47,804 nucleotides of DNA from a virus. Both the position numbers and the translations under genes were made by a program. Below are positions 1-47,804 of the stretch, piece after piece. Positions within the stretch are counted from its first letter, which is position 1. Each line of letters starts with the position of its first letter. Location of the stretch: the IMG/VR virus record IMGVR_UViG_3300032783_000003, positions 1 through 47,804 of that record; one strand, 5' to 3'. The notes beneath the pieces were generated by a model. It saw only the letters and a program-made list of their open reading frames with translations, made no database searches and was not told the origin of the DNA.

Positions 1-1
1 C

Positions 2-46
2 AAACGACAGGCTCGGAAAGCTCGTCGAAGGAAGATGCGCAAGTGA
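2..46 (+). CDS. C-terminal end of an upstream gene (partial)
   Basis: An open frame runs from the window edge to a TGA at 44-46 and encodes about 14 residues, very rich in Arg and Lys (KRQARKARRRKMRK). A basic tail like this fits a nucleic-acid-binding or small phage protein, but the rest lies outside the window, so no function is assigned. The stop overlaps the GTG start of the next gene (GTGA arrangement), the coupling used throughout this region, which is the main reason to believe the frame is coding. Confidence 0.45.
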   Translation, partial: KRQARKARRRKMRK

Positions 47-525
47 TCCGTATCCGCACCGAGACCCATACGATCCCCGAAGAGACCTACACTGAGACAT
101 TCTACGGGTGTCCTCAATGTAACTTTGAGGCTAGCTCCACTGAAGATGTACAGGTCCATTACGGCAAGACTCATGCCGTCAAAGACATTAAGACGGTCGG
201 AAATACCGAATGCTATCTCATTGAGAGCGAATACGATTTTGAGGCCTGGTGGAACGCTAGAGATGTGATCGACATCCAGAAGCCCTCTGAGTTCAAAGGT
301 CCAGGATGGTATTACGTCGAATGTAAGTTGGAGCGTTGTCCACGGAATTGTTGTAATGACCTTGCATCCCGAGCTAGGCCGATCTCTGACCTACTTTCTG
401 AACTGGAAGATAGCGCTGCCAAGCTGATAGCTGAATCCCTCAAACTTACACGGTTGCAGGCTATGGCAATGTCTGGTAAACTGCTCCCAAAAAAGCTAGA
501 TTACTTTTTGGAGACTACCACATGA
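43..525 (+). CDS. Hypothetical protein with N-terminal C2H2-type zinc finger
   Basis: A 160-residue protein starting at GTG. Residues about 22-43 contain CPQC followed by H-x4-H (HYGKTH), the spacing of a C2H2-type zinc finger. A second Cys pair lies further on (ERCPRNCC). The C-terminal third is predicted helical. The start overlaps the previous stop and the stop overlaps the next ATG (ATGA), so it sits inside a translationally coupled operon. Function is unknown; DNA binding or a protein-protein zinc module is possible. The start choice rests on the GTGA overlap. Confidence 0.75.
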   Translation: MIRIRTETHTIPEETYTETFYGCPQCNFEASSTEDVQVHYGKTHAVKDIKTVGNTECYLIESEYDFEAWWNARDVIDIQKPSEFKGPGWYYVECKLERCPRNCCNDLASRARPISDLLSELEDSAAKLIAESLKLTRLQAMAMSGKLLPKKLDYFLETTT

Positions 526-1169
526 CCGTCTGGGCCACATCCGACCTGCACCTACAGCACGTCAACATACTGCGTTATAGCCGACGAAGCTTCATAACCG
601 GCAAGGACCCCAAAACTGGGTTGCCTACCCCTACGCCTGATGACGTTGAGCGTATGACGCGGGAGGTCATCACCCGTTACAACGCTAGGGTTCAACCAGG
701 AGATCTGGTCTACATCCTAGGTGACCTGGCTATGGGCCAAAAGGACAAGCATCCTGAACTGCTCCGTCAGCTCAATGGTACTAAGATCCTGGTCTACGGC
801 AACCACGATGAACGCTTCATCAAGGACCCTACGACCAAGAAGAGCAGGCCCGAGACCCTGGATGAAATCAGGGCTCGTTACCTCGGTATGGGCTTTTCCG
901 AGGTCTACGACCACCTCATGGTGACCCACCCAGATTACGGGTTGATCTACATGAGGCATATCCCGGACCCTAACTTCACTGGGAACTTACATTTTTGTGG
1001 CCATGTACACGAAGACTTCGACCGTATCGGCAACATCATCAACGTTGGAGTGGACGTTCGTGATTTGGAGCCGAAGACCTTCAAGGAGCTGGTGGAGGCC
1101 CCCTTCAAGGGCTACTTGACAGACAAGCCACACCGGCCTATGGAAGATTACGCAAAGGACAAGAACTGA
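522..1169 (+). CDS. Calcineurin-like metallophosphoesterase
   Basis: A 215-residue protein with the ordered motifs of the calcineurin-like phosphoesterase family: an N-terminal D-x-H (SDLHLQH, D8 and H10), GDLAMG, YGNHDE and a C-terminal GHVHED. These residues bind the two catalytic metal ions. Length and motif order match small phage and bacterial members that hydrolyse phosphomonoesters or phosphodiesters; the substrate cannot be told from sequence. The ATG overlaps the previous TGA (ATGA), and the next gene, a P-loop kinase, starts within the stop codon. The pairing suggests nucleic-acid end processing or nucleotide turnover, which is inference. Confidence 0.9.
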   Translation: MTVWATSDLHLQHVNILRYSRRSFITGKDPKTGLPTPTPDDVERMTREVITRYNARVQPGDLVYILGDLAMGQKDKHPELLRQLNGTKILVYGNHDERFIKDPTTKKSRPETLDEIRARYLGMGFSEVYDHLMVTHPDYGLIYMRHIPDPNFTGNLHFCGHVHEDFDRIGNIINVGVDVRDLEPKTFKELVEAPFKGYLTDKPHRPMEDYAKDKN

Positions 1170-1648
1170 TGCGTAAGGTCACAGTCATGAGGGGCATTCC
1201 CGGTAGCGGGAAGAGTACCCAAGTCAGAAAGATCATCCAGGCTCCCCGTCCATTCGGATCGAGCCTGGGTGTTTGCTCGGCCGATTACTTCTTTGTTGGC
1301 CCGGATGGTGTCTACCGGTTCGATGCTTCCAAACTCGGAGAGGCCCATAAGAGCTGTCTCAAACGATTCTTGGAGTTTACCAACTCCAACTTTAACCACA
1401 TCGTGGTGGACAATACCAACATCAATCCTATGGATGCTGTACCCTACGTTGCAGTTGCTGAGGCCTTGGGCTATGATGTGGAAATTGTACAGGTCGATTG
1501 CGATCCTGTCGTAGCTGCATCCCGGAATGTTCATGGAGTCCCGGCAGCCAAGATTAAGGAAATGGCTGATAGGCTCCAGAAAATCAAACCCCCAAAACAC
1601 TGGAAAATCACGCATGTCAACCCCCAAAATCCCCCAAGCACCGTATAA
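1169..1648 (+). CDS. P-loop kinase of the AAA_33 / polynucleotide kinase-like type
   Basis: A 159-residue protein with a Walker A motif right at the N-terminus (GIPGSGKST, residues 9-17). It is followed by an S-A-D-Y-F segment and a VVDNTN motif around residue 70, the pattern of AAA_33/zeta-toxin/PNK-like small-molecule or polynucleotide kinases, in which an Asp near CSADY acts as base. It is shorter than T4 Pnkp and lacks a phosphatase domain. That role could be filled by the coupled phosphoesterase upstream, though this is inference. The C-terminus overlaps the next gene by 35 bases. Confidence 0.85.
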   Translation: MRKVTVMRGIPGSGKSTQVRKIIQAPRPFGSSLGVCSADYFFVGPDGVYRFDASKLGEAHKSCLKRFLEFTNSNFNHIVVDNTNINPMDAVPYVAVAEALGYDVEIVQVDCDPVVAASRNVHGVPAAKIKEMADRLQKIKPPKHWKITHVNPQNPPSTV

Positions 1649-1865
1649 CTTCTACGGAGATGTAACCGTAGTGGTTCGCAGGCGTCTGAGGGTATCGGCC
1701 ACTTTTGAGAATGGCCCTCCTGAAATCGAAGAGATGCTCGAAGTCCTCCAAAATGGGGATTACGATGACATCTATGATGAAGAAGACCTCGAGATTATGA
1801 CCGTCGAAAGCATTGATAACGATGCTGAAGAAGACGACTCCAAGGAGGATGACAGTGAAGAGTGA
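1614..1865 (+). CDS. Small acidic hypothetical protein
   Basis: An 83-residue protein whose last third is almost entirely Asp and Glu (about 30 residues ending DSEE). I place the start at the ATG at 1614, inside the end of the kinase gene, because the upstream part of the frame reads like an out-of-frame copy of the kinase. Strongly acidic small phage proteins are often DNA mimics or inhibitors of host nucleic-acid enzymes; that is only a possibility here. The stop overlaps the next start. Confidence 0.65.
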   Translation: MSTPKIPQAPYNFYGDVTVVVRRRLRVSATFENGPPEIEEMLEVLQNGDYDDIYDEEDLEIMTVESIDNDAEEDDSKEDDSEE

Positions 1866-2037
1866 AGGAATGGGCACCTTGGCGGCCCACCTAAGGGTTG
1901 AGACCAACAAGCGGCAGGAAGCTATTCGTACCACCGATACACGTGGTTTCGATCCAAGCTTCTTTCACGAGGCCAGAGCGTTCATTGCAGGTTTGAACTT
2001 CGCCCTAAAGAAGCTCGAAGAGATTCAAGGACATTAA
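1855..2037 (+). CDS. Small hypothetical protein
   Basis: A 60-residue protein. The start is set at GTG 1855 because a perfect Shine-Dalgarno AAGGAGG (1842-1848) lies six bases upstream, inside the end of the acidic gene. An in-frame ATG at 1849 would sit directly on that site, and an ATG at 1870 is a weaker alternative. The C-terminal half (EARAFIAGLNFALKKLEEI) is a predicted amphipathic helix. No family recognised. An HNH gene follows immediately. Confidence 0.65.
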   Translation: MKSEGMGTLAAHLRVETNKRQEAIRTTDTRGFDPSFFHEARAFIAGLNFALKKLEEIQGH

Positions 2038-2059
2038 CACCTTGGAGGTAAAAAGAAAA

Positions 2060-2455
2060 ATGGAAGTAAAAGTAACACCGAAAGGCAACCTATACACTGT
2101 AAAAGATGGTGTAGTCACAATGGAACTAACTCAAGGTATGCAATGTACCTTTGATGAGAGGGATCTACCTCTCGTTGAGAACCATAAGTGGCATTATCAT
2201 TTGAATGGCAAGCGAAAATATGGCTACGCTGAGACGGCCTGGCCTGGCAATGAGGGTACCAAAAAGATTGTTAAGATGCATCGATTGATCGTCTCCGAGC
2301 ATCTTGGCAAGCACCTCAGTCATGCCGTCTTAGACGACATTGACCATAAGGATCATAATACCCTTAACAACTGTTATGGGAATATCTGGGAAGCAGGTAA
2401 GAAGGGGAACGCTAAGAATCGGAATCCAAAAAAATCTAGAAAGAGGTATTCATGA
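2060..2455 (+). CDS. HNH homing-type endonuclease
   Basis: A 131-residue protein. The C-terminal half has the HNH_3-type pattern found in phage homing endonucleases: MHRLIV, then D-I-D-H-K-D-H-N-T-L-N-N and N-I-W-E-A, where the His/Asn residues form the beta-beta-alpha metal site. The N-terminal part resembles the beta-rich DNA-binding portion of this class. A Shine-Dalgarno GGAGG at 2044-2048 selects the ATG at 2060. The gene is more AT-rich than its neighbours and sits as a compact insert between two unrelated genes, as expected of a selfish element. The stop overlaps the next ATG. Confidence 0.8.
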   Translation: MEVKVTPKGNLYTVKDGVVTMELTQGMQCTFDERDLPLVENHKWHYHLNGKRKYGYAETAWPGNEGTKKIVKMHRLIVSEHLGKHLSHAVLDDIDHKDHNTLNNCYGNIWEAGKKGNAKNRNPKKSRKRYS

Positions 2456-2934
2456 TCTTCACACTCCTAGTCGCCTACCAGCTCAAACACTTTCTAGCCG
2501 ATTACCCTCTCCAGGGTAAGTACATGCTGGGTAAGTTCCTTGATAAGGGCTGGGTAAAGCCCTTGGCTGCTCACGTAGCAGTCCATGGGGCTATGACGGC
2601 TGGTATAGCTTTCCTAGTCGGGAAACCTCACCTAGCTCTCCCGTTGGCCCTTCTGGATGCCTCCATTCATTTTGTTATGGACCGCATCAAGGCTGGGAGG
2701 AAGTACCTGGGACGTTTCAAGCCGCTCACTGCTACTCAATACCTAGGATATGAGCATCTTCTGAGTTTACCGGAGTATCATGGTACCAAAAACCCCGAAG
2801 GTCCAGATTTTACCAAGAAAGTCGAGGCTCGAAAAGCCATCCAAGGCAATACCTTCTTCTGGTGGTCCCTTGGGCTGGATCAAATGGTACATCACCTGAC
2901 ACATTACATTTGCATATATTTTCTGTTGGCTTGA
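2452..2934 (+). CDS. DUF3307 family membrane protein
   Basis: A 160-residue hydrophobic protein with the DUF3307 features: an N-terminal membrane segment ending in H-x3-ADYPLQ, a second hydrophobic stretch (about residues 40-70) with paired His residues, then H-F-V-M-D-R-I-K, and a C-terminal segment with D-Q-M-V-H-H. Members are predicted inner-membrane proteins of unknown function that occur in bacteria and in large phages. The many conserved His/Asp in or near the membrane hint at a metal-binding or enzymatic role. Coupled to the HNH gene by an ATGA overlap. Confidence 0.8.
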   Translation: MIFTLLVAYQLKHFLADYPLQGKYMLGKFLDKGWVKPLAAHVAVHGAMTAGIAFLVGKPHLALPLALLDASIHFVMDRIKAGRKYLGRFKPLTATQYLGYEHLLSLPEYHGTKNPEGPDFTKKVEARKAIQGNTFFWWSLGLDQMVHHLTHYICIYFLLA

Positions 2935-2994
2935 CATCACTCAAATCATCAGTCACCTTGTTGTTGGCAGTTCAATCCCAAAGGAGTACCAAAC

Positions 2995-4458
2995 ATGAGC
3001 AGTCGTCAGCCCCAAGCCAAAGTTTTAGACATCGAAGTCAAGCTGGCTTCCATTCAAGAGAAGGAAGCTATCTACCAGAAGCTTGCTGATACCATCAGCC
3101 AACAGGTCCCAGCCAACGAGCTGGTAAGCTTGATCGAATGGCTTGCCCGTTATCGGGATTCATTCGAGCAAGTTGTGTCCTTCAGCGAAGTCTTCGACGC
3201 CTTTCCCCAGGATGGCGCAGTTGCTCTTCGCAAGGCCTTGGCAGATAAGTTCGGCTTTGTTGAGTCGAAGTCCGTCCAGTCATTCTTCGGAGCACGTCCG
3301 CCCCATATGATGGGGATCAAGACTGGTCCGAACGAGTCAGTTCAAGTTCCCTGGGGTGAGTTCGCTCTTCCTGGGTATCAGAACCTGACCGTCACGACTG
3401 GCGTGAACACCACGAAGGAAGGTTTCGTGTTCGTTCTCGGTGGCACCTACAAGCGGAAGGATGCAGAAGTGGTCAAGGACCTGGTTGATAGGGTCCGTCA
3501 CTACATCCGCGAGTACAGCATTTACCGTGGCAAGGCCATCAGCCTTGACTTCTCGGACGAATTCGATCCCGAGGAGTTTGCTGTAGAAGATGTGGCTCCA
3601 GAGTTCCTGGACCTCAGCCGGGTCAACCAAGAGGAGCTGGTTCTTCCTGAGACGGTGTACCGAATGGTTCAGGACAATCTCTTCACTCCTGTGGAGAAGA
3701 CTGATCTGTGCCGTAAGTTCGGCATCCCTCTTCGTCGTGGAGTTCTCTTGGCAGGCACCTATGGCGTCGGCAAGACCCTCACCGCTCAAATTCAGGCATT
3801 GAAGGCCACCCGGAATGGATGGACCTTCATCTACCTGAAGAACGTTCGCCACCTGGCCAATACCCTCCGAGTAGCTCGGCAGTACTCTCCTGCCGTGGTA
3901 TTCGCAGAGGATGTCGATTCCGTGATGCAAGGTGAGCAGCGCACGGACGAGATGAACGAGATCCTCAATACCGTGGATGGAATCGAGCTGAAGGGTAAGG
4001 AGGTCCTGGTGGTACTGACTACCAACCATGCCGACCGTATCAATCCAGCGATGGTTCGACCGGGCCGTATCGATGCTCTCATCGAGATGGTTCCTCCCGA
4101 CTCCGTAGCTGCTCAGAAGCTGCTCAAGGTGTACGGGAAGGGTCTGATGAATCCAGATGCAGACTTCTCGAAGGTGGGTGCCATCCTTGCTGGCCAGCGT
4201 CCAGCAATGATTGCCGAGACGGTCCAGCGGTCCAAGCTGAGTGCCGTTACCCGTATGGCGGTCAATGAGACTGAGCTGGTCATCCTTCCCGAGGATCTCG
4301 AGGCAGCCGCCCTCGGCATGAGGGGTCATACCGCTCTTGTCGATGGTGAGTCCAAGGCCAAGGGGCTGAGCGCCGCCGAAGCTCTGGCCGAGAATGTCAT
4401 TGCAGCTCTCGGACACGCCAAGAATCTCTCCAACGGTCACGCAAAGACCAACGCTTAG
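2995..4458 (+). CDS. AAA+ ATPase (first of two)
   Basis: A 487-residue AAA+ ATPase. An N-terminal domain of about 220 residues, with no recognised fold, is followed by Walker A GTYGVGKT (residues 254-261) and Walker B ending in E-D (about 300-306, VVFAEDVDS). Sensor-1-type TTNHAD and the arginine-bearing RPGRID follow. The RPGR motif places it in the classical AAA clade (FtsH/Cdc48/BCS1-like) that remodels or unfolds protein complexes. A good Shine-Dalgarno AAAGGAGTACC precedes the ATG. The gene has its own terminator, then a ClpP-like protease gene, so a cooperating unfoldase-protease pair is worth considering. Confidence 0.9.
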   Translation: MSSRQPQAKVLDIEVKLASIQEKEAIYQKLADTISQQVPANELVSLIEWLARYRDSFEQVVSFSEVFDAFPQDGAVALRKALADKFGFVESKSVQSFFGARPPHMMGIKTGPNESVQVPWGEFALPGYQNLTVTTGVNTTKEGFVFVLGGTYKRKDAEVVKDLVDRVRHYIREYSIYRGKAISLDFSDEFDPEEFAVEDVAPEFLDLSRVNQEELVLPETVYRMVQDNLFTPVEKTDLCRKFGIPLRRGVLLAGTYGVGKTLTAQIQALKATRNGWTFIYLKNVRHLANTLRVARQYSPAVVFAEDVDSVMQGEQRTDEMNEILNTVDGIELKGKEVLVVLTTNHADRINPAMVRPGRIDALIEMVPPDSVAAQKLLKVYGKGLMNPDADFSKVGAILAGQRPAMIAETVQRSKLSAVTRMAVNETELVILPEDLEAAALGMRGHTALVDGESKAKGLSAAEALAENVIAALGHAKNLSNGHAKTNA

Positions 4459-4467
4459 GATGGAACT

Positions 4468-4498
4468 AAGGGCGGCCCAATACACGGGCCGCCCTTTT
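4468..4498 (+). terminator. Rho-independent terminator
   Basis: A perfect 11-bp GC-rich stem (AAGGGCGGCCC at 4468-4478 pairing with GGGCCGCCCTT at 4486-4496), a 7-base loop and a T run at 4495-4498. It lies 10 bases after the AAA+ stop and 9 bases before the ClpP-like start, so it ends the AAA+ transcript and reduces read-through into the protease gene. Confidence 0.9.
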
Positions 4499-4506
4499 AG
4501 TATCAA

Positions 4507-5112
4507 ATGAAAACCAACCTCATTTTAAAGCTCGAAGAACACCACGAACCAAGCAAAGACGGAACCCCTGTATCAGATGTGATTTGGGTCAACGTTTTTG
4601 ATGAAGCAAACGCCAAGACCTTCTGTGAGAACGTCCTTAAGGCATCGGCCAAAGACAAGCACCAGCCTGTAATCGTCTATATCGATTCCTATGGTGGAGC
4701 TGTGGATGCCTTGGCTGCTATGATTTCTGTTTTGGACTCAATCCCCAACCAAGTCATTACCGCTTGTACCGGCAAAGCAATGAGCTGTGGTGCGATTTTG
4801 CTTTCCCATGGAGATCTGCGCCTGGTAGCTCCACATGGACGAGTAATGATACACGAGGTTAGCTCAGCCGCCTGGGGTAATATCAATGACGTTAAGACGG
4901 ATGCCAATGAGAGCATGCGATTGAATAAGTACTACATGGACCTACTGGCCAAAAACTGCGGTCTGGATAACGCCAAACAACTACCTTTCACCAACGAACG
5001 TCGGGATGTATACATGAGTGCGCAAGAAGCCCTCAAGTTTGGCATCGTTGACAAGATCGGTACCCCTAGGGTAGAAAAGGTTATTCGCTTCGACGTTCAT
5101 CTGAACAAGTAG
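4507..5112 (+). CDS. ClpP-like serine protease (S14 family)
   Basis: A 201-residue ClpP-fold protein. Visible elements: DSYGGAVD (oxyanion-forming segment, about residues 60-67), the nucleophile in GKAMSCGAILLS (Ser93), the catalytic His in RVMIHEVS (His116) and an Asp in the ERRDVYMSAQEA region (Asp167), then the family's GIVDKIG. The triad appears intact. Phage ClpP-like enzymes often act as head-maturation proteases, but no capsid genes lie nearby here. The neighbouring AAA+ ATPase suggests a regulated protease instead; this is inference. A terminator sits directly upstream, so its own promoter must be very close or read-through is used. Confidence 0.88.
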   Translation: MKTNLILKLEEHHEPSKDGTPVSDVIWVNVFDEANAKTFCENVLKASAKDKHQPVIVYIDSYGGAVDALAAMISVLDSIPNQVITACTGKAMSCGAILLSHGDLRLVAPHGRVMIHEVSSAAWGNINDVKTDANESMRLNKYYMDLLAKNCGLDNAKQLPFTNERRDVYMSAQEALKFGIVDKIGTPRVEKVIRFDVHLNK

Positions 5113-5117
5113 GACCT

Positions 5118-5324
5118 ATGCGGTTTTTGACACTATCGTTACTGTTGGTCAGATGCGCCACAGTCCCACAGCCTGTCCCCATCACAGAGGAGAATGGGGT
5201 TAAAATCCGGTATGACCTCCAGGATTGTCTGAACAAGGACGATAGGGAATACTGCTTTGATCGGGCCGATAACGCTTGCCTCAATGCCGACCTCGAACCA
5301 GATTGCCATGGAGTAGACCGATGA
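5118..5324 (+). CDS. Small lipoprotein-like protein
   Basis: A 68-residue protein with a short hydrophobic N-terminus (MRFLTLSLLLVRC) ending in a Cys at residue 13, in the position of a lipobox. The Arg before the Cys is unusual, so lipidation is uncertain. The mature part is acidic with four further Cys that could form disulfides, consistent with an exported periplasmic protein. It could be a Rz1-like spanin subunit or a superinfection factor, but neither can be shown. The stop overlaps the next ATG. Confidence 0.7.
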   Translation: MRFLTLSLLLVRCATVPQPVPITEENGVKIRYDLQDCLNKDDREYCFDRADNACLNADLEPDCHGVDR

Positions 5325-5572
5325 AAATCCTCACACCACCAGATCCTTTCGAGCCCATTGAGCTGGACTGTCCGAGCTGTGGGGCCGAGTTAGAGGCCGA
5401 CAAGATTGAAGACTTCTTCCGTGTCTCCGGTGGAGATATGCGTGAAAGTTGGGACTATGCAATTTGCAAATGTCCTTGCTGTAGTGCAAAAATAACAGTT
5501 GATAAAGACGAATTCCCAGAGTACATTTACAACAAACTGAAGGTAGGTTATACCGAAAATGAATGCCCATAA
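5321..5572 (+). CDS. Small zinc-ribbon-like protein
   Basis: An 83-residue protein with CPSCGAE near residue 20 and CPCCSAK near residue 52, two CxxC knuckles spaced as in a zinc ribbon. I start it at the ATG at 5321, which overlaps the upstream TGA (ATGA); the upstream extension of the frame copies the lipoprotein gene in another frame. Its function is unknown. Such proteins are common among phage early genes and may bind host transcription or translation components. Confidence 0.7.
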   Translation: MKILTPPDPFEPIELDCPSCGAELEADKIEDFFRVSGGDMRESWDYAICKCPCCSAKITVDKDEFPEYIYNKLKVGYTENECP

Positions 5573-5828
5573 TGGAATCCTGACCCGACTCAACACCAAT
5601 GGCACGGTTGGCCCCAATCCTCCTCGGACTGAGAGCGTTGAGGGTTACTACGAAGAAGAGCCTTGTGTAGGACTTTCCTTCGTAATCATTGGCGAAGCCC
5701 TCGATCCCAAGTTCGATAGGCGCTACTTTGCCACCTCGATTATCCAGGCTGTACGAGAAACCCCGGATGGTTGGGAGTTCGACACCATGAACAGCAGCTA
5801 CAAGCTGGTGAAGGTATTGAATGGCTGA
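5559..5828 (+). CDS. Hypothetical protein
   Basis: An 89-residue protein with no recognised domain. It overlaps the preceding gene by 14 bases and the following one by 8 bases, consistent with coupled translation, and uses the same codon style as its neighbours. The central part (SFVIIGEALDPKFDRRYFATS) looks like a compact alpha/beta fold. No function assigned. Confidence 0.65.
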   Translation: MNAHNGILTRLNTNGTVGPNPPRTESVEGYYEEEPCVGLSFVIIGEALDPKFDRRYFATSIIQAVRETPDGWEFDTMNSSYKLVKVLNG

Positions 5829-6021
5829 TTTCTGTAAACAATGTGCCGTGGGTCTCTGCGACTTCGATCTCGAGGGTGACCTAGAAGGATTGTGTAAGCC
5901 TGGAGAAACCATCCTAGTGATTTGCGAGGGCTGTGGTTTCATTCAGGTCGATCACATGGGTTATTGTATTAGCCCAGATTGTTCAGAACAACACGGCAAG
6001 CAGGAACATACCAATGGTTGA
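5821..6021 (+). CDS. Small cysteine-rich, probably zinc-binding protein
   Basis: A 66-residue protein with nine Cys and three His residues. FCKQC and CEGCG form CxxC knuckles and a further CISPDC pair follows. This composition predicts at least one structural zinc site. No known family is recognised. It is coupled to both neighbours by short overlaps and belongs with the run of tiny zinc-knuckle proteins at 5321-6021. Confidence 0.65.
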   Translation: MADFCKQCAVGLCDFDLEGDLEGLCKPGETILVICEGCGFIQVDHMGYCISPDCSEQHGKQEHTNG

Positions 6022-6244
6022 TCATATCAAAAACGAAGTCTCCGGTGGTAAGACTGTCAAGTTTATTTACTACCGAGCCCAGGAGCTTTGGTACGAGACC
6101 GAATCTGGTTTCAAATTCCCTGTGCCCATCAGCGATATTGGGGAAGCTACGTTCCTGGCTCAGGATCGTGCGATCCTGTTTATGCGTTATATTCGAAAGT
6201 ATGCAGAACAAATTCAAAAAGACTCCGGCGCAACGGAGAGTTGA
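6014..6244 (+). CDS. Hypothetical protein
   Basis: A 76-residue protein starting at the ATG at 6014, which overlaps the upstream stop. It alternates beta-type segments (VKFIYYRAQELWYETES) with a helical C-terminus (DRAILFMRYIRKYAEQIQ). No family recognised. Its 3' end is overlapped for 44 bases by the endonuclease VII-type gene. That insertion may have altered its natural C-terminus. Confidence 0.6.
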   Translation: MVDHIKNEVSGGKTVKFIYYRAQELWYETESGFKFPVPISDIGEATFLAQDRAILFMRYIRKYAEQIQKDSGATES

Positions 6245-6683
6245 TGCTAAATGGCGAGCAAAAAACCTAGACAAGATCAGGGCTCAGTGTACATCGTATT
6301 ACAATAATCACAGAGTTGAAATTTTGAAAAAGCAAACAGCCTGGTATAAGCTAAATCGTGATAAGGCAAGAGATTCAGTACTAAGGAGACTTTACGGGAT
6401 CTCTTTAGAGGGGTTCAATAAAATCCTTAAAACTCAAGGTGGCGTTTGCGCCATATGTAAAGGACCTCCTACTAAAAAAGGATTTATGGTCGATCATGAC
6501 CATAAGACAGGAAAGGTACGTGGCATTTTATGCCATCATTGTAATGCGGCGCTTGGAGCTTTACGGGATAGCCAAGTAATTGTAGCCTCCGCACTTGACT
6601 ATCTAGCAAATTTTGAGGTACAGATAAACCAATCCAACAAGGAGGAAGCCGATGTGGTACGTGACCAAGTACGGACTGACTGA
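6201..6683 (+). CDS. Recombination endonuclease VII-type HNH nuclease
   Basis: A 160-residue protein. After a Lys/Arg-rich helical N-terminus it has the endonuclease VII core: CAIC near residue 83, then V-D-H-D-H-K-T-G-K-V-R-G-I-L-C-H-H-C-N-A-A-L-G. The four Cys hold zinc and the DHDH/N residues form the nuclease site. T4 gp49 resolves branched DNA, but stand-alone copies like this are often mobile. It is AT-richer than its neighbours, overlaps genes on both sides (44 and 32 bases), and has a paralogue at 31110-31544. Both facts favour a homing element. Confidence 0.85.
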   Translation: MQNKFKKTPAQRRVDAKWRAKNLDKIRAQCTSYYNNHRVEILKKQTAWYKLNRDKARDSVLRRLYGISLEGFNKILKTQGGVCAICKGPPTKKGFMVDHDHKTGKVRGILCHHCNAALGALRDSQVIVASALDYLANFEVQINQSNKEEADVVRDQVRTD

Positions 6684-6921
6684 GGGTATCTGGGAGGTTC
6701 CAGAGGATGAGGCTACCTTGTCCGATGACAAGAAGTACCTCTACGTAGGAGAGATGGGGCACATGCCCATCCAAGTCCTCACAAGGGACTTCCACACCAC
6801 ACTCGAGGCCGCTCAAAAGCGAATTCAACAGCAGGTTGAAGCCAAGCTCCGCTCAATCGAGAAGGCCACAGCCAAGCTCAAGAGCTACAACCCCAAAGTC
6901 AAGCCCTGGACCTCAAGATGA
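6652..6921 (+). CDS. Hypothetical protein
   Basis: An 89-residue protein. A strong Shine-Dalgarno AAGGAGG precedes the ATG even though the start lies inside the end of the nuclease gene, so this gene is independently translated. The N-terminal half is predicted beta-rich. The C-terminal half is a long helix (TLEAAQKRIQQQVEAKLRSIEKATAKL) that could form a coiled coil. No family recognised. The stop overlaps the next ATG (ATGA). Confidence 0.7.
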   Translation: MWYVTKYGLTEGIWEVPEDEATLSDDKKYLYVGEMGHMPIQVLTRDFHTTLEAAQKRIQQQVEAKLRSIEKATAKLKSYNPKVKPWTSR

Positions 6922-8069
6922 TTTCTGACGAAAACCTCGATACCATCAGCACCGGCATCGAGGACTTGATCCGTAAGAGCCTTCCCGATCTTACCAAAGA
7001 TCGAAAGGACATTGCTTGGCTTTGGGACCGCACCCTATTCCTGACGACCCACGGGAGCCATGCTTACGGCACCAGTACTCCAACCTCGGACCATGACTAC
7101 AAGGGCTTTGCTATCCCTCCTATGTCATACATGACGGGCTACGCCAAGCGTTTTGAACAGGCAGAGTTCCGGGGTGACCCCGACATGGTGGTCTATAACA
7201 TCCAGAAATTCTTCAAGTTGGCAGCAGATTGCAACCCCAGTATCATTGAGGTCTTATTCACTTCCGATGAGGACCATCTTATCGTCCACCCCTTGGCTGA
7301 ACCTATCCTCGCTAAGCGGGATCTCTTCCTTTCTAAGAAGGCTAAATTCACCTTTTCTGGCTACGCTGTAAGCCAGCTCAAGAAGATCAAGTCTCATTAC
7401 AAGTGGATCAAAAACCCACCCACAGCTCCTCCGACCAGGGAAGAGTTCGGTCTCCCTGAAAGGACGGTTATCCCCTCAGATCAGCTCCAAGCCGCCCAGA
7501 GCATGATTAGGAAGCAAATCGAACACTGGAACGTCCCGATAGATGAACTGGACGATGCAGCCCGTATAGCGGTCCAGGAGCGATTTGTAGAGGCCTTAGC
7601 TATCATCAAGGTAGGGCAAGAGAATCTAGAGCCTATCGCCGGCAAGCTCCTGGGCTTCTCCGACAACTTTCTCGAGCTTCTTGACAAGGAGCGTCAATAC
7701 AAGGGGAAGATGGAAGAATGGCGGTCGTATCAAAACTGGTTGGCCACCCGTAATGCTAAACGCTCCGAGCTGGAAAAGAAATGGGGTTATGATACCAAGC
7801 ATGGCATGCATCTTGTAAGGCTCATGCGCATGGGCGGTGAAATCCTTCGAGGTGAGGGTGTAAAGGTCAAGCGTCCAGATGCTGATGAGCTGATGGCTAT
7901 CCGGAACGGTCTCTGGACCTATGAAGAGCTTCTGGAGTGGGCTGAGAAACACGAAAAAGCTCTGAACGATCTATATCTTACAAGCAAGCTTCCACATACC
8001 CCATCTACATTGGAGCTTGACAAGCTTCTATGTGAGACAGTAGAGTTGTCCAGATTCCACCTCAAATAG
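6918..8069 (+). CDS. RlaP-type nucleotidyltransferase (COG3541-like)
   Basis: A 383-residue protein with the DNA polymerase beta-like nucleotidyltransferase signature GSHAYGTSTPTSDHDYKGF (residues 46-64): the G-S turn and the D58-x-D60 metal-binding pair. The rest is helical and matches the RlaP / YcgL-type predicted nucleotidyltransferases by length and by Y-x-G-x3 and H-L-V-R-L-M-R-M segments. In T4-like phages and bacteria this group is linked to RNA ligase and RNA repair; the substrate here is unknown. ATGA coupling to the upstream gene. Confidence 0.85.
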   Translation: MISDENLDTISTGIEDLIRKSLPDLTKDRKDIAWLWDRTLFLTTHGSHAYGTSTPTSDHDYKGFAIPPMSYMTGYAKRFEQAEFRGDPDMVVYNIQKFFKLAADCNPSIIEVLFTSDEDHLIVHPLAEPILAKRDLFLSKKAKFTFSGYAVSQLKKIKSHYKWIKNPPTAPPTREEFGLPERTVIPSDQLQAAQSMIRKQIEHWNVPIDELDDAARIAVQERFVEALAIIKVGQENLEPIAGKLLGFSDNFLELLDKERQYKGKMEEWRSYQNWLATRNAKRSELEKKWGYDTKHGMHLVRLMRMGGEILRGEGVKVKRPDADELMAIRNGLWTYEELLEWAEKHEKALNDLYLTSKLPHTPSTLELDKLLCETVELSRFHLK

Positions 8070-8078
8070 GAGTTGGTC

Positions 8079-8432
8079 ATGGGCAAACCAGACCATCATC
8101 AGCCAGATTTCTTCGAACGAGCAGCCAAGAATCAGGACCTCCCCTATGGGATTAATGTTCCTGAAATAGAAACCATGCTCCTTTTGTCCATCGTGCGCAG
8201 GCAACCAAACCTTCTTAAGAGGGAGGTTGTAAATTTCTTTTTGGAACTCTCACGTAAAGATCAAAACTACGAGCGATTGATCCTTAAGTATGTAGATACA
8301 CTTATGGATATGCGGTATATTGCTCGTTATGATTTCCGCTATCATCTCACCATTCCTGGAGAAAAACGGCTCCGGGAACTACTGGACCAAAGTACACCAG
8401 CTCTAAGATTTTTGACATTCGGAGAATTATGA
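8079..8432 (+). CDS. Winged-helix-like small protein
   Basis: A 117-residue protein. The C-terminal 70 residues (LILKYVDTLMDMRYIARY, then YHLTIPGEKRLRELL) have the helix-strand pattern and LTxxGxxxL ending typical of PadR/MarR-type winged-helix DNA-binding proteins. An AGGAG at 8068-8072 selects the ATG at 8079; an in-frame TTG at 8073 is less likely. It may regulate phage or host transcription. The stop overlaps the next ATG. Confidence 0.6.
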   Translation: MGKPDHHQPDFFERAAKNQDLPYGINVPEIETMLLLSIVRRQPNLLKREVVNFFLELSRKDQNYERLILKYVDTLMDMRYIARYDFRYHLTIPGEKRLRELLDQSTPALRFLTFGEL

Positions 8433-9025
8433 GTAAGCTCAGTTACCAGGCTCTTGAGACCTTTTACAATACTTTAACTTTATATGGAAGTAAAAGGATT
8501 TTTACAGTCACTCCTTGGGTCTATAGACCTGCTCAAGCATCTAGTTCAGAAGGGCATCAAAACGGTGAGGCCGGAAAGCCAATCCTGGTCAGACCTGATA
8601 TACCGTTTATCGAGTTTTATGGAGCTTTGCTAAGACAAGCGGATTCCCTTACAGAAGGAGAGGAACTTGGACTAGCATCTAAGCTCATATGTCATACCCC
8701 TAACGGGCCTGATATAGCCCATATCGAAATGGTGGATTTTGCTCCTGGTCTCAAAGATATTGATCCGCATCAGTTCCCAGGTTTGAAGCTATTTGCTACC
8801 GGTAATAGCTACCATGGCTATGGTGGTATCGGAAATGAATTGTGGTGGAGGCATTCACTCTATTGGCGATTAATAGTTAAAGAACCTATTGATACCTCTT
8901 GGGTAGGTTTCAGTCTTAATCGTGGCTTCGCGGTGCTCCGTGTCAGCGGTATCACGAAGCCCGTGCCGACACCGGTACCTACAGTAGATCCAGAGTTTTG
9001 CAAAAATCTTAGACATCCCCTATAA
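8429..9025 (+). CDS. Hypothetical protein
   Basis: A 198-residue protein with no recognised family. It is rich in aromatic residues, with a central D-F-A-P-G-L-K-D-I-D segment and a Gly/Tyr-rich stretch (GNSYHGYGGIGNELWW) that could be a binding loop. It ends in a Pro/Thr-rich tail (TKPVPTPVPTVDP). It is AT-richer than the genes around it, like the winged-helix gene it is coupled to, so the pair may have arrived together. Confidence 0.65.
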   Translation: MSKLSYQALETFYNTLTLYGSKRIFTVTPWVYRPAQASSSEGHQNGEAGKPILVRPDIPFIEFYGALLRQADSLTEGEELGLASKLICHTPNGPDIAHIEMVDFAPGLKDIDPHQFPGLKLFATGNSYHGYGGIGNELWWRHSLYWRLIVKEPIDTSWVGFSLNRGFAVLRVSGITKPVPTPVPTVDPEFCKNLRHPL

Positions 9026-9026
9026 T
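8998..9026 (+). promoter_or_regulatory. Candidate sigma70-type promoter
   Basis: A perfect -10 hexamer TATAAT (9021-9026) preceded at 17 bases by TTGCAA (8998-9003), four of six matches to the -35 consensus. It overlaps the end of the upstream gene. Initiation about 7 bases after the -10 would fall on or next to the ATG at 9033, implying a leaderless message, or a ~100-base leader if translation starts at ATG 9135. Confidence 0.5.
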
Positions 9027-9032
9027 AGGGTC

Positions 9033-10298
9033 ATGGCGTCTGAACGCAGATATGGCAGTTTTCACAGATACGTCCGACTAGCTAATGGACGTGTCATTGC
9101 AAAAAGAACCCCATCAGAAGGATCCGACAAAACAATGAGCGATATCGACATCAATGCACCATGGTGGGAGGTTACAGGCCTCCCCGGAATGGCAGAACGC
9201 TTTGACATGACCTGGGCTACGGTTGGCCTGGGCCTCCAAGCTCTTCACGGTGGGACACCCTTCCGAGAGAAACAATCCAATGCCAGTATCAAAGAGGAAG
9301 ATACCTACGAGAAAATCCTGGTACGGTTCGTTGAAAAGTTCCCTGACTTCCGTGAAATCCAGGATGATAAAGCTCTTTACAAGAGAAAGGAATCTGCGGT
9401 ATTGTTTGCAGCTCCTCATGGGGTTTGTCGCCTCCATACCGATGGCGATGCAAAGATGGATTTCAACGTTATTACCCGCTCCAAGGAATTCTTAGATGCC
9501 TTTCTGGCTTGGTGGGGAGCTAATACCACCAAGACCGTCCCTAAGGGTCGAGTTCACGTTATGGTGACCACCCAGGATGGTCCAGAGTTCAGGTCCATGG
9601 GTGTGGGAGCTGAAGCCCTCATCCGGGAGAACTACACCGAAGAGGTACTTAAGGGATATGACCGTGTAGTCAAAGACCTTACCAGTAAGAATCCTAGCGG
9701 TCGAGTAGCAATCCTGGATGGTAAGCCTGGTACTGGCAAGACCTACCTTATCCGGGGGCTCCTGAACGAGGTGAAGGATGTTCTGTTCGTTATCGTACAG
9801 GCATCTATGGTTGCCGATCTAGCCAAGCCAGGTACCATCCCTGCCTTGGTTGCCCTCCACCAAGATCGTGGTGAAAAGCCCATTGTTTTCATCATCGAAG
9901 ATGCTGATGAGGTCTTGGCCCCACGAGCTGCCGATAACATGGAATCGATCTCTGCGGTCCTTAACCTCGGAGATGGCATCCTCGGTAAGCTCCTGGATAT
10001 CAAAATCGTAGCTACCACCAACGCACACCGCCAGGAGCTGGATGAAGCTATTATGCGTCCCGGCCGATTGTCAGCTTCTATTACAGTAGGCCCCCTTGAC
10101 TTGGATAAGGCCTGCGAAGTATACAAGCGGTTGACTGGAAAAGACGAAGGCGGTCCAAAAGGAAAGGCTACTCTAGCGGAAATCTACCAGATGGCTCGAG
10201 AAACAGGCTGGGAACCCCCGGTCCCGAAGAAGGGTATGGGTTTCGAGAGCGCTAAGGTGGAGGAACCTGAGGAAGAGGACGATGACTACAACTACTAA
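9033..10298 (+). CDS. AAA+ ATPase (second of two)
   Basis: A 421-residue AAA+ protein: Walker A GKPGTGKT (residues 230-237), Walker B VFIIEDADEVL (about 285-295), sensor-1 VATTNA and the RPGRLSA motif, followed by an acidic C-terminus ending DDDYNY. It is similar in layout to the ATPase at 2995-4458, so the two may be distant paralogues. No clear Shine-Dalgarno precedes ATG 9033. ATG 9135 (MSDIDINAPWW) with AGAAGGA upstream is a real alternative that would remove 34 basic residues. Likely a protein- or DNA-remodelling motor. Confidence 0.85.
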   Translation: MASERRYGSFHRYVRLANGRVIAKRTPSEGSDKTMSDIDINAPWWEVTGLPGMAERFDMTWATVGLGLQALHGGTPFREKQSNASIKEEDTYEKILVRFVEKFPDFREIQDDKALYKRKESAVLFAAPHGVCRLHTDGDAKMDFNVITRSKEFLDAFLAWWGANTTKTVPKGRVHVMVTTQDGPEFRSMGVGAEALIRENYTEEVLKGYDRVVKDLTSKNPSGRVAILDGKPGTGKTYLIRGLLNEVKDVLFVIVQASMVADLAKPGTIPALVALHQDRGEKPIVFIIEDADEVLAPRAADNMESISAVLNLGDGILGKLLDIKIVATTNAHRQELDEAIMRPGRLSASITVGPLDLDKACEVYKRLTGKDEGGPKGKATLAEIYQMARETGWEPPVPKKGMGFESAKVEEPEEEDDDYNY

Positions 10299-10578
10299 GA
10301 AGGTCGTGACAATCGCTTCTGTTGTGGAAGACATTCGACGCCTGAATCCTCTTTTGGGGCAAGGCATTTCCGAGCAATGGAAGCGCATTACCTACGAGGT
10401 ACGTGCCGAAGAGGCAGAAGGCTTCGCCAAGCTCCAGCAAGACCTCTTTACAGAGGCCTTGAAGAATTCTGTTCCAGTGGATTTGGAACAGTACTTTACA
10501 AATCCAGACTTCTTCTTCCCCAAGGTTTTGGCGCAAATCGCCAGGAACTTGGGTGTCGTATCACGAGGTAGCCCATGA
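10282..10578 (+). CDS. Hypothetical protein
   Basis: A 98-residue, mostly helical protein with no recognised domain. It starts inside the acidic end of the AAA+ gene behind a GAGGAAGAGG stretch that can serve as Shine-Dalgarno, and it ends with an ATGA overlap to the lipoprotein gene. It may be an adaptor or regulator of the ATPase by position alone; nothing in the sequence proves this. Confidence 0.65.
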   Translation: MTTTTKKVVTIASVVEDIRRLNPLLGQGISEQWKRITYEVRAEEAEGFAKLQQDLFTEALKNSVPVDLEQYFTNPDFFFPKVLAQIARNLGVVSRGSP

Positions 10579-10991
10579 AATGGTTGATTCCGTTGTGTCT
10601 GCTGTCTGGTTGTGCCACCACCCACTTTGGAGAAATCAGGGATTCTGATACGGATTGCGGGTACGTCCGCAATGTGGATGTTCGTATCCAAGCCGGTGTA
10701 TCCCGTAGCTGGCTCCCGATCATCAACTGCACCTACGCCACTCGCGTGGTCGAAGCCTCCTTCGAGGAGACTGGCTATGAGCTAGTAAATCCTTGGACGG
10801 TGGTCTTCACCGAGGGGTATGTGGGTCTGGCTGTGAATGGACGCCTAAACGCTTACTTTCCACGGGGAATGACCTATACGGCCAATCGGGTCATATGGGT
10901 GATGGCTGGCCATCCATGGGTGTTCGAACATGAACTCGGTCATGCCTACGACCTTGACCATAGTCTTCCAAACCATCGAGATCATCAATAA
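10575..10991 (+). CDS. Zincin-type metalloprotease lipoprotein
   Basis: A 138-residue protein with a lipoprotein signal (MKWLIPLCLLSGC, acylated Cys at 13). Near the C-terminus HELGHAYDLDH (residues 119-129) fits the extended metzincin zinc site HExxHxxxxxH, with Asp where Gly is usual. The product would be exported and anchored in a membrane of a Gram-negative host. Possible roles are cleaving cell-envelope proteins, helping lysis or blocking superinfection. The domain is short for a full metzincin, so activity is unproven. Confidence 0.78.
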   Translation: MKWLIPLCLLSGCATTHFGEIRDSDTDCGYVRNVDVRIQAGVSRSWLPIINCTYATRVVEASFEETGYELVNPWTVVFTEGYVGLAVNGRLNAYFPRGMTYTANRVIWVMAGHPWVFEHELGHAYDLDHSLPNHRDHQ

Positions 10992-11000
10992 GCCTATACC

Positions 11001-11147
11001 ATGGCTGGAAACATGGGACATAGTTGGTGGACTCCCAAGAGACTGCCTTGGTTTACGATTTGTTACCGGTGCGGTCTCTTGTGGCTGAAGAACGATGCAA
11101 CTAGGAAGGCCATCAAGAGGCCTTGCAAAGGTGGAGACTATGAGTAG
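11001..11147 (+). CDS. Small zinc-ribbon-like protein
   Basis: A 48-residue protein: ATG at 11001, TAG at 11145-11147. It contains W-W and a CYRCG knuckle, and a single later Cys (PCKGG), so it may bind one zinc ion. It fills the gap between the zincin gene and the next gene and overlaps the next ATG by 8 bases, as real genes here do. No clear Shine-Dalgarno is seen, so the call is moderate. Confidence 0.5.
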   Translation: MAGNMGHSWWTPKRLPWFTICYRCGLLWLKNDATRKAIKRPCKGGDYE

Positions 11148-11550
11148 GGTCAACCTAACCAAGAATCTATATGCTGAATGGGGCACCGGGGATGGTTGGG
11201 GCTCCAAGCTGGAATGGCATGTCGAGAACGAGTATCAAGAGTACGTACTCCATTTCAATACCCGTGCCGAACTGGATACCTGGATTAAAGAGCATCCCGA
11301 GCATTCAGTTTCCATCTTCAACGACCCAGAAGAAAAGATCACCAAGGAAGAGGCCCTCCAATTGATAGAGCGATTCGCTATGCAACTTGACGCTCTAGCC
11401 CAGGCCTACAACGTTCAAAACTACAAACGAAACCATTCGAAATTCGAGGCCCAGGGGTTGATACCAAAATTCGATCCCAATGTCTACTTTAGCCTCCGGG
11501 ATGCCATCGCTAAGGCCCGAGACAGGGCAGTCAAAATCCTCCTAGGTTAG
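11140..11550 (+). CDS. Hypothetical protein
   Basis: A 136-residue protein beginning at ATG 11140, behind GGTGGAG. The N-terminal 50 residues look beta-rich and aromatic (EWHVENEYQEYVLHF). The remainder is helical with ITKEEALQLIERFAMQLD and a basic C-terminal helix. No family recognised. It is the last gene before a 180-base gap with extensive RNA structure. Confidence 0.7.
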   Translation: MSRVNLTKNLYAEWGTGDGWGSKLEWHVENEYQEYVLHFNTRAELDTWIKEHPEHSVSIFNDPEEKITKEEALQLIERFAMQLDALAQAYNVQNYKRNHSKFEAQGLIPKFDPNVYFSLRDAIAKARDRAVKILLG

Positions 11551-11663
11551 GATCGGCTGAACGTCATTGAACATGTCCCCGTGAGCACGTAGATTGCAGG
11601 GGTTTCCCTGGGGAACCAGAAGTTGACGTTTGGATCGTAGCAAGGCTGGCCCGGCCGAGATCC
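11551..11663 (+). ncRNA. Putative structured RNA in the 180-base gap 11551-11730
   Basis: The largest non-coding gap in the window. It can fold into several stems: AACGTCA (11560-11566) with TGACGTT (11624-11630), a perfect 7-bp long-range helix; an inner hairpin GGTTTCC/GGGAACC (11601-11607/11611-11617, one G-T pair); and GGATC/GATCC (11632-11636/11659-11663) enclosing a GGC-CCG-GCC hairpin. No T run follows, so this is not a plain terminator, and it lacks a T-loop or anticodon arm, so it is not a tRNA. It could be a small RNA or a leader of the gene at 11731. The remainder, 11664-11730, holds TATGAT and a GGAG ribosome site. Confidence 0.35.
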
Positions 11664-11730
11664 GAAGGGCTCTTGACTCTCATCTCAAAGTATGATTTGA
11701 AGGACTCTTCACTAACACTGGAGTTGTCAA

Positions 11731-12054
11731 ATGAAGCCATATTACAAGGTAATTGGTCCCGGAGCTTTCCAACGTTTTCAACCCCGGCCCTTCAAGCCTA
11801 AGGACGGTCTCAAGGTTGGAGCTTACGCTGTAATTGCAACAACTGGAGAGCTTCCCAGAATCATCCAGATTCAAAAGCTGACCGAGAAGTACGTCAAGGG
11901 GCTCACCCAAGAGGGCAAGTCCTGGCTGTACCAGCGCAGCCGAGTTAAGCCCATGACCTGGGTCGATGAACGCATCAAGCCTGCTTTTAAGGCCAAGTTC
12001 AACGAATTCAAAAGGAAAGGGTTCACCGGTAATCAACAAGATTCAGGTGGTTAG
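11731..12054 (+). CDS. Hypothetical basic protein
   Basis: A 107-residue, Lys/Arg-rich protein (MKPYYKVIGPGAF at the start, KFNEFKRKGFTG near the end) with no recognised domain. GGAG lies 9 bases before the ATG. The high positive charge suggests nucleic-acid association. It is the first gene after the structured 180-base gap and may be controlled by it. Confidence 0.65.
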   Translation: MKPYYKVIGPGAFQRFQPRPFKPKDGLKVGAYAVIATTGELPRIIQIQKLTEKYVKGLTQEGKSWLYQRSRVKPMTWVDERIKPAFKAKFNEFKRKGFTGNQQDSGG

Positions 12055-12072
12055 GAGCATTCCAAACTGGGC

Positions 12073-12101
12073 TTGACTTTCCTTTCAGGATGTGGTCTAA
12101 G
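12073..12101 (+). promoter_or_regulatory. Candidate promoter
   Basis: TTGACT (12073-12078) and TCTAAG (12096-12101) separated by 17 bases, about 30 bases before the ATG at 12132 and its AAAGGAG. The -35 is preceded by GGC, giving GGCTTGAC, a string also found at 2929 and 37132 at the heads of other + strand genes. The -10 is weak. Confidence 0.35.
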
Positions 12102-12131
12102 GTCTTCTACCTCAAACAAAGGAGCTACACC

Positions 12132-12440
12132 ATGAAGGTCACACTGGAGACGCTGAAGAAGATCGAGGGCTTGGGCTTTGAGGGCGAGGCTGTGGCTCGG
12201 GCCTTCTACCAGAAAATCTTCGACCACGTGGCGGACAAGAAGGACTGGAAGGGGCCGATTTCTATCAAGGTTCCACTCCGATGGATGGAGGAATACGAGG
12301 AAGAGGTTGTTCGCCACGCCATCATCTACTTCACCGGCAACCCAGACGTGAAAATCACTCGTCTTGCCATGTCCGAAGGCCTGGGTGACATGTATCGCAT
12401 CAAGTCCGCTGGATACCGAGCTGGTCCCTGCGGAGGTTAG
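12132..12440 (+). CDS. Hypothetical protein
   Basis: A 102-residue protein with a good ribosome site (AAAGGAGCTACACC before the ATG). It is mostly helical with a conserved-looking Trp motif (PLRWMEEYEEEVVRHAI). No family recognised. It is the last gene of the left + strand block. Its stop overlaps the stop of the convergent serine protease gene by 4 bases, and no terminator hairpin fits between them. Confidence 0.7.
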   Translation: MKVTLETLKKIEGLGFEGEAVARAFYQKIFDHVADKKDWKGPISIKVPLRWMEEYEEEVVRHAIIYFTGNPDVKITRLAMSEGLGDMYRIKSAGYRAGPCGG

Positions 12441-13216
12441 AAGTGTAGTAGCAATTCAGGAAATTCAGCTTCGGTCTGAAGGATTCGAATCTGAATCGCC
12501 AAGGGAGGGGCAGCCAGGGAGATGTTGTGGTGGTCCTCAGCAGCACGGTCGAGGATACCCACGACCTCCCCGGAATCGTTCCAAACCGGCCCACCGCTAT
12601 TACCGTGGGTCGCTGGAGCTGAAAGCAATTCAAAGCCATCAAGCCAACCACTCGAATAACCCTCGGTCAATATGGCCCTTTCAACACCCAATGGATGACC
12701 GGTGATCCATACGTGGTCACCTCGCCTTGGAGATTTAGGGCTAATATCAGCCACCCTACCAGCATCGCAATCGACCTCGGCGGTAGCTACATCCCCATTG
12801 GAATCATCTCCTAATATCAAAGGTACAAGGCGGCAGATTCTCTCATCATGTGTGCGAACCAGGAATTCCACCTTGGTGATAACCCAATCTAGATCGGTCT
12901 TAAGCCCCTTTACTTTAAGTCCGTTTATTTTGAGACCTATTTCTATTGGTAGCGGATAGTGTTCGCCCCTGCGGTGAGCTAGGACATGGTTGGCGGTTAG
13001 AATTCGACTGTGAACCTGCCCAAGGCTGTCTGTGCCCTTCTGGTAGATCACCCCTGAACCGGATAGGGTACCAGAGATTTCTTCACCAGCGACCAATCCA
13101 CTAACCTGAGCGATCACCTGGACGGTGGAATCCATCATGTCGGTTCGGCTCGGACTGCATCCTCCCCCGAAGAGCGTTGTAAAACAGAGGAACAAAAGCA
13201 GGAGCGTGAATTTCAT
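12437..13216 (-). CDS. Trypsin-like serine protease lipoprotein
   Basis: A 259-residue protein with a hydrophobic signal and lipobox-like FGGGC (Cys20), then a chymotrypsin/trypsin-fold protease: TANHVLA with catalytic His77, GDVATAEVD with the likely catalytic Asp142, and THGNSGGPVW with nucleophile Ser207. All three triad positions are present. It should be exported to the envelope. It is a lone - strand gene between + strand genes, converging with 12132-12440 and diverging from 13260, so it carries its own promoter in 13217-13259. A role in envelope remodelling, lysis or inactivation of host surface proteins is plausible. Confidence 0.85.
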   Translation of the reverse strand: MKFTLLLLFLCFTTLFGGGCSPSRTDMMDSTVQVIAQVSGLVAGEEISGTLSGSGVIYQKGTDSLGQVHSRILTANHVLAHRRGEHYPLPIEIGLKINGLKVKGLKTDLDWVITKVEFLVRTHDERICRLVPLILGDDSNGDVATAEVDCDAGRVADISPKSPRRGDHVWITGHPLGVERAILTEGYSSGWLDGFELLSAPATHGNSGGPVWNDSGEVVGILDRAAEDHHNISLAAPPLAIQIRILQTEAEFPELLLHF

Positions 13217-13259
13217 GTGACAGCCTCTAGAACTAGATTACTACAGAAAGGTGTGCTAT

Positions 13260-13514
13260 ATGGGTCATCCCATGCCCAAATATACTTTCCACACCAACCA
13301 CATAGTTCCGGTATCGAAATCGACCTTCCAGACTACTGCCTTTACAGTAGAGGCGGATAATCCCGAGGCTGCCTATGCTTTGGTTCTACCTAAGTTCCCT
13401 GAGGGGTCTAGGTTGTTCTGCTGGTACTTAGACGAGCCGATCCCTAAGGAATCGGAAAAGCTTGCCGACCTGGTAGATCAGGAGGTGCCAAGCAAAGATA
13501 CAGCCAAGAAGTAG
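13260..13514 (+). CDS. Hypothetical protein
   Basis: An 84-residue protein. AAAGG at 13246-13250 points to the ATG at 13260; ATG 13272 (MPKYTF) is an alternative. The sequence (TFHTNHIVPVSKSTFQTTAFTVEADNPEAAYAL) resembles small beta-alpha domains used for binding, but no family is recognised. It diverges from the serine protease and converges with the membrane protein at 13528, so it is a single-gene unit. Confidence 0.6.
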   Translation: MGHPMPKYTFHTNHIVPVSKSTFQTTAFTVEADNPEAAYALVLPKFPEGSRLFCWYLDEPIPKESEKLADLVDQEVPSKDTAKK

Positions 13515-13527
13515 GGCCAGTGGCCAG

Positions 13528-13794
13528 TTATGCGTTTTTGGCATGGTTGGCCACTGCCTTATCATCTTCAGTCAAGTCGAGGTCCTGTTCAGTCAAGGCA
13601 GCGCCTTGCTTACCTTCGATCCATTTGTTGGCCACATGACCACCACAGAAGATTGCATAGACCCCGGAGAGTCCTCCAATTAGAGTTCCAAAGCTTACGC
13701 CCAAGGACTGGAAGTGAGAGGTTACAAACCAGGCTACGGCCATTAGAACGGCTGTACCAATACCAAAAACGAGCTTCTCTTCACCGAGATCCAT
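13528..13794 (-). CDS. Small two-helix membrane protein, holin candidate
   Basis: An 88-residue protein with two hydrophobic segments (about residues 9-26 and 33-52) and a charged C-terminal tail (EQDLDLTEDDK). Size, topology and the tail are typical of phage holins, the pore formers that time lysis. The gene lies at the distal end of the late - strand operon, next to another membrane protein. No endolysin is found nearby, so the lysis role is an inference from shape and place. Confidence 0.6.
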   Translation of the reverse strand: MDLGEEKLVFGIGTAVLMAVAWFVTSHFQSLGVSFGTLIGGLSGVYAIFCGGHVANKWIEGKQGAALTEQDLDLTEDDKAVANHAKNA

Positions 13795-13796
13795 AA

Positions 13797-14177
13797 TTAC
13801 GCCTTATGTGCAATCCACGCTAGAATAGCTAGCCAGCCTTTATGGCCTAATGCGCCACCGATAGCGACGCAGATGTGGAGGAAATACTTTCTAACCCATT
13901 TGGTGGGTATGCTCAAGACCGTCTTACTTTCTTCGATCTTCTCGAGCCGGTGTTCATGCTCTACGATCTCATCGGACGCTCTACTGAGCTTGTCAATTTT
14001 GGCTAGGATTTCTACATTTTGATCCTGATTTATCTTAGCATGGAAATCCTGTTTTACGCTAAGTTCAGCCACCTGGACTCTAACATCTGCTACTGCTGAT
14101 TCAACACGCTGGAGCCGGTCTTCATGGGCTAATTGGGTGCCAAGGCCATTGGCTGCTGCGGCTGGAAGTGAAGGCAT
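13797..14177 (-). CDS. Coiled-coil membrane-anchored protein (XhlA-like)
   Basis: A 126-residue protein: a long amphipathic coiled-coil region (about residues 18-85, e.g. RLQRVESAVADVRVQVAEL), then a basic linker and a single hydrophobic segment near the C-terminus (LHICVAIGGALGHKGWLAIL). This layout matches haemolysin XhlA-type and spanin-like phage membrane proteins that assist holins. AGGAG precedes the ATG. Lysis-module membership is inferred from the adjoining holin candidate. Confidence 0.6.
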   Translation of the reverse strand: MPSLPAAAANGLGTQLAHEDRLQRVESAVADVRVQVAELSVKQDFHAKINQDQNVEILAKIDKLSRASDEIVEHEHRLEKIEESKTVLSIPTKWVRKYFLHICVAIGGALGHKGWLAILAWIAHKA

Positions 14178-14199
14178 CTTAGCTCCTGGGTGGTTCGAG

Positions 14200-14562
14200 C
14201 TAAAGATTGCTGTCCTCCTTGTGGTCAGCTACTACAGCTTTGACCAGTTCATAATCACGCTGGAAGATCGCCACACCATCTAGAGCCAATAGGGGACATA
14301 TTTCACGTATTTTGTCAAAGACATCGAGACCGTCTAAAACGTAAACAAGCTTTCCCATCGCCAAAGCCAGCCCAAGCGTCGCTGGGACCATATGCTCTTC
14401 CACCGAGTCGTAGGCCAGAACTATTGCATCGGCCTCTAGAACAGTCTCGTAGACCTCTTCAGGGGGCATATCCACGTCCCAGTAAGTAACCACTGATAGG
14501 CCGCCTTCAATTAGCTTGACAGCTAGACGTTCAGCGCTACTACATCCCACAACAAAAATCAT
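14200..14562 (-). CDS. Nucleoside 2-deoxyribosyltransferase-like protein
   Basis: A 120-residue Rossmann-like protein. VVGCSSAERLAVKLIEGG, then ADAIVLAYDSVEEHMVPATLGLALAMGKLVYVLDG, is the arrangement seen in nucleoside deoxyribosyltransferase/TIR-like folds, where an acidic residue in strand 3 and a downstream E/T-G-x-A-x-A-x-G-K helix shape the nucleotide site. The usual catalytic Glu position is occupied by Thr in ATLGLALA, so activity is uncertain. The start sits behind GGGAGG and overlaps the stop of the kinase-like gene, so the two are coupled. Confidence 0.55.
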   Translation of the reverse strand: MIFVVGCSSAERLAVKLIEGGLSVVTYWDVDMPPEEVYETVLEADAIVLAYDSVEEHMVPATLGLALAMGKLVYVLDGLDVFDKIREICPLLALDGVAIFQRDYELVKAVVADHKEDSNL

Positions 14563-15203
14563 GCTACCTCCCGATCCCCTTCGTAATCAGACAGACATAC
14601 CCTCTCAGGGAGGGGTTTGCCGGCCTTGACCAACTTAAGCTTATACTCAGCCATGCGGATCAGCCGGTTCAAATGCCAGCGCACATCCTCATCGATGTAA
14701 TGCTTTTTGAACTTGGAACGAACACTGCAAGGGTCGGTCACCCGAATATCGCCATTGCGGGCAATCAACATCTGGAAGTCTCCAATGTAAAGGCGCTTTT
14801 TGTTGACCACCGTTCGGATCTTCTTGAGGTCCCTCAGGGAGTTCTCGTTGAGATAGCCAAAGAAGGTTCGGAACTCGTAAGTTCCAATACCCCTGTCGCA
14901 CTCAGGACGGTCTGAGGCAGCCATCCTACGAACTACCAATGCGAAGCAAGGCGCACCGTCCTTGTAGACACGAATGTTATGGATCCCATAGTTCTCGATG
15001 GTTGGGATACCATGCTTCTCAAGGCGCTTGAGGAGCCTCTCTTCCTTTAGGAGGTTGTCTTTACAATTATCCACTAATGCAACGAATCCTCGATGCTTCC
15101 TAATCGTATAAGCACCTATCTTACAAGCACCCTCACCTAGGAGGGTTCCACACCGGAAGGGTCGCTTGGGGCTGCTACGTCCACGAAAGGTTTTGATACT
15201 CAC
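14559..15203 (-). CDS. Protein kinase-like protein
   Basis: A 214-residue protein with a kinase-like plan: a glycine-rich loop (LLGEGACKIGAYTI, about residues 21-34), F-V-A-L-V, a helix with E-E-R-L-L, a hinge-like L-V-V-R-R-M, and a catalytic-loop-like segment LYIGDFQMLIARNGDIRVTDP (about residues 145-165). There Asp/Gln replace the usual HRDxxxN and TDP resembles DFG. It may be an atypical kinase or a pseudokinase. The start is GTG with GGAG upstream, directly after a terminator-like hairpin. Coupled to the deoxyribosyltransferase-like gene. Confidence 0.6.
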   Translation of the reverse strand: MSIKTFRGRSSPKRPFRCGTLLGEGACKIGAYTIRKHRGFVALVDNCKDNLLKEERLLKRLEKHGIPTIENYGIHNIRVYKDGAPCFALVVRRMAASDRPECDRGIGTYEFRTFFGYLNENSLRDLKKIRTVVNKKRLYIGDFQMLIARNGDIRVTDPCSVRSKFKKHYIDEDVRWHLNRLIRMAEYKLKLVKAGKPLPERVCLSDYEGDREVA

Positions 15204-15210
15204 GTTTCAC

Positions 15211-15261
15211 TCCAAAAAGAACCCAGAGTAGGGTAATAGCACCAAAAATCCTACTCTGGGT
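15211..15261 (-). terminator. Terminator or attenuator hairpin
   Basis: A perfect 12-bp inverted repeat, ACCCAGAGTAGG (15221-15232) and CCTACTCTGGGT (15250-15261), with a 17-base loop. On the - strand it is followed by TCTTTTT, as in an intrinsic terminator. It lies 88 bases after the stop of 15349-15609 and ends just before the Shine-Dalgarno of the kinase-like gene, so it may act as an attenuator in that gene's leader rather than a simple end. Confidence 0.75.
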
Positions 15262-15348
15262 CCAAAGCCTATAGTGTCCTATGGGCTGTCAAGCATGCTC
15301 TATGGGAGCGACCCATAATTCGGTTGGGCTTTCAACACTCCTTTACCC

Positions 15349-15609
15349 TTACTGGGTAATCTGGAATACTGTGCTCAGGCTCTTGTTGTCTCGGGTGGAC
15401 TTCCGGAAGGAGTCTGTGTTGAAGATCTTCCCTTCGTTCACCAGGTCGTACACCCGGCCACGAACGACATGATCATCTGGAACATTGAAACTCGCTGGGT
15501 AGTTGACCAGAGCGTCCTTATAAAGACGATCAGCAACCTCCGACACGGTACGACCCTTAACGGGAGCTGAACGGAAAACTGCGAGGATTCGATTCTTGAT
15601 TGTGGACAT
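15349..15609 (-). CDS. Small winged-helix-like protein
   Basis: An 86-residue protein with a winged-helix pattern: NRILAVFRSAPVKGRTVSEVADRLY (helix-turn-helix with TVSEVADRL), then VVRGRVYDLVNEGKIF (recognition helix and wing). It is preceded by TAGGAGG. It probably binds DNA as a small transcription regulator. It is followed by a 145-base stretch containing only the 15221-15261 hairpin and a TTGACA on the - strand at 15287-15292. Confidence 0.6.
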   Translation of the reverse strand: MSTIKNRILAVFRSAPVKGRTVSEVADRLYKDALVNYPASFNVPDDHVVRGRVYDLVNEGKIFNTDSFRKSTRDNKSLSTVFQITQ

Positions 15610-15627
15610 ATAGTCCTCCTATTCTTC

Positions 15628-15894
15628 CTATTTGATGTTTTGTAACTCCGGAGGAAGAACCGGAATTACAATTCTTTTGCCAAGCTCACCTAGCTCGATG
15701 CCGTTTTGCCTGCGAAGGATCTCCAAGAACTTGAGAGCTGCTCGGGTATCAATGAGCTTTTGACGCATATCGGCAATCTTTGCCAGCATCTTAGCTGCAA
15801 GCCCACAAGCCATATGGATCTTGATCTCCTCGGTCCAATGGAGGAGCTGATCATCCTCTGGTGGAATCTCTTTGCGGCACACGAAGCACTTCAT
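15628..15894 (-). CDS. Small zinc-knuckle/coiled-coil protein
   Basis: An 88-residue protein with an N-terminal zinc knuckle (CFVC at residues 3-6, then H and C in KIHMAC around 27-30), followed by a long helix (AKMLAKIADMRQKLIDTRAALKFLEILRR). No family is recognised, but the knuckle-plus-coil plan suits a protein-protein adaptor. It starts two bases after the upstream stop. Confidence 0.6.
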   Translation of the reverse strand: MKCFVCRKEIPPEDDQLLHWTEEIKIHMACGLAAKMLAKIADMRQKLIDTRAALKFLEILRRQNGIELGELGKRIVIPVLPPELQNIK

Positions 15895-15897
15895 TAC

Positions 15898-16095
15898 TTA
15901 GATCTTCCCTCGAGCTGCTTGAGAAAGCATCGAGATCAGCTTGAGGACCTCTTCGTTGTCCAGAACGGCCACCCGCTCTTCGTCCTCTTTATCGTCAGAT
16001 CGACCGACCCACAGAAAGACTTCTCCATCTGCGGCGCTTACAACACCAACATAGGCAGGTTCACCAACTTCACTGCCTTTGGTCTTAAATTTCAC
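15898..16095 (-). CDS. Hypothetical protein
   Basis: A 65-residue protein beginning at GTG (16095) behind TTGGAGG and overlapping the upstream TGA (GTGA). The N-terminal 50 residues look like a small beta-barrel (AYVGVVSAADGEVFLWVGR) and the end is a helix. No family recognised. Confidence 0.6.
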   Translation of the reverse strand: MKFKTKGSEVGEPAYVGVVSAADGEVFLWVGRSDDKEDEERVAVLDNEEVLKLISMLSQAARGKI

Positions 16096-16481
16096 GGTAG
16101 TTCCTCCAATTTGGACTCGTCGAAGTCTGGGATGATCTCCGAGGTAGTAGTGACCTCGGTGGGCAGAACAATCTGGCGCTTGCCATCCTTAAAGTACCAA
16201 CGCCAAACAGTACCTTCCTGATTGATAAGGGTCAAACTGAAGATCAGCGTAGGGTAGTCTATACTGAAATCACCCAGTGATTCAGCGTAGAAGTCTTCTT
16301 GTTGATCTTCACCCTCGTAAGGAACCTCATCGTTGAAGGCAGCTAGGACGAAATCATCTCCAAGATCATCCGAACCACCAGCAAGCTCCATCTCAGCAAG
16401 ATCTCGACCGAGATGGGCCATAGCCTTAGGCTCGTTGAAGCCATTGACTACTTCGAGTACCAATTGATAAGTAGGGGTCAT
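16092..16481 (-). CDS. Hypothetical acidic protein
   Basis: A 129-residue acidic protein (many Asp and Glu between residues 28 and 75), with a beta-rich C-terminal half (TLIFSLTLINQEGTVWRWYF). No family recognised. GAGGAAG precedes the ATG, and both ends overlap neighbouring genes, showing operon membership. Confidence 0.6.
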   Translation of the reverse strand: MTPTYQLVLEVVNGFNEPKAMAHLGRDLAEMELAGGSDDLGDDFVLAAFNDEVPYEGEDQQEDFYAESLGDFSIDYPTLIFSLTLINQEGTVWRWYFKDGKRQIVLPTEVTTTSEIIPDFDESKLEELP

Positions 16482-16795
16482 TTGGTCTTCCTCTCGAGGA
16501 TCTTCGCCTCAGTATGTTCGGGGTCTGCGAGATCAGCCATCTTTACAGCCATCTGGACCTTGTGTAGGAAAAGATGGCGGCTTTCATTGGGATGAATAGT
16601 AAACTGCCACTTATTCAAGATGTAGCAGCGTATCGCACCTTTGTCGTCTGCCTCAAATCGGATGTCATCTAAAGTATGAGTTTCACCTTCAGGTAAGGGA
16701 CTTATAGGCTCTTTCGGTTTGACTTCTTCCTTAACCTCGTACTTATAGACGGGATCAGGAGCGATAGGAGTTCTGATGCTTTTGAATGGCCACAT
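16478..16795 (-). CDS. Hypothetical protein
   Basis: A 105-residue protein starting at the ATG at 16795, behind GGAGGAGG (spacing 5); an upstream in-frame ATG at 16831 lacks such a site. The first 40 residues are Pro/Lys/Glu-rich and probably disordered (VKEEVKPKEPISPLPEGE). The remainder is an alpha/beta segment with RCYILNKWQFTIHP. No family recognised. Confidence 0.6.
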   Translation of the reverse strand: MWPFKSIRTPIAPDPVYKYEVKEEVKPKEPISPLPEGETHTLDDIRFEADDKGAIRCYILNKWQFTIHPNESRHLFLHKVQMAVKMADLADPEHTEAKILERKTK

Positions 16796-16796
16796 A

Positions 16797-16934
16797 TTAC
16801 CTCCTCCAAAAGAGGGCTTCGCAGTAGCCAAAGAGGTAGGCCCCTACCACGCCTGCACAGGGGATCCATCCATACTTCAGGCCCATGCCTGTTGCAAAAG
16901 CACTAACACCAAGAGTGAACAAAAAACTTTTCAT
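16797..16934 (-). CDS. Small membrane protein
   Basis: A 45-residue, almost entirely hydrophobic protein with two potential membrane segments (FLFTLGVSAFATGMG and GVVGAYLFGYCEALF). It could be a holin-associated or superinfection-exclusion peptide, but size prevents a firm call. The start at 16934 is chosen because the upstream part of the frame crosses the terminator of the tail-tube gene. Confidence 0.5.
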   Translation of the reverse strand: MKSFLFTLGVSAFATGMGLKYGWIPCAGVVGAYLFGYCEALFWRR

Positions 16935-16952
16935 GCAGATCAACCTAAAATG

Positions 16953-16983
16953 AAAAACCCCCGATGTCAAGACACCGAGGGTT
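16953..16983 (-). terminator. Rho-independent terminator of the tail-tube gene
   Basis: On the - strand, AACCCTCGGTG pairs with CATCGGGGGTT (11 bp with two G-T pairs; + strand 16973-16983 and 16956-16966), with a 6-base loop and a run of T (+ strand A at 16953-16957). It lies 27 bases after the stop of the tube gene, separating virion genes from the downstream small genes. Confidence 0.8.
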
Positions 16984-17010
16984 CCAGATTCTAGGATGTA
17001 GGTATTAGAC

Positions 17011-17481
17011 TTACGGAAGCGTACTAGCGCTCGGAAGCTCTGCGTTAGTGGTAGACTCGTCATCAACCAACAGACCGATGAAGGTCACGCGGATTTCTTC
17101 AGGCTGCCTGGCGCTAATGGTCGTAGACCAAGAGGTAGGACGCACAGAGTGGATCTTTGCGATACGCTCATTAGTTTGGCGGTCAAAGATCGCAAGCTCA
17201 ATGTACTCGTGAAGAAGTAGGTCGCTGAGCTGGGGAACCTTAGCGACCACGTGAGGTCCAAATTCCACAACACGCCAACCCGAGGCTTCGACGGTCACAG
17301 CTTCTTGACTCGTATACACGATCTCGTCTGGGCTGTAACGACCCAAGAGGAAGATCGGCTCAGCACCGTAGGTCAATCCCACGCTCACATTATTGAAGAT
17401 ACCCATTACCTTGCCTTCGCCGGTATTTGGATCGACAATCATGAGTTGGGCTCTTGCCCCAGTCATTACTTTTGCTGGCAT
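17011..17481 (-). CDS. Tail tube-type virion protein
   Basis: A 156-residue protein with a compact beta-rich sequence (MTGARAQLMIVDPNTGEGKVMGIFNNVS, then FLLGRYSPDEIVYTSQEAV). Position immediately after the sheath gene, size, strong AAAGGAG ribosome site and its own terminator all fit the major tail tube protein of a contractile-tailed phage. Such proteins stack as hexameric rings inside the sheath. I recognise the general pattern rather than a named family, so a related structural role, such as a tail terminator, is possible. Confidence 0.65.
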   Translation of the reverse strand: MPAKVMTGARAQLMIVDPNTGEGKVMGIFNNVSVGLTYGAEPIFLLGRYSPDEIVYTSQEAVTVEASGWRVVEFGPHVVAKVPQLSDLLLHEYIELAIFDRQTNERIAKIHSVRPTSWSTTISARQPEEIRVTFIGLLVDDESTTNAELPSASTLP

Positions 17482-17513
17482 TGTTCAGTCTCCTTTCGGA
17501 ATAGTTTCCCTAA

Positions 17514-20033
17514 TTACCCGTTGGCCGATTGACTAACCGGCGAGACGAGGAACGAGATCGGAATGAAGTAAATGGCACCCGCGAGCTTGATCTCAACGCT
17601 CACGATCATTGCCGGTCCACTAATTTGGATACTGGCGTTCTTAAAGCCCTTAGGAGCATCATCGCTAGGGGCAATCAACTTGAGCCGCAGGAAATTGGCC
17701 ATCTGGGCTTCGAGGAAGCTCAATGCAACCGCTGCGCTGACATCAGCTACAGATTGACCAACGAAGGCCTGTTCCATAGCTTGAGCAGTGCTCAATGCAA
17801 CCACGTCGCAAGCATATACAGCTTGGATCGAATTGGGGACGAAATTGTTGTCCTTACCGTAAGTCGTTTGGTCAGACACCCAAGCGAATCCACCAGTAAG
17901 CCGCTTACGAGCAGGCAACAGACCAGCCAAGAGAGCTTGCTCTACTTGACTATCGTTACCGCTATTGAAATCACCAGCCAAAGATACCACACCGTTGGTG
18001 TTGATACCCTTGTTGAAGATTGCCCGGTAGAATCCAGCAGCCTGCATACCAGCCGCAAGGCAAGCGCCCATCCAAGGTTGGAATTGAACCAAGCTACCCG
18101 AAGAGGCTACTTGTTTGAAGTCTTGGAAGGCCAAGCTCACGCGGAATGAAGCTAGGTTACCGGCTGCATTCATAGCATTGACGAAGGTATCTTCCTTCGA
18201 GCAGAAGGCTTGCCGATTCTTACGCTTCTTCAGCGTACTCATAGCAAGGCAGTGGCTCTTTGCATAAGCATTGATTGAATCAACTGTATAAGTAGAGCTA
18301 GAATCAGTTAGACCGTTAGCAACATCCAAGTTGAAATCTCGGCTCACGAGCGTGACCAAGAAGTTACCTTGAACGTTCTGAAGAGCATCGATAGCTCCAG
18401 TAAAGTCAGCATTAGACGAACCACCTCGAGCACCACCAGAAAGGTAAGCGAAAGTGGAAGTAGTCTTGGGAAGACCAGCAGTAGCTTGAGCATCCAAAGT
18501 TACCAACACAGAGTTGCTGGTAACGGTATTGAAGAACCGATAAGCATCGATCTTAATGCGACCGTTGCGGGTACCTTCTGTAGTAGCGATACCCATCGCA
18601 GTTACGTTGTCGAGAGCGCTAGTAGGAAGCTGTCCAAGGACTCCACTTCCAACAACAGAGCTATAACCAGTCTGTACGTTGATGAAGTTTACCAAGTCAG
18701 CAATGGTTGGGAACTGAGACAACTGAATGCTCAGATTTGCCCCGGATCCACCAACCACAGTCGTGGTCAATACACCGCTTGCAATAGTCAAAGTAGCAGT
18801 CGTACCCTGATAACCAACATGCATCGCAATTTCGCCACCAGCAACCAAAGTTTCGCTGATGTTGTCTAGCTGACGATTAGTCTGAAGGTTGACTTGATAC
18901 TCGAAAGCTGAATTCAAGTGGGTAGGCACGGCAACCGTGGAAACCCAAGTCACAGGAGTTGTAGTACCAAGTTGATAAGCAACTCGAGAAAGCAGGTCAG
19001 TACCGCTGAGGGTCTGAGCAAGTTCCAAAGTCTTACCAACACCATCAATGACGCTAGCCGGAGTAAGGCTAATCGTCACAGGACTGGAAGCAGTAGAATC
19101 CGAAGTAGCAACGATAGAGGTTGCCGAAACGTTTGCTGGGTTGGTAATGATCCCAACAACAGCACCAGTCTTACCGGCATCGCTGAGCTTAGTAGCTACG
19201 AGAGCAGCAGCAGTAACCGAAGTGATTATGTAAGCGCCAACGTTTGCATTACCAGCACCAGCAACCACAGACCCCATCGGGATCACCAGAGTATCACCCA
19301 CGGTAGGGGCAGTAGCCCAGTTCACAGAACGAACGAGTTGGATTACAGTTGCACCCATTCCGAGGTAGTTGGCAGTTAGAGCCAGAGTGCCAGAAACCGT
19401 AATGAGCCCACGGTCCACACCACCAGTGGCAGTTAAGCCACCAAGACCACCGATTGCAGTTACGAAAGCGGAAGGAGATTCATTGGCTGTCAGAGTGACA
19501 TCTTCACCAGCTCCACCGTTAACGCGAGCTTCAACGCTCACACTTCCAACAGGAGGAATATAGGTAAAGGCACCAGTCGTAGGAACCACTTCAGCCTGGT
19601 TTGCAAGAACCTGGAAGTAGATCAAATTCCCAAGAGAACCAAAGCTGGCATCTTGGATATGAGAATAAAGAGCGCTTGCTGTATTGAGCAGACTTGCAGA
19701 GGCCTTAGTACTTGCGTTAGTCTTAACCAAGATCACGCTAGCAGGAGCACCCTGAAGGTTAGGATCATTAGGAGCATTAACGGCATTACGGAAACCGTCT
19801 ACAAGAGGACCACTCTTGTACTTAGCCACAACTTGAGCGAGTTGATCGGGTCCAAAAGCAGCAGTAGCAGAAAGGTCTGCTTCAGCGCTGAATCTCGGGC
19901 CAGCATCAGCTTCGCCAACGAGCATAAGAACGCCCGTAGTAGCCAATCCAACACTCGAGGTTTGAACCTTGATCGTGGGATAAGCGCCTGGTATAATCAG
20001 GGTTCCGGCGTCGGTGACAAAACTTTGAGCCAT
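17514..20033 (-). CDS. Tail sheath protein
   Basis: An 839-residue protein, longer than the sheath of T4 (about 660). The N-terminus (TLIIPGAYPTIKVQTSSVGLATTGVLMLVGEADAGP) and the C-terminal quarter (GACLAAGMQAAGFYRAIFNKG, then SIQISGPAMIVSVEIKLAGAIYFI) follow the myovirus sheath layout, with the polymerising core at the ends and variable Thr/Ser/Ala-rich insertions between. Contraction of this polymer drives the tube through the host envelope. It is preceded by TAGGAG and by the hairpin at 20054-20079. A sheath means a myovirus-type particle. Confidence 0.9.
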   Translation of the reverse strand: MAQSFVTDAGTLIIPGAYPTIKVQTSSVGLATTGVLMLVGEADAGPRFSAEADLSATAAFGPDQLAQVVAKYKSGPLVDGFRNAVNAPNDPNLQGAPASVILVKTNASTKASASLLNTASALYSHIQDASFGSLGNLIYFQVLANQAEVVPTTGAFTYIPPVGSVSVEARVNGGAGEDVTLTANESPSAFVTAIGGLGGLTATGGVDRGLITVSGTLALTANYLGMGATVIQLVRSVNWATAPTVGDTLVIPMGSVVAGAGNANVGAYIITSVTAAALVATKLSDAGKTGAVVGIITNPANVSATSIVATSDSTASSPVTISLTPASVIDGVGKTLELAQTLSGTDLLSRVAYQLGTTTPVTWVSTVAVPTHLNSAFEYQVNLQTNRQLDNISETLVAGGEIAMHVGYQGTTATLTIASGVLTTTVVGGSGANLSIQLSQFPTIADLVNFINVQTGYSSVVGSGVLGQLPTSALDNVTAMGIATTEGTRNGRIKIDAYRFFNTVTSNSVLVTLDAQATAGLPKTTSTFAYLSGGARGGSSNADFTGAIDALQNVQGNFLVTLVSRDFNLDVANGLTDSSSTYTVDSINAYAKSHCLAMSTLKKRKNRQAFCSKEDTFVNAMNAAGNLASFRVSLAFQDFKQVASSGSLVQFQPWMGACLAAGMQAAGFYRAIFNKGINTNGVVSLAGDFNSGNDSQVEQALLAGLLPARKRLTGGFAWVSDQTTYGKDNNFVPNSIQAVYACDVVALSTAQAMEQAFVGQSVADVSAAVALSFLEAQMANFLRLKLIAPSDDAPKGFKNASIQISGPAMIVSVEIKLAGAIYFIPISFLVSPVSQSANG

Positions 20034-20053
20034 AGTAGCGGTTCTCCTAGAAT

Positions 20054-20079
20054 CTGCTGAGAAGATTAAGGCTCAGCAG
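20054..20079 (-). promoter_or_regulatory. Hairpin with conserved CCTTAATCTT loop upstream of the sheath gene
   Basis: A perfect 8-bp stem CTGCTGAG/CTCAGCAG (20054-20061 and 20072-20079) around the 10-base loop AAGATTAAGG (+ strand). On the transcribed strand the loop reads CCTTAATCTT. It lies between 20083-23508 and the sheath gene, about 20 bases upstream of the sheath ATG. The same loop motif recurs upstream of other late genes. It could be a promoter element, an mRNA-stability hairpin or a protein-binding operator. Confidence 0.5.
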
Positions 20080-20082
20080 GGG

Positions 20083-23000
20083 TTACTCACCCATTTCGTA
20101 GATCTTCTTAACCTTCTTTCCTTTTGGTGAAAGTTCACCCTTACCCATTAGTCGTCCAAAGATTCCTGGTTTAGCGGGAGCTTGCGGTCGGGCTGCATTC
20201 ATCACTGGACCAGCGCTACCAGGCTTCATAGAAGCAGGAGGGGCTTTGAGACCAGCCGGGGCAGCCGGTTTGAGACCTGCTCCAGGAAGCTTTACGCCAC
20301 CAGGCTTAGCTGCTGCCGGAGGGGGTTGAAATGCACCAGACATCGCAGATTGAAATGCACTAGCTCTTTCTGCATGCTCAGCAGGAGAAGGCATAGGAGC
20401 CGGAGGAGCACCGGCTCCTGGAGCTGCCATAGCAGCCTTATGGGATGCATGAGAGGCTTGAGCTTGCATATCTTTAGGCATCTTACCCATTCCACCCATT
20501 GGACCGGCTTTAGCCATAGGTGACTTAGGGGCGCTGGTAGGAACGCTGGTTCCCATATTTTGCCCACTAGGAGGCTTTGCCATTGGAGGTGTAACAGCCT
20601 TGTAAATCGGGTTATTCAGTGGATCCTTGATCTCGGTCTTATCGGGCAATTGACCGTGAATACGATCTGACTTTTGAACCAATTGAGCCTTAGGAGGAGT
20701 CTGAGGAAGTTTCTTGGCGTGTGTAATGAGATCGCCAGCTTTTCCACTGCTGCTGTGCTTAGTAGTCATAAGCCGGTTAACTGCGGCAGTATTATTATGG
20801 CTCTTATCAGGCCTATTCTCTACGAGATTAGTGGCATGACCCTGGTTGTTTTGAGTATCATTGATACTTTGCTTGGTAACAGGACCAGCATCCTTAGGCT
20901 TCTTACCAGGAACAACAGCGCCACCAGATCCACCCTTCTTATCCTTGTTGGTCTCAACAGACTTCTTATCGTCAGGAAGTTTGGATTGGGGGTGTTCGCT
21001 AGAATCGCTGTGTTTACCCTTGGAATCTACCAGTTCAGTCTTCTTAGTCTTGGCCCGGATACGAACTTCCTCACCACCACCCGGCTCTGGACTAACAGAA
21101 ACGCTAGCAGAGCCTTCATTAGAGCTATGGGAGAATGACTTGGACCCTTCAGGTGAAGCTTCATCCTTACCCATGCACTTGCACATCTTGGACATCTTGC
21201 CGCAATTCTTGCAAACCTCTGCGCCAGGAGAGTCTTCGTTCATAGCCATAGGACCAGTAGGGCCAGGAGCCATACCGGCATCTCGGCCATTACCAAATCC
21301 ACCAGTAGGAGCTACATCGGCCTTCTTGGTCTTCTTATGCTCAGGAAGCTTTCCGCCCTTATCAGCATCAATAAATTCCTTACCTACAGACTTAGGAATA
21401 CCAAGAGTAGAATGACCACTAGCAGCAGCGCCCATAGCAGCCCGTTGAGCTTGAGATACAGGTGGTTTACTAAGCGGTACACCAGTCTTACCCAACTTTG
21501 CAGCGGGAATATCTTCGATACCTTGGCTTGTAGTCAAAGCTTGGTTGTGCTTATGGCTGGGGATAATTGCCTTGCGGAGTTCCTTAATCTCAGCCTTCAT
21601 GAGTTCCCGATCTCTTAGGATCTGGATCTCCTTCTCAAAAGCTGCGATCTTCTCGCGGGTAGCCTTCATGAGGATAGTATTAACTTCCTCGGGAGTATAA
21701 AGTTTCTCGTTAGCCACTGGAGTGTCTCCTGACTTGGTATAGATTGCGGTTGGTTCGGTCTTCTTAATGGGACGCATTCCTTGTGAAGGAATACTGGGTT
21801 GAGGTCCGTATATGTCTCTTTTGTAAGCTGTTGCGCCGGGTATCGGATGCGTATAGGGATTGACACCATGTTGAGCCGGATCATTAGTACGAGGCGGTTC
21901 AACTTGATGTCTAGGAACCGGAAGAGGCTTCTGCGGACGTTTATGAGTCGTAGGAGTCATCAAGTTCGCAGGAGGCTGTTCACCTGTCGTAAGTAGCTTA
22001 ACGATAGCTCTGAGTTTACCGATCTCATGGCCCAGAGCGCTCTTCTCAGAATTGTCTTTGGATCTCTTGAGACGTTTCTCGCGATCAGCTAGAAGCTTTA
22101 GATCTCTGAATCGATCAGTCTTATTAAGATCTTCAGACTTCCTATTGAGGGTGTCGTGCATACCCTGTAAGCCCATTTGGTGGGCTGAATCTCGTACCAT
22201 TTGAAGGGCAGTAGCCAATGGAATCTTATGGGAATGGGGTTGGTAGCCCTCTTCGCTAGGTTCCGTAAACTTGCCAGTTATAGCCCGGTGGACTGCATCA
22301 TGCATTACGGTATTAAGTTCTTTATTGAAATCGGCATCACTTAGATGTACGCCAATCTGTTTGGAAAGCTCACGCTGTTTATGAGCAGCGAGCCATTCCC
22401 AATGGACAGATCGAAGAGCCTCATTGAGGGTACGATGAGTACCAAGTTTACCGATGCGCCGACCCTCCCCGTAGATCTTATTTAATTCGGGATAGGTCAG
22501 AGCATGAGCTAGCTCATGAATTTGCCGCCAGCCACGGGTGTATTCCTCATGACCAAAACTAGCACCTGAATCAGGGCTAGGATCGTAGATCATGAGGTGA
22601 CCGGTGTTGTAGTTCTTATTGGCTAGGTCCGGCTTACCGTACTTGCCACCAGCGTAGTAGGCCTTATAGCCATGGTCTTTGACAAGCTTCTCAATATCAG
22701 GAAGCTTGCCAGAGTATTTGTAGTGGAGTAGATCGGTTTTGGTCCCAGGACTTACATGTCCGTAGGGCAGAGCGAACTTATGATACGTAGCAGGTGTACT
22801 GCCAGCGGGTGCGGCTTGTTCATTAGAAGGATGTTGAGGAGGGTTCTGTGGTAGATCAGATTCATCCTTTCGTAGGCCCGGGACTCCAGGGACTGAAAAA
22901 TCTTCCTGGTGGTGTTCTGTATGCCCATCATGCCATTCATAGGCATGTGGATGAGGACGGCTTTGAGACCTGAATAGATCTGCGATAGCGTTCTTCGCCA

Positions 23001-23508
23001 AAAAGGCAGCCAATTCTGGCGTATATTCCTTCTTAGCCATACCAACGGTTGCGGCTGGTTGGACGGGTTCGAGCGGGTGAGTCTGGTTAAAATCAAAGTT
23101 GATGCGAGCGTAGCCATGATAGGGAATTGCTGTGTAGAAATCCTCGGGCGGTTGCTCGAAGTGTTCTACTGGATTTTGAGACTGAGCAGGGTTGTACTTG
23201 CCTTCGTCTGGACCATTCGTATAGATTAGCTTATGCTGACCGTTTTCGCTATGAACTACGGACTCTTGGCCGAAGAGTTTGCCAAGATGTTTCATCTGCT
23301 CAACCGTAGGATTGTAGATAATGTAACTCCGCTCAGGTTCCTTGTATTTACCTTGAGTTTCATCAAAGCGAAGACCCATTCTCTGGAGGGCTTGGCCTAA
23401 GGCTTCATGCCCGCCATGGAGCTGAGGCTGAAACAGAGGTTTTTCCCCTGACATCAGACCAAAGGTAGCTCCGCTAAAGATCGGATGTTTAGGACTGCCC
23501 GTGTACAT
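20083..23508 (-). CDS. Large multidomain virion-associated protein with HExxH motif
   Basis: A 1141-residue protein. Residues 1-110 resemble a DUF3293-like domain (ALGQALQRMGLRF, LGKLFGQESVVHS). Around residues 250-430 lies a domain with IHELAHALTYPE (H331, E332, H335), the HExxH zinc-binding site of metallopeptidases, followed by NEALRSVHWEW. Then come a coiled-coil region, a zinc knuckle (CKNCGKMSKMCKC), a long Lys/Ser-rich disordered part and a Pro/Ala-rich C-terminus. It sits between sheath and other tail genes, so it is probably a particle or injected protein. No Shine-Dalgarno is evident before the ATG. Confidence 0.75.
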   Translation of the reverse strand: MYTGSPKHPIFSGATFGLMSGEKPLFQPQLHGGHEALGQALQRMGLRFDETQGKYKEPERSYIIYNPTVEQMKHLGKLFGQESVVHSENGQHKLIYTNGPDEGKYNPAQSQNPVEHFEQPPEDFYTAIPYHGYARINFDFNQTHPLEPVQPAATVGMAKKEYTPELAAFLAKNAIADLFRSQSRPHPHAYEWHDGHTEHHQEDFSVPGVPGLRKDESDLPQNPPQHPSNEQAAPAGSTPATYHKFALPYGHVSPGTKTDLLHYKYSGKLPDIEKLVKDHGYKAYYAGGKYGKPDLANKNYNTGHLMIYDPSPDSGASFGHEEYTRGWRQIHELAHALTYPELNKIYGEGRRIGKLGTHRTLNEALRSVHWEWLAAHKQRELSKQIGVHLSDADFNKELNTVMHDAVHRAITGKFTEPSEEGYQPHSHKIPLATALQMVRDSAHQMGLQGMHDTLNRKSEDLNKTDRFRDLKLLADREKRLKRSKDNSEKSALGHEIGKLRAIVKLLTTGEQPPANLMTPTTHKRPQKPLPVPRHQVEPPRTNDPAQHGVNPYTHPIPGATAYKRDIYGPQPSIPSQGMRPIKKTEPTAIYTKSGDTPVANEKLYTPEEVNTILMKATREKIAAFEKEIQILRDRELMKAEIKELRKAIIPSHKHNQALTTSQGIEDIPAAKLGKTGVPLSKPPVSQAQRAAMGAAASGHSTLGIPKSVGKEFIDADKGGKLPEHKKTKKADVAPTGGFGNGRDAGMAPGPTGPMAMNEDSPGAEVCKNCGKMSKMCKCMGKDEASPEGSKSFSHSSNEGSASVSVSPEPGGGEEVRIRAKTKKTELVDSKGKHSDSSEHPQSKLPDDKKSVETNKDKKGGSGGAVVPGKKPKDAGPVTKQSINDTQNNQGHATNLVENRPDKSHNNTAAVNRLMTTKHSSSGKAGDLITHAKKLPQTPPKAQLVQKSDRIHGQLPDKTEIKDPLNNPIYKAVTPPMAKPPSGQNMGTSVPTSAPKSPMAKAGPMGGMGKMPKDMQAQASHASHKAAMAAPGAGAPPAPMPSPAEHAERASAFQSAMSGAFQPPPAAAKPGGVKLPGAGLKPAAPAGLKAPPASMKPGSAGPVMNAARPQAPAKPGIFGRLMGKGELSPKGKKVKKIYEMGE

Positions 23509-23556
23509 GGTATTAAGATTGGCGCTGCAAATAGATGAGCGCAGCAGTCAAAATAT

Positions 23557-24645
23557 TTATTTCTTGGGGGTTAGAACATCTCGGTCACCGATCCAAAGTG
23601 AATCATTTGGATCAGTTCCACTGGGTAGTTTCCCAGCCCCTTCGACGCGAATAACCGACTCGAGAGCTTCCAATTTGATGTTGGTGTCTTTAGGCCAGTA
23701 TTGACGGACATTTCCAGTAATAGTGACATACCGAGAAAAGACCAATTCGGCCTCAAAAAACTCGTTTCGGTCGAAATCCGAGGAATTCACTACCGTTCGT
23801 TCAAAACCACGAGCTTCGAGCAAGGCCTGCTTGTAACGCAACAGAATGAAGACCACGATGGAATGTAGCCAAGTCAAATAGACCGGCTCACCACTGACAT
23901 GAACGCCAATTTGGTAGCTTTCACGATACCAAACGGACTCGAGCTGAGTTACAAAGACAGGAGGAGTACCTTTAAGCAAGGTTTTGCTGAAATCAGCCAC
24001 CGTACCTTGCTGTATTATAATGCTACCGTCATCAAAAACTTGAAGAATCGGCTGGGTTTTACCAGTAGCATCCACAAGCACCATAGCGGTGGAAAGGATG
24101 AGTCCACCCAGATCTGGTAGTACCATAAGACCTGTAGCGGCGTTGTAGCTAACGGGTGCAAAAGGACCAGCAAGAGCAGGCCAATCGGAAGAATTATCTT
24201 CTGTAGGTTGCCAGTGAACATCGCCTAAGGTAGTTTCAGACTCTTCAGAGCTGAGAAGCTTGATAGTGATGCAGGGAACCTTTGCTTCATCGATCCTAGG
24301 GACCATAAAGACAGGAATGTTGGTCTTTAGAAACCAATCCTTGGCCCTTTGAATGGATTTTTCACCATAGTCCTTGAGGGTCTGTTCATCTTGGGCAAGG
24401 CTGGCAAATACGTAGTCCAGGAGCTGAGGGTTAGCTCGTAGATCCGCTATAGCGGCTACAATGGCCGTACGGATAATGACATCGCTTTGATGGATGCCAA
24501 GGGCTCCTGTGGTTAGATCAACTGGCAAGGGAAGCTCCAGAGCTTTGACTAGAAGGGCTTGGCCTTCGGTAGGACTGAGTGGGACTTGTTCGTAGATCTT
24601 CTTGACTCTGAAGATGTACCCACGTGTTAAAAGTTGGACTGTCAT
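23557..24645 (-). CDS. Virion structural protein
   Basis: A 362-residue protein with a helical N-terminal third (SDVIIRTAIVAAIADLRANPQLLDYVF) and a mixed C-terminal part (LLRYKQALLEARGFERTVV, then ELVFSRYVTITGNV). I recognise no named family. Size and place, coupled by TAATG to the preceding gene in the tail operon, fit a neck, sheath-terminator or baseplate component. The start is fixed by the overlap. Confidence 0.65.
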   Translation of the reverse strand: MTVQLLTRGYIFRVKKIYEQVPLSPTEGQALLVKALELPLPVDLTTGALGIHQSDVIIRTAIVAAIADLRANPQLLDYVFASLAQDEQTLKDYGEKSIQRAKDWFLKTNIPVFMVPRIDEAKVPCITIKLLSSEESETTLGDVHWQPTEDNSSDWPALAGPFAPVSYNAATGLMVLPDLGGLILSTAMVLVDATGKTQPILQVFDDGSIIIQQGTVADFSKTLLKGTPPVFVTQLESVWYRESYQIGVHVSGEPVYLTWLHSIVVFILLRYKQALLEARGFERTVVNSSDFDRNEFFEAELVFSRYVTITGNVRQYWPKDTNIKLEALESVIRVEGAGKLPSGTDPNDSLWIGDRDVLTPKK

Positions 24646-25166
24646 TACAGGACTCGGAGGATATCATATTTAGAAAGATTGCCTGTTGTATAAGTAGCAG
24701 TGACATCCCACTCGAATAGTTTTCCTGTATTGTAGGTAGCTGGACTAGCAGCAGCCGCAGCGGTAGCATCAGTAGCATTATCATAGGCTCTAATCCTAGC
24801 TGTGAGCAGGTTGCCATCTCCATCGTAAGTCTGGAGGTCAACTACGGAGTTCTCATGGAGGAGCCCAAGGAGCCGGAGAATATTGGTTCTAAAACTACTC
24901 ACATCCAAAGCTTCGGCTTGGAACTCATATCCGGCATCCTGAGTGAAGCCAGCGTCTAAAAAGAGCTGGTATAGGACCGAGAAGTAACCTTCAGTGGCTG
25001 GTGTGTAGTTGGATTGATACAATCCACCTGATACGGCAGGTAATGAGACTGACGTTACAAAGCCGCCCGAAGAATCATAAATCTGGGCTCGGGCATACAA
25101 TCCAACCTTACCATCCGCTGCAAGGATAGAGAGAAGGACTGGTTGATTGACAGTCGCAAGAAGCAT
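24645..25166 (-). CDS. Virion structural protein
   Basis: A 173-residue protein with an N-terminal immunoglobulin-like beta pattern (ARAQIYDSSGGFVTSVSLPAVSGGLYQSNY) and an Ala-rich segment near residue 135. AGGTGG precedes the start, which overlaps the patatin gene's stop as TAATG. Likely a tail or decoration component. No family can be named. Confidence 0.6.
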   Translation of the reverse strand: MLLATVNQPVLLSILAADGKVGLYARAQIYDSSGGFVTSVSLPAVSGGLYQSNYTPATEGYFSVLYQLFLDAGFTQDAGYEFQAEALDVSSFRTNILRLLGLLHENSVVDLQTYDGDGNLLTARIRAYDNATDATAAAAASPATYNTGKLFEWDVTATYTTGNLSKYDILRVL

Positions 25167-26032
25167 TAACCACCTAGTATCCTCTTAGCGTCTTCGTATC
25201 CTACCTTTTGCATCTTCTGCAAAAGAGATGGGGTGAAGTCCAGGGCATTATCAGCCAAAACACTATCAGGACGTACGATCCTAATAGAGATGAATTTCTT
25301 ATCTGGAGCTTTACCTGCTGCAACTAGCTGGTTAACCAGATCACAGACCACAAGATCGTTCTCTTCGATCTGATCGCACATCAAGTCAATAGCTCGGGCA
25401 GCCACAGCCAAGGCCGTAGTCTTACCTGTGAAGGCTTTGGATTTATCTCCAGCAGGTGAACAAAGCACTACATCGATTTCCGTAGCACCGGCTTGAATTG
25501 CAGCCTTAAGCGGAGTAATGCTCCTAACACCACCATCCGTCCAAAGCTGACCTTCCAAAGAAATTGGAAGTAGCATTGCGGGAAATGCCGATGAAGCCAG
25601 TACAGCATCTTGGATGTTTGGGTAGGTCTCATCAAAGACCTTGTATTCACCAGTATCCAACCCAGTAGCTCCAACCCGAAGCTTCCTACCGCTATTCAAG
25701 ACTTTCTTGGGGTCCAACTTAGCGTGTACGGTATCTTGCAATGGCTTGCTATTGAAGACCGAGGGCTTCCAGAGAGTTTCAATGTAGCTCAAAGGAAACC
25801 AGGTCTTGTATACCTTGGAGTTGTCCAGTCCATTCCAAAGGTCTTCTAGAGCCTTGTATGCTTGGACTTCCTGACCGACTGGGAACATAGCGAGAAAGGC
25901 AGCATTCAATGCGCCAACAGACACACCAGCTACGAGATCGTACTTATTACACAAGTCAACCAATAGGTACTTCAGAGCACCAACTTCATAGGCTCCTTTG
26001 GAGCCACCACCTGATAGAACTAGAGCTTTCAT
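25166..26032 (-). CDS. Patatin-like phospholipase
   Basis: A 288-residue patatin-fold lipase: the oxyanion motif SGGGSKGAYEVG (residues 7-18), the nucleophile elbow GVSVG (Ser38) and the catalytic DGG (Asp166) are all present, so the Ser-Asp dyad is intact. The start at 26032 is chosen because its ATG overlaps the upstream TGA (ATGA); a longer frame from 26065 is less likely. Patatins cleave membrane phospholipids. In bacteria they are also effectors of CBASS immunity. Here the gene is embedded in the tail operon, suggesting a particle-borne or late-acting membrane-damaging enzyme. Confidence 0.9.
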   Translation of the reverse strand: MKALVLSGGGSKGAYEVGALKYLLVDLCNKYDLVAGVSVGALNAAFLAMFPVGQEVQAYKALEDLWNGLDNSKVYKTWFPLSYIETLWKPSVFNSKPLQDTVHAKLDPKKVLNSGRKLRVGATGLDTGEYKVFDETYPNIQDAVLASSAFPAMLLPISLEGQLWTDGGVRSITPLKAAIQAGATEIDVVLCSPAGDKSKAFTGKTTALAVAARAIDLMCDQIEENDLVVCDLVNQLVAAGKAPDKKFISIRIVRPDSVLADNALDFTPSLLQKMQKVGYEDAKRILGG

Positions 26033-26991
26033 GTTGCTTTGAACCTTGACAAGATCAGTGACCAAACCAATTTGAGACCGGTGTGACCTGAGTTATGAAC
26101 GGTAACTTTATGTTGCCATTGTGGAAGAAGTTTCATTGGAGCGATTGCCGGTACGGTCAAATCGAGGGCATTGGAGTTCAGCATTGGATAATTGACAACC
26201 AATCTTCCAAGTGTAACATCTACGGTATAGAGATCGTATAGCCCAGTCTGATTTGCATTAGCAGTAATAGTACCCGGACCAGTAGTAGTCTGAGCCAGAT
26301 CATAGAAACCAGTTCCACTTGTATTTGGTACTGGCTTGGCGACTGTAAGGTCTACTGTATTACTTCCATTACCAGCAGCAGGTGTAATGAGGACGTTTCC
26401 AGGCCCAGCTAGATTGCAGTTTCCTGTTCCAGGAGTCGAAGTAGTTGACGTTGCCGGAGCAAGCACTTCGTAATTGACGATATCCCCTAATACTGCCCCA
26501 GCATAGATGATGTGACCACCTGATAGATAGATACAATCATTGAAATTGAAGGTAATGATATGGTCAGTAGCCGACACATCATCACTGGAGTGAGAAAATC
26601 CCGTTCCAGCGCCTAGACCATTGGTCGGATCATCACCTGCGCCAGTGATGATTAGCTGGGTATTCGTAGGGAAGATATTTGGTAGAAAATTGGCTCTACC
26701 ATCCGAGGCCATTGGTATAACTGGTTGATTGGCACTGGGTTTGAAGTTAGTTTCAAAATCAGATTTATCGGAGTCATTCTGCTCTTGTGAATAAGATGCT
26801 TTAACCCCATCTGGAACTGTACCCTTCCATATTGTGCAAATATGTACTTCAGGCCCATCATACCCCCAAATGGTATATATAATCTCATTATCGTCATATT
26901 GTGTAACAAGGTTCTTGCTGTATTGGACAGCCTTCCAGTCTGTCCACCGATATGATCGTTGAGTAAATTGTGGTGCAAGTGCGATTGCCAT
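26029..26991 (-). CDS. Virion structural protein
   Basis: A 320-residue protein. The first 100 residues are aromatic and polar (SYRWTDWKAVQYSKN). The centre is Gly/Thr/Ser/Asn-rich with beta repeats typical of tail fibres or decoration proteins, and the end returns to an ordered segment (PMKLLPQWQHKVTVHNSGHTG). AAAGAGG precedes the ATG. Operon position supports a tail role; the exact part is not recognisable. Confidence 0.65.
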   Translation of the reverse strand: MAIALAPQFTQRSYRWTDWKAVQYSKNLVTQYDDNEIIYTIWGYDGPEVHICTIWKGTVPDGVKASYSQEQNDSDKSDFETNFKPSANQPVIPMASDGRANFLPNIFPTNTQLIITGAGDDPTNGLGAGTGFSHSSDDVSATDHIITFNFNDCIYLSGGHIIYAGAVLGDIVNYEVLAPATSTTSTPGTGNCNLAGPGNVLITPAAGNGSNTVDLTVAKPVPNTSGTGFYDLAQTTTGPGTITANANQTGLYDLYTVDVTLGRLVVNYPMLNSNALDLTVPAIAPMKLLPQWQHKVTVHNSGHTGLKLVWSLILSRFKAT

Positions 26992-27000
26992 AGTTCCTCT

Positions 27001-28098
27001 TTACTGATCGTAAAAGTCGAAACCGCCACCAAAGGTGACCGTATTATTAGAGAATGGGTTGACCCAGAGCATTACGCGAGCTGGGCCTGGAATCTGGATC
27101 GGAGTGTCATAATTACGGGTCAAACCGCTACTCTGACCAAAGAGATAGAGGAAGTCGGAAATTTGTTTGTCCGGATTCGTAGTAGCATTAAGGTCTTGAG
27201 CACGGAGCGTATAAAGACCGCCCTGGGCAATACCTGAGGAGTTACTACCCACGTTGACGCCTGTGATGTAACATGTCTTGCCCGAAGCCACATAGTGAAT
27301 AGCGGTGAAGGTTCGATTGTCCGTGGCGTTGATCGTAATGATAGTCGCACCGGTACCACCCGTAGCGGCTTTCAACGTAATCGTGCCGACGTTCGATCCT
27401 GTACTACCAACGCTCACCACTTCGAGTTTTTCGATATAACATATGTCTGTATTGGTAGTATTAACCGCAGTGGTGCCGTTCATGGTCACCGTCTCAGTAT
27501 TAGGCCCAGCCCCCGCAGAAGTATAATAAGTGATTTTGACCTGACGGGCACCGGTACCGGCGCTAGTATCATTGGCGCTGGAGCTGACTATTGATCGCTG
27601 GGCGTTGCTAGATTGTTCGGTATATGTGGTGCGAGAAACCTTAACATTACCGGTGTTGGAAAGAACGATATCGCCTACCGTAAATCCAGCCACACTGGCA
27701 CTGGCACCCGATGGAGCAATGATTATGCGACCACTACTGTCAGTCAGAACTCCACGAGCATTGGTGCCATCTGTACCAGCGATATAGACGGGATTGCCAA
27801 CTGTAGCCGTACCAGATGCTGCACGGCCTTCAGTAGATACGATGATTTTACCGCTTGAATCAATCTGAATAGCTGACTGTTGGCCATTAGTCAGCGTAGG
27901 AAAGGAGCTATTGTACTGACCACCAATAAGCGAGCATACACTGGCGGCAGTGCCAGGACTAACAGGACCATTGGAGTAGTCCGTCACTTTCATGTTCCCG
28001 TTGGCGTCAGCACTAACATAGTTGACGTTATCACCAACTGAATCTTGACCGACGATCTTGACCTCTTGTGTGGCCTGTATGTAAGTGAGATCTGCCAT
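27001..28098 (-). CDS. Fibre-like virion protein
   Basis: A 365-residue, Gly/Ser/Thr/Asn-rich protein with repeated short units of the type DSSGK/RI-I-V (QIDSSGKIIV, LTDSSGRIII), as in phage fibre or baseplate-attached proteins. The C-terminus (GPARVMLWVNPFSNNTVTFGGGF) looks like a folded beta tip. It shares composition and the DSSGR-type unit with 28168-29730. It begins after the 28110-28146 hairpin, so its expression may be set apart from the upstream gene. Confidence 0.65.
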   Translation of the reverse strand: MADLTYIQATQEVKIVGQDSVGDNVNYVSADANGNMKVTDYSNGPVSPGTAASVCSLIGGQYNSSFPTLTNGQQSAIQIDSSGKIIVSTEGRAASGTATVGNPVYIAGTDGTNARGVLTDSSGRIIIAPSGASASVAGFTVGDIVLSNTGNVKVSRTTYTEQSSNAQRSIVSSSANDTSAGTGARQVKITYYTSAGAGPNTETVTMNGTTAVNTTNTDICYIEKLEVVSVGSTGSNVGTITLKAATGGTGATIITINATDNRTFTAIHYVASGKTCYITGVNVGSNSSGIAQGGLYTLRAQDLNATTNPDKQISDFLYLFGQSSGLTRNYDTPIQIPGPARVMLWVNPFSNNTVTFGGGFDFYDQ

Positions 28099-28109
28099 AA
28101 TCTTTACGC

Positions 28110-28146
28110 ATAAATGGGGCTACACCTTTCAGTTAGCCCCATTTAT
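28110..28146 (-). terminator. Terminator-like hairpin between fibre genes
   Basis: A perfect 12-bp stem ATAAATGGGGCT (28110-28121) and AGCCCCATTTAT (28135-28146) with a 13-base loop. It lies 22 bases beyond the stop of 28168-29730 and 11 bases before the start of 27001-28098. The AT-rich base of the stem gives TTTAT rather than a clean T run after the GC part, so partial termination or transcript stabilisation is likely. Confidence 0.6.
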
Positions 28147-28167
28147 TTGGCCCTTAGGGCTCAGCTA

Positions 28168-29730
28168 TTACTGTTCGTTGCCCGAGAGGGTTTCGTACAC
28201 ATCCTGAGATTGCTTATCTTCGTTGGTGATAGCAACACGAATCTTCGCAGCCGAAACCTGAGTCTTGGTAGGAGGCAATGGAATGAGGATATTCGGTTCC
28301 GAGGTGGAGTTAAAGCCAACCCAATAGGTAACGAAAGTACCAGAACCAGCAGCAGTCTCAAAAGCCACAACGACCTTGATCTTACCAGAAGCGGAAGCCC
28401 ACAATTGCTGGCAGTAGAAAGTCTTACCAGTCGTAACGGTATAGTCCAAGTTGGCAGTCGCAGCCGCAGCAAGAGATGCCGAGGTCTGGTAGCTATCAAC
28501 CGGAGTACCACCAGCAGCAACAACATCAACGTAAATTGGGTTGGAGGGGCTGGTAGCTGCTCCACCCTGGAAGACATTGACACTACCGATCAGGTTTGAA
28601 CCAGCAGGAAGAGCCGTCTTGAGGTTAACAAGAAGGTTCGCAGCCGAGTCCATCTGGAGCGGTGAAACGTTACCGCTTGTAAGCGTAGTCGGAGTTGTAT
28701 TGAACTGACCGGCAACCAACAGCTCATTTGCAGGAGATGCAGCGTTTTGACCGGCTGCATCCATTGCAGCGCCAGTATTACCAACGATACCAACCTTCTG
28801 AACACCAGTTGCAGCGGTTGCAGTAGTAGCACCGTCAACTTGAGCTAGATTGACAGATTGGTTAGCCGTCAAGGCACCAATTACGTTAGAGCCAGTAGGC
28901 AGTGGTGAGTTAGGGCTAAAAGCCGTAACCAGCGAAGGATCCGTAGCGAGAGCCGCTGTAGAAGCAGGCTTGACAGCTACTGGACCATTTGTGGTGTCAC
29001 CAATCTGTGTCCACCAGGCTTGAGCATTGGAGCCTGCGTTGCCTTGGTTGACTGTACTCGATGCACCAACCGATGACGAAGCAGCGGTAGGAGTAGTACC
29101 AGCAGCATTAGCCTGGACGCCAACGTTGACTGTACCAGTACCAGTGATAACAGTAGACAATCGAACGCGGAAGGCAGCCCAACCAGCAACGTTAAAGACC
29201 CAGCTCTTGTTGGTACTGGCCTGTAGCGTGTAAGTAAGGCCTGTAGCAAGAGTATCAGGAGCAACGCCAAGGATCGGATAGGCGTTGGTAAAAGCAGCGG
29301 TATCAGAAACCTCGAAAGTCACCACACCACCAGTAATGGTCGTGGTCTGGTTCAATGTCACAACTACGGTTGAGTAATTAGTAACTGTCTCCGTAACAGC
29401 AGCATTTACCGAAGTAGCGCTAGTCCACGCAGCCGTAGACTCAGCAACGTTGCCCATAATAGTGGGCCAGCCAGCAGTACCAGCAGCCGCAGTGCCTTGG
29501 TTAGCAGTTACGGTACCTGAAATAGTAACACTAGCATTGGTGACGTTTACATCAAGAGCATTGCTTGTACTATTAAGCGAGTTACCAGCAGTATCAGTAA
29601 TCCTAGCGAGCAACCGCCCGCTGGCGTCAACAGATGCCTGTTGTGATGGCGTAGTGGCGTCTGCGATCTTCGCAATTACGTCACCAGCGGATTCTGTTCT
29701 GACTGGTAGTGAGCTATTAAAATCTGCCAT
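28168..29730 (-). CDS. Fibre-like virion protein
   Basis: A 520-residue Ala/Thr/Ser/Val/Asn-rich protein. The N-terminus (LPVRTESAGDVIAKIADATT, then VDASGRLLARITDTAGN) is of a type often seen in phage tail or appendage proteins. The middle is a long beta-repeat region. The C-terminal 110 residues form an ordered domain (TFYCQQLWASASGKIKVVVAFE, YWVGFNSTSEPNILIPL). Probably a fibre or decoration component of the particle. Confidence 0.7.
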   Translation of the reverse strand: MADFNSSLPVRTESAGDVIAKIADATTPSQQASVDASGRLLARITDTAGNSLNSTSNALDVNVTNASVTISGTVTANQGTAAAGTAGWPTIMGNVAESTAAWTSATSVNAAVTETVTNYSTVVVTLNQTTTITGGVVTFEVSDTAAFTNAYPILGVAPDTLATGLTYTLQASTNKSWVFNVAGWAAFRVRLSTVITGTGTVNVGVQANAAGTTPTAASSSVGASSTVNQGNAGSNAQAWWTQIGDTTNGPVAVKPASTAALATDPSLVTAFSPNSPLPTGSNVIGALTANQSVNLAQVDGATTATAATGVQKVGIVGNTGAAMDAAGQNAASPANELLVAGQFNTTPTTLTSGNVSPLQMDSAANLLVNLKTALPAGSNLIGSVNVFQGGAATSPSNPIYVDVVAAGGTPVDSYQTSASLAAAATANLDYTVTTGKTFYCQQLWASASGKIKVVVAFETAAGSGTFVTYWVGFNSTSEPNILIPLPPTKTQVSAAKIRVAITNEDKQSQDVYETLSGNEQ

Positions 29731-29749
29731 GTTGCTTTACCTCGGGTGA

Positions 29750-29938
29750 TTATGAAGCTTGTTCGGCTTCAGAAATTCGGCCTTTCAATTCGGCCTCTTT
29801 ATCTAGTTGGACCTTGACATGATCCTTAATTCGAGCGATCTCTTCGAGACGCTCTTCGATTCTGAACTCGAGTTCATGCCGTGCGGCAGCGACTTTCACA
29901 AGTTCAAGTTTCAGTCTTTTGATTTCAAGCGGTGTCAT
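29750..29938 (-). CDS. Small coiled-coil protein
   Basis: A 62-residue protein predicted to be one continuous charged helix (IKRLKLELVKVAAARHELEF, RIEERLEEIARIKDHVK) with heptad Leu/Ile spacing, so a coiled coil. It lies between two virion genes in the same operon and could be an assembly chaperone or small structural linker. The start follows GAGATAACC. Confidence 0.65.
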   Translation of the reverse strand: MTPLEIKRLKLELVKVAAARHELEFRIEERLEEIARIKDHVKVQLDKEAELKGRISEAEQAS

Positions 29939-29940
29939 GG

Positions 29941-30702
29941 TTATCTCGATAAGACGGTAGCTTCGAAATTGGCCAATGTAGGCCTGTTATGCAACACGGT
30001 CACAGTTAAGACTTGACCTATGTTTAGAAGCAACCCGTTCTCAAAGTCCTCATAATCAAAGGTTTGGTTAAAGCAACCCCACCAGGATCTCTTATCAGAG
30101 ATTGTTACTCCCCCAACCTTCACTCTGAATAGGGCTACATTTTCCCCAGAAACTTCCACCTTTTGTACTCTAATAGGGCTCACAGAAGCTGTTACTGTGA
30201 TGATGGTGGTTTCCACTCCAGAGGCAATAGAAGTGATCTCATTGTGAGAGACTGTCAATCCTGGAAGAGATACCGACTGAACAATATTAACATCAAGCGA
30301 GCCGTCTGAATTTACGACCGCTGTGTTTGGTCCGAAGGTCAGAGTAGTTGGTTGGACTTCTGGGCCAGCTTGGGAAGCATCCAGATAGACTGTTGCTGAT
30401 CCGGTCGCAACCGAAGATCCACGTATGCGGACACTATTGAGACCACCACACGCAAAGGTCCATTGACCATTAGTTGTGGTAGAGGTTTGATCGAAGCCTC
30501 TTGGGAGTATTGGTAGAGCTTCTAGGGACTCCCAATTGATACCATCTACGCTAGCTTCAAAAACCAGCGTTCCAGTCCAAGTGCCTGTAATTATCCAGGA
30601 AACTACGCCACAACCAGCAGTAGATACCACCACCGATTGTGTGTTGGTGATAGCCCCTGTGGCTGATCTATCTGACAGAATTCTGGCTCTGGAAACTACC
30701 AT
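29941..30702 (-). CDS. Virion structural protein, first gene of the tail operon
   Basis: A 253-residue beta-rich protein. The N-terminal half contains VSWIITGTWTGTLVFEASVDGINWESL, a jelly-roll/carbohydrate-module-like segment seen in tail appendages. The C-terminal half ends in FENGLLLNIGQVLTVTVLHNRP. It is the most upstream gene of the 17-30.7 kb operon, preceded by the hairpin and CCCTTAATCTTT motif at 30727-30769, so the late promoter for the operon probably lies there. Confidence 0.65.
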   Translation of the reverse strand: MVVSRARILSDRSATGAITNTQSVVVSTAGCGVVSWIITGTWTGTLVFEASVDGINWESLEALPILPRGFDQTSTTTNGQWTFACGGLNSVRIRGSSVATGSATVYLDASQAGPEVQPTTLTFGPNTAVVNSDGSLDVNIVQSVSLPGLTVSHNEITSIASGVETTIITVTASVSPIRVQKVEVSGENVALFRVKVGGVTISDKRSWWGCFNQTFDYEDFENGLLLNIGQVLTVTVLHNRPTLANFEATVLSR

Positions 30703-30726
30703 CGTTGGACTCTTTTTGAGGCAGTC

Positions 30727-30769
30727 TGGGCCGCAAACTCTCGAATCAAAGATTAAGGGTCAAGGCCCA
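30727..30769 (-). promoter_or_regulatory. Candidate late control element at the head of the tail operon
   Basis: TGGGCC (30727-30732) can pair with GGCCCA (30764-30769) around a 31-base loop that carries AAGATTAAGGG (+ strand 30750-30759), read CCCTTAATCTT on the transcribed strand. It lies 25-67 bases upstream of the first gene of the operon. The same loop motif occurs at 20062 and, with one change, at 47158. Confidence 0.45.
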
Positions 30770-30807
30770 TGCTACAATCGTATAAAACCTGTAGGAATTA
30801 GACTACC

Positions 30808-31113
30808 ATGGACGATGCTTCCAAAAATGCCACCCGTATCCTCTACCGTTTCGTTACGGACAAGGATTCCAGACTTCAGTATGGAAGTAAGCTCCGAGCT
30901 GAGATGCATGAGGCCATCAAACGAGGGGAAGAGCCGCAAGGTTACCGAATCGAATGGATCAAATCCTGTGTCAAGGATATCTTTCAATTGCTTGGGAACA
31001 AGGCTGCTGAGTTCAATGTCCTTTATCCACAAGATCGAATCTCAAATATGGATATGCACGACGTTTTGGTTACAGCCGTAGCGAAACTCAGAAACTCTGG
31101 GAAACAGAAATGA
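30808..31113 (+). CDS. Hypothetical protein
   Basis: A 101-residue, mostly helical, charged protein (ATRILYRFVTDKDSRLQYGSK at the start, VLVTAVAKLRNSGKQK at the end). No family recognised. TACAAT and TATAAA (30773-30786) just upstream could be a -10 for this + strand gene, which diverges from the tail operon. Its stop overlaps the ATG of the endonuclease VII gene, so the two form a small + strand island. Confidence 0.65.
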   Translation: MDDASKNATRILYRFVTDKDSRLQYGSKLRAEMHEAIKRGEEPQGYRIEWIKSCVKDIFQLLGNKAAEFNVLYPQDRISNMDMHDVLVTAVAKLRNSGKQK

Positions 31114-31544
31114 GAACAAAAGCTCAAATCAAAGAATATCAAAAAGCTTACCGAGCTGCACATAGCGAAGAACTTAAGGCCTATAGAAAGGCTTATGGTA
31201 AGAAGTGGTATCAAGAGAACAAAGAGCACGTTCGATTACGCAACCTGGAATATCGACAAAGAAACAGAGAGATTTATAGAAAGGCACACAAGTCACGACA
31301 GAACAAAGGTCGTTACGGGCTGACACCAGAAGAATTCGAAAAGATTTTAGCAGATCAAAAGGGTCTTTGTTGTATTTGTGCTCAACCGATGAAACCCCCA
31401 TGCGTTGACCATGATCATAAAACCAAAAAGATTCGAGGACTCTTGTGCCGTGGGTGTAATTTAGCACTTGGATATCTACAAGATTCTACCAAGCTATTAC
31501 AATCCGCCATTGATTATCTCAAAAATTCTTCGAAATACTTATAA
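31110..31544 (+). CDS. Recombination endonuclease VII-type HNH nuclease (second copy)
   Basis: A 144-residue protein: a Lys/Tyr-rich helical N-terminus with repeated K-A-Y/Y-R-K-A units, then CCIC and VDHDHKTKKIRGLLCRGCNLALG, the zinc and DHDH active-site core of endonuclease VII. It is clearly paralogous to 6201-6683, sharing the YGL-x-EEF-KIL segment and the SAIDYL-N end. Branched-DNA resolution is the known role of T4 gp49, but duplication and AT-rich composition suggest a mobile copy. Its 3' end overlaps the convergent virion gene by 26 bases. Confidence 0.85.
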   Translation: MRTKAQIKEYQKAYRAAHSEELKAYRKAYGKKWYQENKEHVRLRNLEYRQRNREIYRKAHKSRQNKGRYGLTPEEFEKILADQKGLCCICAQPMKPPCVDHDHKTKKIRGLLCRGCNLALGYLQDSTKLLQSAIDYLKNSSKYL

Positions 31545-32346
31545 GTATTTGATCTTTAATACGATTTTCGAACTCAGCCAATGCCCAACGACTTGCCTCA
31601 TCGAAGAACTTCTTAGCCTCGAGACCAGGGTGAACCCATCGACCAGTGCCTTTGTGTTTGGAACTTGCAATCCTGAAAGTCATTACACTCTTCTTGATAT
31701 GCTCTTTACCTTGCTTGTCTTTCACCGCTGATTGGTAGACTCTCACTCCCTGTAGAAATGGAATCCCAGTAGGACCTTGACGGACTTGTCCTATTGGACC
31801 TTTACCCATCCCAGGCCCTTCGGCTGTCTTGAGTGGGGTTTTCATGATATCAAAGCTGTGGAGTAGTCCAGTTTTAGGTTTACCACCCGGACCAGTCTCG
31901 ATCTTCCCGTAGGGGATCTTCCGTCTTTTCATTTCAGCCTTAATGGTACTAGTGAGATCCTTGCCAGCTTGCGTTTGCTGAGTTTCACCTTTCTTATGTT
32001 CAAATGGAACTACAAGGTATCGGCTGCCATCCTTAGCCATCTTTGCCTTAGGTGACTTAAGCAAGAACTCGAGCATATCCATATTAGGTTTCATACCCTC
32101 TTCAATGAACATGGCGGTACGGTCCAAACCGATCACCCAAGTATCATTGTCTACCTGTTGGAAGTTCAGAGCATCGACGTACTTCTGGCGAGTGGAATGG
32201 AGCTTAGATTGGACTTCCTCAAGGATGTGAGCATGCGTTTGAGTGGCTAGGTCCCTAGCTGCATCTGCCATAGCTCGATTAACTGCTGGGCGGAAGTCTT
32301 TGACCAACTCTACTATTGGACCAATATCTAGGTTGATATAGATCAT
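31519..32346 (-). CDS. Virion-associated protein (tail-completion-like)
   Basis: A 275-residue basic protein. The N-terminus (FRPAVNRAMADAARDLATQTHAHILEEVQ) resembles the helical start of HK97 gp10-type tail-completion proteins. The middle is Lys/Gly-rich (EMKRRKIPYGKIETGPGGKPK), followed by a folded C-terminus. The start overlaps the stop of the mCpol-like gene, showing coupling. The structural role is inferred from weak resemblance and position. Confidence 0.6.
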   Translation of the reverse strand: MIYINLDIGPIVELVKDFRPAVNRAMADAARDLATQTHAHILEEVQSKLHSTRQKYVDALNFQQVDNDTWVIGLDRTAMFIEEGMKPNMDMLEFLLKSPKAKMAKDGSRYLVVPFEHKKGETQQTQAGKDLTSTIKAEMKRRKIPYGKIETGPGGKPKTGLLHSFDIMKTPLKTAEGPGMGKGPIGQVRQGPTGIPFLQGVRVYQSAVKDKQGKEHIKKSVMTFRIASSKHKGTGRWVHPGLEAKKFFDEASRWALAEFENRIKDQILISISKNF

Positions 32347-33965
32347 ACATTCCTAGAGCTGGTAGGAGTACCATCTTTTGGATCCATTACCATGTTCGCT
32401 CGGACTTGACGCCATTTGGTTTTACCAGTAGCTGGATCTTCAACTTTGATACGTCCAGCCTTATGAGCTGCATCTGGACCTGCATCGATTTGTGAACCAA
32501 CAGGAAGGATGGTTTCGTGACGACCTGTCTTACCAGGTTCAAGAGCAGCCTTTTGGACTTGACTACCATACTTCACCCAGGCTTGATGGTTTCTCAAAGC
32601 ATTCTTCATGGTATCAAACAATGCAGCGCCTCGAACCTGATCCCAAGTAATGTGACCATGGTCCGTAAGAATGCCCATTGGATCCTTGTAATCGATTTTC
32701 TGTTGATTCACGTCCGTGTTTGGATATGCCCACATGGATGCCTGAGGCTGACCTTGATGCATCAGATGGACTCGCATTAGGTTGTCATACTCCCCAGGGG
32801 AATGTGTAACATGAATACCAAACCCCATTTCTTGTCCCTGACCAGGGGCTAAATAATGGCTATAGTCGTAGACGTTGTTTCCTTTCCCAATCCCCTTGGC
32901 TGCCAGTTTAGGCTCCTCAACATTTGGTACTGACCCAGCCGCTGCTCGTTGCCGAGCTTGTGGTTCTTCAGGAGTCGGTAGGGATAGAACCTTAGTCTTA
33001 GCTCGGAACTTCTTTCCAGAGCCTTGCGGAGGATTGAGGTTAATAACATCACCCTTCTCGAGTTCTGACTTTTGAACTTCTTGCTGAGGCGCCTGGCCTG
33101 GAGAGAAGATTTCCCGAGCCATACCAATCATAGATTGGACGAGCCCTGTCAAAGACTGGTATAGATCTGGATTAGAAGCCTTGATTTGCTCAAGCTCTTG
33201 CCCATGGCCTTTAATGGCTTGTAGAACCTTCACCACGCCCTCACGAAGCTTTTCTTTAGCTTGTGGGTCTCCTGATTGGGGTTGATTTTGATCTTGTTGT
33301 TCTTGGGCTTGAGCGGCCTGGTGGAAGAGGTTCTCATAGTCAATTTGTTGGCCATCAGGACCTGGTACCGGTGGGGCAGCTTGAATAGCATTCTGGAGGG
33401 CTTCAACCTCAGAATGTTCTCCACCCATAGAAGGAGTTGCCGGAGTCTCAGGATGGTCCTGGCTAGGTCCCTGCATGCCAGCATGGGCTCCTTGGAACTT
33501 AGAGTCAGCCTTTTTAATACCCGTGCTGGGATCCAGATATTCGTCTACAACCTTTTGAGACTCGGTTTTACCATCATCTTCAACTTCAGCCAGGATCTCA
33601 TCGCAGTCTTCGGTGTAGAGCTGGATGCGATCTCCACCTTGCAATTTTGCTGCCAAGAGAGCTTTATCGGCCTCTGACAGCTTCACACCTACGCCTACGC
33701 TTACAGTAGAACCCACAGCGGTCTTGTATTCTTCCCGGATTTTTGGTAGCTCGTCGAGATGGTCGGCTTCAATCTCCATTCGCCCTTCATCTCCACCAAG
33801 AGAGATGATGAGCCCACCATGGGATTCAGCCCAAGACTTCCAGATCTCGTTGCCACGGTCGATACTCTGATGAAGCTTGCGGACTTCTTCAGGTTTATCA
33901 GCCCTAGCCATACGACCAAGCATACGACCAAGGTGGTCGGCATCAAAACTTACGTAAACCTTCAT
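32343..33965 (-). CDS. Virion-type protein with N-terminal GGDEF/Cas10-like (mCpol-like) polymerase palm
   Basis: A 540-residue protein. Residues 1-120 read like a minimal nucleotide cyclase/polymerase palm: VYVSFDADHLG (D8, D10, G13), ISLGGDEG (G57-G58-D59-E60), STVSVGVG (86-93) and ADKALLAAK (99-107). This is the order seen in GGDEF and Cas10/mCpol domains, where D8 and D59/E60 would bind metals. A Gln/Pro-rich disordered region (about 130-270), a further segment with KGDVINLNPPQGSGKKFRAK and a C-terminal domain follow. The start is ATG 33965, because the longer frame runs into the divergent gene. Cyclic-nucleotide synthesis is possible but untested. Confidence 0.7.
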   Translation of the reverse strand: MKVYVSFDADHLGRMLGRMARADKPEEVRKLHQSIDRGNEIWKSWAESHGGLIISLGGDEGRMEIEADHLDELPKIREEYKTAVGSTVSVGVGVKLSEADKALLAAKLQGGDRIQLYTEDCDEILAEVEDDGKTESQKVVDEYLDPSTGIKKADSKFQGAHAGMQGPSQDHPETPATPSMGGEHSEVEALQNAIQAAPPVPGPDGQQIDYENLFHQAAQAQEQQDQNQPQSGDPQAKEKLREGVVKVLQAIKGHGQELEQIKASNPDLYQSLTGLVQSMIGMAREIFSPGQAPQQEVQKSELEKGDVINLNPPQGSGKKFRAKTKVLSLPTPEEPQARQRAAAGSVPNVEEPKLAAKGIGKGNNVYDYSHYLAPGQGQEMGFGIHVTHSPGEYDNLMRVHLMHQGQPQASMWAYPNTDVNQQKIDYKDPMGILTDHGHITWDQVRGAALFDTMKNALRNHQAWVKYGSQVQKAALEPGKTGRHETILPVGSQIDAGPDAAHKAGRIKVEDPATGKTKWRQVRANMVMDPKDGTPTSSRNV

Positions 33966-34036
33966 AACGGGAAGATTGTGCCCCTTGACATCAACTCTGG
34001 AGGTATTGGAAACTTCGGTCACTCTTTGGAGCTTAT

Positions 34037-34534
34037 ATGCAAGGATTCGTAGTATCACCCAACCATACACATAGAATCTTCCACCCCAAGAACTTGGCCT
34101 CCTTGGTCAAAAAGACCATCAAGAGGATTGGAACCTTACCCAAGAGCTTGAAGTTCAACGCTATTGCAGGATCTGGACACTCTGGGATCATCCTTGGGTC
34201 TATCATTAGCCACAGGCTTAAGATGCCCATCTTGGCTGTCCGCAAGAAAGGAGAATCAGCCCACGATGACTACAAGGCCAACGGCTTTATGTTCCCGGAT
34301 GAGACACGCTACCTCATCATTGATGACCTGATCGCCTCTGGGGATACAATCCACCGGATCGTCGAGAGCATCCAGAAAACCCACAAAAAGGCCGCAGAGT
34401 CTCTCGAAGTAGGGAAGATCGCCCCGGCTGGAATATTACTTTACGATAGCTGGGGTGGTCCAAAAGGTAGGATTCAGGAATTCGAGTTCGGTCCTTTGCC
34501 AGTCTACACTGTAGACATCAATCCTACCTGTTGA
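34037..34534 (+). CDS. Phosphoribosyltransferase
   Basis: A 165-residue type I phosphoribosyltransferase. The PRPP-binding loop is YLIIDDLIASGDTI (I95-D96-D97 through T104). FNAIAGSGHSGIILG and MPILAVRKKG match the strands and PPi loop expected earlier. Such enzymes attach or remove a ribose-5-phosphate from a base. Base specificity cannot be read, and the hood region is not typical of a named member. TTTGGAG precedes the ATG. It opens a + strand block rich in nucleotide-metabolism genes. Confidence 0.85.
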   Translation: MQGFVVSPNHTHRIFHPKNLASLVKKTIKRIGTLPKSLKFNAIAGSGHSGIILGSIISHRLKMPILAVRKKGESAHDDYKANGFMFPDETRYLIIDDLIASGDTIHRIVESIQKTHKKAAESLEVGKIAPAGILLYDSWGGPKGRIQEFEFGPLPVYTVDINPTC

Positions 34535-34569
34535 CATCGGTTCCAAAAGGGTCTAAAAGGCTTCGCACC

Positions 34570-34743
34570 ATGGCCCGCAAGCCAAAAAAGACTCCGACCG
34601 TCATCGACCCCAATAAAATCAAGGTCCGAGACCGCCTCTTGACCCGACTGATACTTGGTGCTACAAAGGGAGGACCGCAACAAGACAGGCGGAAAGAGGC
34701 CAATAAGAAGGCCTGTAGGACAAAGACGCATGAAGATCAGTAG
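34570..34743 (+). CDS. Small basic hypothetical protein
   Basis: A 57-residue, strongly basic protein (MARKPKKTPTVIDPNKIKVRD, later RRKEANKKACRTK). AAAAGG at 34556-34560 favours the ATG at 34570 over the in-frame TTG at 34531, which overlaps a TTGACA promoter-like hexamer. No family recognised; the charge suggests nucleic-acid or ribosome binding. The stop overlaps the next start. Confidence 0.55.
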   Translation: MARKPKKTPTVIDPNKIKVRDRLLTRLILGATKGGPQQDRRKEANKKACRTKTHEDQ

Positions 34744-34969
34744 TACCGTTACCAAGGCCAAAGTTGATTTCATTAGGTCGCTTGTGAAAGCGAATCCTGA
34801 GGTCAAGATCGAGGACATCCAGAACCAGCTCAAAGAGCGATTTCAAACTAAGATGAATCGTCGCAAGCTGTACCAAGTTCGCAACGAAGCTCAGAAAGAG
34901 TTCTACCAGGAGGTAGCACATGCAGAGCAGGAAGCAGAATCCCAAGGAGCGCAGCAACAAACCGCGTGA
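34730..34969 (+). CDS. Small helical protein, possible HTH
   Basis: A 79-residue protein. KVDFIRSLVKANPEVKIEDIQNQLKERF, then KMNRRKLYQVRNEAQKEF, has the helix-turn-helix-like alternation of small DNA-binding proteins, similar to histone-like or transposase-type HTH N-termini. The start is chosen from the ATGA-type overlap with the preceding gene. Function unproven. Confidence 0.6.
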   Translation: MKISSTVTKAKVDFIRSLVKANPEVKIEDIQNQLKERFQTKMNRRKLYQVRNEAQKEFYQEVAHAEQEAESQGAQQQTA

Positions 34970-35183
34970 CCCGAGGGCCGAGAACCTCACTACCTTGATG
35001 GAAATCAAGGCATTGAAGGTGACCTTGGCCGCCAAGGAGAAGGCCATTGCCCAGTTGACGGCTCAATTGAAAGCCGCCAATGAGGAGCTAGCCAAGCTCA
35101 AGACACCAATCCCTCAACCCCCCATCTTCGACCTCCAGACCCCCGATTTTCATCTCGAGGGAATCAATCCTGAAAAGAAGTAG
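34920..35183 (+). CDS. Small coiled-coil protein
   Basis: An 87-residue protein: a basic N-terminus (QSRKQNPKERSNKPRDPR), a predicted coiled coil (TTLMEIKALKVTLAAKEKAI, then AQLTAQLKAANEELAKL) and a Pro-rich tail. CAGGAGG gives a strong ribosome site inside the end of the previous gene. It is the last gene before a terminator. No family recognised. Confidence 0.65.
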   Translation: MQSRKQNPKERSNKPRDPRAENLTTLMEIKALKVTLAAKEKAIAQLTAQLKAANEELAKLKTPIPQPPIFDLQTPDFHLEGINPEKK

Positions 35184-35196
35184 GGGCCACACCTGC

Positions 35197-35254
35197 CCCG
35201 TCCAGGTTAAGCCGGCGCTAGAAGCTCATGAGTGCAACGGCAGACGGGATTTTT
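35197..35254 (+). terminator. Extended terminator hairpin
   Basis: Nested stems CCCGTC/GACGGG (35197-35202 and 35243-35248), GCCG/CGGC (35211-35214 and 35238-35241) and GCGCT/AGTGC (35215-35219 and 35231-35235) form one long imperfect hairpin, followed by ATTTTTCC. It lies 14 bases after the stop of the coiled-coil gene and 20 bases before the dNMP kinase start. Confidence 0.65.
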
Positions 35255-35273
35255 CCTTTTGGAGTATAAGTAG

Positions 35274-36092
35274 TTGGAATCACCGTATTTGATCATTGTA
35301 GGGGAAGCTGGGAGTGGGAAAGACACTGTTGCTGGCTTCTTGGAAAAGAACCATGGCTACCAAGCCATCGCTCAGGCGGATCCCATGAAGAGATTTGCCA
35401 AGGAAGTATTCGGATTCACCGAACACCAGCTCTGGGGACCTTCTGAGGCCCGAAATGCTGAAGACCCACGCTTTAACGTGAAAATCGTAGGAAATGCCTG
35501 GGGGCCTGCTCGTAAAGTCCTTGAAGACCAACGCAGGGTTGTAAACTGCCTCCCCGAAGTCTTCAATCTCGCTCCGGAGGAATACTTCAGAAAGCTTAAA
35601 AACTGGTTTAATACACTTGAAACCTACTTTTATGAACTTGGGTTGACGCTCACCCCTCGAGCCATGCTCCAAACCTTTGGTACGGAATTTGGCCGGGATT
35701 GGGACCTGGACCTCTGGAGTCATATCACCATTAAGGCGGCTAAACTCTTGGTTCGTGGTGGATACACCTACAATCGTACAGTGGGCTTGGTGCGTAGCAC
35801 TCACCCCGGCTATGCCCATGTAGTCATTACCGATGGGCGGTTCCGCAACGAGGTCTTAAATGTCCTTGAAGTTGGAGGGAAGGCACTCAAGCTCACAAAT
35901 CCCGTGGACGAGAGTGCTGGAGTAGAGAAGGCTGGTCTCAAAGGTCATCGTAGCGAGGCTGAGCAAAAAGGCATACCAGACGATTGGTACACTTTCAAGC
36001 TGGTCAACGACAAAACCTTAGGACTTGACTCCCTTGAAGAACGTGTTAAAGGTCTAGCTACACCTCTACTCCAAATCACCTGGGGATACTAA
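35274..36092 (+). CDS. Deoxynucleoside monophosphate kinase
   Basis: A 272-residue P-loop kinase related to T4 gp1-type dNMP kinases. Walker A is GEAGSGKDT (residues 10-18). A-Q-A-D-P-M-K-R-F and A-R-K-V-L-E-D-Q-R follow, with RAMLQTFGTEFGRD and VVITDGRFRNEV, the acceptor-nucleotide segments of that family. It would convert dNMPs to dNDPs for phage DNA synthesis. No ATG exists before the P-loop, so TTG 35274 with TTTGGAG upstream is taken as start. A terminator lies just upstream. Confidence 0.85.
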   Translation: MESPYLIIVGEAGSGKDTVAGFLEKNHGYQAIAQADPMKRFAKEVFGFTEHQLWGPSEARNAEDPRFNVKIVGNAWGPARKVLEDQRRVVNCLPEVFNLAPEEYFRKLKNWFNTLETYFYELGLTLTPRAMLQTFGTEFGRDWDLDLWSHITIKAAKLLVRGGYTYNRTVGLVRSTHPGYAHVVITDGRFRNEVLNVLEVGGKALKLTNPVDESAGVEKAGLKGHRSEAEQKGIPDDWYTFKLVNDKTLGLDSLEERVKGLATPLLQITWGY

Positions 36093-36361
36093 TGAAAAAG
36101 ACCACAAAAGGCTTCAACATCTCAAACGATACACCGGAACTCCACACTAAGTTGATGTGGTACAACTTCTCCGTTGAAGAGCGTGGATTGGAGCCATGGT
36201 ACAGGATCACACACTCTTCCATTGGAACCTCCATCGAAGTCAAGTTGACACCCGACCAAGAAAAGGCTATCTACGAGTACCTCAAGGAGAAACACAATGA
36301 TAAGCAGGATTCAGGAAGAGCTTCTCCCACCCCTCCCCCAGGACCTCAAGACAGCCCTTAA
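36092..36361 (+). CDS. Hypothetical protein
   Basis: An 89-residue protein coupled to the kinase by a TAATG overlap. The N-terminal 65 residues look like a small alpha/beta fold (LMWYNFSVEERGLEPWYRIT). The end is Pro-rich and is overlapped for 65 bases by the next gene, so the C-terminus may be unconstrained. No family recognised. Confidence 0.6.
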   Translation: MKKTTKGFNISNDTPELHTKLMWYNFSVEERGLEPWYRITHSSIGTSIEVKLTPDQEKAIYEYLKEKHNDKQDSGRASPTPPPGPQDSP

Positions 36362-36551
36362 GGAGCTGCGCTACTGGCAAAAGCAAGTCATCCTTGCAAG
36401 AGCCAGGGAAGTCAAGCTGATTGAAAAGCGAGAACTTGAGATTCGGGCAGATGCCTCCGTCAAGTCTCTGCGGAATGAGAACGTCCAGCTTCGGCAGCAG
36501 GTTCGGAACCTGCAATTCAGAATCGAAAGGGTTCTAGGGCAGTCTAGTTAA
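36297..36551 (+). CDS. Coiled-coil protein
   Basis: An 84-residue protein, nearly all helix, with heptad-like Leu/Ile spacing (LKTALKELRYWQKQVILARA, later NENVQLRQQVRNLQFRIERV), so a probable coiled coil. AAGGAG precedes the ATG. The stop overlaps the deoxyribonucleotidase start. It could bridge or regulate neighbouring enzymes; nothing specific is visible. Confidence 0.65.
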   Translation: MISRIQEELLPPLPQDLKTALKELRYWQKQVILARAREVKLIEKRELEIRADASVKSLRNENVQLRQQVRNLQFRIERVLGQSS

Positions 36552-37153
36552 TGAAAAAGCTTCGTATTCTCATCGACCTGGATGGTATCGTGTGTGACAC
36601 GTATCCATACTGGTTAGATCACATCTTCTTCCACACTGGCATACGAGCTGGTGTGGAAGACCTCACCCAATGGGACATCTCAAAGTGTCCTCCATTGACC
36701 AACGTTCCCGCCGAGGTTATCAATTCCAGGCTTCAGGATCCGGGATTCTATCTAGGTATCAAACCCATCCTAGGAGCCCAAGAGTACATCAAGCGCCTCC
36801 ATGATGAAGGTCACGAGATCTACTTTGTGACGGCACGCCATGGGGACACCTCAATGCCCGAGACCATCCAATGGATGGCCATTCACTTTCCTTGGATCAT
36901 CACCGACAAGCAGGTGAATTTCGTGTACGACAAACATATCATCCGTGGAGATGTGTTGATCGACGATAAAGCTCAGACTCTCATACGTTATGGAGAAGAG
37001 TATCCATTTGCCACACTAATGGCTATTGAGTACCCCTATAACCGACATACAGCCGAGGAAGGTGTCCTTTTGGTACCTCGAGACCGGCTGGCCTGGGAAA
37101 GGTTGTATAAGCACATTACGGAACTAGCAGGGCTTGACACTTCATCTCAGTGA
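36551..37153 (+). CDS. 5'(3')-deoxyribonucleotidase-like HAD phosphatase
   Basis: A 200-residue HAD-fold phosphatase: the nucleophile motif IDLDGIVCDT (D9, D11), motif II FVTARHG around residue 95 and the metal-binding GDVLIDDKAQTL near residue 137. This matches the NT5C/5'(3')-deoxyribonucleotidase group, which removes phosphate from dNMPs and helps balance nucleotide pools. Adjacent to the dNMP kinase, it acts on the opposite reaction and may destroy host or unmodified nucleotides. ATG overlaps the upstream TAA. Confidence 0.85.
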   Translation: MKKLRILIDLDGIVCDTYPYWLDHIFFHTGIRAGVEDLTQWDISKCPPLTNVPAEVINSRLQDPGFYLGIKPILGAQEYIKRLHDEGHEIYFVTARHGDTSMPETIQWMAIHFPWIITDKQVNFVYDKHIIRGDVLIDDKAQTLIRYGEEYPFATLMAIEYPYNRHTAEEGVLLVPRDRLAWERLYKHITELAGLDTSSQ

Positions 37154-37163
37154 GACCTATGAT
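37134..37163 (+). promoter_or_regulatory. Candidate sigma70-type promoter
   Basis: TTGACA (37134-37139) and TATGAT (37158-37163) with an 18-base spacer, a close match to the bacterial consensus, at the end of the deoxyribonucleotidase gene. It would drive the CoaD-like gene and those after it. The -35 is preceded by GGC (GGCTTGACA), as at 2929 and 12071. Confidence 0.5.
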
Positions 37164-37257
37164 ACGGGTCATGATCGACAACATCATTTGTGCAGTGAAG
37201 TTGGTTGTCTTCTTCCCTGTTCTGGTTTTCGCCATGGTACATGAGGCGCTTACATGA
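37159..37257 (+). CDS. Single-span membrane microprotein
   Basis: A 32-residue peptide (MIRVMIDNIICAVKLVVFFP, then VLVFAMVHEALT) with one membrane-spanning stretch. It fills the gap between two genes and overlaps the next ATG (ATGA), the usual coupling here. An in-frame ATG at 37171 is an alternative start. No strong ribosome site is seen. A regulator or membrane anchor is possible. Confidence 0.45.
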   Translation: MIRVMIDNIICAVKLVVFFPVLVFAMVHEALT

Positions 37258-37445
37258 AGGCCTGCTTCGCCGGTAGCTTCAACCCTTTCCATGGCGGTCA
37301 CTTTGCCGTCATCGAGAAGGCCTGTAAGCTATTCGAAGAAGTCCATGTGGTAGTAGCCATCAACCCAGAGAAGCCTCGTAGCCAGCATGAAGATGCTCGT
37401 GTTGAGTACATCAAGGGCTGGACCAAGGAATGGTTCCCAACCTGA
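37254..37445 (+). CDS. CoaD-like adenylyltransferase, N-terminal part (frameshifted)
   Basis: A 63-residue frame containing the nucleotidyltransferase start GSFNPFHGGHFAVIEKA with the HxGH motif (H13-H16), as in phosphopantetheine adenylyltransferase (CoaD). It then stops at TGA 37443-37445 in the middle of the fold. The missing half is found directly after, in the -1 frame (37430-37672). Adding one A in CCAACC near 37437 would join them as WFPNLIVT. No classical slippery heptamer is seen, so this looks like a one-base loss or a sequencing error. Confidence 0.65.
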   Translation: MKACFAGSFNPFHGGHFAVIEKACKLFEEVHVVVAINPEKPRSQHEDARVEYIKGWTKEWFPT

Positions 37446-37672
37446 TCGTGACCAAATACAAGGGACTCGTGGTTGATTACTGCTGGGACAATGGCATTAC
37501 GTATCTGGTCCGAGGTCTCCGTAATGGATACGACCTCGAGTACGAATCCAAAATCCAAGATTGGAATGAGGCCGCAGCGCCACACATCCAGACCGTTTAC
37601 TTTCTGGCACCACCAGAGCTGAGAGGTATCTCATCCACCAAGCTACGCCAAGGAGGGGGTAATGTCGGATAA
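37430..37672 (+). CDS. CoaD-like adenylyltransferase, C-terminal part (frameshifted)
   Basis: An 80-residue frame with the second half of a CoaD-type fold: NLIVTKYKGLVVDYCWDNG, then YLVRGLRNGYDLEYESKIQ, the RGLR...D-x-E-Y-E substrate segment, and GISSTKLRQ as the ISSTxxR motif. CoaD adenylates phosphopantetheine in CoA synthesis; phage versions could alter host CoA or NAD-type cofactors. ATG 37430 is available, but the AAGGA before it is only one base away, so separate translation would be weak. Confidence 0.65.
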   Translation: MVPNLIVTKYKGLVVDYCWDNGITYLVRGLRNGYDLEYESKIQDWNEAAAPHIQTVYFLAPPELRGISSTKLRQGGGNVG

Positions 37673-37964
37673 GCTAAAGAAGCCACTTACCGAGCGACAA
37701 AAGCGTGCAATGGCTTCTCTTCGGAAGCTATCTAAGCTATTCGACTTCCCACCTTGTGAGTTCTGTGGACGTATAGTCCTTATCGGTGTGTGTTGCCAAA
37801 AACGCCTTGACAAAGCTAAAGCTGAGCGGCTGAAAACCGCAAAGGAAAATGGCGATCATTCCTGTGATTGTGAGGGACCAGATGCACCTCACTGCCACCG
37901 TTGTGGGTCTTGCGATGGTACTCCTGCATCTGCTATGCGAGGTAAACATGTTCGGATGGCTTAA
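37662..37964 (+). CDS. Cysteine-rich zinc-binding protein
   Basis: A 100-residue protein with a basic helical start (KKPLTERQKRAMASLRKL), then CEFCG, a CC pair and a C-terminal cluster CDCEGPDAPHCHRCGSCDG, enough ligands for two zinc sites. AGGAGGGGGTA precedes the ATG inside the end of the CoaD frame. No family recognised. It may bind nucleic acid or host protein. Confidence 0.65.
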   Translation: MSDKLKKPLTERQKRAMASLRKLSKLFDFPPCEFCGRIVLIGVCCQKRLDKAKAERLKTAKENGDHSCDCEGPDAPHCHRCGSCDGTPASAMRGKHVRMA

Positions 37965-38178
37965 AAGGCTTTTTCATAAGCAAAAAGATTCCACCAAATG
38001 GCATCTGTTCTTCCTTAGAGGGGATACAGGTGCAAAAATAGACCTCGGAGTTTTGACTAGCTCCCCTGAAGAGGCCCTAGATGAGGCCCGAGATCGCATG
38101 GTCTATTGGGTATTCACCTCCAATACACGAGAAGCCGTATTGGGAAATATAGGTATCGAACCGATAGATCAAAAGTAG
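37948..38178 (+). CDS. Hypothetical protein
   Basis: A 76-residue protein. GAGG before ATG 37948 supports this start; the frame is open up to 37849, and that longer version would add a hydrophobic N-terminal segment overlapping the zinc protein. The sequence (FGWLKRLFHKQKDSTKWHLFFLR) begins with an amphipathic basic helix, which could associate with membranes. It is the last gene before the tRNA. Confidence 0.55.
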   Translation: MFGWLKRLFHKQKDSTKWHLFFLRGDTGAKIDLGVLTSSPEEALDEARDRMVYWVFTSNTREAVLGNIGIEPIDQK

Positions 38179-38187
38179 TGTGGTGCC

Positions 38188-38262
38188 GCTCTGTTAGCTC
38201 AGTCGGTAGAGCATCCGTCTAGCTCAGTCGGAAGGTCACGGGTTCGATCCCCGTACAGGGCA
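38188..38262 (+). tRNA. tRNA-like gene with aberrant anticodon arm
   Basis: Acceptor stem GCTCTGT/ACAGGGC (38188-38194 and 38255-38261, with one T-G pair), D arm GCTC/GAGC (38197-38200 and 38209-38212), T arm ACGGG-TTCGATC-CCCGT (38238-38254) and discriminator A (38262) are all normal. The anticodon arm is not: only TCCG/CGGA pairs, leaving an 11-base loop (38218-38228) instead of a 5-bp stem with a 7-base loop. The arm contains a 12-base copy of the D-arm sequence. If C219-T220 are positions 32-33 the anticodon would be AGC, but this is uncertain. It may be a decayed tRNA. Confidence 0.7.
38195..38231 (+). repeat. Direct repeat TAGCTCAGTCGG inside the tRNA
   Basis: TAGCTCAGTCGG occurs at 38195-38206, its normal place in the D arm, and again at 38220-38231 in the anticodon arm. 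The two copies are identical over 12 bases. The second replaces the expected anticodon loop, as if a template switch during replication or an assembly artefact had copied the D arm. Confidence 0.85.
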
Positions 38263-38279
38263 TAAAAGGAGAAGTACAA

Positions 38280-38633
38280 ATGAGTTGGTCAATCGATAAC
38301 CTAGACAATGATGTAGAAATCTCCCCAGAGCTGGAGAAGAAGATTCTAAAGGCAGCCAAAAAACATGGCTCCGAGGAACTGGTGGAAGTGGACGGCGGCT
38401 ATTTAGTCTTCAATTCAGACCATTGTGAGCATATGGACTACATTGGTGGAGAGGCCAGTGATTGGATTGTGGACCTGCTCAAAAAGGCCAAAGTGAAGGG
38501 GCGTATTACCTTTCGGGATACAGAAAGTTGCAACCCTCCCGCTTACTGGGGCCACGAGTTCGATGGCAAAGGTGGGTATGTCCAACTTACGGGTACCGAA
38601 CAGATCACCTGGAAGCAAGTGGAAGACAAGTAA
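38280..38633 (+). CDS. Hypothetical protein
   Basis: A 117-residue protein with AAAGGAGAAGTACAA before the ATG, an extended ribosome-site pattern shared with other genes here. Contains DHCEHMDYIGGEASDWIVDL and a beta-rich C-terminus (GKGGYVQLTGTEQITW). His/Cys/Asp clustering near residue 50 could bind a metal. No family recognised. First gene after the tRNA. Confidence 0.65.
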   Translation: MSWSIDNLDNDVEISPELEKKILKAAKKHGSEELVEVDGGYLVFNSDHCEHMDYIGGEASDWIVDLLKKAKVKGRITFRDTESCNPPAYWGHEFDGKGGYVQLTGTEQITWKQVEDK

Positions 38634-38638
38634 GCCGT

Positions 38639-39196
38639 ATGGAATATGACCGTAGGCGCCTCCTGAATTTGCTCATCCGGCTATCCCTCAAACGAGGAGA
38701 GATAGTACTCTCCTCAGGCAAGGAGTCGGACTTCTACATTGACTGCAAGAAAACCACGCTTACCGCTGAGGGACATTACCTCATTGGCAGGCTATTCCTC
38801 GATGCCATTAAAGAGCATGCCCCACTAGCTGAGGGAGTAGGCGGTTTGACACTAGGAGCTGATCCCATTGCATCTGCTGTGAGCCTAACAAGTTATTTGC
38901 TTGATGAAGAGCCTATTTCTGCTTTTATCATTCGTAAAGAGCCTAAAAGGCATGGTACCGAGCAATGGATAGAAGGTCGCTCACCCTTCTTGCCGGACGG
39001 GACTCTAGTAGTAATAGTCGAAGATGTGGTGACTACCGGAGCTTCAATACTTAAAGCTATTGAACGAGCAGAGGCTGAAGGACTGAAGGTAGTGCATACA
39101 TTTGTGCTGGTGGACCGACTAGAAGGTGGACGTGAGACCATTGAATCTAAGGGTTACGGTTTCACCGCACTTTACACCAAGAAAGACTTCGTATAG
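38639..39196 (+). CDS. pyrE: Orotate phosphoribosyltransferase-like protein
   Basis: A 185-residue type I phosphoribosyltransferase of the PyrE type. LKRGEIVLSSGKESDFYIDCKK is the orotate-binding N-terminus. GGLTLGADPIASAVSL gives the PPi loop, RKEPKRHGTEQWIEG the flexible loop with Lys and His, and VVIVEDVVTTGASI the PRPP loop. It catalyses orotate plus PRPP to OMP in pyrimidine synthesis, supporting nucleotide supply. The start at ATG 38639 matches the family N-terminus; the upstream frame copies the neighbouring gene. Second PRTase in this block. Confidence 0.87.
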   Translation: MEYDRRRLLNLLIRLSLKRGEIVLSSGKESDFYIDCKKTTLTAEGHYLIGRLFLDAIKEHAPLAEGVGGLTLGADPIASAVSLTSYLLDEEPISAFIIRKEPKRHGTEQWIEGRSPFLPDGTLVVIVEDVVTTGASILKAIERAEAEGLKVVHTFVLVDRLEGGRETIESKGYGFTALYTKKDFV

Positions 39197-39223
39197 AGTA
39201 CCTATATATAAGGAGAAGTACCA

Positions 39224-39454
39224 GTGACAGACGAACAGAAGTTGGCTTTGAAAGCGAAGTTGTCCCTCAGTATCATCGGCCTCGTGGCTGAGTTCTGTAT
39301 GACCGAAGATGTGGAAATCTACACCCCGGAAGGTCATGAGATCGTCAGGCTGGGTATTCAAAGTGCCCTTGATACGATGCCTAATCTGGAGAGAATAGAG
39401 GCCCTAATAAAGGCTTCATTTCCTCAGGACCCACCTAACCCCGACATCAACTAA
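39224..39454 (+). CDS. Hypothetical protein (paralogue of next gene)
   Basis: A 76-residue acidic helical protein starting at GTG behind AAGGAGAAGTACCA. IIGLVAEF, then a GIQSALDTMP segment, aligns in spacing with IIGLVQNW and LLYQLADSLP of the next gene, so the two may be duplicates. No family recognised. Confidence 0.6.
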   Translation: MTDEQKLALKAKLSLSIIGLVAEFCMTEDVEIYTPEGHEIVRLGIQSALDTMPNLERIEALIKASFPQDPPNPDIN

Positions 39455-39465
39455 GGAGTACCACA

Positions 39466-39750
39466 ATGGCAGATGATACGCAGAACCCCGAAGTCTTTGA
39501 AGAAGAGGGCGAAGACTGGCCCCCTGAGCATAAGGAGCTGGGATTTAAGATCATTGGGCTCGTCCAGAACTGGGCAGATCACTTCAATCATTCTCTGGAT
39601 GTAAAGGAGAATCGAATGGACGTAAAAGAGCTTCTGTACCAGCTCGCTGATTCTCTTCCCGAAGACGATCAGGCCTGGGAAGATGCAAAGCCCACCTTGG
39701 AACCTCCTACTGGTGAGACTCCGCCCTCAACCGGTGAGTTGCTGAACTGA
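39466..39750 (+). CDS. Hypothetical acidic protein (paralogue of previous gene)
   Basis: A 94-residue acidic protein: a disordered start (NPEVFEEEGEDWPPEHKELG), a helical centre resembling the preceding protein, and a Pro/Thr-rich tail. AAGGAGTACCACA precedes the ATG. Function unknown; an acidic surface is compatible with DNA mimicry, but there is no direct sign. Confidence 0.6.
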   Translation: MADDTQNPEVFEEEGEDWPPEHKELGFKIIGLVQNWADHFNHSLDVKENRMDVKELLYQLADSLPEDDQAWEDAKPTLEPPTGETPPSTGELLN

Positions 39751-39751
39751 T

Positions 39752-39970
39752 ATGTCCGAATTCGCCGCAATCCTGATTACAACCCCCGATACCCTCGGGG
39801 GTACTCTACGGTTCGCCGGAACAAGGATTTCGGTTGAAACGGTTGTTGCTCTAATTAAGAAGGGCATCTCATTGGAGGAGCTGAAGAAGGACTACTTCCC
39901 TCATCTCTCCGAAGATGCCCTCCAGGTAGCCAAGCTACTTGCTGAATTCAAGGAGACCAAACGGTCATGA
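39752..39970 (+). CDS. DUF433-family protein
   Basis: A 72-residue protein matching the DUF433 pattern: GGTLRFAGTRISVETVVALI, then KKGISLEELKKDYFPHLSED and ALQVAKLL. Bacterial DUF433 proteins are small helix-turn-helix-like proteins, often annotated as antitoxins because they pair with VapC/DUF5615-type toxins. No toxin is seen here, so a phage antitoxin that neutralises a host toxin is conceivable. It starts one base after the upstream stop and overlaps the next ATG. Confidence 0.8.
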   Translation: MSEFAAILITTPDTLGGTLRFAGTRISVETVVALIKKGISLEELKKDYFPHLSEDALQVAKLLAEFKETKRS

Positions 39971-40416
39971 AAGCCAACATTGTTGGTTTTTCTCGTTGTG
40001 AGGGTAATCATGAAGCCCTTGAATTCAAGGAATTCACCCGCCCTCCAGTAGTGAAGGGCGAAGTATATAAGTACTGGGTTCTTTGCCCTCTTCTACAAGA
40101 GCCAATCCTCATGAGCGCAGAGTCCATACATACAGCAGATGAGCTGGTCTTCGATCTCCAAGCCTTAGAGGGTAACGAGATTGCTTGGTTCAAAAAAATG
40201 GGCAAGAAACTGGGCGTTGACCCAGCTACCTTGCCCAACATGAGATGGAGCGAATTCAATCAGCTTGCAGCCAAGAATGGCCTCAAGCCGGTGATCCAGC
40301 AGCCTAAAAAGACTGTTAGAACGAAAAAGCCGAAGCGGACGGGGCCACAAAAGCCCGAAGCACAACGTACAGGTCGCCAACGACCGCAGAAGCGAAGGGC
40401 AAAGTCCCAGCAGTAA
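39967..40416 (+). CDS. Hypothetical protein with basic tail
   Basis: A 149-residue protein. About 100 residues form a folded domain (YKYWVLCPLLQEPILMSAES, WFKKMGKKLGVDPATLP). The last 45 are almost entirely Lys, Arg, Pro and Gln, typical of a flexible nucleic-acid-binding tail. The 3' end overlaps the convergent gene 40316-40660 by about 100 bases, an unusually long antisense overlap. Confidence 0.65.
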   Translation: MKANIVGFSRCEGNHEALEFKEFTRPPVVKGEVYKYWVLCPLLQEPILMSAESIHTADELVFDLQALEGNEIAWFKKMGKKLGVDPATLPNMRWSEFNQLAAKNGLKPVIQQPKKTVRTKKPKRTGPQKPEAQRTGRQRPQKRRAKSQQ

Positions 40417-40660
40417 CCACAGCTCCGAACTGCGCATTACCAGCAGTAGCCGGGACGTGGATTACCAAGTCACCAACAAGCAGCGCCCCAAAATCTGTGG
40501 TGGCGCTTGTGTGCGCAGCCACGATTGCAGCCGGGGTAGGCCAAGCATCTTGCGATGCTGAGGCAGAGCCATTGTTCACAGCAGAAGCCAGCTCATTGCC
40601 GGCATCCTGCTTCGTCAGGGCTACACACATACGGAAAACGGTATCGTTAGAAAGAGCCAT
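40316..40660 (-). CDS. Small virion-type protein
   Basis: A 114-residue Ala/Val/Thr/Gly-rich protein (FGALLVGDLVIHVPATAGNAQ, AVVTAGTLPFASAVVGDLYV), the composition of small capsid-decoration or tail proteins of this phage. ATG 40660 lies 11 bases after GAGGAG, which is buried in the 3' arm of a long hairpin (40668-40719). It converges with the basic-tail gene, with about 100 bases of overlap. Confidence 0.65.
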   Translation of the reverse strand: MALSNDTVFRMCVALTKQDAGNELASAVNNGSASASQDAWPTPAAIVAAHTSATTDFGALLVGDLVIHVPATAGNAQFGAVVTAGTLPFASAVVGDLYVVLRAFVAPSASAFSF

Positions 40661-40667
40661 TTGAATC

Positions 40668-40719
40668 AAATCTCCTCAAGAAGATGACTTCTAGATTAAG
40701 TCTCTTCTTGAGGAGATTT
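40668..40719 (-). promoter_or_regulatory. Long hairpin covering the ribosome site of the downstream gene
   Basis: A perfect 17-bp stem (40668-40684 with 40703-40719), continued after one unpaired base by GACTT/AAGTC (40686-40690 and 40698-40702), around a 7-base loop CTAGATT. The Shine-Dalgarno GAGGAG of 40316-40660 is in the 3' arm of the - strand transcript, so translation could be blocked while folded. The apex contains AGATTAAG (CTTAATCT on the transcribed strand), the motif also seen at 20062 and 30750. Confidence 0.6.
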
Positions 40720-40729
40720 AGGTTTGCTC

Positions 40730-41173
40730 TTAGAAGGTAACGACTTCGACCTTACCTTCAGGGGTCTCATCCCTAAGAATCACGGTCTTCAGAAGCTTAT
40801 CCGACCAGTTTGGAACTCCATTGAGGACCTTATTTTCGATCTCCTCGGGAGTCAACTTCATATGGTCTGGTACTGGGGCGCCAACAGCGCTGTACCAGCT
40901 CTTTGGCTGGGGAAGCTGGAAGACTCGTGGTTCCTTAGCATACTTGACAGTCTGTAGGTAGAACCCACCCTTCGGGTCATGCTTACCGACCCTAAAGGTA
41001 GTTCTAAAAACGTAAAGCCGTTGGGCCTCCGCTCGGAGGTGGAAAAGCTTCCAGTGGTTGAATGTAGACTCATAGCCTGACTTGTGAGTCTGGGCCTTGA
41101 GAGCCCGGATATCAGCCTCCACACGCTTCAACTCTGCGAGGTACTTCTCTTTATCAATGACAACTTGTCTCAT
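40730..41173 (-). CDS. Hypothetical protein
   Basis: A 147-residue basic protein, helical at the start (KYLAELKRVEADIRALKAQ), with a central FRVGKHDPKGGFYLQTVKYAKE and a C-terminus ending GKVEVVTF. AAGGAG precedes the ATG. No family recognised. It lies between the PTH2 gene and the long hairpin at 40668-40719, which may also act as its terminator. Confidence 0.65.
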   Translation of the reverse strand: MRQVVIDKEKYLAELKRVEADIRALKAQTHKSGYESTFNHWKLFHLRAEAQRLYVFRTTFRVGKHDPKGGFYLQTVKYAKEPRVFQLPQPKSWYSAVGAPVPDHMKLTPEEIENKVLNGVPNWSDKLLKTVILRDETPEGKVEVVTF

Positions 41174-41184
41174 ATTTTGTCTCC

Positions 41185-41499
41185 TTATTTTACAAGAGGA
41201 AAGCCGGACATAAGCTTCTTCAGGATCGTATCACGGACCATCGGCCGAATGCCAATTGCCATGAGTTGATTGTTGTAGGGGGCCCATGGCTCCCTAATTG
41301 CTGTATGTGGGATATCTAACGACAAAAGCCGCTCTTCGAGGTCGAGTAATTCGGCCTCTGAAGCGGCTTCAAGGGCCACAGCGTGGGTGTTAGTAGGCAG
41401 ATCGCCTGGGGAACTTTCGCCTGCGGCGTGAATGAGCTGCGCAAACCGCACGCCTAAAGGTAAGTCCTTCCTTATCACACAATAATGATGGAGGATCAA
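41185..41499 (-). CDS. PTH2-type peptidyl-tRNA hydrolase
   Basis: A 104-residue protein matching the PTH2 fold: CVIRKDLPLGVRFAQLIHAAGE, with the family K, Q and H residues near the N-terminus, then THAVALEAASEAELLDLEERL and IPHTAIREPWAPYNNQLMAI. PTH2 enzymes free tRNA from stalled peptidyl-tRNA. No ATG fits the domain start. TTG 41499 has GGAG six bases upstream and gives the expected length; the longer frame to 41586 overlaps the zinc-ribbon gene. A phage copy may recycle tRNA during intense translation. Confidence 0.75.
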   Translation of the reverse strand: MILHHYCVIRKDLPLGVRFAQLIHAAGESSPGDLPTNTHAVALEAASEAELLDLEERLLSLDIPHTAIREPWAPYNNQLMAIGIRPMVRDTILKKLMSGFPLVK

Positions 41500-41593
41500 A
41501 CCATTCTCCGCAGTCGAGGCAGCCGTACTGCTCTCCTCTGCGGGTGGTATTGGTTGACTGACACTGGATACACTTCTGCTGATCACTGGACAT
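41390..41593 (-). CDS. Small zinc-ribbon protein
   Basis: A 67-residue protein with KCIQCQSTNTTRRGEQYGCLDCGEWF, two CxxC knuckles 14 residues apart: a clear zinc ribbon. AGGAGG lies 7 bases before the ATG. The C-terminal 30 residues (RRAVCAAHSRRRRKFPRRS) are read in the same DNA as PTH2 but another frame. Either this tail is real, or an earlier stop was lost by a frameshift. It may bind nucleic acid. Confidence 0.6.
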   Translation of the reverse strand: MSSDQQKCIQCQSTNTTRRGEQYGCLDCGEWFDPPSLLCDKEGLTFRRAVCAAHSRRRRKFPRRSAY

Positions 41594-41694
41594 TGCTGTC
41601 CCTCCTGAGTAGGAAATTTAGTGATCAGTTGTGTGTGCGGGCCTTGGTTACCGCCGCTGTTGCTCGTAGCTCATATTGTGTAGATTACCACCGG

Positions 41695-41892
41695 TTAAGG
41701 TGCTTTGCAACAGGTCTGCTTGGAAGGTGCGTTTACAAACTTACAAATCGGGCAGACCCATCCGTATGTAACTTGAGTATACGTAAATTGTGGAACCTGG
41801 GGTGTAGGATGACCTAGACAACCCATACCGGTCCCACTACATTCACATCCAGGCCAAAACCACTTGGTTGAATTTGGAATTACTTGAAGCAT
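41695..41892 (-). CDS. Small zinc-finger protein (RanBP2-like)
   Basis: A 65-residue protein. CECSGTGMGCLGH has a Cys/Gly pattern, and GWVCPICKFVNAPSKQTCC resembles the W-x-C-x2-C-x3-N segment of RanBP2-type zinc fingers, though the second Cys pair is adjacent (CC) instead of CxxC. Start overlaps the VWA gene stop as TAATG. RNA or ubiquitin-like binding is known for RanBP2 fingers elsewhere; function here is unknown. The following 41594-41694 gap shows nothing notable. Confidence 0.6.
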   Translation of the reverse strand: MLQVIPNSTKWFWPGCECSGTGMGCLGHPTPQVPQFTYTQVTYGWVCPICKFVNAPSKQTCCKAP

Positions 41893-42608
41893 TACGGAGT
41901 CTTAACGTCAGGAACGATTGTAAGAAGCTTGTCAAGAGCTTCAGAATCGGTAAGGTCAGTCTTGGAATCGTCCACCACATCGGCCTTGTCCTGAGCACTG
42001 TAAACTGCGTTAGCAGACATATTCGAACGGTAAGAACCAATAGCCCGAGACACTGCGCTAAAGCCCTTCCTTGTGGAGACTGCGTTGGCGTTATAGGTAA
42101 GGGCCTGATTAGGAAGGAATCCGAGTGCTCCACCGGAGACGATGGCGTCTTGACCAGCAGCCAGGAAGACAAACTCCCAGGAGTACTTCTCACGTTGGTG
42201 CTTGATCATATCCTGGATCCGTGCATGGTTGAATTCACGGCTGGCATTTTCGAAACCATCCGTCTGAACCACGAACACCACCTTACCAGGGCGGTCAGCT
42301 TCAGGGGTAGCCGCAAGCTTAGCTCCGACCTCAGTGATAGTCCGGCCAATGGCATCCAAGAGGGCCGTAGAGCCTCTAGGCTCGAAATCAGCCTGGGTCA
42401 GGGGCTTGGTGTCCCGGAGGTTGGTAAAGTACTTGGCATACTCGTATTGGTCGTCAAACTGAACGAAGTGAAGAGTGACATCACCAGGAAGAGCCTTTTG
42501 GCCTTCCAGGAAGGTATTCAAACCTGCGACAGTGGATTCCCTAAGGGCTTGCATGGAGCCAGAACGGTCCAGAACTACAGCGATAAGGGTTTTATTAGTA
42601 TTGGGCAT
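41892..42608 (-). CDS. VWA-domain protein
   Basis: A 238-residue von Willebrand A domain. The metal-ion-dependent adhesion site is visible: DRSGSM (D14, S16, S18), a Thr in PRGSTALLDAIG and an Asp in VQTDGFEN. TerY-type bacterial proteins have this form and are linked to tellurite/stress operons. In phages such proteins are seen with unknown roles, perhaps as scaffolds for protein-complex assembly. AAGGAG and 7 bases lead to the ATG at 42608. Coupled to the zinc-finger gene after it. Confidence 0.88.
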   Translation of the reverse strand: MPNTNKTLIAVVLDRSGSMQALRESTVAGLNTFLEGQKALPGDVTLHFVQFDDQYEYAKYFTNLRDTKPLTQADFEPRGSTALLDAIGRTITEVGAKLAATPEADRPGKVVFVVQTDGFENASREFNHARIQDMIKHQREKYSWEFVFLAAGQDAIVSGGALGFLPNQALTYNANAVSTRKGFSAVSRAIGSYRSNMSANAVYSAQDKADVVDDSKTDLTDSEALDKLLTIVPDVKTP

Positions 42609-42663
42609 TGATTTTCTCCTTGTGAGAGTGTTATGAGATGTGCTCCACCCAAGGAGGCACACC

Positions 42664-42906
42664 GTGTCGATTCAAGAATCCCCATTCTACACCCATCCAG
42701 AGCTGTTCCTCAAGGAGGGGCAAAGAGTGCGTGCAAAGATTCGGGTCTACGACCTTCCAGGCAATCCTGACCCGGGGCCAATAGCGGCTGAGCCAGGTGA
42801 GGAAGGAGTGGTGGTTTTCGTAGAAAAGGGGTTTTGGCCTACGGTCACATTTGACCGAACAGGTTGGTCAACCTGCGTTACAGATGCAGAGGTCGAGGCC
42901 ATTTAA
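42664..42906 (+). CDS. Hypothetical protein
   Basis: An 80-residue protein beginning at GTG (42664), with AAGGAGG six bases upstream. A beta-barrel-like sequence (LFLKEGQRVRAKIRVYDLPG, EEGVVVFVEKGFWPTVTFD) suggests an SH3-like small barrel. It is a lone + strand gene between two - strand genes, divergent from VWA and convergent with 42990-44045. Confidence 0.6.
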   Translation: MSIQESPFYTHPELFLKEGQRVRAKIRVYDLPGNPDPGPIAAEPGEEGVVVFVEKGFWPTVTFDRTGWSTCVTDAEVEAI

Positions 42907-42989
42907 AGATTAGGGGCGAGTACCTATGCCCGGCCTAGAGCCGGGGGTTCAAGGTAGGAGCCCAGGCTTGCGTCTGGGGTAGCCCTTAT
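42907..42989. other. Structured convergent gap with repeat
   Basis: Between the stops of convergent genes. Hairpins CCCGGC/GCCGGG near 42929-42945 and CCCAG/CTGGG near 42961-42978 are visible, and TACCT/AGGTA can enclose the first, giving a branched structure. The left edge carries TTAAAGATTAGGGGC (42903-42917), repeated exactly at 47155-47169. No clean T run follows either hairpin, but it may still end transcription from both sides. Confidence 0.45.
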
Positions 42990-44045
42990 TTACATCGGAG
43001 CTGGGCCAGCAGCTTTTGACATCTCAGGAGGGTCTTCAGACTTCTTCTCTGGCTCAGTTGGTGGTTTCTTAGGCTTGGCAACCCTTTTGCTAGCAAGAGA
43101 CTTCTTTTTGGCCTTAGCAGAAAGGTGGGCTTGCATTTCTCTTTCTTCGGCTGCGGCTCGGCCCTCTCTACGGGCTTTGATACTTTGATAGGCCGCTTCT
43201 ATTCCAGCGTGTAAACTGGCAATGCTTGCGGCCCTTGCCTTTTCGGCTGGTCCAGCAATCTGCGTACCCTTTGTACCAGGAGGGAAAACTCCGGGAGCTG
43301 GTAGCGGAGGGGTGTACTTAGTAGCAGATTGAGAGCCTATTGCACCTGCAATTGTAGCCGGTTGCCCGAGGTCCTGGGCTGGGGAAACCCGATCTTTAGG
43401 GAATGGAACTACGTTACCCTTCTGCATTGGTACGGGAGAGGCAGACGAGGCAGTAATCCCACTAGGAATATTAGGACCACCGAAATCCTTCTTCATTTTA
43501 GATTTTGACTTACTGAGCATTTCGCTCTTAGCGACACTATGCTGTCCATCGCCTTCACTCTGGAGAAGGAATGCATCTCCACGGTGTGGCTTGAACTTAT
43601 AGAACTTGTCTTGCTTCTCAGCCAGAGCTTGAACATCAGTTGGCACTGCCCCTACAGGATCGTGTCCTAGAGCTTTTAGGTGGAGCTGATACATGAGACC
43701 ATGCTTGTGGGCTTCATCATGACTTCCAGCACCTTGAGCAGCTTTTAGACCTGCCAAGTGGAATGCAGCGGCCTCACGGTGCTTGTCCTTCTTGTACTCG
43801 TGGTGGGCTCGGTGTTCAGCGTCTTCTCGAGTCATCCGGTGTTTGAATTCATAGGTAGCAGCTCGCTGTTCGAGATCGTGTTTATCTTCAGATTGGATAA
43901 TCCTACGTCCATTCCAATGCGGAATAGATTTTAAGGCTTCTTTACTCATTTGATCACCTACTAATGGAAGTCCTATTGGCTTACCTGTGAAAGTATGTTT
44001 ATGTGTTTCGTGAAGTATCTTATCTTTATCGTTAGGTGACATCAT
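42990..44045 (-). CDS. Virion-associated protein, Lys-rich
   Basis: A 351-residue protein. The N-terminal half is rich in His, Lys and Glu helices (EHRAHHEYKKDKHREAAAFH, then LAGLKAA), like a structural or scaffold part. A Ser/Lys stretch (SEMLSKSKSKMKKDFGG), a Pro-rich part and a basic C-terminus follow. I place the start at ATG 44045, with GAGG seven bases upstream. Transcribed with other virion genes; no named family. The GIY-YIG gene overlaps its start. Confidence 0.6.
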   Translation of the reverse strand: MMSPNDKDKILHETHKHTFTGKPIGLPLVGDQMSKEALKSIPHWNGRRIIQSEDKHDLEQRAATYEFKHRMTREDAEHRAHHEYKKDKHREAAAFHLAGLKAAQGAGSHDEAHKHGLMYQLHLKALGHDPVGAVPTDVQALAEKQDKFYKFKPHRGDAFLLQSEGDGQHSVAKSEMLSKSKSKMKKDFGGPNIPSGITASSASPVPMQKGNVVPFPKDRVSPAQDLGQPATIAGAIGSQSATKYTPPLPAPGVFPPGTKGTQIAGPAEKARAASIASLHAGIEAAYQSIKARREGRAAAEEREMQAHLSAKAKKKSLASKRVAKPKKPPTEPEKKSEDPPEMSKAAGPAPM

Positions 44046-44652
44046 CTCCATACCTCAATTTATATCCACCAGTATGGCTGCGCCACCCTTTCAAAACCTT
44101 ATATACATTACCAATATGTAAGCCTAAAGTTCTACAAACTTCACTAATACTCTCGTAAACAGTTCCATTTTGATCAATAACAGGTCTCTTTTTATGTGCA
44201 ATGGACAGTTTCTTTCTGGTGACGGTAGACATTGCACCCTTCTTCTTTCCTTTACGAATGGCAGACATTTTCGCAAACAATTCGGGAGATCGCACCTTGC
44301 CTTTATTAGAAGATCCTATCTTAGCTCTAGTCTCAATAGAGACTTTACGACCCATAGTGCCCTCTCCTCCATCTGTTAGATTTGTAAGTGGGCACCCCAT
44401 TTTCCGAAAATAAGCTATCCAGAAAATTTCAGCATCACATAAAATTTCAGGTTCAGTGAACTCCTGCAATATAACTGCATTGGGTACTAGATTTTGAGCT
44501 TTAAGACTACTAAGCCAATGGGTTCTATAATTATGCGCCGGATCAACTAGATGCTCATTTAGCCTTTTGGCGAGCTTATTTTTAGTTTTACCTACATATC
44601 TAAGCTGCCCATCTCGAGGATCAACTAATCCATATATCAAGAATCGATTCAT
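44032..44652 (-). CDS. GIY-YIG homing endonuclease
   Basis: A 206-residue protein. The N-terminal GIY-YIG nuclease (FLIYGLVDPRDGQLRYVGKT, with K-R-L-N-E-H after it) is followed by NUMOD3-like repeats (SIETRAKIGSSNKGKV, TRKKLSIAHKK) and a NUMOD1-type DNA-binding module (SISEVCRTLGLHIGNVYKVL). This is the layout of free-standing phage homing enzymes such as those in T4-like phages. GGAGG precedes the ATG; the start overlaps the GNAT gene stop. AT-rich compared with neighbours, so a recent insertion is likely. Confidence 0.9.
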   Translation of the reverse strand: MNRFLIYGLVDPRDGQLRYVGKTKNKLAKRLNEHLVDPAHNYRTHWLSSLKAQNLVPNAVILQEFTEPEILCDAEIFWIAYFRKMGCPLTNLTDGGEGTMGRKVSIETRAKIGSSNKGKVRSPELFAKMSAIRKGKKKGAMSTVTRKKLSIAHKKRPVIDQNGTVYESISEVCRTLGLHIGNVYKVLKGWRSHTGGYKLRYGDDVT

Positions 44653-45908
44653 CAGCGCCTCCGAAAAGTCTTCATTAATGCCTTGATTGCGTCTGGATCC
44701 ATACCAGGCTTGAACTCAAGCACATAACCATCTTTGTAGGCTGTAGTTTTGATATTTTTAGAAAGGTCAGCAAAGCAAATACAGCCCTTAAACTTGTGAT
44801 TCTGAAACTGTTGACCGCCACAAATCTGGCAGCTCTTCTCAGACTCTGATTTGCCTACTGAGAAACTCGGTGGTTTTTGCTGCTTGGGTTGTTTTTGTGG
44901 TGGTGTTGGAGCTTCTGGACCTTGTTGAGCTTGAGGCTTTTGAGATTGCCCAGGTAGTTCGACCTTACCAAATTGAGGATTCGCTCTATTACCTTCCCAT
45001 AAGGCTCGGCCCATTGCTGTTTGAGTGTGACTTGGCAGTATTTTCTTACCCGTTAGTTTTTCGGCATAAGCATATATGGCACTAGCCAGCCCTTTGCGAC
45101 GGTGATGAGGTACCACGTCTACTCCATCAGGGATTAGGTTACCTCCATAATGGCTAAACCAGGCCTTACCAGCATGGCTTCCATCAGGAGCTGAAGCTAC
45201 AACCTGTGTTACGAAGTCTCCATTGCCTAAGTCACGATGTTGGTGACTTATCTGATACCCAGCACTCGGATCAAGAACCTTTTTGCTAAGCTGAGGAATG
45301 AAGAAACCCTTATAACGATTTTGATGCCAATCTGCGATAGTGCCAGCATCCTTAAGGGAACTGATACCATGCTGAACTTGAGAACCAGTTCGAGTATGTA
45401 CCACCGAATACGGTCGATCCGGCGCACCAGAGTGCTCAACATGATAACCTCCATGGGTAGTCATCCTTTGGGGTTTTAAAGCACCAGGAGACTTTAGTTC
45501 ATGCATTAGAACTTGAGCCTTGGTAAGGGTATCAATCGACTTACCTAGTTTGACAAGTACAGTATCCCTTACTTCTGCATCTAGCCTTTGGGGTTCTAGG
45601 CCTAAGGCCATAGCTACGCCGGCTGCTATGTGGTAAATCGAGGCTTTCTCGAAGCTATATACACCATCAGTTAGACCGATACTTCCAGAAAAGCCTTCCT
45701 CAGACTTTTGGAATTGAACGTAGGAGTTTTCGATACCAGGAATTGGACCTTCATATTCGTGTTCAATAGTAAAGCTAAGCCATCCCACGATAGTACGTGG
45801 AATGAGAATGTCGGCAAGCTGGGGCTCACGCTCAACGGCTTTCTTTAGAGCTTTAGCTCCATCCAAGCCTAAGGCTGCGGCTAAGAATTGTTGTCCCAAA
45901 TCTGCCAT
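44652..45908 (-). CDS. Virion-type protein with GNAT-like domain
   Basis: A 418-residue protein. An N-terminal domain of unknown fold is followed by a region with VDVVPHHRRKGLASAIYAYAE (about residues 265-285), matching GNAT motif A (V-x-P-x-x-R-x-x-G-L-A), where the R/Q-x-x-G/A loop binds acetyl-CoA. A Gln/Pro-rich linker and a zinc knuckle (CQICGG, later CICF) end the protein. It could acetylate a protein or be a retired enzyme used structurally. GGTGGAG precedes the ATG. Confidence 0.6.
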   Translation of the reverse strand: MADLGQQFLAAALGLDGAKALKKAVEREPQLADILIPRTIVGWLSFTIEHEYEGPIPGIENSYVQFQKSEEGFSGSIGLTDGVYSFEKASIYHIAAGVAMALGLEPQRLDAEVRDTVLVKLGKSIDTLTKAQVLMHELKSPGALKPQRMTTHGGYHVEHSGAPDRPYSVVHTRTGSQVQHGISSLKDAGTIADWHQNRYKGFFIPQLSKKVLDPSAGYQISHQHRDLGNGDFVTQVVASAPDGSHAGKAWFSHYGGNLIPDGVDVVPHHRRKGLASAIYAYAEKLTGKKILPSHTQTAMGRALWEGNRANPQFGKVELPGQSQKPQAQQGPEAPTPPQKQPKQQKPPSFSVGKSESEKSCQICGGQQFQNHKFKGCICFADLSKNIKTTAYKDGYVLEFKPGMDPDAIKALMKTFRRR

Positions 45909-45929
45909 AGATCAACTCCACCCCTAAGA

Positions 45930-46802
45930 TTACTTTGGGCCAAAGCCCCCATCATCTGGAGCATTAGTCTGTCTAGGACTTCTAGGATCACGAGCCATAT
46001 CATCCTGGCTCTCATTGAGATAAAGGAACTCGCGGTTAAGTAGTGCTTGTTGGGGCATCTGAATTAGACGCCTTTCATCGCCAGTAAAGCTTTCAATCTG
46101 AGCGACACGGATTTCATGGAGCAATCGAGCACAGTACCAAAACGGTCGATACCAATAACGAACGCTGATAATAGCACCACGACCTGTTTCAAGATCGTTC
46201 ATAGGTCTACGACCACAATCCTGCTTCCACACGATTGCGCCCTTAATGACATCAAAGTCCTGACCCTCTTTGTAAGTGTCACCCCTTGAGTCTACCAGAC
46301 GCTGAACGCCAATAGCGGGAAAGTTCAACCTATCGACGCCAGTTTCATTGCAACGGGCAAGCTGCCATGTAAGGACCAAAATGGCTTCTTCCTCAAGGAA
46401 GAAACGATCAAAGGCAGCAACATAGAAAGGCTTAGGATCGCAATTAACACAACTGGGATCTTGATCATAATACCGAGGAAAGGTAGTAGTAAAACTAGCT
46501 CCATGGACAAATCCAACATCCTGGAGGTGTGGTTGATTCCCATTACCAAGCAATGTAGCCGTGATTATACCTGCTCGCTCATAAAGGAAACCATTGGAAC
46601 AACCAGCGTGATCTTCATGCGGTCTACGGTTATCGTCCAGGTCGGTCATTCCAACCGGACACCTGGTAGCCGTGTAATGGACTAGCCGAACCCCTTGGCT
46701 TCGAATAGCAAGGTCGAAAGCATCAGGATCGACTGAGATCCTAACGTTCGGGATATCTGTGATGATATCCTCAATTGCGGTTGTGCCACGTCTATTACTC
46801 AT
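45930..46802 (-). CDS. Virion structural protein
   Basis: A 290-residue protein with ordered, aromatic-rich sequence (DDNRRPHEDHAGCSNGFLYE, ALLNREFLYLNESQDD). The cysteine pairs (PSCVNCDPK, then C in KQDCGRRP) could bind zinc. It resembles neck or connector proteins of large myoviruses in feel, but no family can be named. In the same operon as the flanking - strand genes, starting 4 bases after the previous stop. Confidence 0.6.
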   Translation of the reverse strand: MSNRRGTTAIEDIITDIPNVRISVDPDAFDLAIRSQGVRLVHYTATRCPVGMTDLDDNRRPHEDHAGCSNGFLYERAGIITATLLGNGNQPHLQDVGFVHGASFTTTFPRYYDQDPSCVNCDPKPFYVAAFDRFFLEEEAILVLTWQLARCNETGVDRLNFPAIGVQRLVDSRGDTYKEGQDFDVIKGAIVWKQDCGRRPMNDLETGRGAIISVRYWYRPFWYCARLLHEIRVAQIESFTGDERRLIQMPQQALLNREFLYLNESQDDMARDPRSPRQTNAPDDGGFGPK

Positions 46803-46806
46803 TACT

Positions 46807-47139
46807 TTAATCTGCTTCTGAGCGGCTGCTGGTTTCAGCCTGGATTTGACGCATATCGTCGGTGATTTTCTCGTACTTCGGCAGGACCATCTGGAATGAA
46901 TCAGGAGTTACATGGTCTGCCTTTGAGAGATCGGACCAAACAATTTCGGGCTCATGTTTACCTGCAATAAAACGAGCAACAGCCCGATGAGGTCCAGTGC
47001 CAAGAGTCTCAAAACTCGCACCTTTTCGCATAACCAGAACGTGAAGACCACCTTTAGTGCGTAGGTGATACACGGGCTGGCCACGCAAGTCCCCGACCTT
47101 TTTAGGTTTCTCGTCAATCTGCCTGGAATCTATATTCAT
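46807..47139 (-). CDS. Hypothetical protein, first gene of the right-end operon
   Basis: A 110-residue protein (GDLRGQPVYHLRTKGGLHVL, VMRKGASFETLGTGPHRAVA) with a probable small alpha/beta fold; no family recognised. AGGAG lies 7 bases before the ATG. It heads the - strand operon that runs to 42990, and the hairpin with CCCCTAATCTTTAA at 47149-47173 lies directly upstream. Confidence 0.65.
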   Translation of the reverse strand: MNIDSRQIDEKPKKVGDLRGQPVYHLRTKGGLHVLVMRKGASFETLGTGPHRAVARFIAGKHEPEIVWSDLSKADHVTPDSFQMVLPKYEKITDDMRQIQAETSSRSEAD

Positions 47140-47148
47140 AGCGATTCT

Positions 47149-47173
47149 CCTGGGTTAAAGATTAGGGGCCAGG
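47149..47173 (-). promoter_or_regulatory. Candidate late control element at the head of the right-end operon
   Basis: CCTGG (47149-47153) and CCAGG (47169-47173) form a short stem around GTTAAAGATTAGGGG. On the transcribed strand the loop reads CCCCTAATCTTTAAC. It lies 10 bases upstream of the ATG at 47139. The 15 bases TTAAAGATTAGGGGC are an exact repeat of 42903-42917, and the core matches the hairpins at 20054 and 30727. Confidence 0.45.
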
Positions 47174-47176
47174 GAC

Positions 47177-47205
47177 TTGACAAGTTTAGAACGCCAAGAG
47201 ATATT
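47177..47205 (+). promoter_or_regulatory. Candidate sigma70-type promoter
   Basis: TTGACA (47177-47182) and GATATT (47200-47205) with a 17-base spacer, 25 bases before the ATG at 47230 and its AAAGGAG. A perfect -35 with a 4/6 -10. It drives the short + strand gene that follows. Confidence 0.45.
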
Positions 47206-47229
47206 CCAATTTTCCAAAGGAGTACCGCA

Positions 47230-47439
47230 ATGTCCCATTTCAGTGTCTTAGTAATTGGTGAGAACGTTGATGAGCAGATGGCTCCATATCAAGAGAACAA
47301 TATGGGGCTTGGTCTCAAGGAGGCCAAGGACCTGGTGGAAGCGTTCCAGGGAACCATACCCCAACCTACTTCAGCGAGCAGAAGTTTGAGACCGTCCACA
47401 AGGACGATGACCGGGGCGAAGACGATTATCAAGTCTTGA
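47230..47439 (+). CDS. Phage MSHFSVLVIG-family protein, apparently frameshifted
   Basis: A 69-residue frame. The N-terminus MSHFSVLVIGENVDEQMAPY, followed by QENNMG, is a widespread phage protein start of unknown function; relatives I recall are much longer. After about residue 40 the frame becomes Ser/Arg/Thr-rich noise. The -1 frame continues sensibly (PTYFSEQKFETVHKDDDRGE) from 47356. One extra G in the GGG at about 47352-47354 would join them. A strong AAAGGAGTACC site precedes the ATG. Confidence 0.65.
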   Translation: MSHFSVLVIGENVDEQMAPYQENNMGLGLKEAKDLVEAFQGTIPQPTSASRSLRPSTRTMTGAKTIIKS

Positions 47440-47803
47440 GCCAAAGCCTGTTGACTGCCGCCGACATATTATCGGCAGTCAACAGGCTTTTTACTTTGGC
47501 TAGGCGTTCTACGCTTGGCTTTGGATCTATGCCGTAACGTGTCAAGATCTGTTCGAGATCATCGGCGTGTAAACGATTGACCCATTCTTTTAGCTCGTCA
47601 TCCAAGTTCCGACTAATCATAGGCATGGCCTTTAAACGACCCTCAGCATCTAGTTCCTTCCAAGAAGAAGCTTGCCAAGCCCGTAAGTAATAGGGTATAA
47701 AGCTATTTGGATCGCTGGCTGGATCAAAATCCGAGCCAGCAAAAGCAGATCCATGATCAATTAGAGCCACGTGAAAATTATCCTTAGCTGGTCCAACCAT
47801 TAG
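47429..47803 (-). CDS. C-terminal part of a kinase-like protein (partial)
   Basis: The frame is open to the window edge, so this is the C-terminal 125 or so residues of a longer protein; the ATG at 47800 is probably internal. FHVALIDHGSAFAG resembles the I-D-x-G-x-A-F motif of HipA/PI3-4-kinase-like phage proteins, where the Asp binds metal. The rest is helical (EWVNRLHADDLEQILTRYGI). Its last 20 codons run through the terminator stem. Kinase assignment is tentative. Confidence 0.5.
   Translation of the reverse strand, partial: LMVGPAKDNFHVALIDHGSAFAGSDFDPASDPNSFIPYYLRAWQASSWKELDAEGRLKAMPMISRNLDDELKEWVNRLHADDLEQILTRYGIDPKPSVERLAKVKSLLTADNMSAAVNRLWLKT
47440..47500. terminator. Bidirectional terminator between convergent genes
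   Basis: A perfect 16-bp stem AGCCTGTTGACTGCCG (47445-47460) and CGGCAGTCAACAGGCT (47473-47488) with a 12-base loop and TTTTT after it (47488-47492). The outer arms GCCAAAG (47440-47446) and CTTTGGC (47494-47500) extend the symmetry. It ends the + strand gene and overlaps the last codons of the - strand gene. Confidence 0.85.
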
Positions 47804-47804
47804 G

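Follow-up and report, generated by a model that had tools for sequence, protein, structure and literature searches.

A predicted mCpol palm domain at the head of a late-operon protein in phages related to Myxococcus phage Mx1

mCpol was shown in 2025 to be the signal-making enzyme of Panoptes immunity (PMC12657230, PMC12657218). As a dimer, it makes c-di-AMP constitutively, with no trigger needed, and the effector is restrained by this product (PMC12657230, PMC12657218). The catalytic residues of KpOptS are D6 and D57 (PMC12657218), and the ATP-selectivity residues of mCpol are S30 and N34 (PMC12657230). Polyvalent proteins are multidomain late-operon proteins with swappable ART, NUDIX, GNAT, kinase and GGDEF modules (Iyer et al. 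2017, PMC5512222). They have been predicted to enter the host together with the DNA, and interference with host nucleotide responses has been suggested for them (PMC5512222). T4 Alt and the N4 virion RNA polymerase are enzymes that are packaged late and ejected with the DNA (summarised in PMC5512222). mCpol is not mentioned in the same polyvalent survey (0 occurrences; PMC5512222), and no description of a phage-encoded mCpol was found in the literature searched.

In this study, we analysed a gene on a viral DNA stretch of 47,804 nucleotides (IMG/VR record IMGVR_UViG_3300032783_000003; hereafter, the window). A sequence-only reading had proposed that this gene encodes a virion-type protein with a GGDEF/Cas10-like (mCpol-like) polymerase palm, followed by a Gln/Pro-rich linker and a C-terminal domain. 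The parts of the gene and the related features are listed in Table 1.

Identity of the palm and layout of the gene

The mCpol gene was translated from the ATG at 33965 on the minus strand to 32343, giving 540 aa; an in-frame GTG lies farther upstream, at 34070. When the translation was checked, D8, D10, G13, GGDEG (57-61), VSVGVG (88-93) and ADKALLAAK (99-107) were all found at the positions given previously. Pfam PF18182 (mCpol) matched aa 4-116 with E=5.4e-10 and 40.1 bits against a cut-off of 26.4, and 11 of 12 family members matched the same model at E<0.01. PF00990 (GGDEF) had no match in the 540-aa protein or in the window. The NCBIfam mCpol model NF033576 gave 21.9 bits, under its 40-bit cut-off, and PHROGs held no family for the 540-aa protein. 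Therefore, the palm protein would be called hypothetical by routine annotation.

The phage-family profile was compared with the PDB. Two solved mCpol/OptS chains, 9nwn and 9mnr, were matched with E values of 5.6e-13 and 1.2e-12, and GGDEF domains were matched weakly (5euh, E=0.008). AlphaFold2 prediction of aa 1-135 with 13 related sequences gave a pLDDT of 93.6 and a pTM of 0.84. The top Foldseek matches of this model were the OptS structures 9pd0, 9mnr and 9nwn (E 5e-8, TM up to 0.85), which include forms with a nucleotide analogue and forms lacking one, followed by GGDEF domains and Cas10 palms (TM ~0.7). Pfam Cas10-Cmr2_palm2 matched the isolated domain at E=1e-4, and a matching uncharacterised protein, A0A6J5L1I5, was present in a viral structure library. 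A tree of the phage palms with OptS gave no resolution at ~115 columns. These results indicate, from sequence profiles and a predicted fold, that the window protein belongs to the mCpol domain family. The N-terminal palm proposed earlier was thus supported by Pfam, PDB profile, AlphaFold and Foldseek alike, and the proposed AlphaFold check gave a palm fold nearest to OptS, then to GGDEF and Cas10 palms.

The alignment with KpOptS was ungapped in the relevant part, placing D8 at D6 and D59 at D57, and the catalytic set was complete in the window copy. In the profile alignment, mCpol S30 and N34 corresponded to H32 and D36 of the window copy. Since H32 and D36 occupy the ATP-selecting positions, the base specificity, substrate and product of the phage palm are not predictable.

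The remainder of the protein also agreed with the sequence-only reading, in that translation and synteny confirmed a gene of the late operon whose product has a linker rich in Gln and Pro and, at the C-terminus, a conserved part. In a model of the C-terminal 311 aa, the three-helix segment was confident and the remainder was unreliable (pLDDT 56). The three-helix module had a weak Pfam Ddi2_HDD match in one relative (L011), and both it and the C-terminal module were confined to the mCpol gene within the fetched loci. The tripeptide KSE occurred 60 times in the family proteins compared to 10.5 expected from shuffling (~6x), often just after the helical module. The cargo-type late proteins of the window were enriched in KSE, and none was present in the gp10-like, terminator, sheath or tube protein. 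KSE may be a processing (maturation-protease) or module-junction signature; that it serves as a site for the prohead protease is speculative.

Table 1. Coordinates of the mCpol gene, its parts and related features (window positions unless a locus is named)
Feature	Position	Strand	Basis and remarks
Whole mCpol gene, 540 aa: palm / linker / three-helix module / variable / C-terminal module	32343..33965	-	Translation; directly ahead of gp10-like gene in relatives
Predicted mCpol palm domain, aa 1-117	33615..33965	-	Pfam PF18182, PDB profile matches, AlphaFold, Foldseek
D8-A-D10, first metal-binding motif; D8 = KpOptS D6	33936..33944	-	Ungapped profile alignment to 9mnr/9nwn; catalytic D6 per PMC12657218
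GGDE turn, aa 57-60; D59 = KpOptS D57	33786..33797	-	Profile alignment, PMC12657218, family alignment
K107	33645..33647	-	Present in 19/19 both-Asp domains, 2/17 others
Gln/Pro-rich linker, aa 118-232	33270..33614	-	Composition of aa 131-232; length varies in relatives
Three-helix module, aa 233-287	33105..33269	-	In all family members; helices pLDDT ~88
Variable, largely disordered region, aa 288-486	32508..33104	-	Inserts differ among relatives, e.g. DUF5661
KSE motif, aa 299-301, after helical module; candidate processing or junction site	33063..33071	-	Family enrichment
C-terminal module, aa 487-540 (LPVGS..D...IKV...W..VRA..VM...G.P.SSRN)	32343..32507	-	Conserved; weak beta prediction
HK97gp10-like neck/tail-completion gene	31519..32346	-	PHROG 16819 E=7e-21; weak phrog_27 'tail completion or Neck1'; next gene in relatives
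Tail-terminator-like protein	23557..24645	-	SP10_terminator E=0.06; homologue in nearly all relatives, syntenic
Tail sheath, homologue of Mx1 WNM70095 'tail sheath protein'	17514..20033	-	E=7e-215
GGDEF-domain protein, Mx1 WNM70324	L089:17173-17904		Also L108, L109, L111-L114 in relatives

Place in the late operon and in related phages

Among 50,697 phage records, Myxococcus phage Mx1 alone matched the palm protein, and its product (WNM70340) is annotated 'hypothetical protein'. Viral contigs scanned directly with the 540-aa protein gave no match, nor did genome contigs scanned with the palm. The next gene, which is HK97gp10-like and better conserved than the palm protein, was used as the family bait. 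Bait scans of the viral contigs gave 48 loci, many from genomes of ~165-180 kb, and those of the genome contigs gave two phage-like contigs binned into MAGs. The family comprised ~50 related phage contigs in total, including Mx1. Where the contig was long enough, the gene upstream of the bait was nearly always palm-bearing. The Armatimonadota 'mCpol' matches with the best alignment to the phage profile were rejected as close relatives, as the palm there lies deep inside a 560-730 aa frame and is Cas10-like with GGDD. These results show that the earlier identification was right and that the mCpol head is a family trait, not a one-off.

The mCpol gene ends within the start of the gp10-like gene, with 4 bases shared between the two. 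The downstream order was as in Mx1, a contractile-tailed phage: tail-terminator-like protein, DUF3293/AdoMet-lyase-like protein, sheath and tube. A 1,141-aa late protein at window 20083-23508 (-), with a DUF3293/S-AdoMet-lyase-like N-terminal part, is conserved in Mx1 and other relatives and is possibly an anti-restriction cargo. Another late protein, at window 44652-45908 (-), contains a GNAT-like stretch that is absent from the Mx1 homologue, an inserted enzyme module; it matches the GNAT protein of a relative (L124, E=2e-10). Free-standing genes of endonuclease VII type (window 31110-31544, +) and GIY-YIG/I-HmuI-like type (window 44032-44652, -) lie beside late cargo genes, and a tRNA-Ser gene (anticodon GCT) is found at window 38188-38262 (+) within a plus-strand gene block.

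In the same late region of Mx1, one protein of 1,479 aa combines ART-PolyVal, NUDIX and GNAT domains, and another of 619 aa gave matches to PI3/4-kinase, HipA-like and, weakly, GNAT domains. Their layout is that of polyvalent proteins. ART-PolyVal was found in 4 of the 20 records searched. Several disparate modules within one late-operon protein, as in polyvalent proteins, were found both in the palm gene and in the GNAT, AdoMet-lyase-like and HEAT fusions of the relatives.

Mx1 and most of the longer relatives also have a separate GGDEF protein, whose gene immediately follows that of the presumed prohead protease, or is joined to it, and precedes that of the major capsid protein. By alignment reading, its first Asp and GGDE were intact in 16 of 17 phages, including those with a degenerate or absent mCpol. 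Such a protein, with its site intact and its gene next to those of the prohead protease and capsid, may suggest that the palm, together with the GGDEF protein, is a cyclase steering host physiology or infection timing (e.g., through the cyclic dinucleotide signals of myxobacteria or other soil bacteria) and has no part in counter-defence. In line with this, c-di-GMP regulates motility and life on surfaces in a general way. We consider this explanation quite unlikely, because what is known of the mCpol branch comes from immune systems, and because a palm that is so often lost, deleted or replaced resembles a piece in an arms race and not a housekeeping signal.

No OptE-like partner was seen in the window; the neighbours there and in the relatives were structural and other phage genes. 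Relatives of T4 Acb1/Acb2 were not found in 20 related records, in searches run without a positive control. A Patatin-like phospholipase is encoded in the late operon at window 25166-26065 (-) (PF01734 E=2e-28; PADLOC phospholipase effector models E=3e-13). This gene was rejected as a CBASS-type partner, as it was present in 0 of 26 other related records. An OptS gene was found on a conjugative Sulfitobacter plasmid near a DncV-like CBASS synthase gene. This location and the homology to OptS would agree with a phage-borne Panoptes-like defence against competing phages. Such a defence appears extremely improbable, since the palm is part of a virion-operon gene in which it is joined to modules of late proteins, and since the adjacent genes are structural ones and not an OptE-type effector.

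Retention, loss and exchange of the palm

The sequence-only reading had named the loss of D8 and D59/E60 in homologues as one of two results that would speak against it. We compared 36 palm domains differing by >10 percent. Both catalytic Asp were present in 19 of 36 domains, including the window copy, and lost in 17, including that of Mx1. The foreseen loss was therefore seen in about half of the relatives, and the site was intact in the window and 18 other domains. Hence, catalysis is not needed throughout the family.

We then examined residues outside the catalytic Asp that defined the two groups. K107 was present in 19/19 both-Asp domains compared to 2/17 others, E60 in 19/19 compared to 7/17, and G13 in 18/19 compared to 3/17. 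W45, G51 and G91 were equally conserved in both groups. On a tree built from the neighbouring genes, at least 8 state changes were required on the best tree, and 5 were forced by well-supported branches. K107 tracked the Asp state in ~4.6 of 5 independent pairs with none contrary, a number of pairs too small for significance. The state changes were read as losses because regaining a complete site is unlikely, the tree itself being blind to gain versus loss. The complete intact site persists across the whole tree. As the site residues were kept or lost together, an enzyme of conditional use fits better than a purely structural domain.

The dN/dS ratio was 0.14-0.16 in two degenerate-palm pairs and 0.09-0.44 in intact pairs. 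The degenerate palms are thus under purifying selection, and a non-catalytic role must exist as well. Alternatively, the palm could be a sponge or sensor that binds cyclic nucleotides instead of making them, with the degenerate versions as the working form. The degenerate copies keep the fold, and degenerate GGDEF domains are known receptors. Nevertheless, this explanation is very unlikely, as the catalytic residues are present in the window copy and in 18 further distinct domains, and we know of no precedent for an mCpol sponge.

The palm was also deleted, swapped and fused. In two loci of one clade (L027 and L028), the palm was deleted and the helical and C-terminal modules were kept; no second palm copy was found in these partial records. 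Two other loci (L048 and L049) matched by 96.6 percent over 9.6 kb downstream and by 100 percent over 305 bases upstream, whereas the first ~91 palm codons were only ~40-50 percent identical in DNA. Both palms had the full catalytic set. A 930-base ORF, HNH-like by eye and without a Pfam hit, lies directly upstream of the L049 palm, and homing with co-conversion is possible as the cause of the replacement. In more distant phages, a palm with Cas10-type GGDD forms the C-terminal part of other late proteins, where it sits behind an AdoMet-lyase-like domain (L126), GNAT (L124) or HEAT-like repeats (L131). These proteins lack the neck-protein modules. The swapping and the fusions to other late proteins indicate that the palm is a mobile module of late proteins.

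These observations bear on whether the palm has a structural or assembly role in a neck/head-completion protein, as a dimerisation head in which catalysis is a relic. The constant place before the gp10-like gene, the purifying selection on the fold after site loss and the degenerate state of 17/36 domains would all agree with such a module. We regard it as unlikely, but as deserving weight. A complete site is present in 19/36 domains across the tree with co-varying residues, the palm can be deleted (L027/L028), and it is also found in quite different late proteins without neck modules. The 'captured structural domain' that had been offered as an alternative fits poorly with the intact lineages and with palm fusion to other late cargo proteins.

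Proposed role and comparison with known systems

We propose, with about even confidence, that the gene encodes a late polyvalent-type cargo protein with a catalytically competent mCpol head, which is probably delivered by the virion and most likely aimed at host nucleotide-based immunity. From our analysis, a polyvalent cargo enzyme is most plausibly the mode of action of the palm protein. Its gene position and architecture suggest that the protein enters the virion, and the palm would then be delivered with the DNA, or act late. By analogy with established mCpol biochemistry, the delivered palm would dimerise and make a cyclic dinucleotide, probably from ATP, and we infer that the window copy can make such a product. 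As mCpol biology suggests, this nucleotide would act on host nucleotide-sensing defence. It may be a ligand holding Panoptes OptE-type effectors off, or it may swamp CARF, SAVED or CBASS sensors. The same nucleotide would help against some defences and set off others, so that the activity would be kept in some hosts and lost in others. In particular, it could trigger CBASS effectors, which would explain the repeated loss of the active site.

A more specific version is rather unlikely. A particle-delivered Cas10-type cyclase would flood the cell with a nucleotide restraining Panoptes effectors, a separate GGDEF cyclase would be made beside the prohead protease, and the inactive versions would be remnants, or would act as sponges in cases in which CBASS is triggered by the signal. 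Homology is the one genomic observation that points to a Panoptes link of the phage palm.

If this more specific version were true, the phages would counter a defence by providing an immune signal, where destroying it would be the alternative. The presence of a swappable mCpol head in proteins of the virion operon suggests that, besides binding or degrading the signals of nucleotide immunity, phages may also make such signals to counter it. The pattern in which the palm is kept, inactivated, swapped or moved is what one would expect if it were part of an injected weapon. Among otherwise comparable phages of the family, active, inactive, deleted and swapped alleles are available from nature, and Mx1, which has been isolated, puts packaging within direct reach of testing. 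With the parallel GGDEF gene of the capsid operon, two genes for signalling-nucleotide enzymes are present in the assembly operons, and one may ask why.

The closest described system is OptS/mCpol of Panoptes (KpOptS; PDB 9mnr, 9pd0, 9nwn; PF18182). It shares with the phage palm a single Cas10-like palm of ~115 aa and the D6/D57 equivalents, and it is the top match in both sequence and fold. OptS is free-standing and encoded beside a 2TM-beta effector, whereas the phage palm heads a multi-module late protein and has no such partner. The phage palm has the canonical GGDE where KpOptS has AADG, and H32 and D36 where OptS/mCpol has S30 and N34. A Panoptes operon combines mCpol with a 2TM-beta, CARF or SAVED effector, and this combination was absent from the window and the relatives. 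These results demonstrate that the window locus is not a Panoptes system.

Cas10 (Csm1/Cmr2) palms belong to the same palm superfamily. However, Cas10 has two palms and lies in a Csm/Cmr locus, whereas the phage gene has one ~115-aa palm, no HD and no CRISPR context. GGDEF diguanylate cyclases share the fold, the GGDE turn and the ADxAxxxAK helix; the phage palm is shorter (~115 aa compared to ~160 aa), its profile is far closer to mCpol (6e-13 vs 0.008), and the protein gave no match to the GGDEF family. T4 Alt and the N4 virion RNA polymerase are precedents for ejected late enzymes with other folds, and the packaging that was shown for them is inferred for the phage palm. With the polyvalent proteins, the palm protein shares the late-operon multidomain architecture with swappable enzyme modules.
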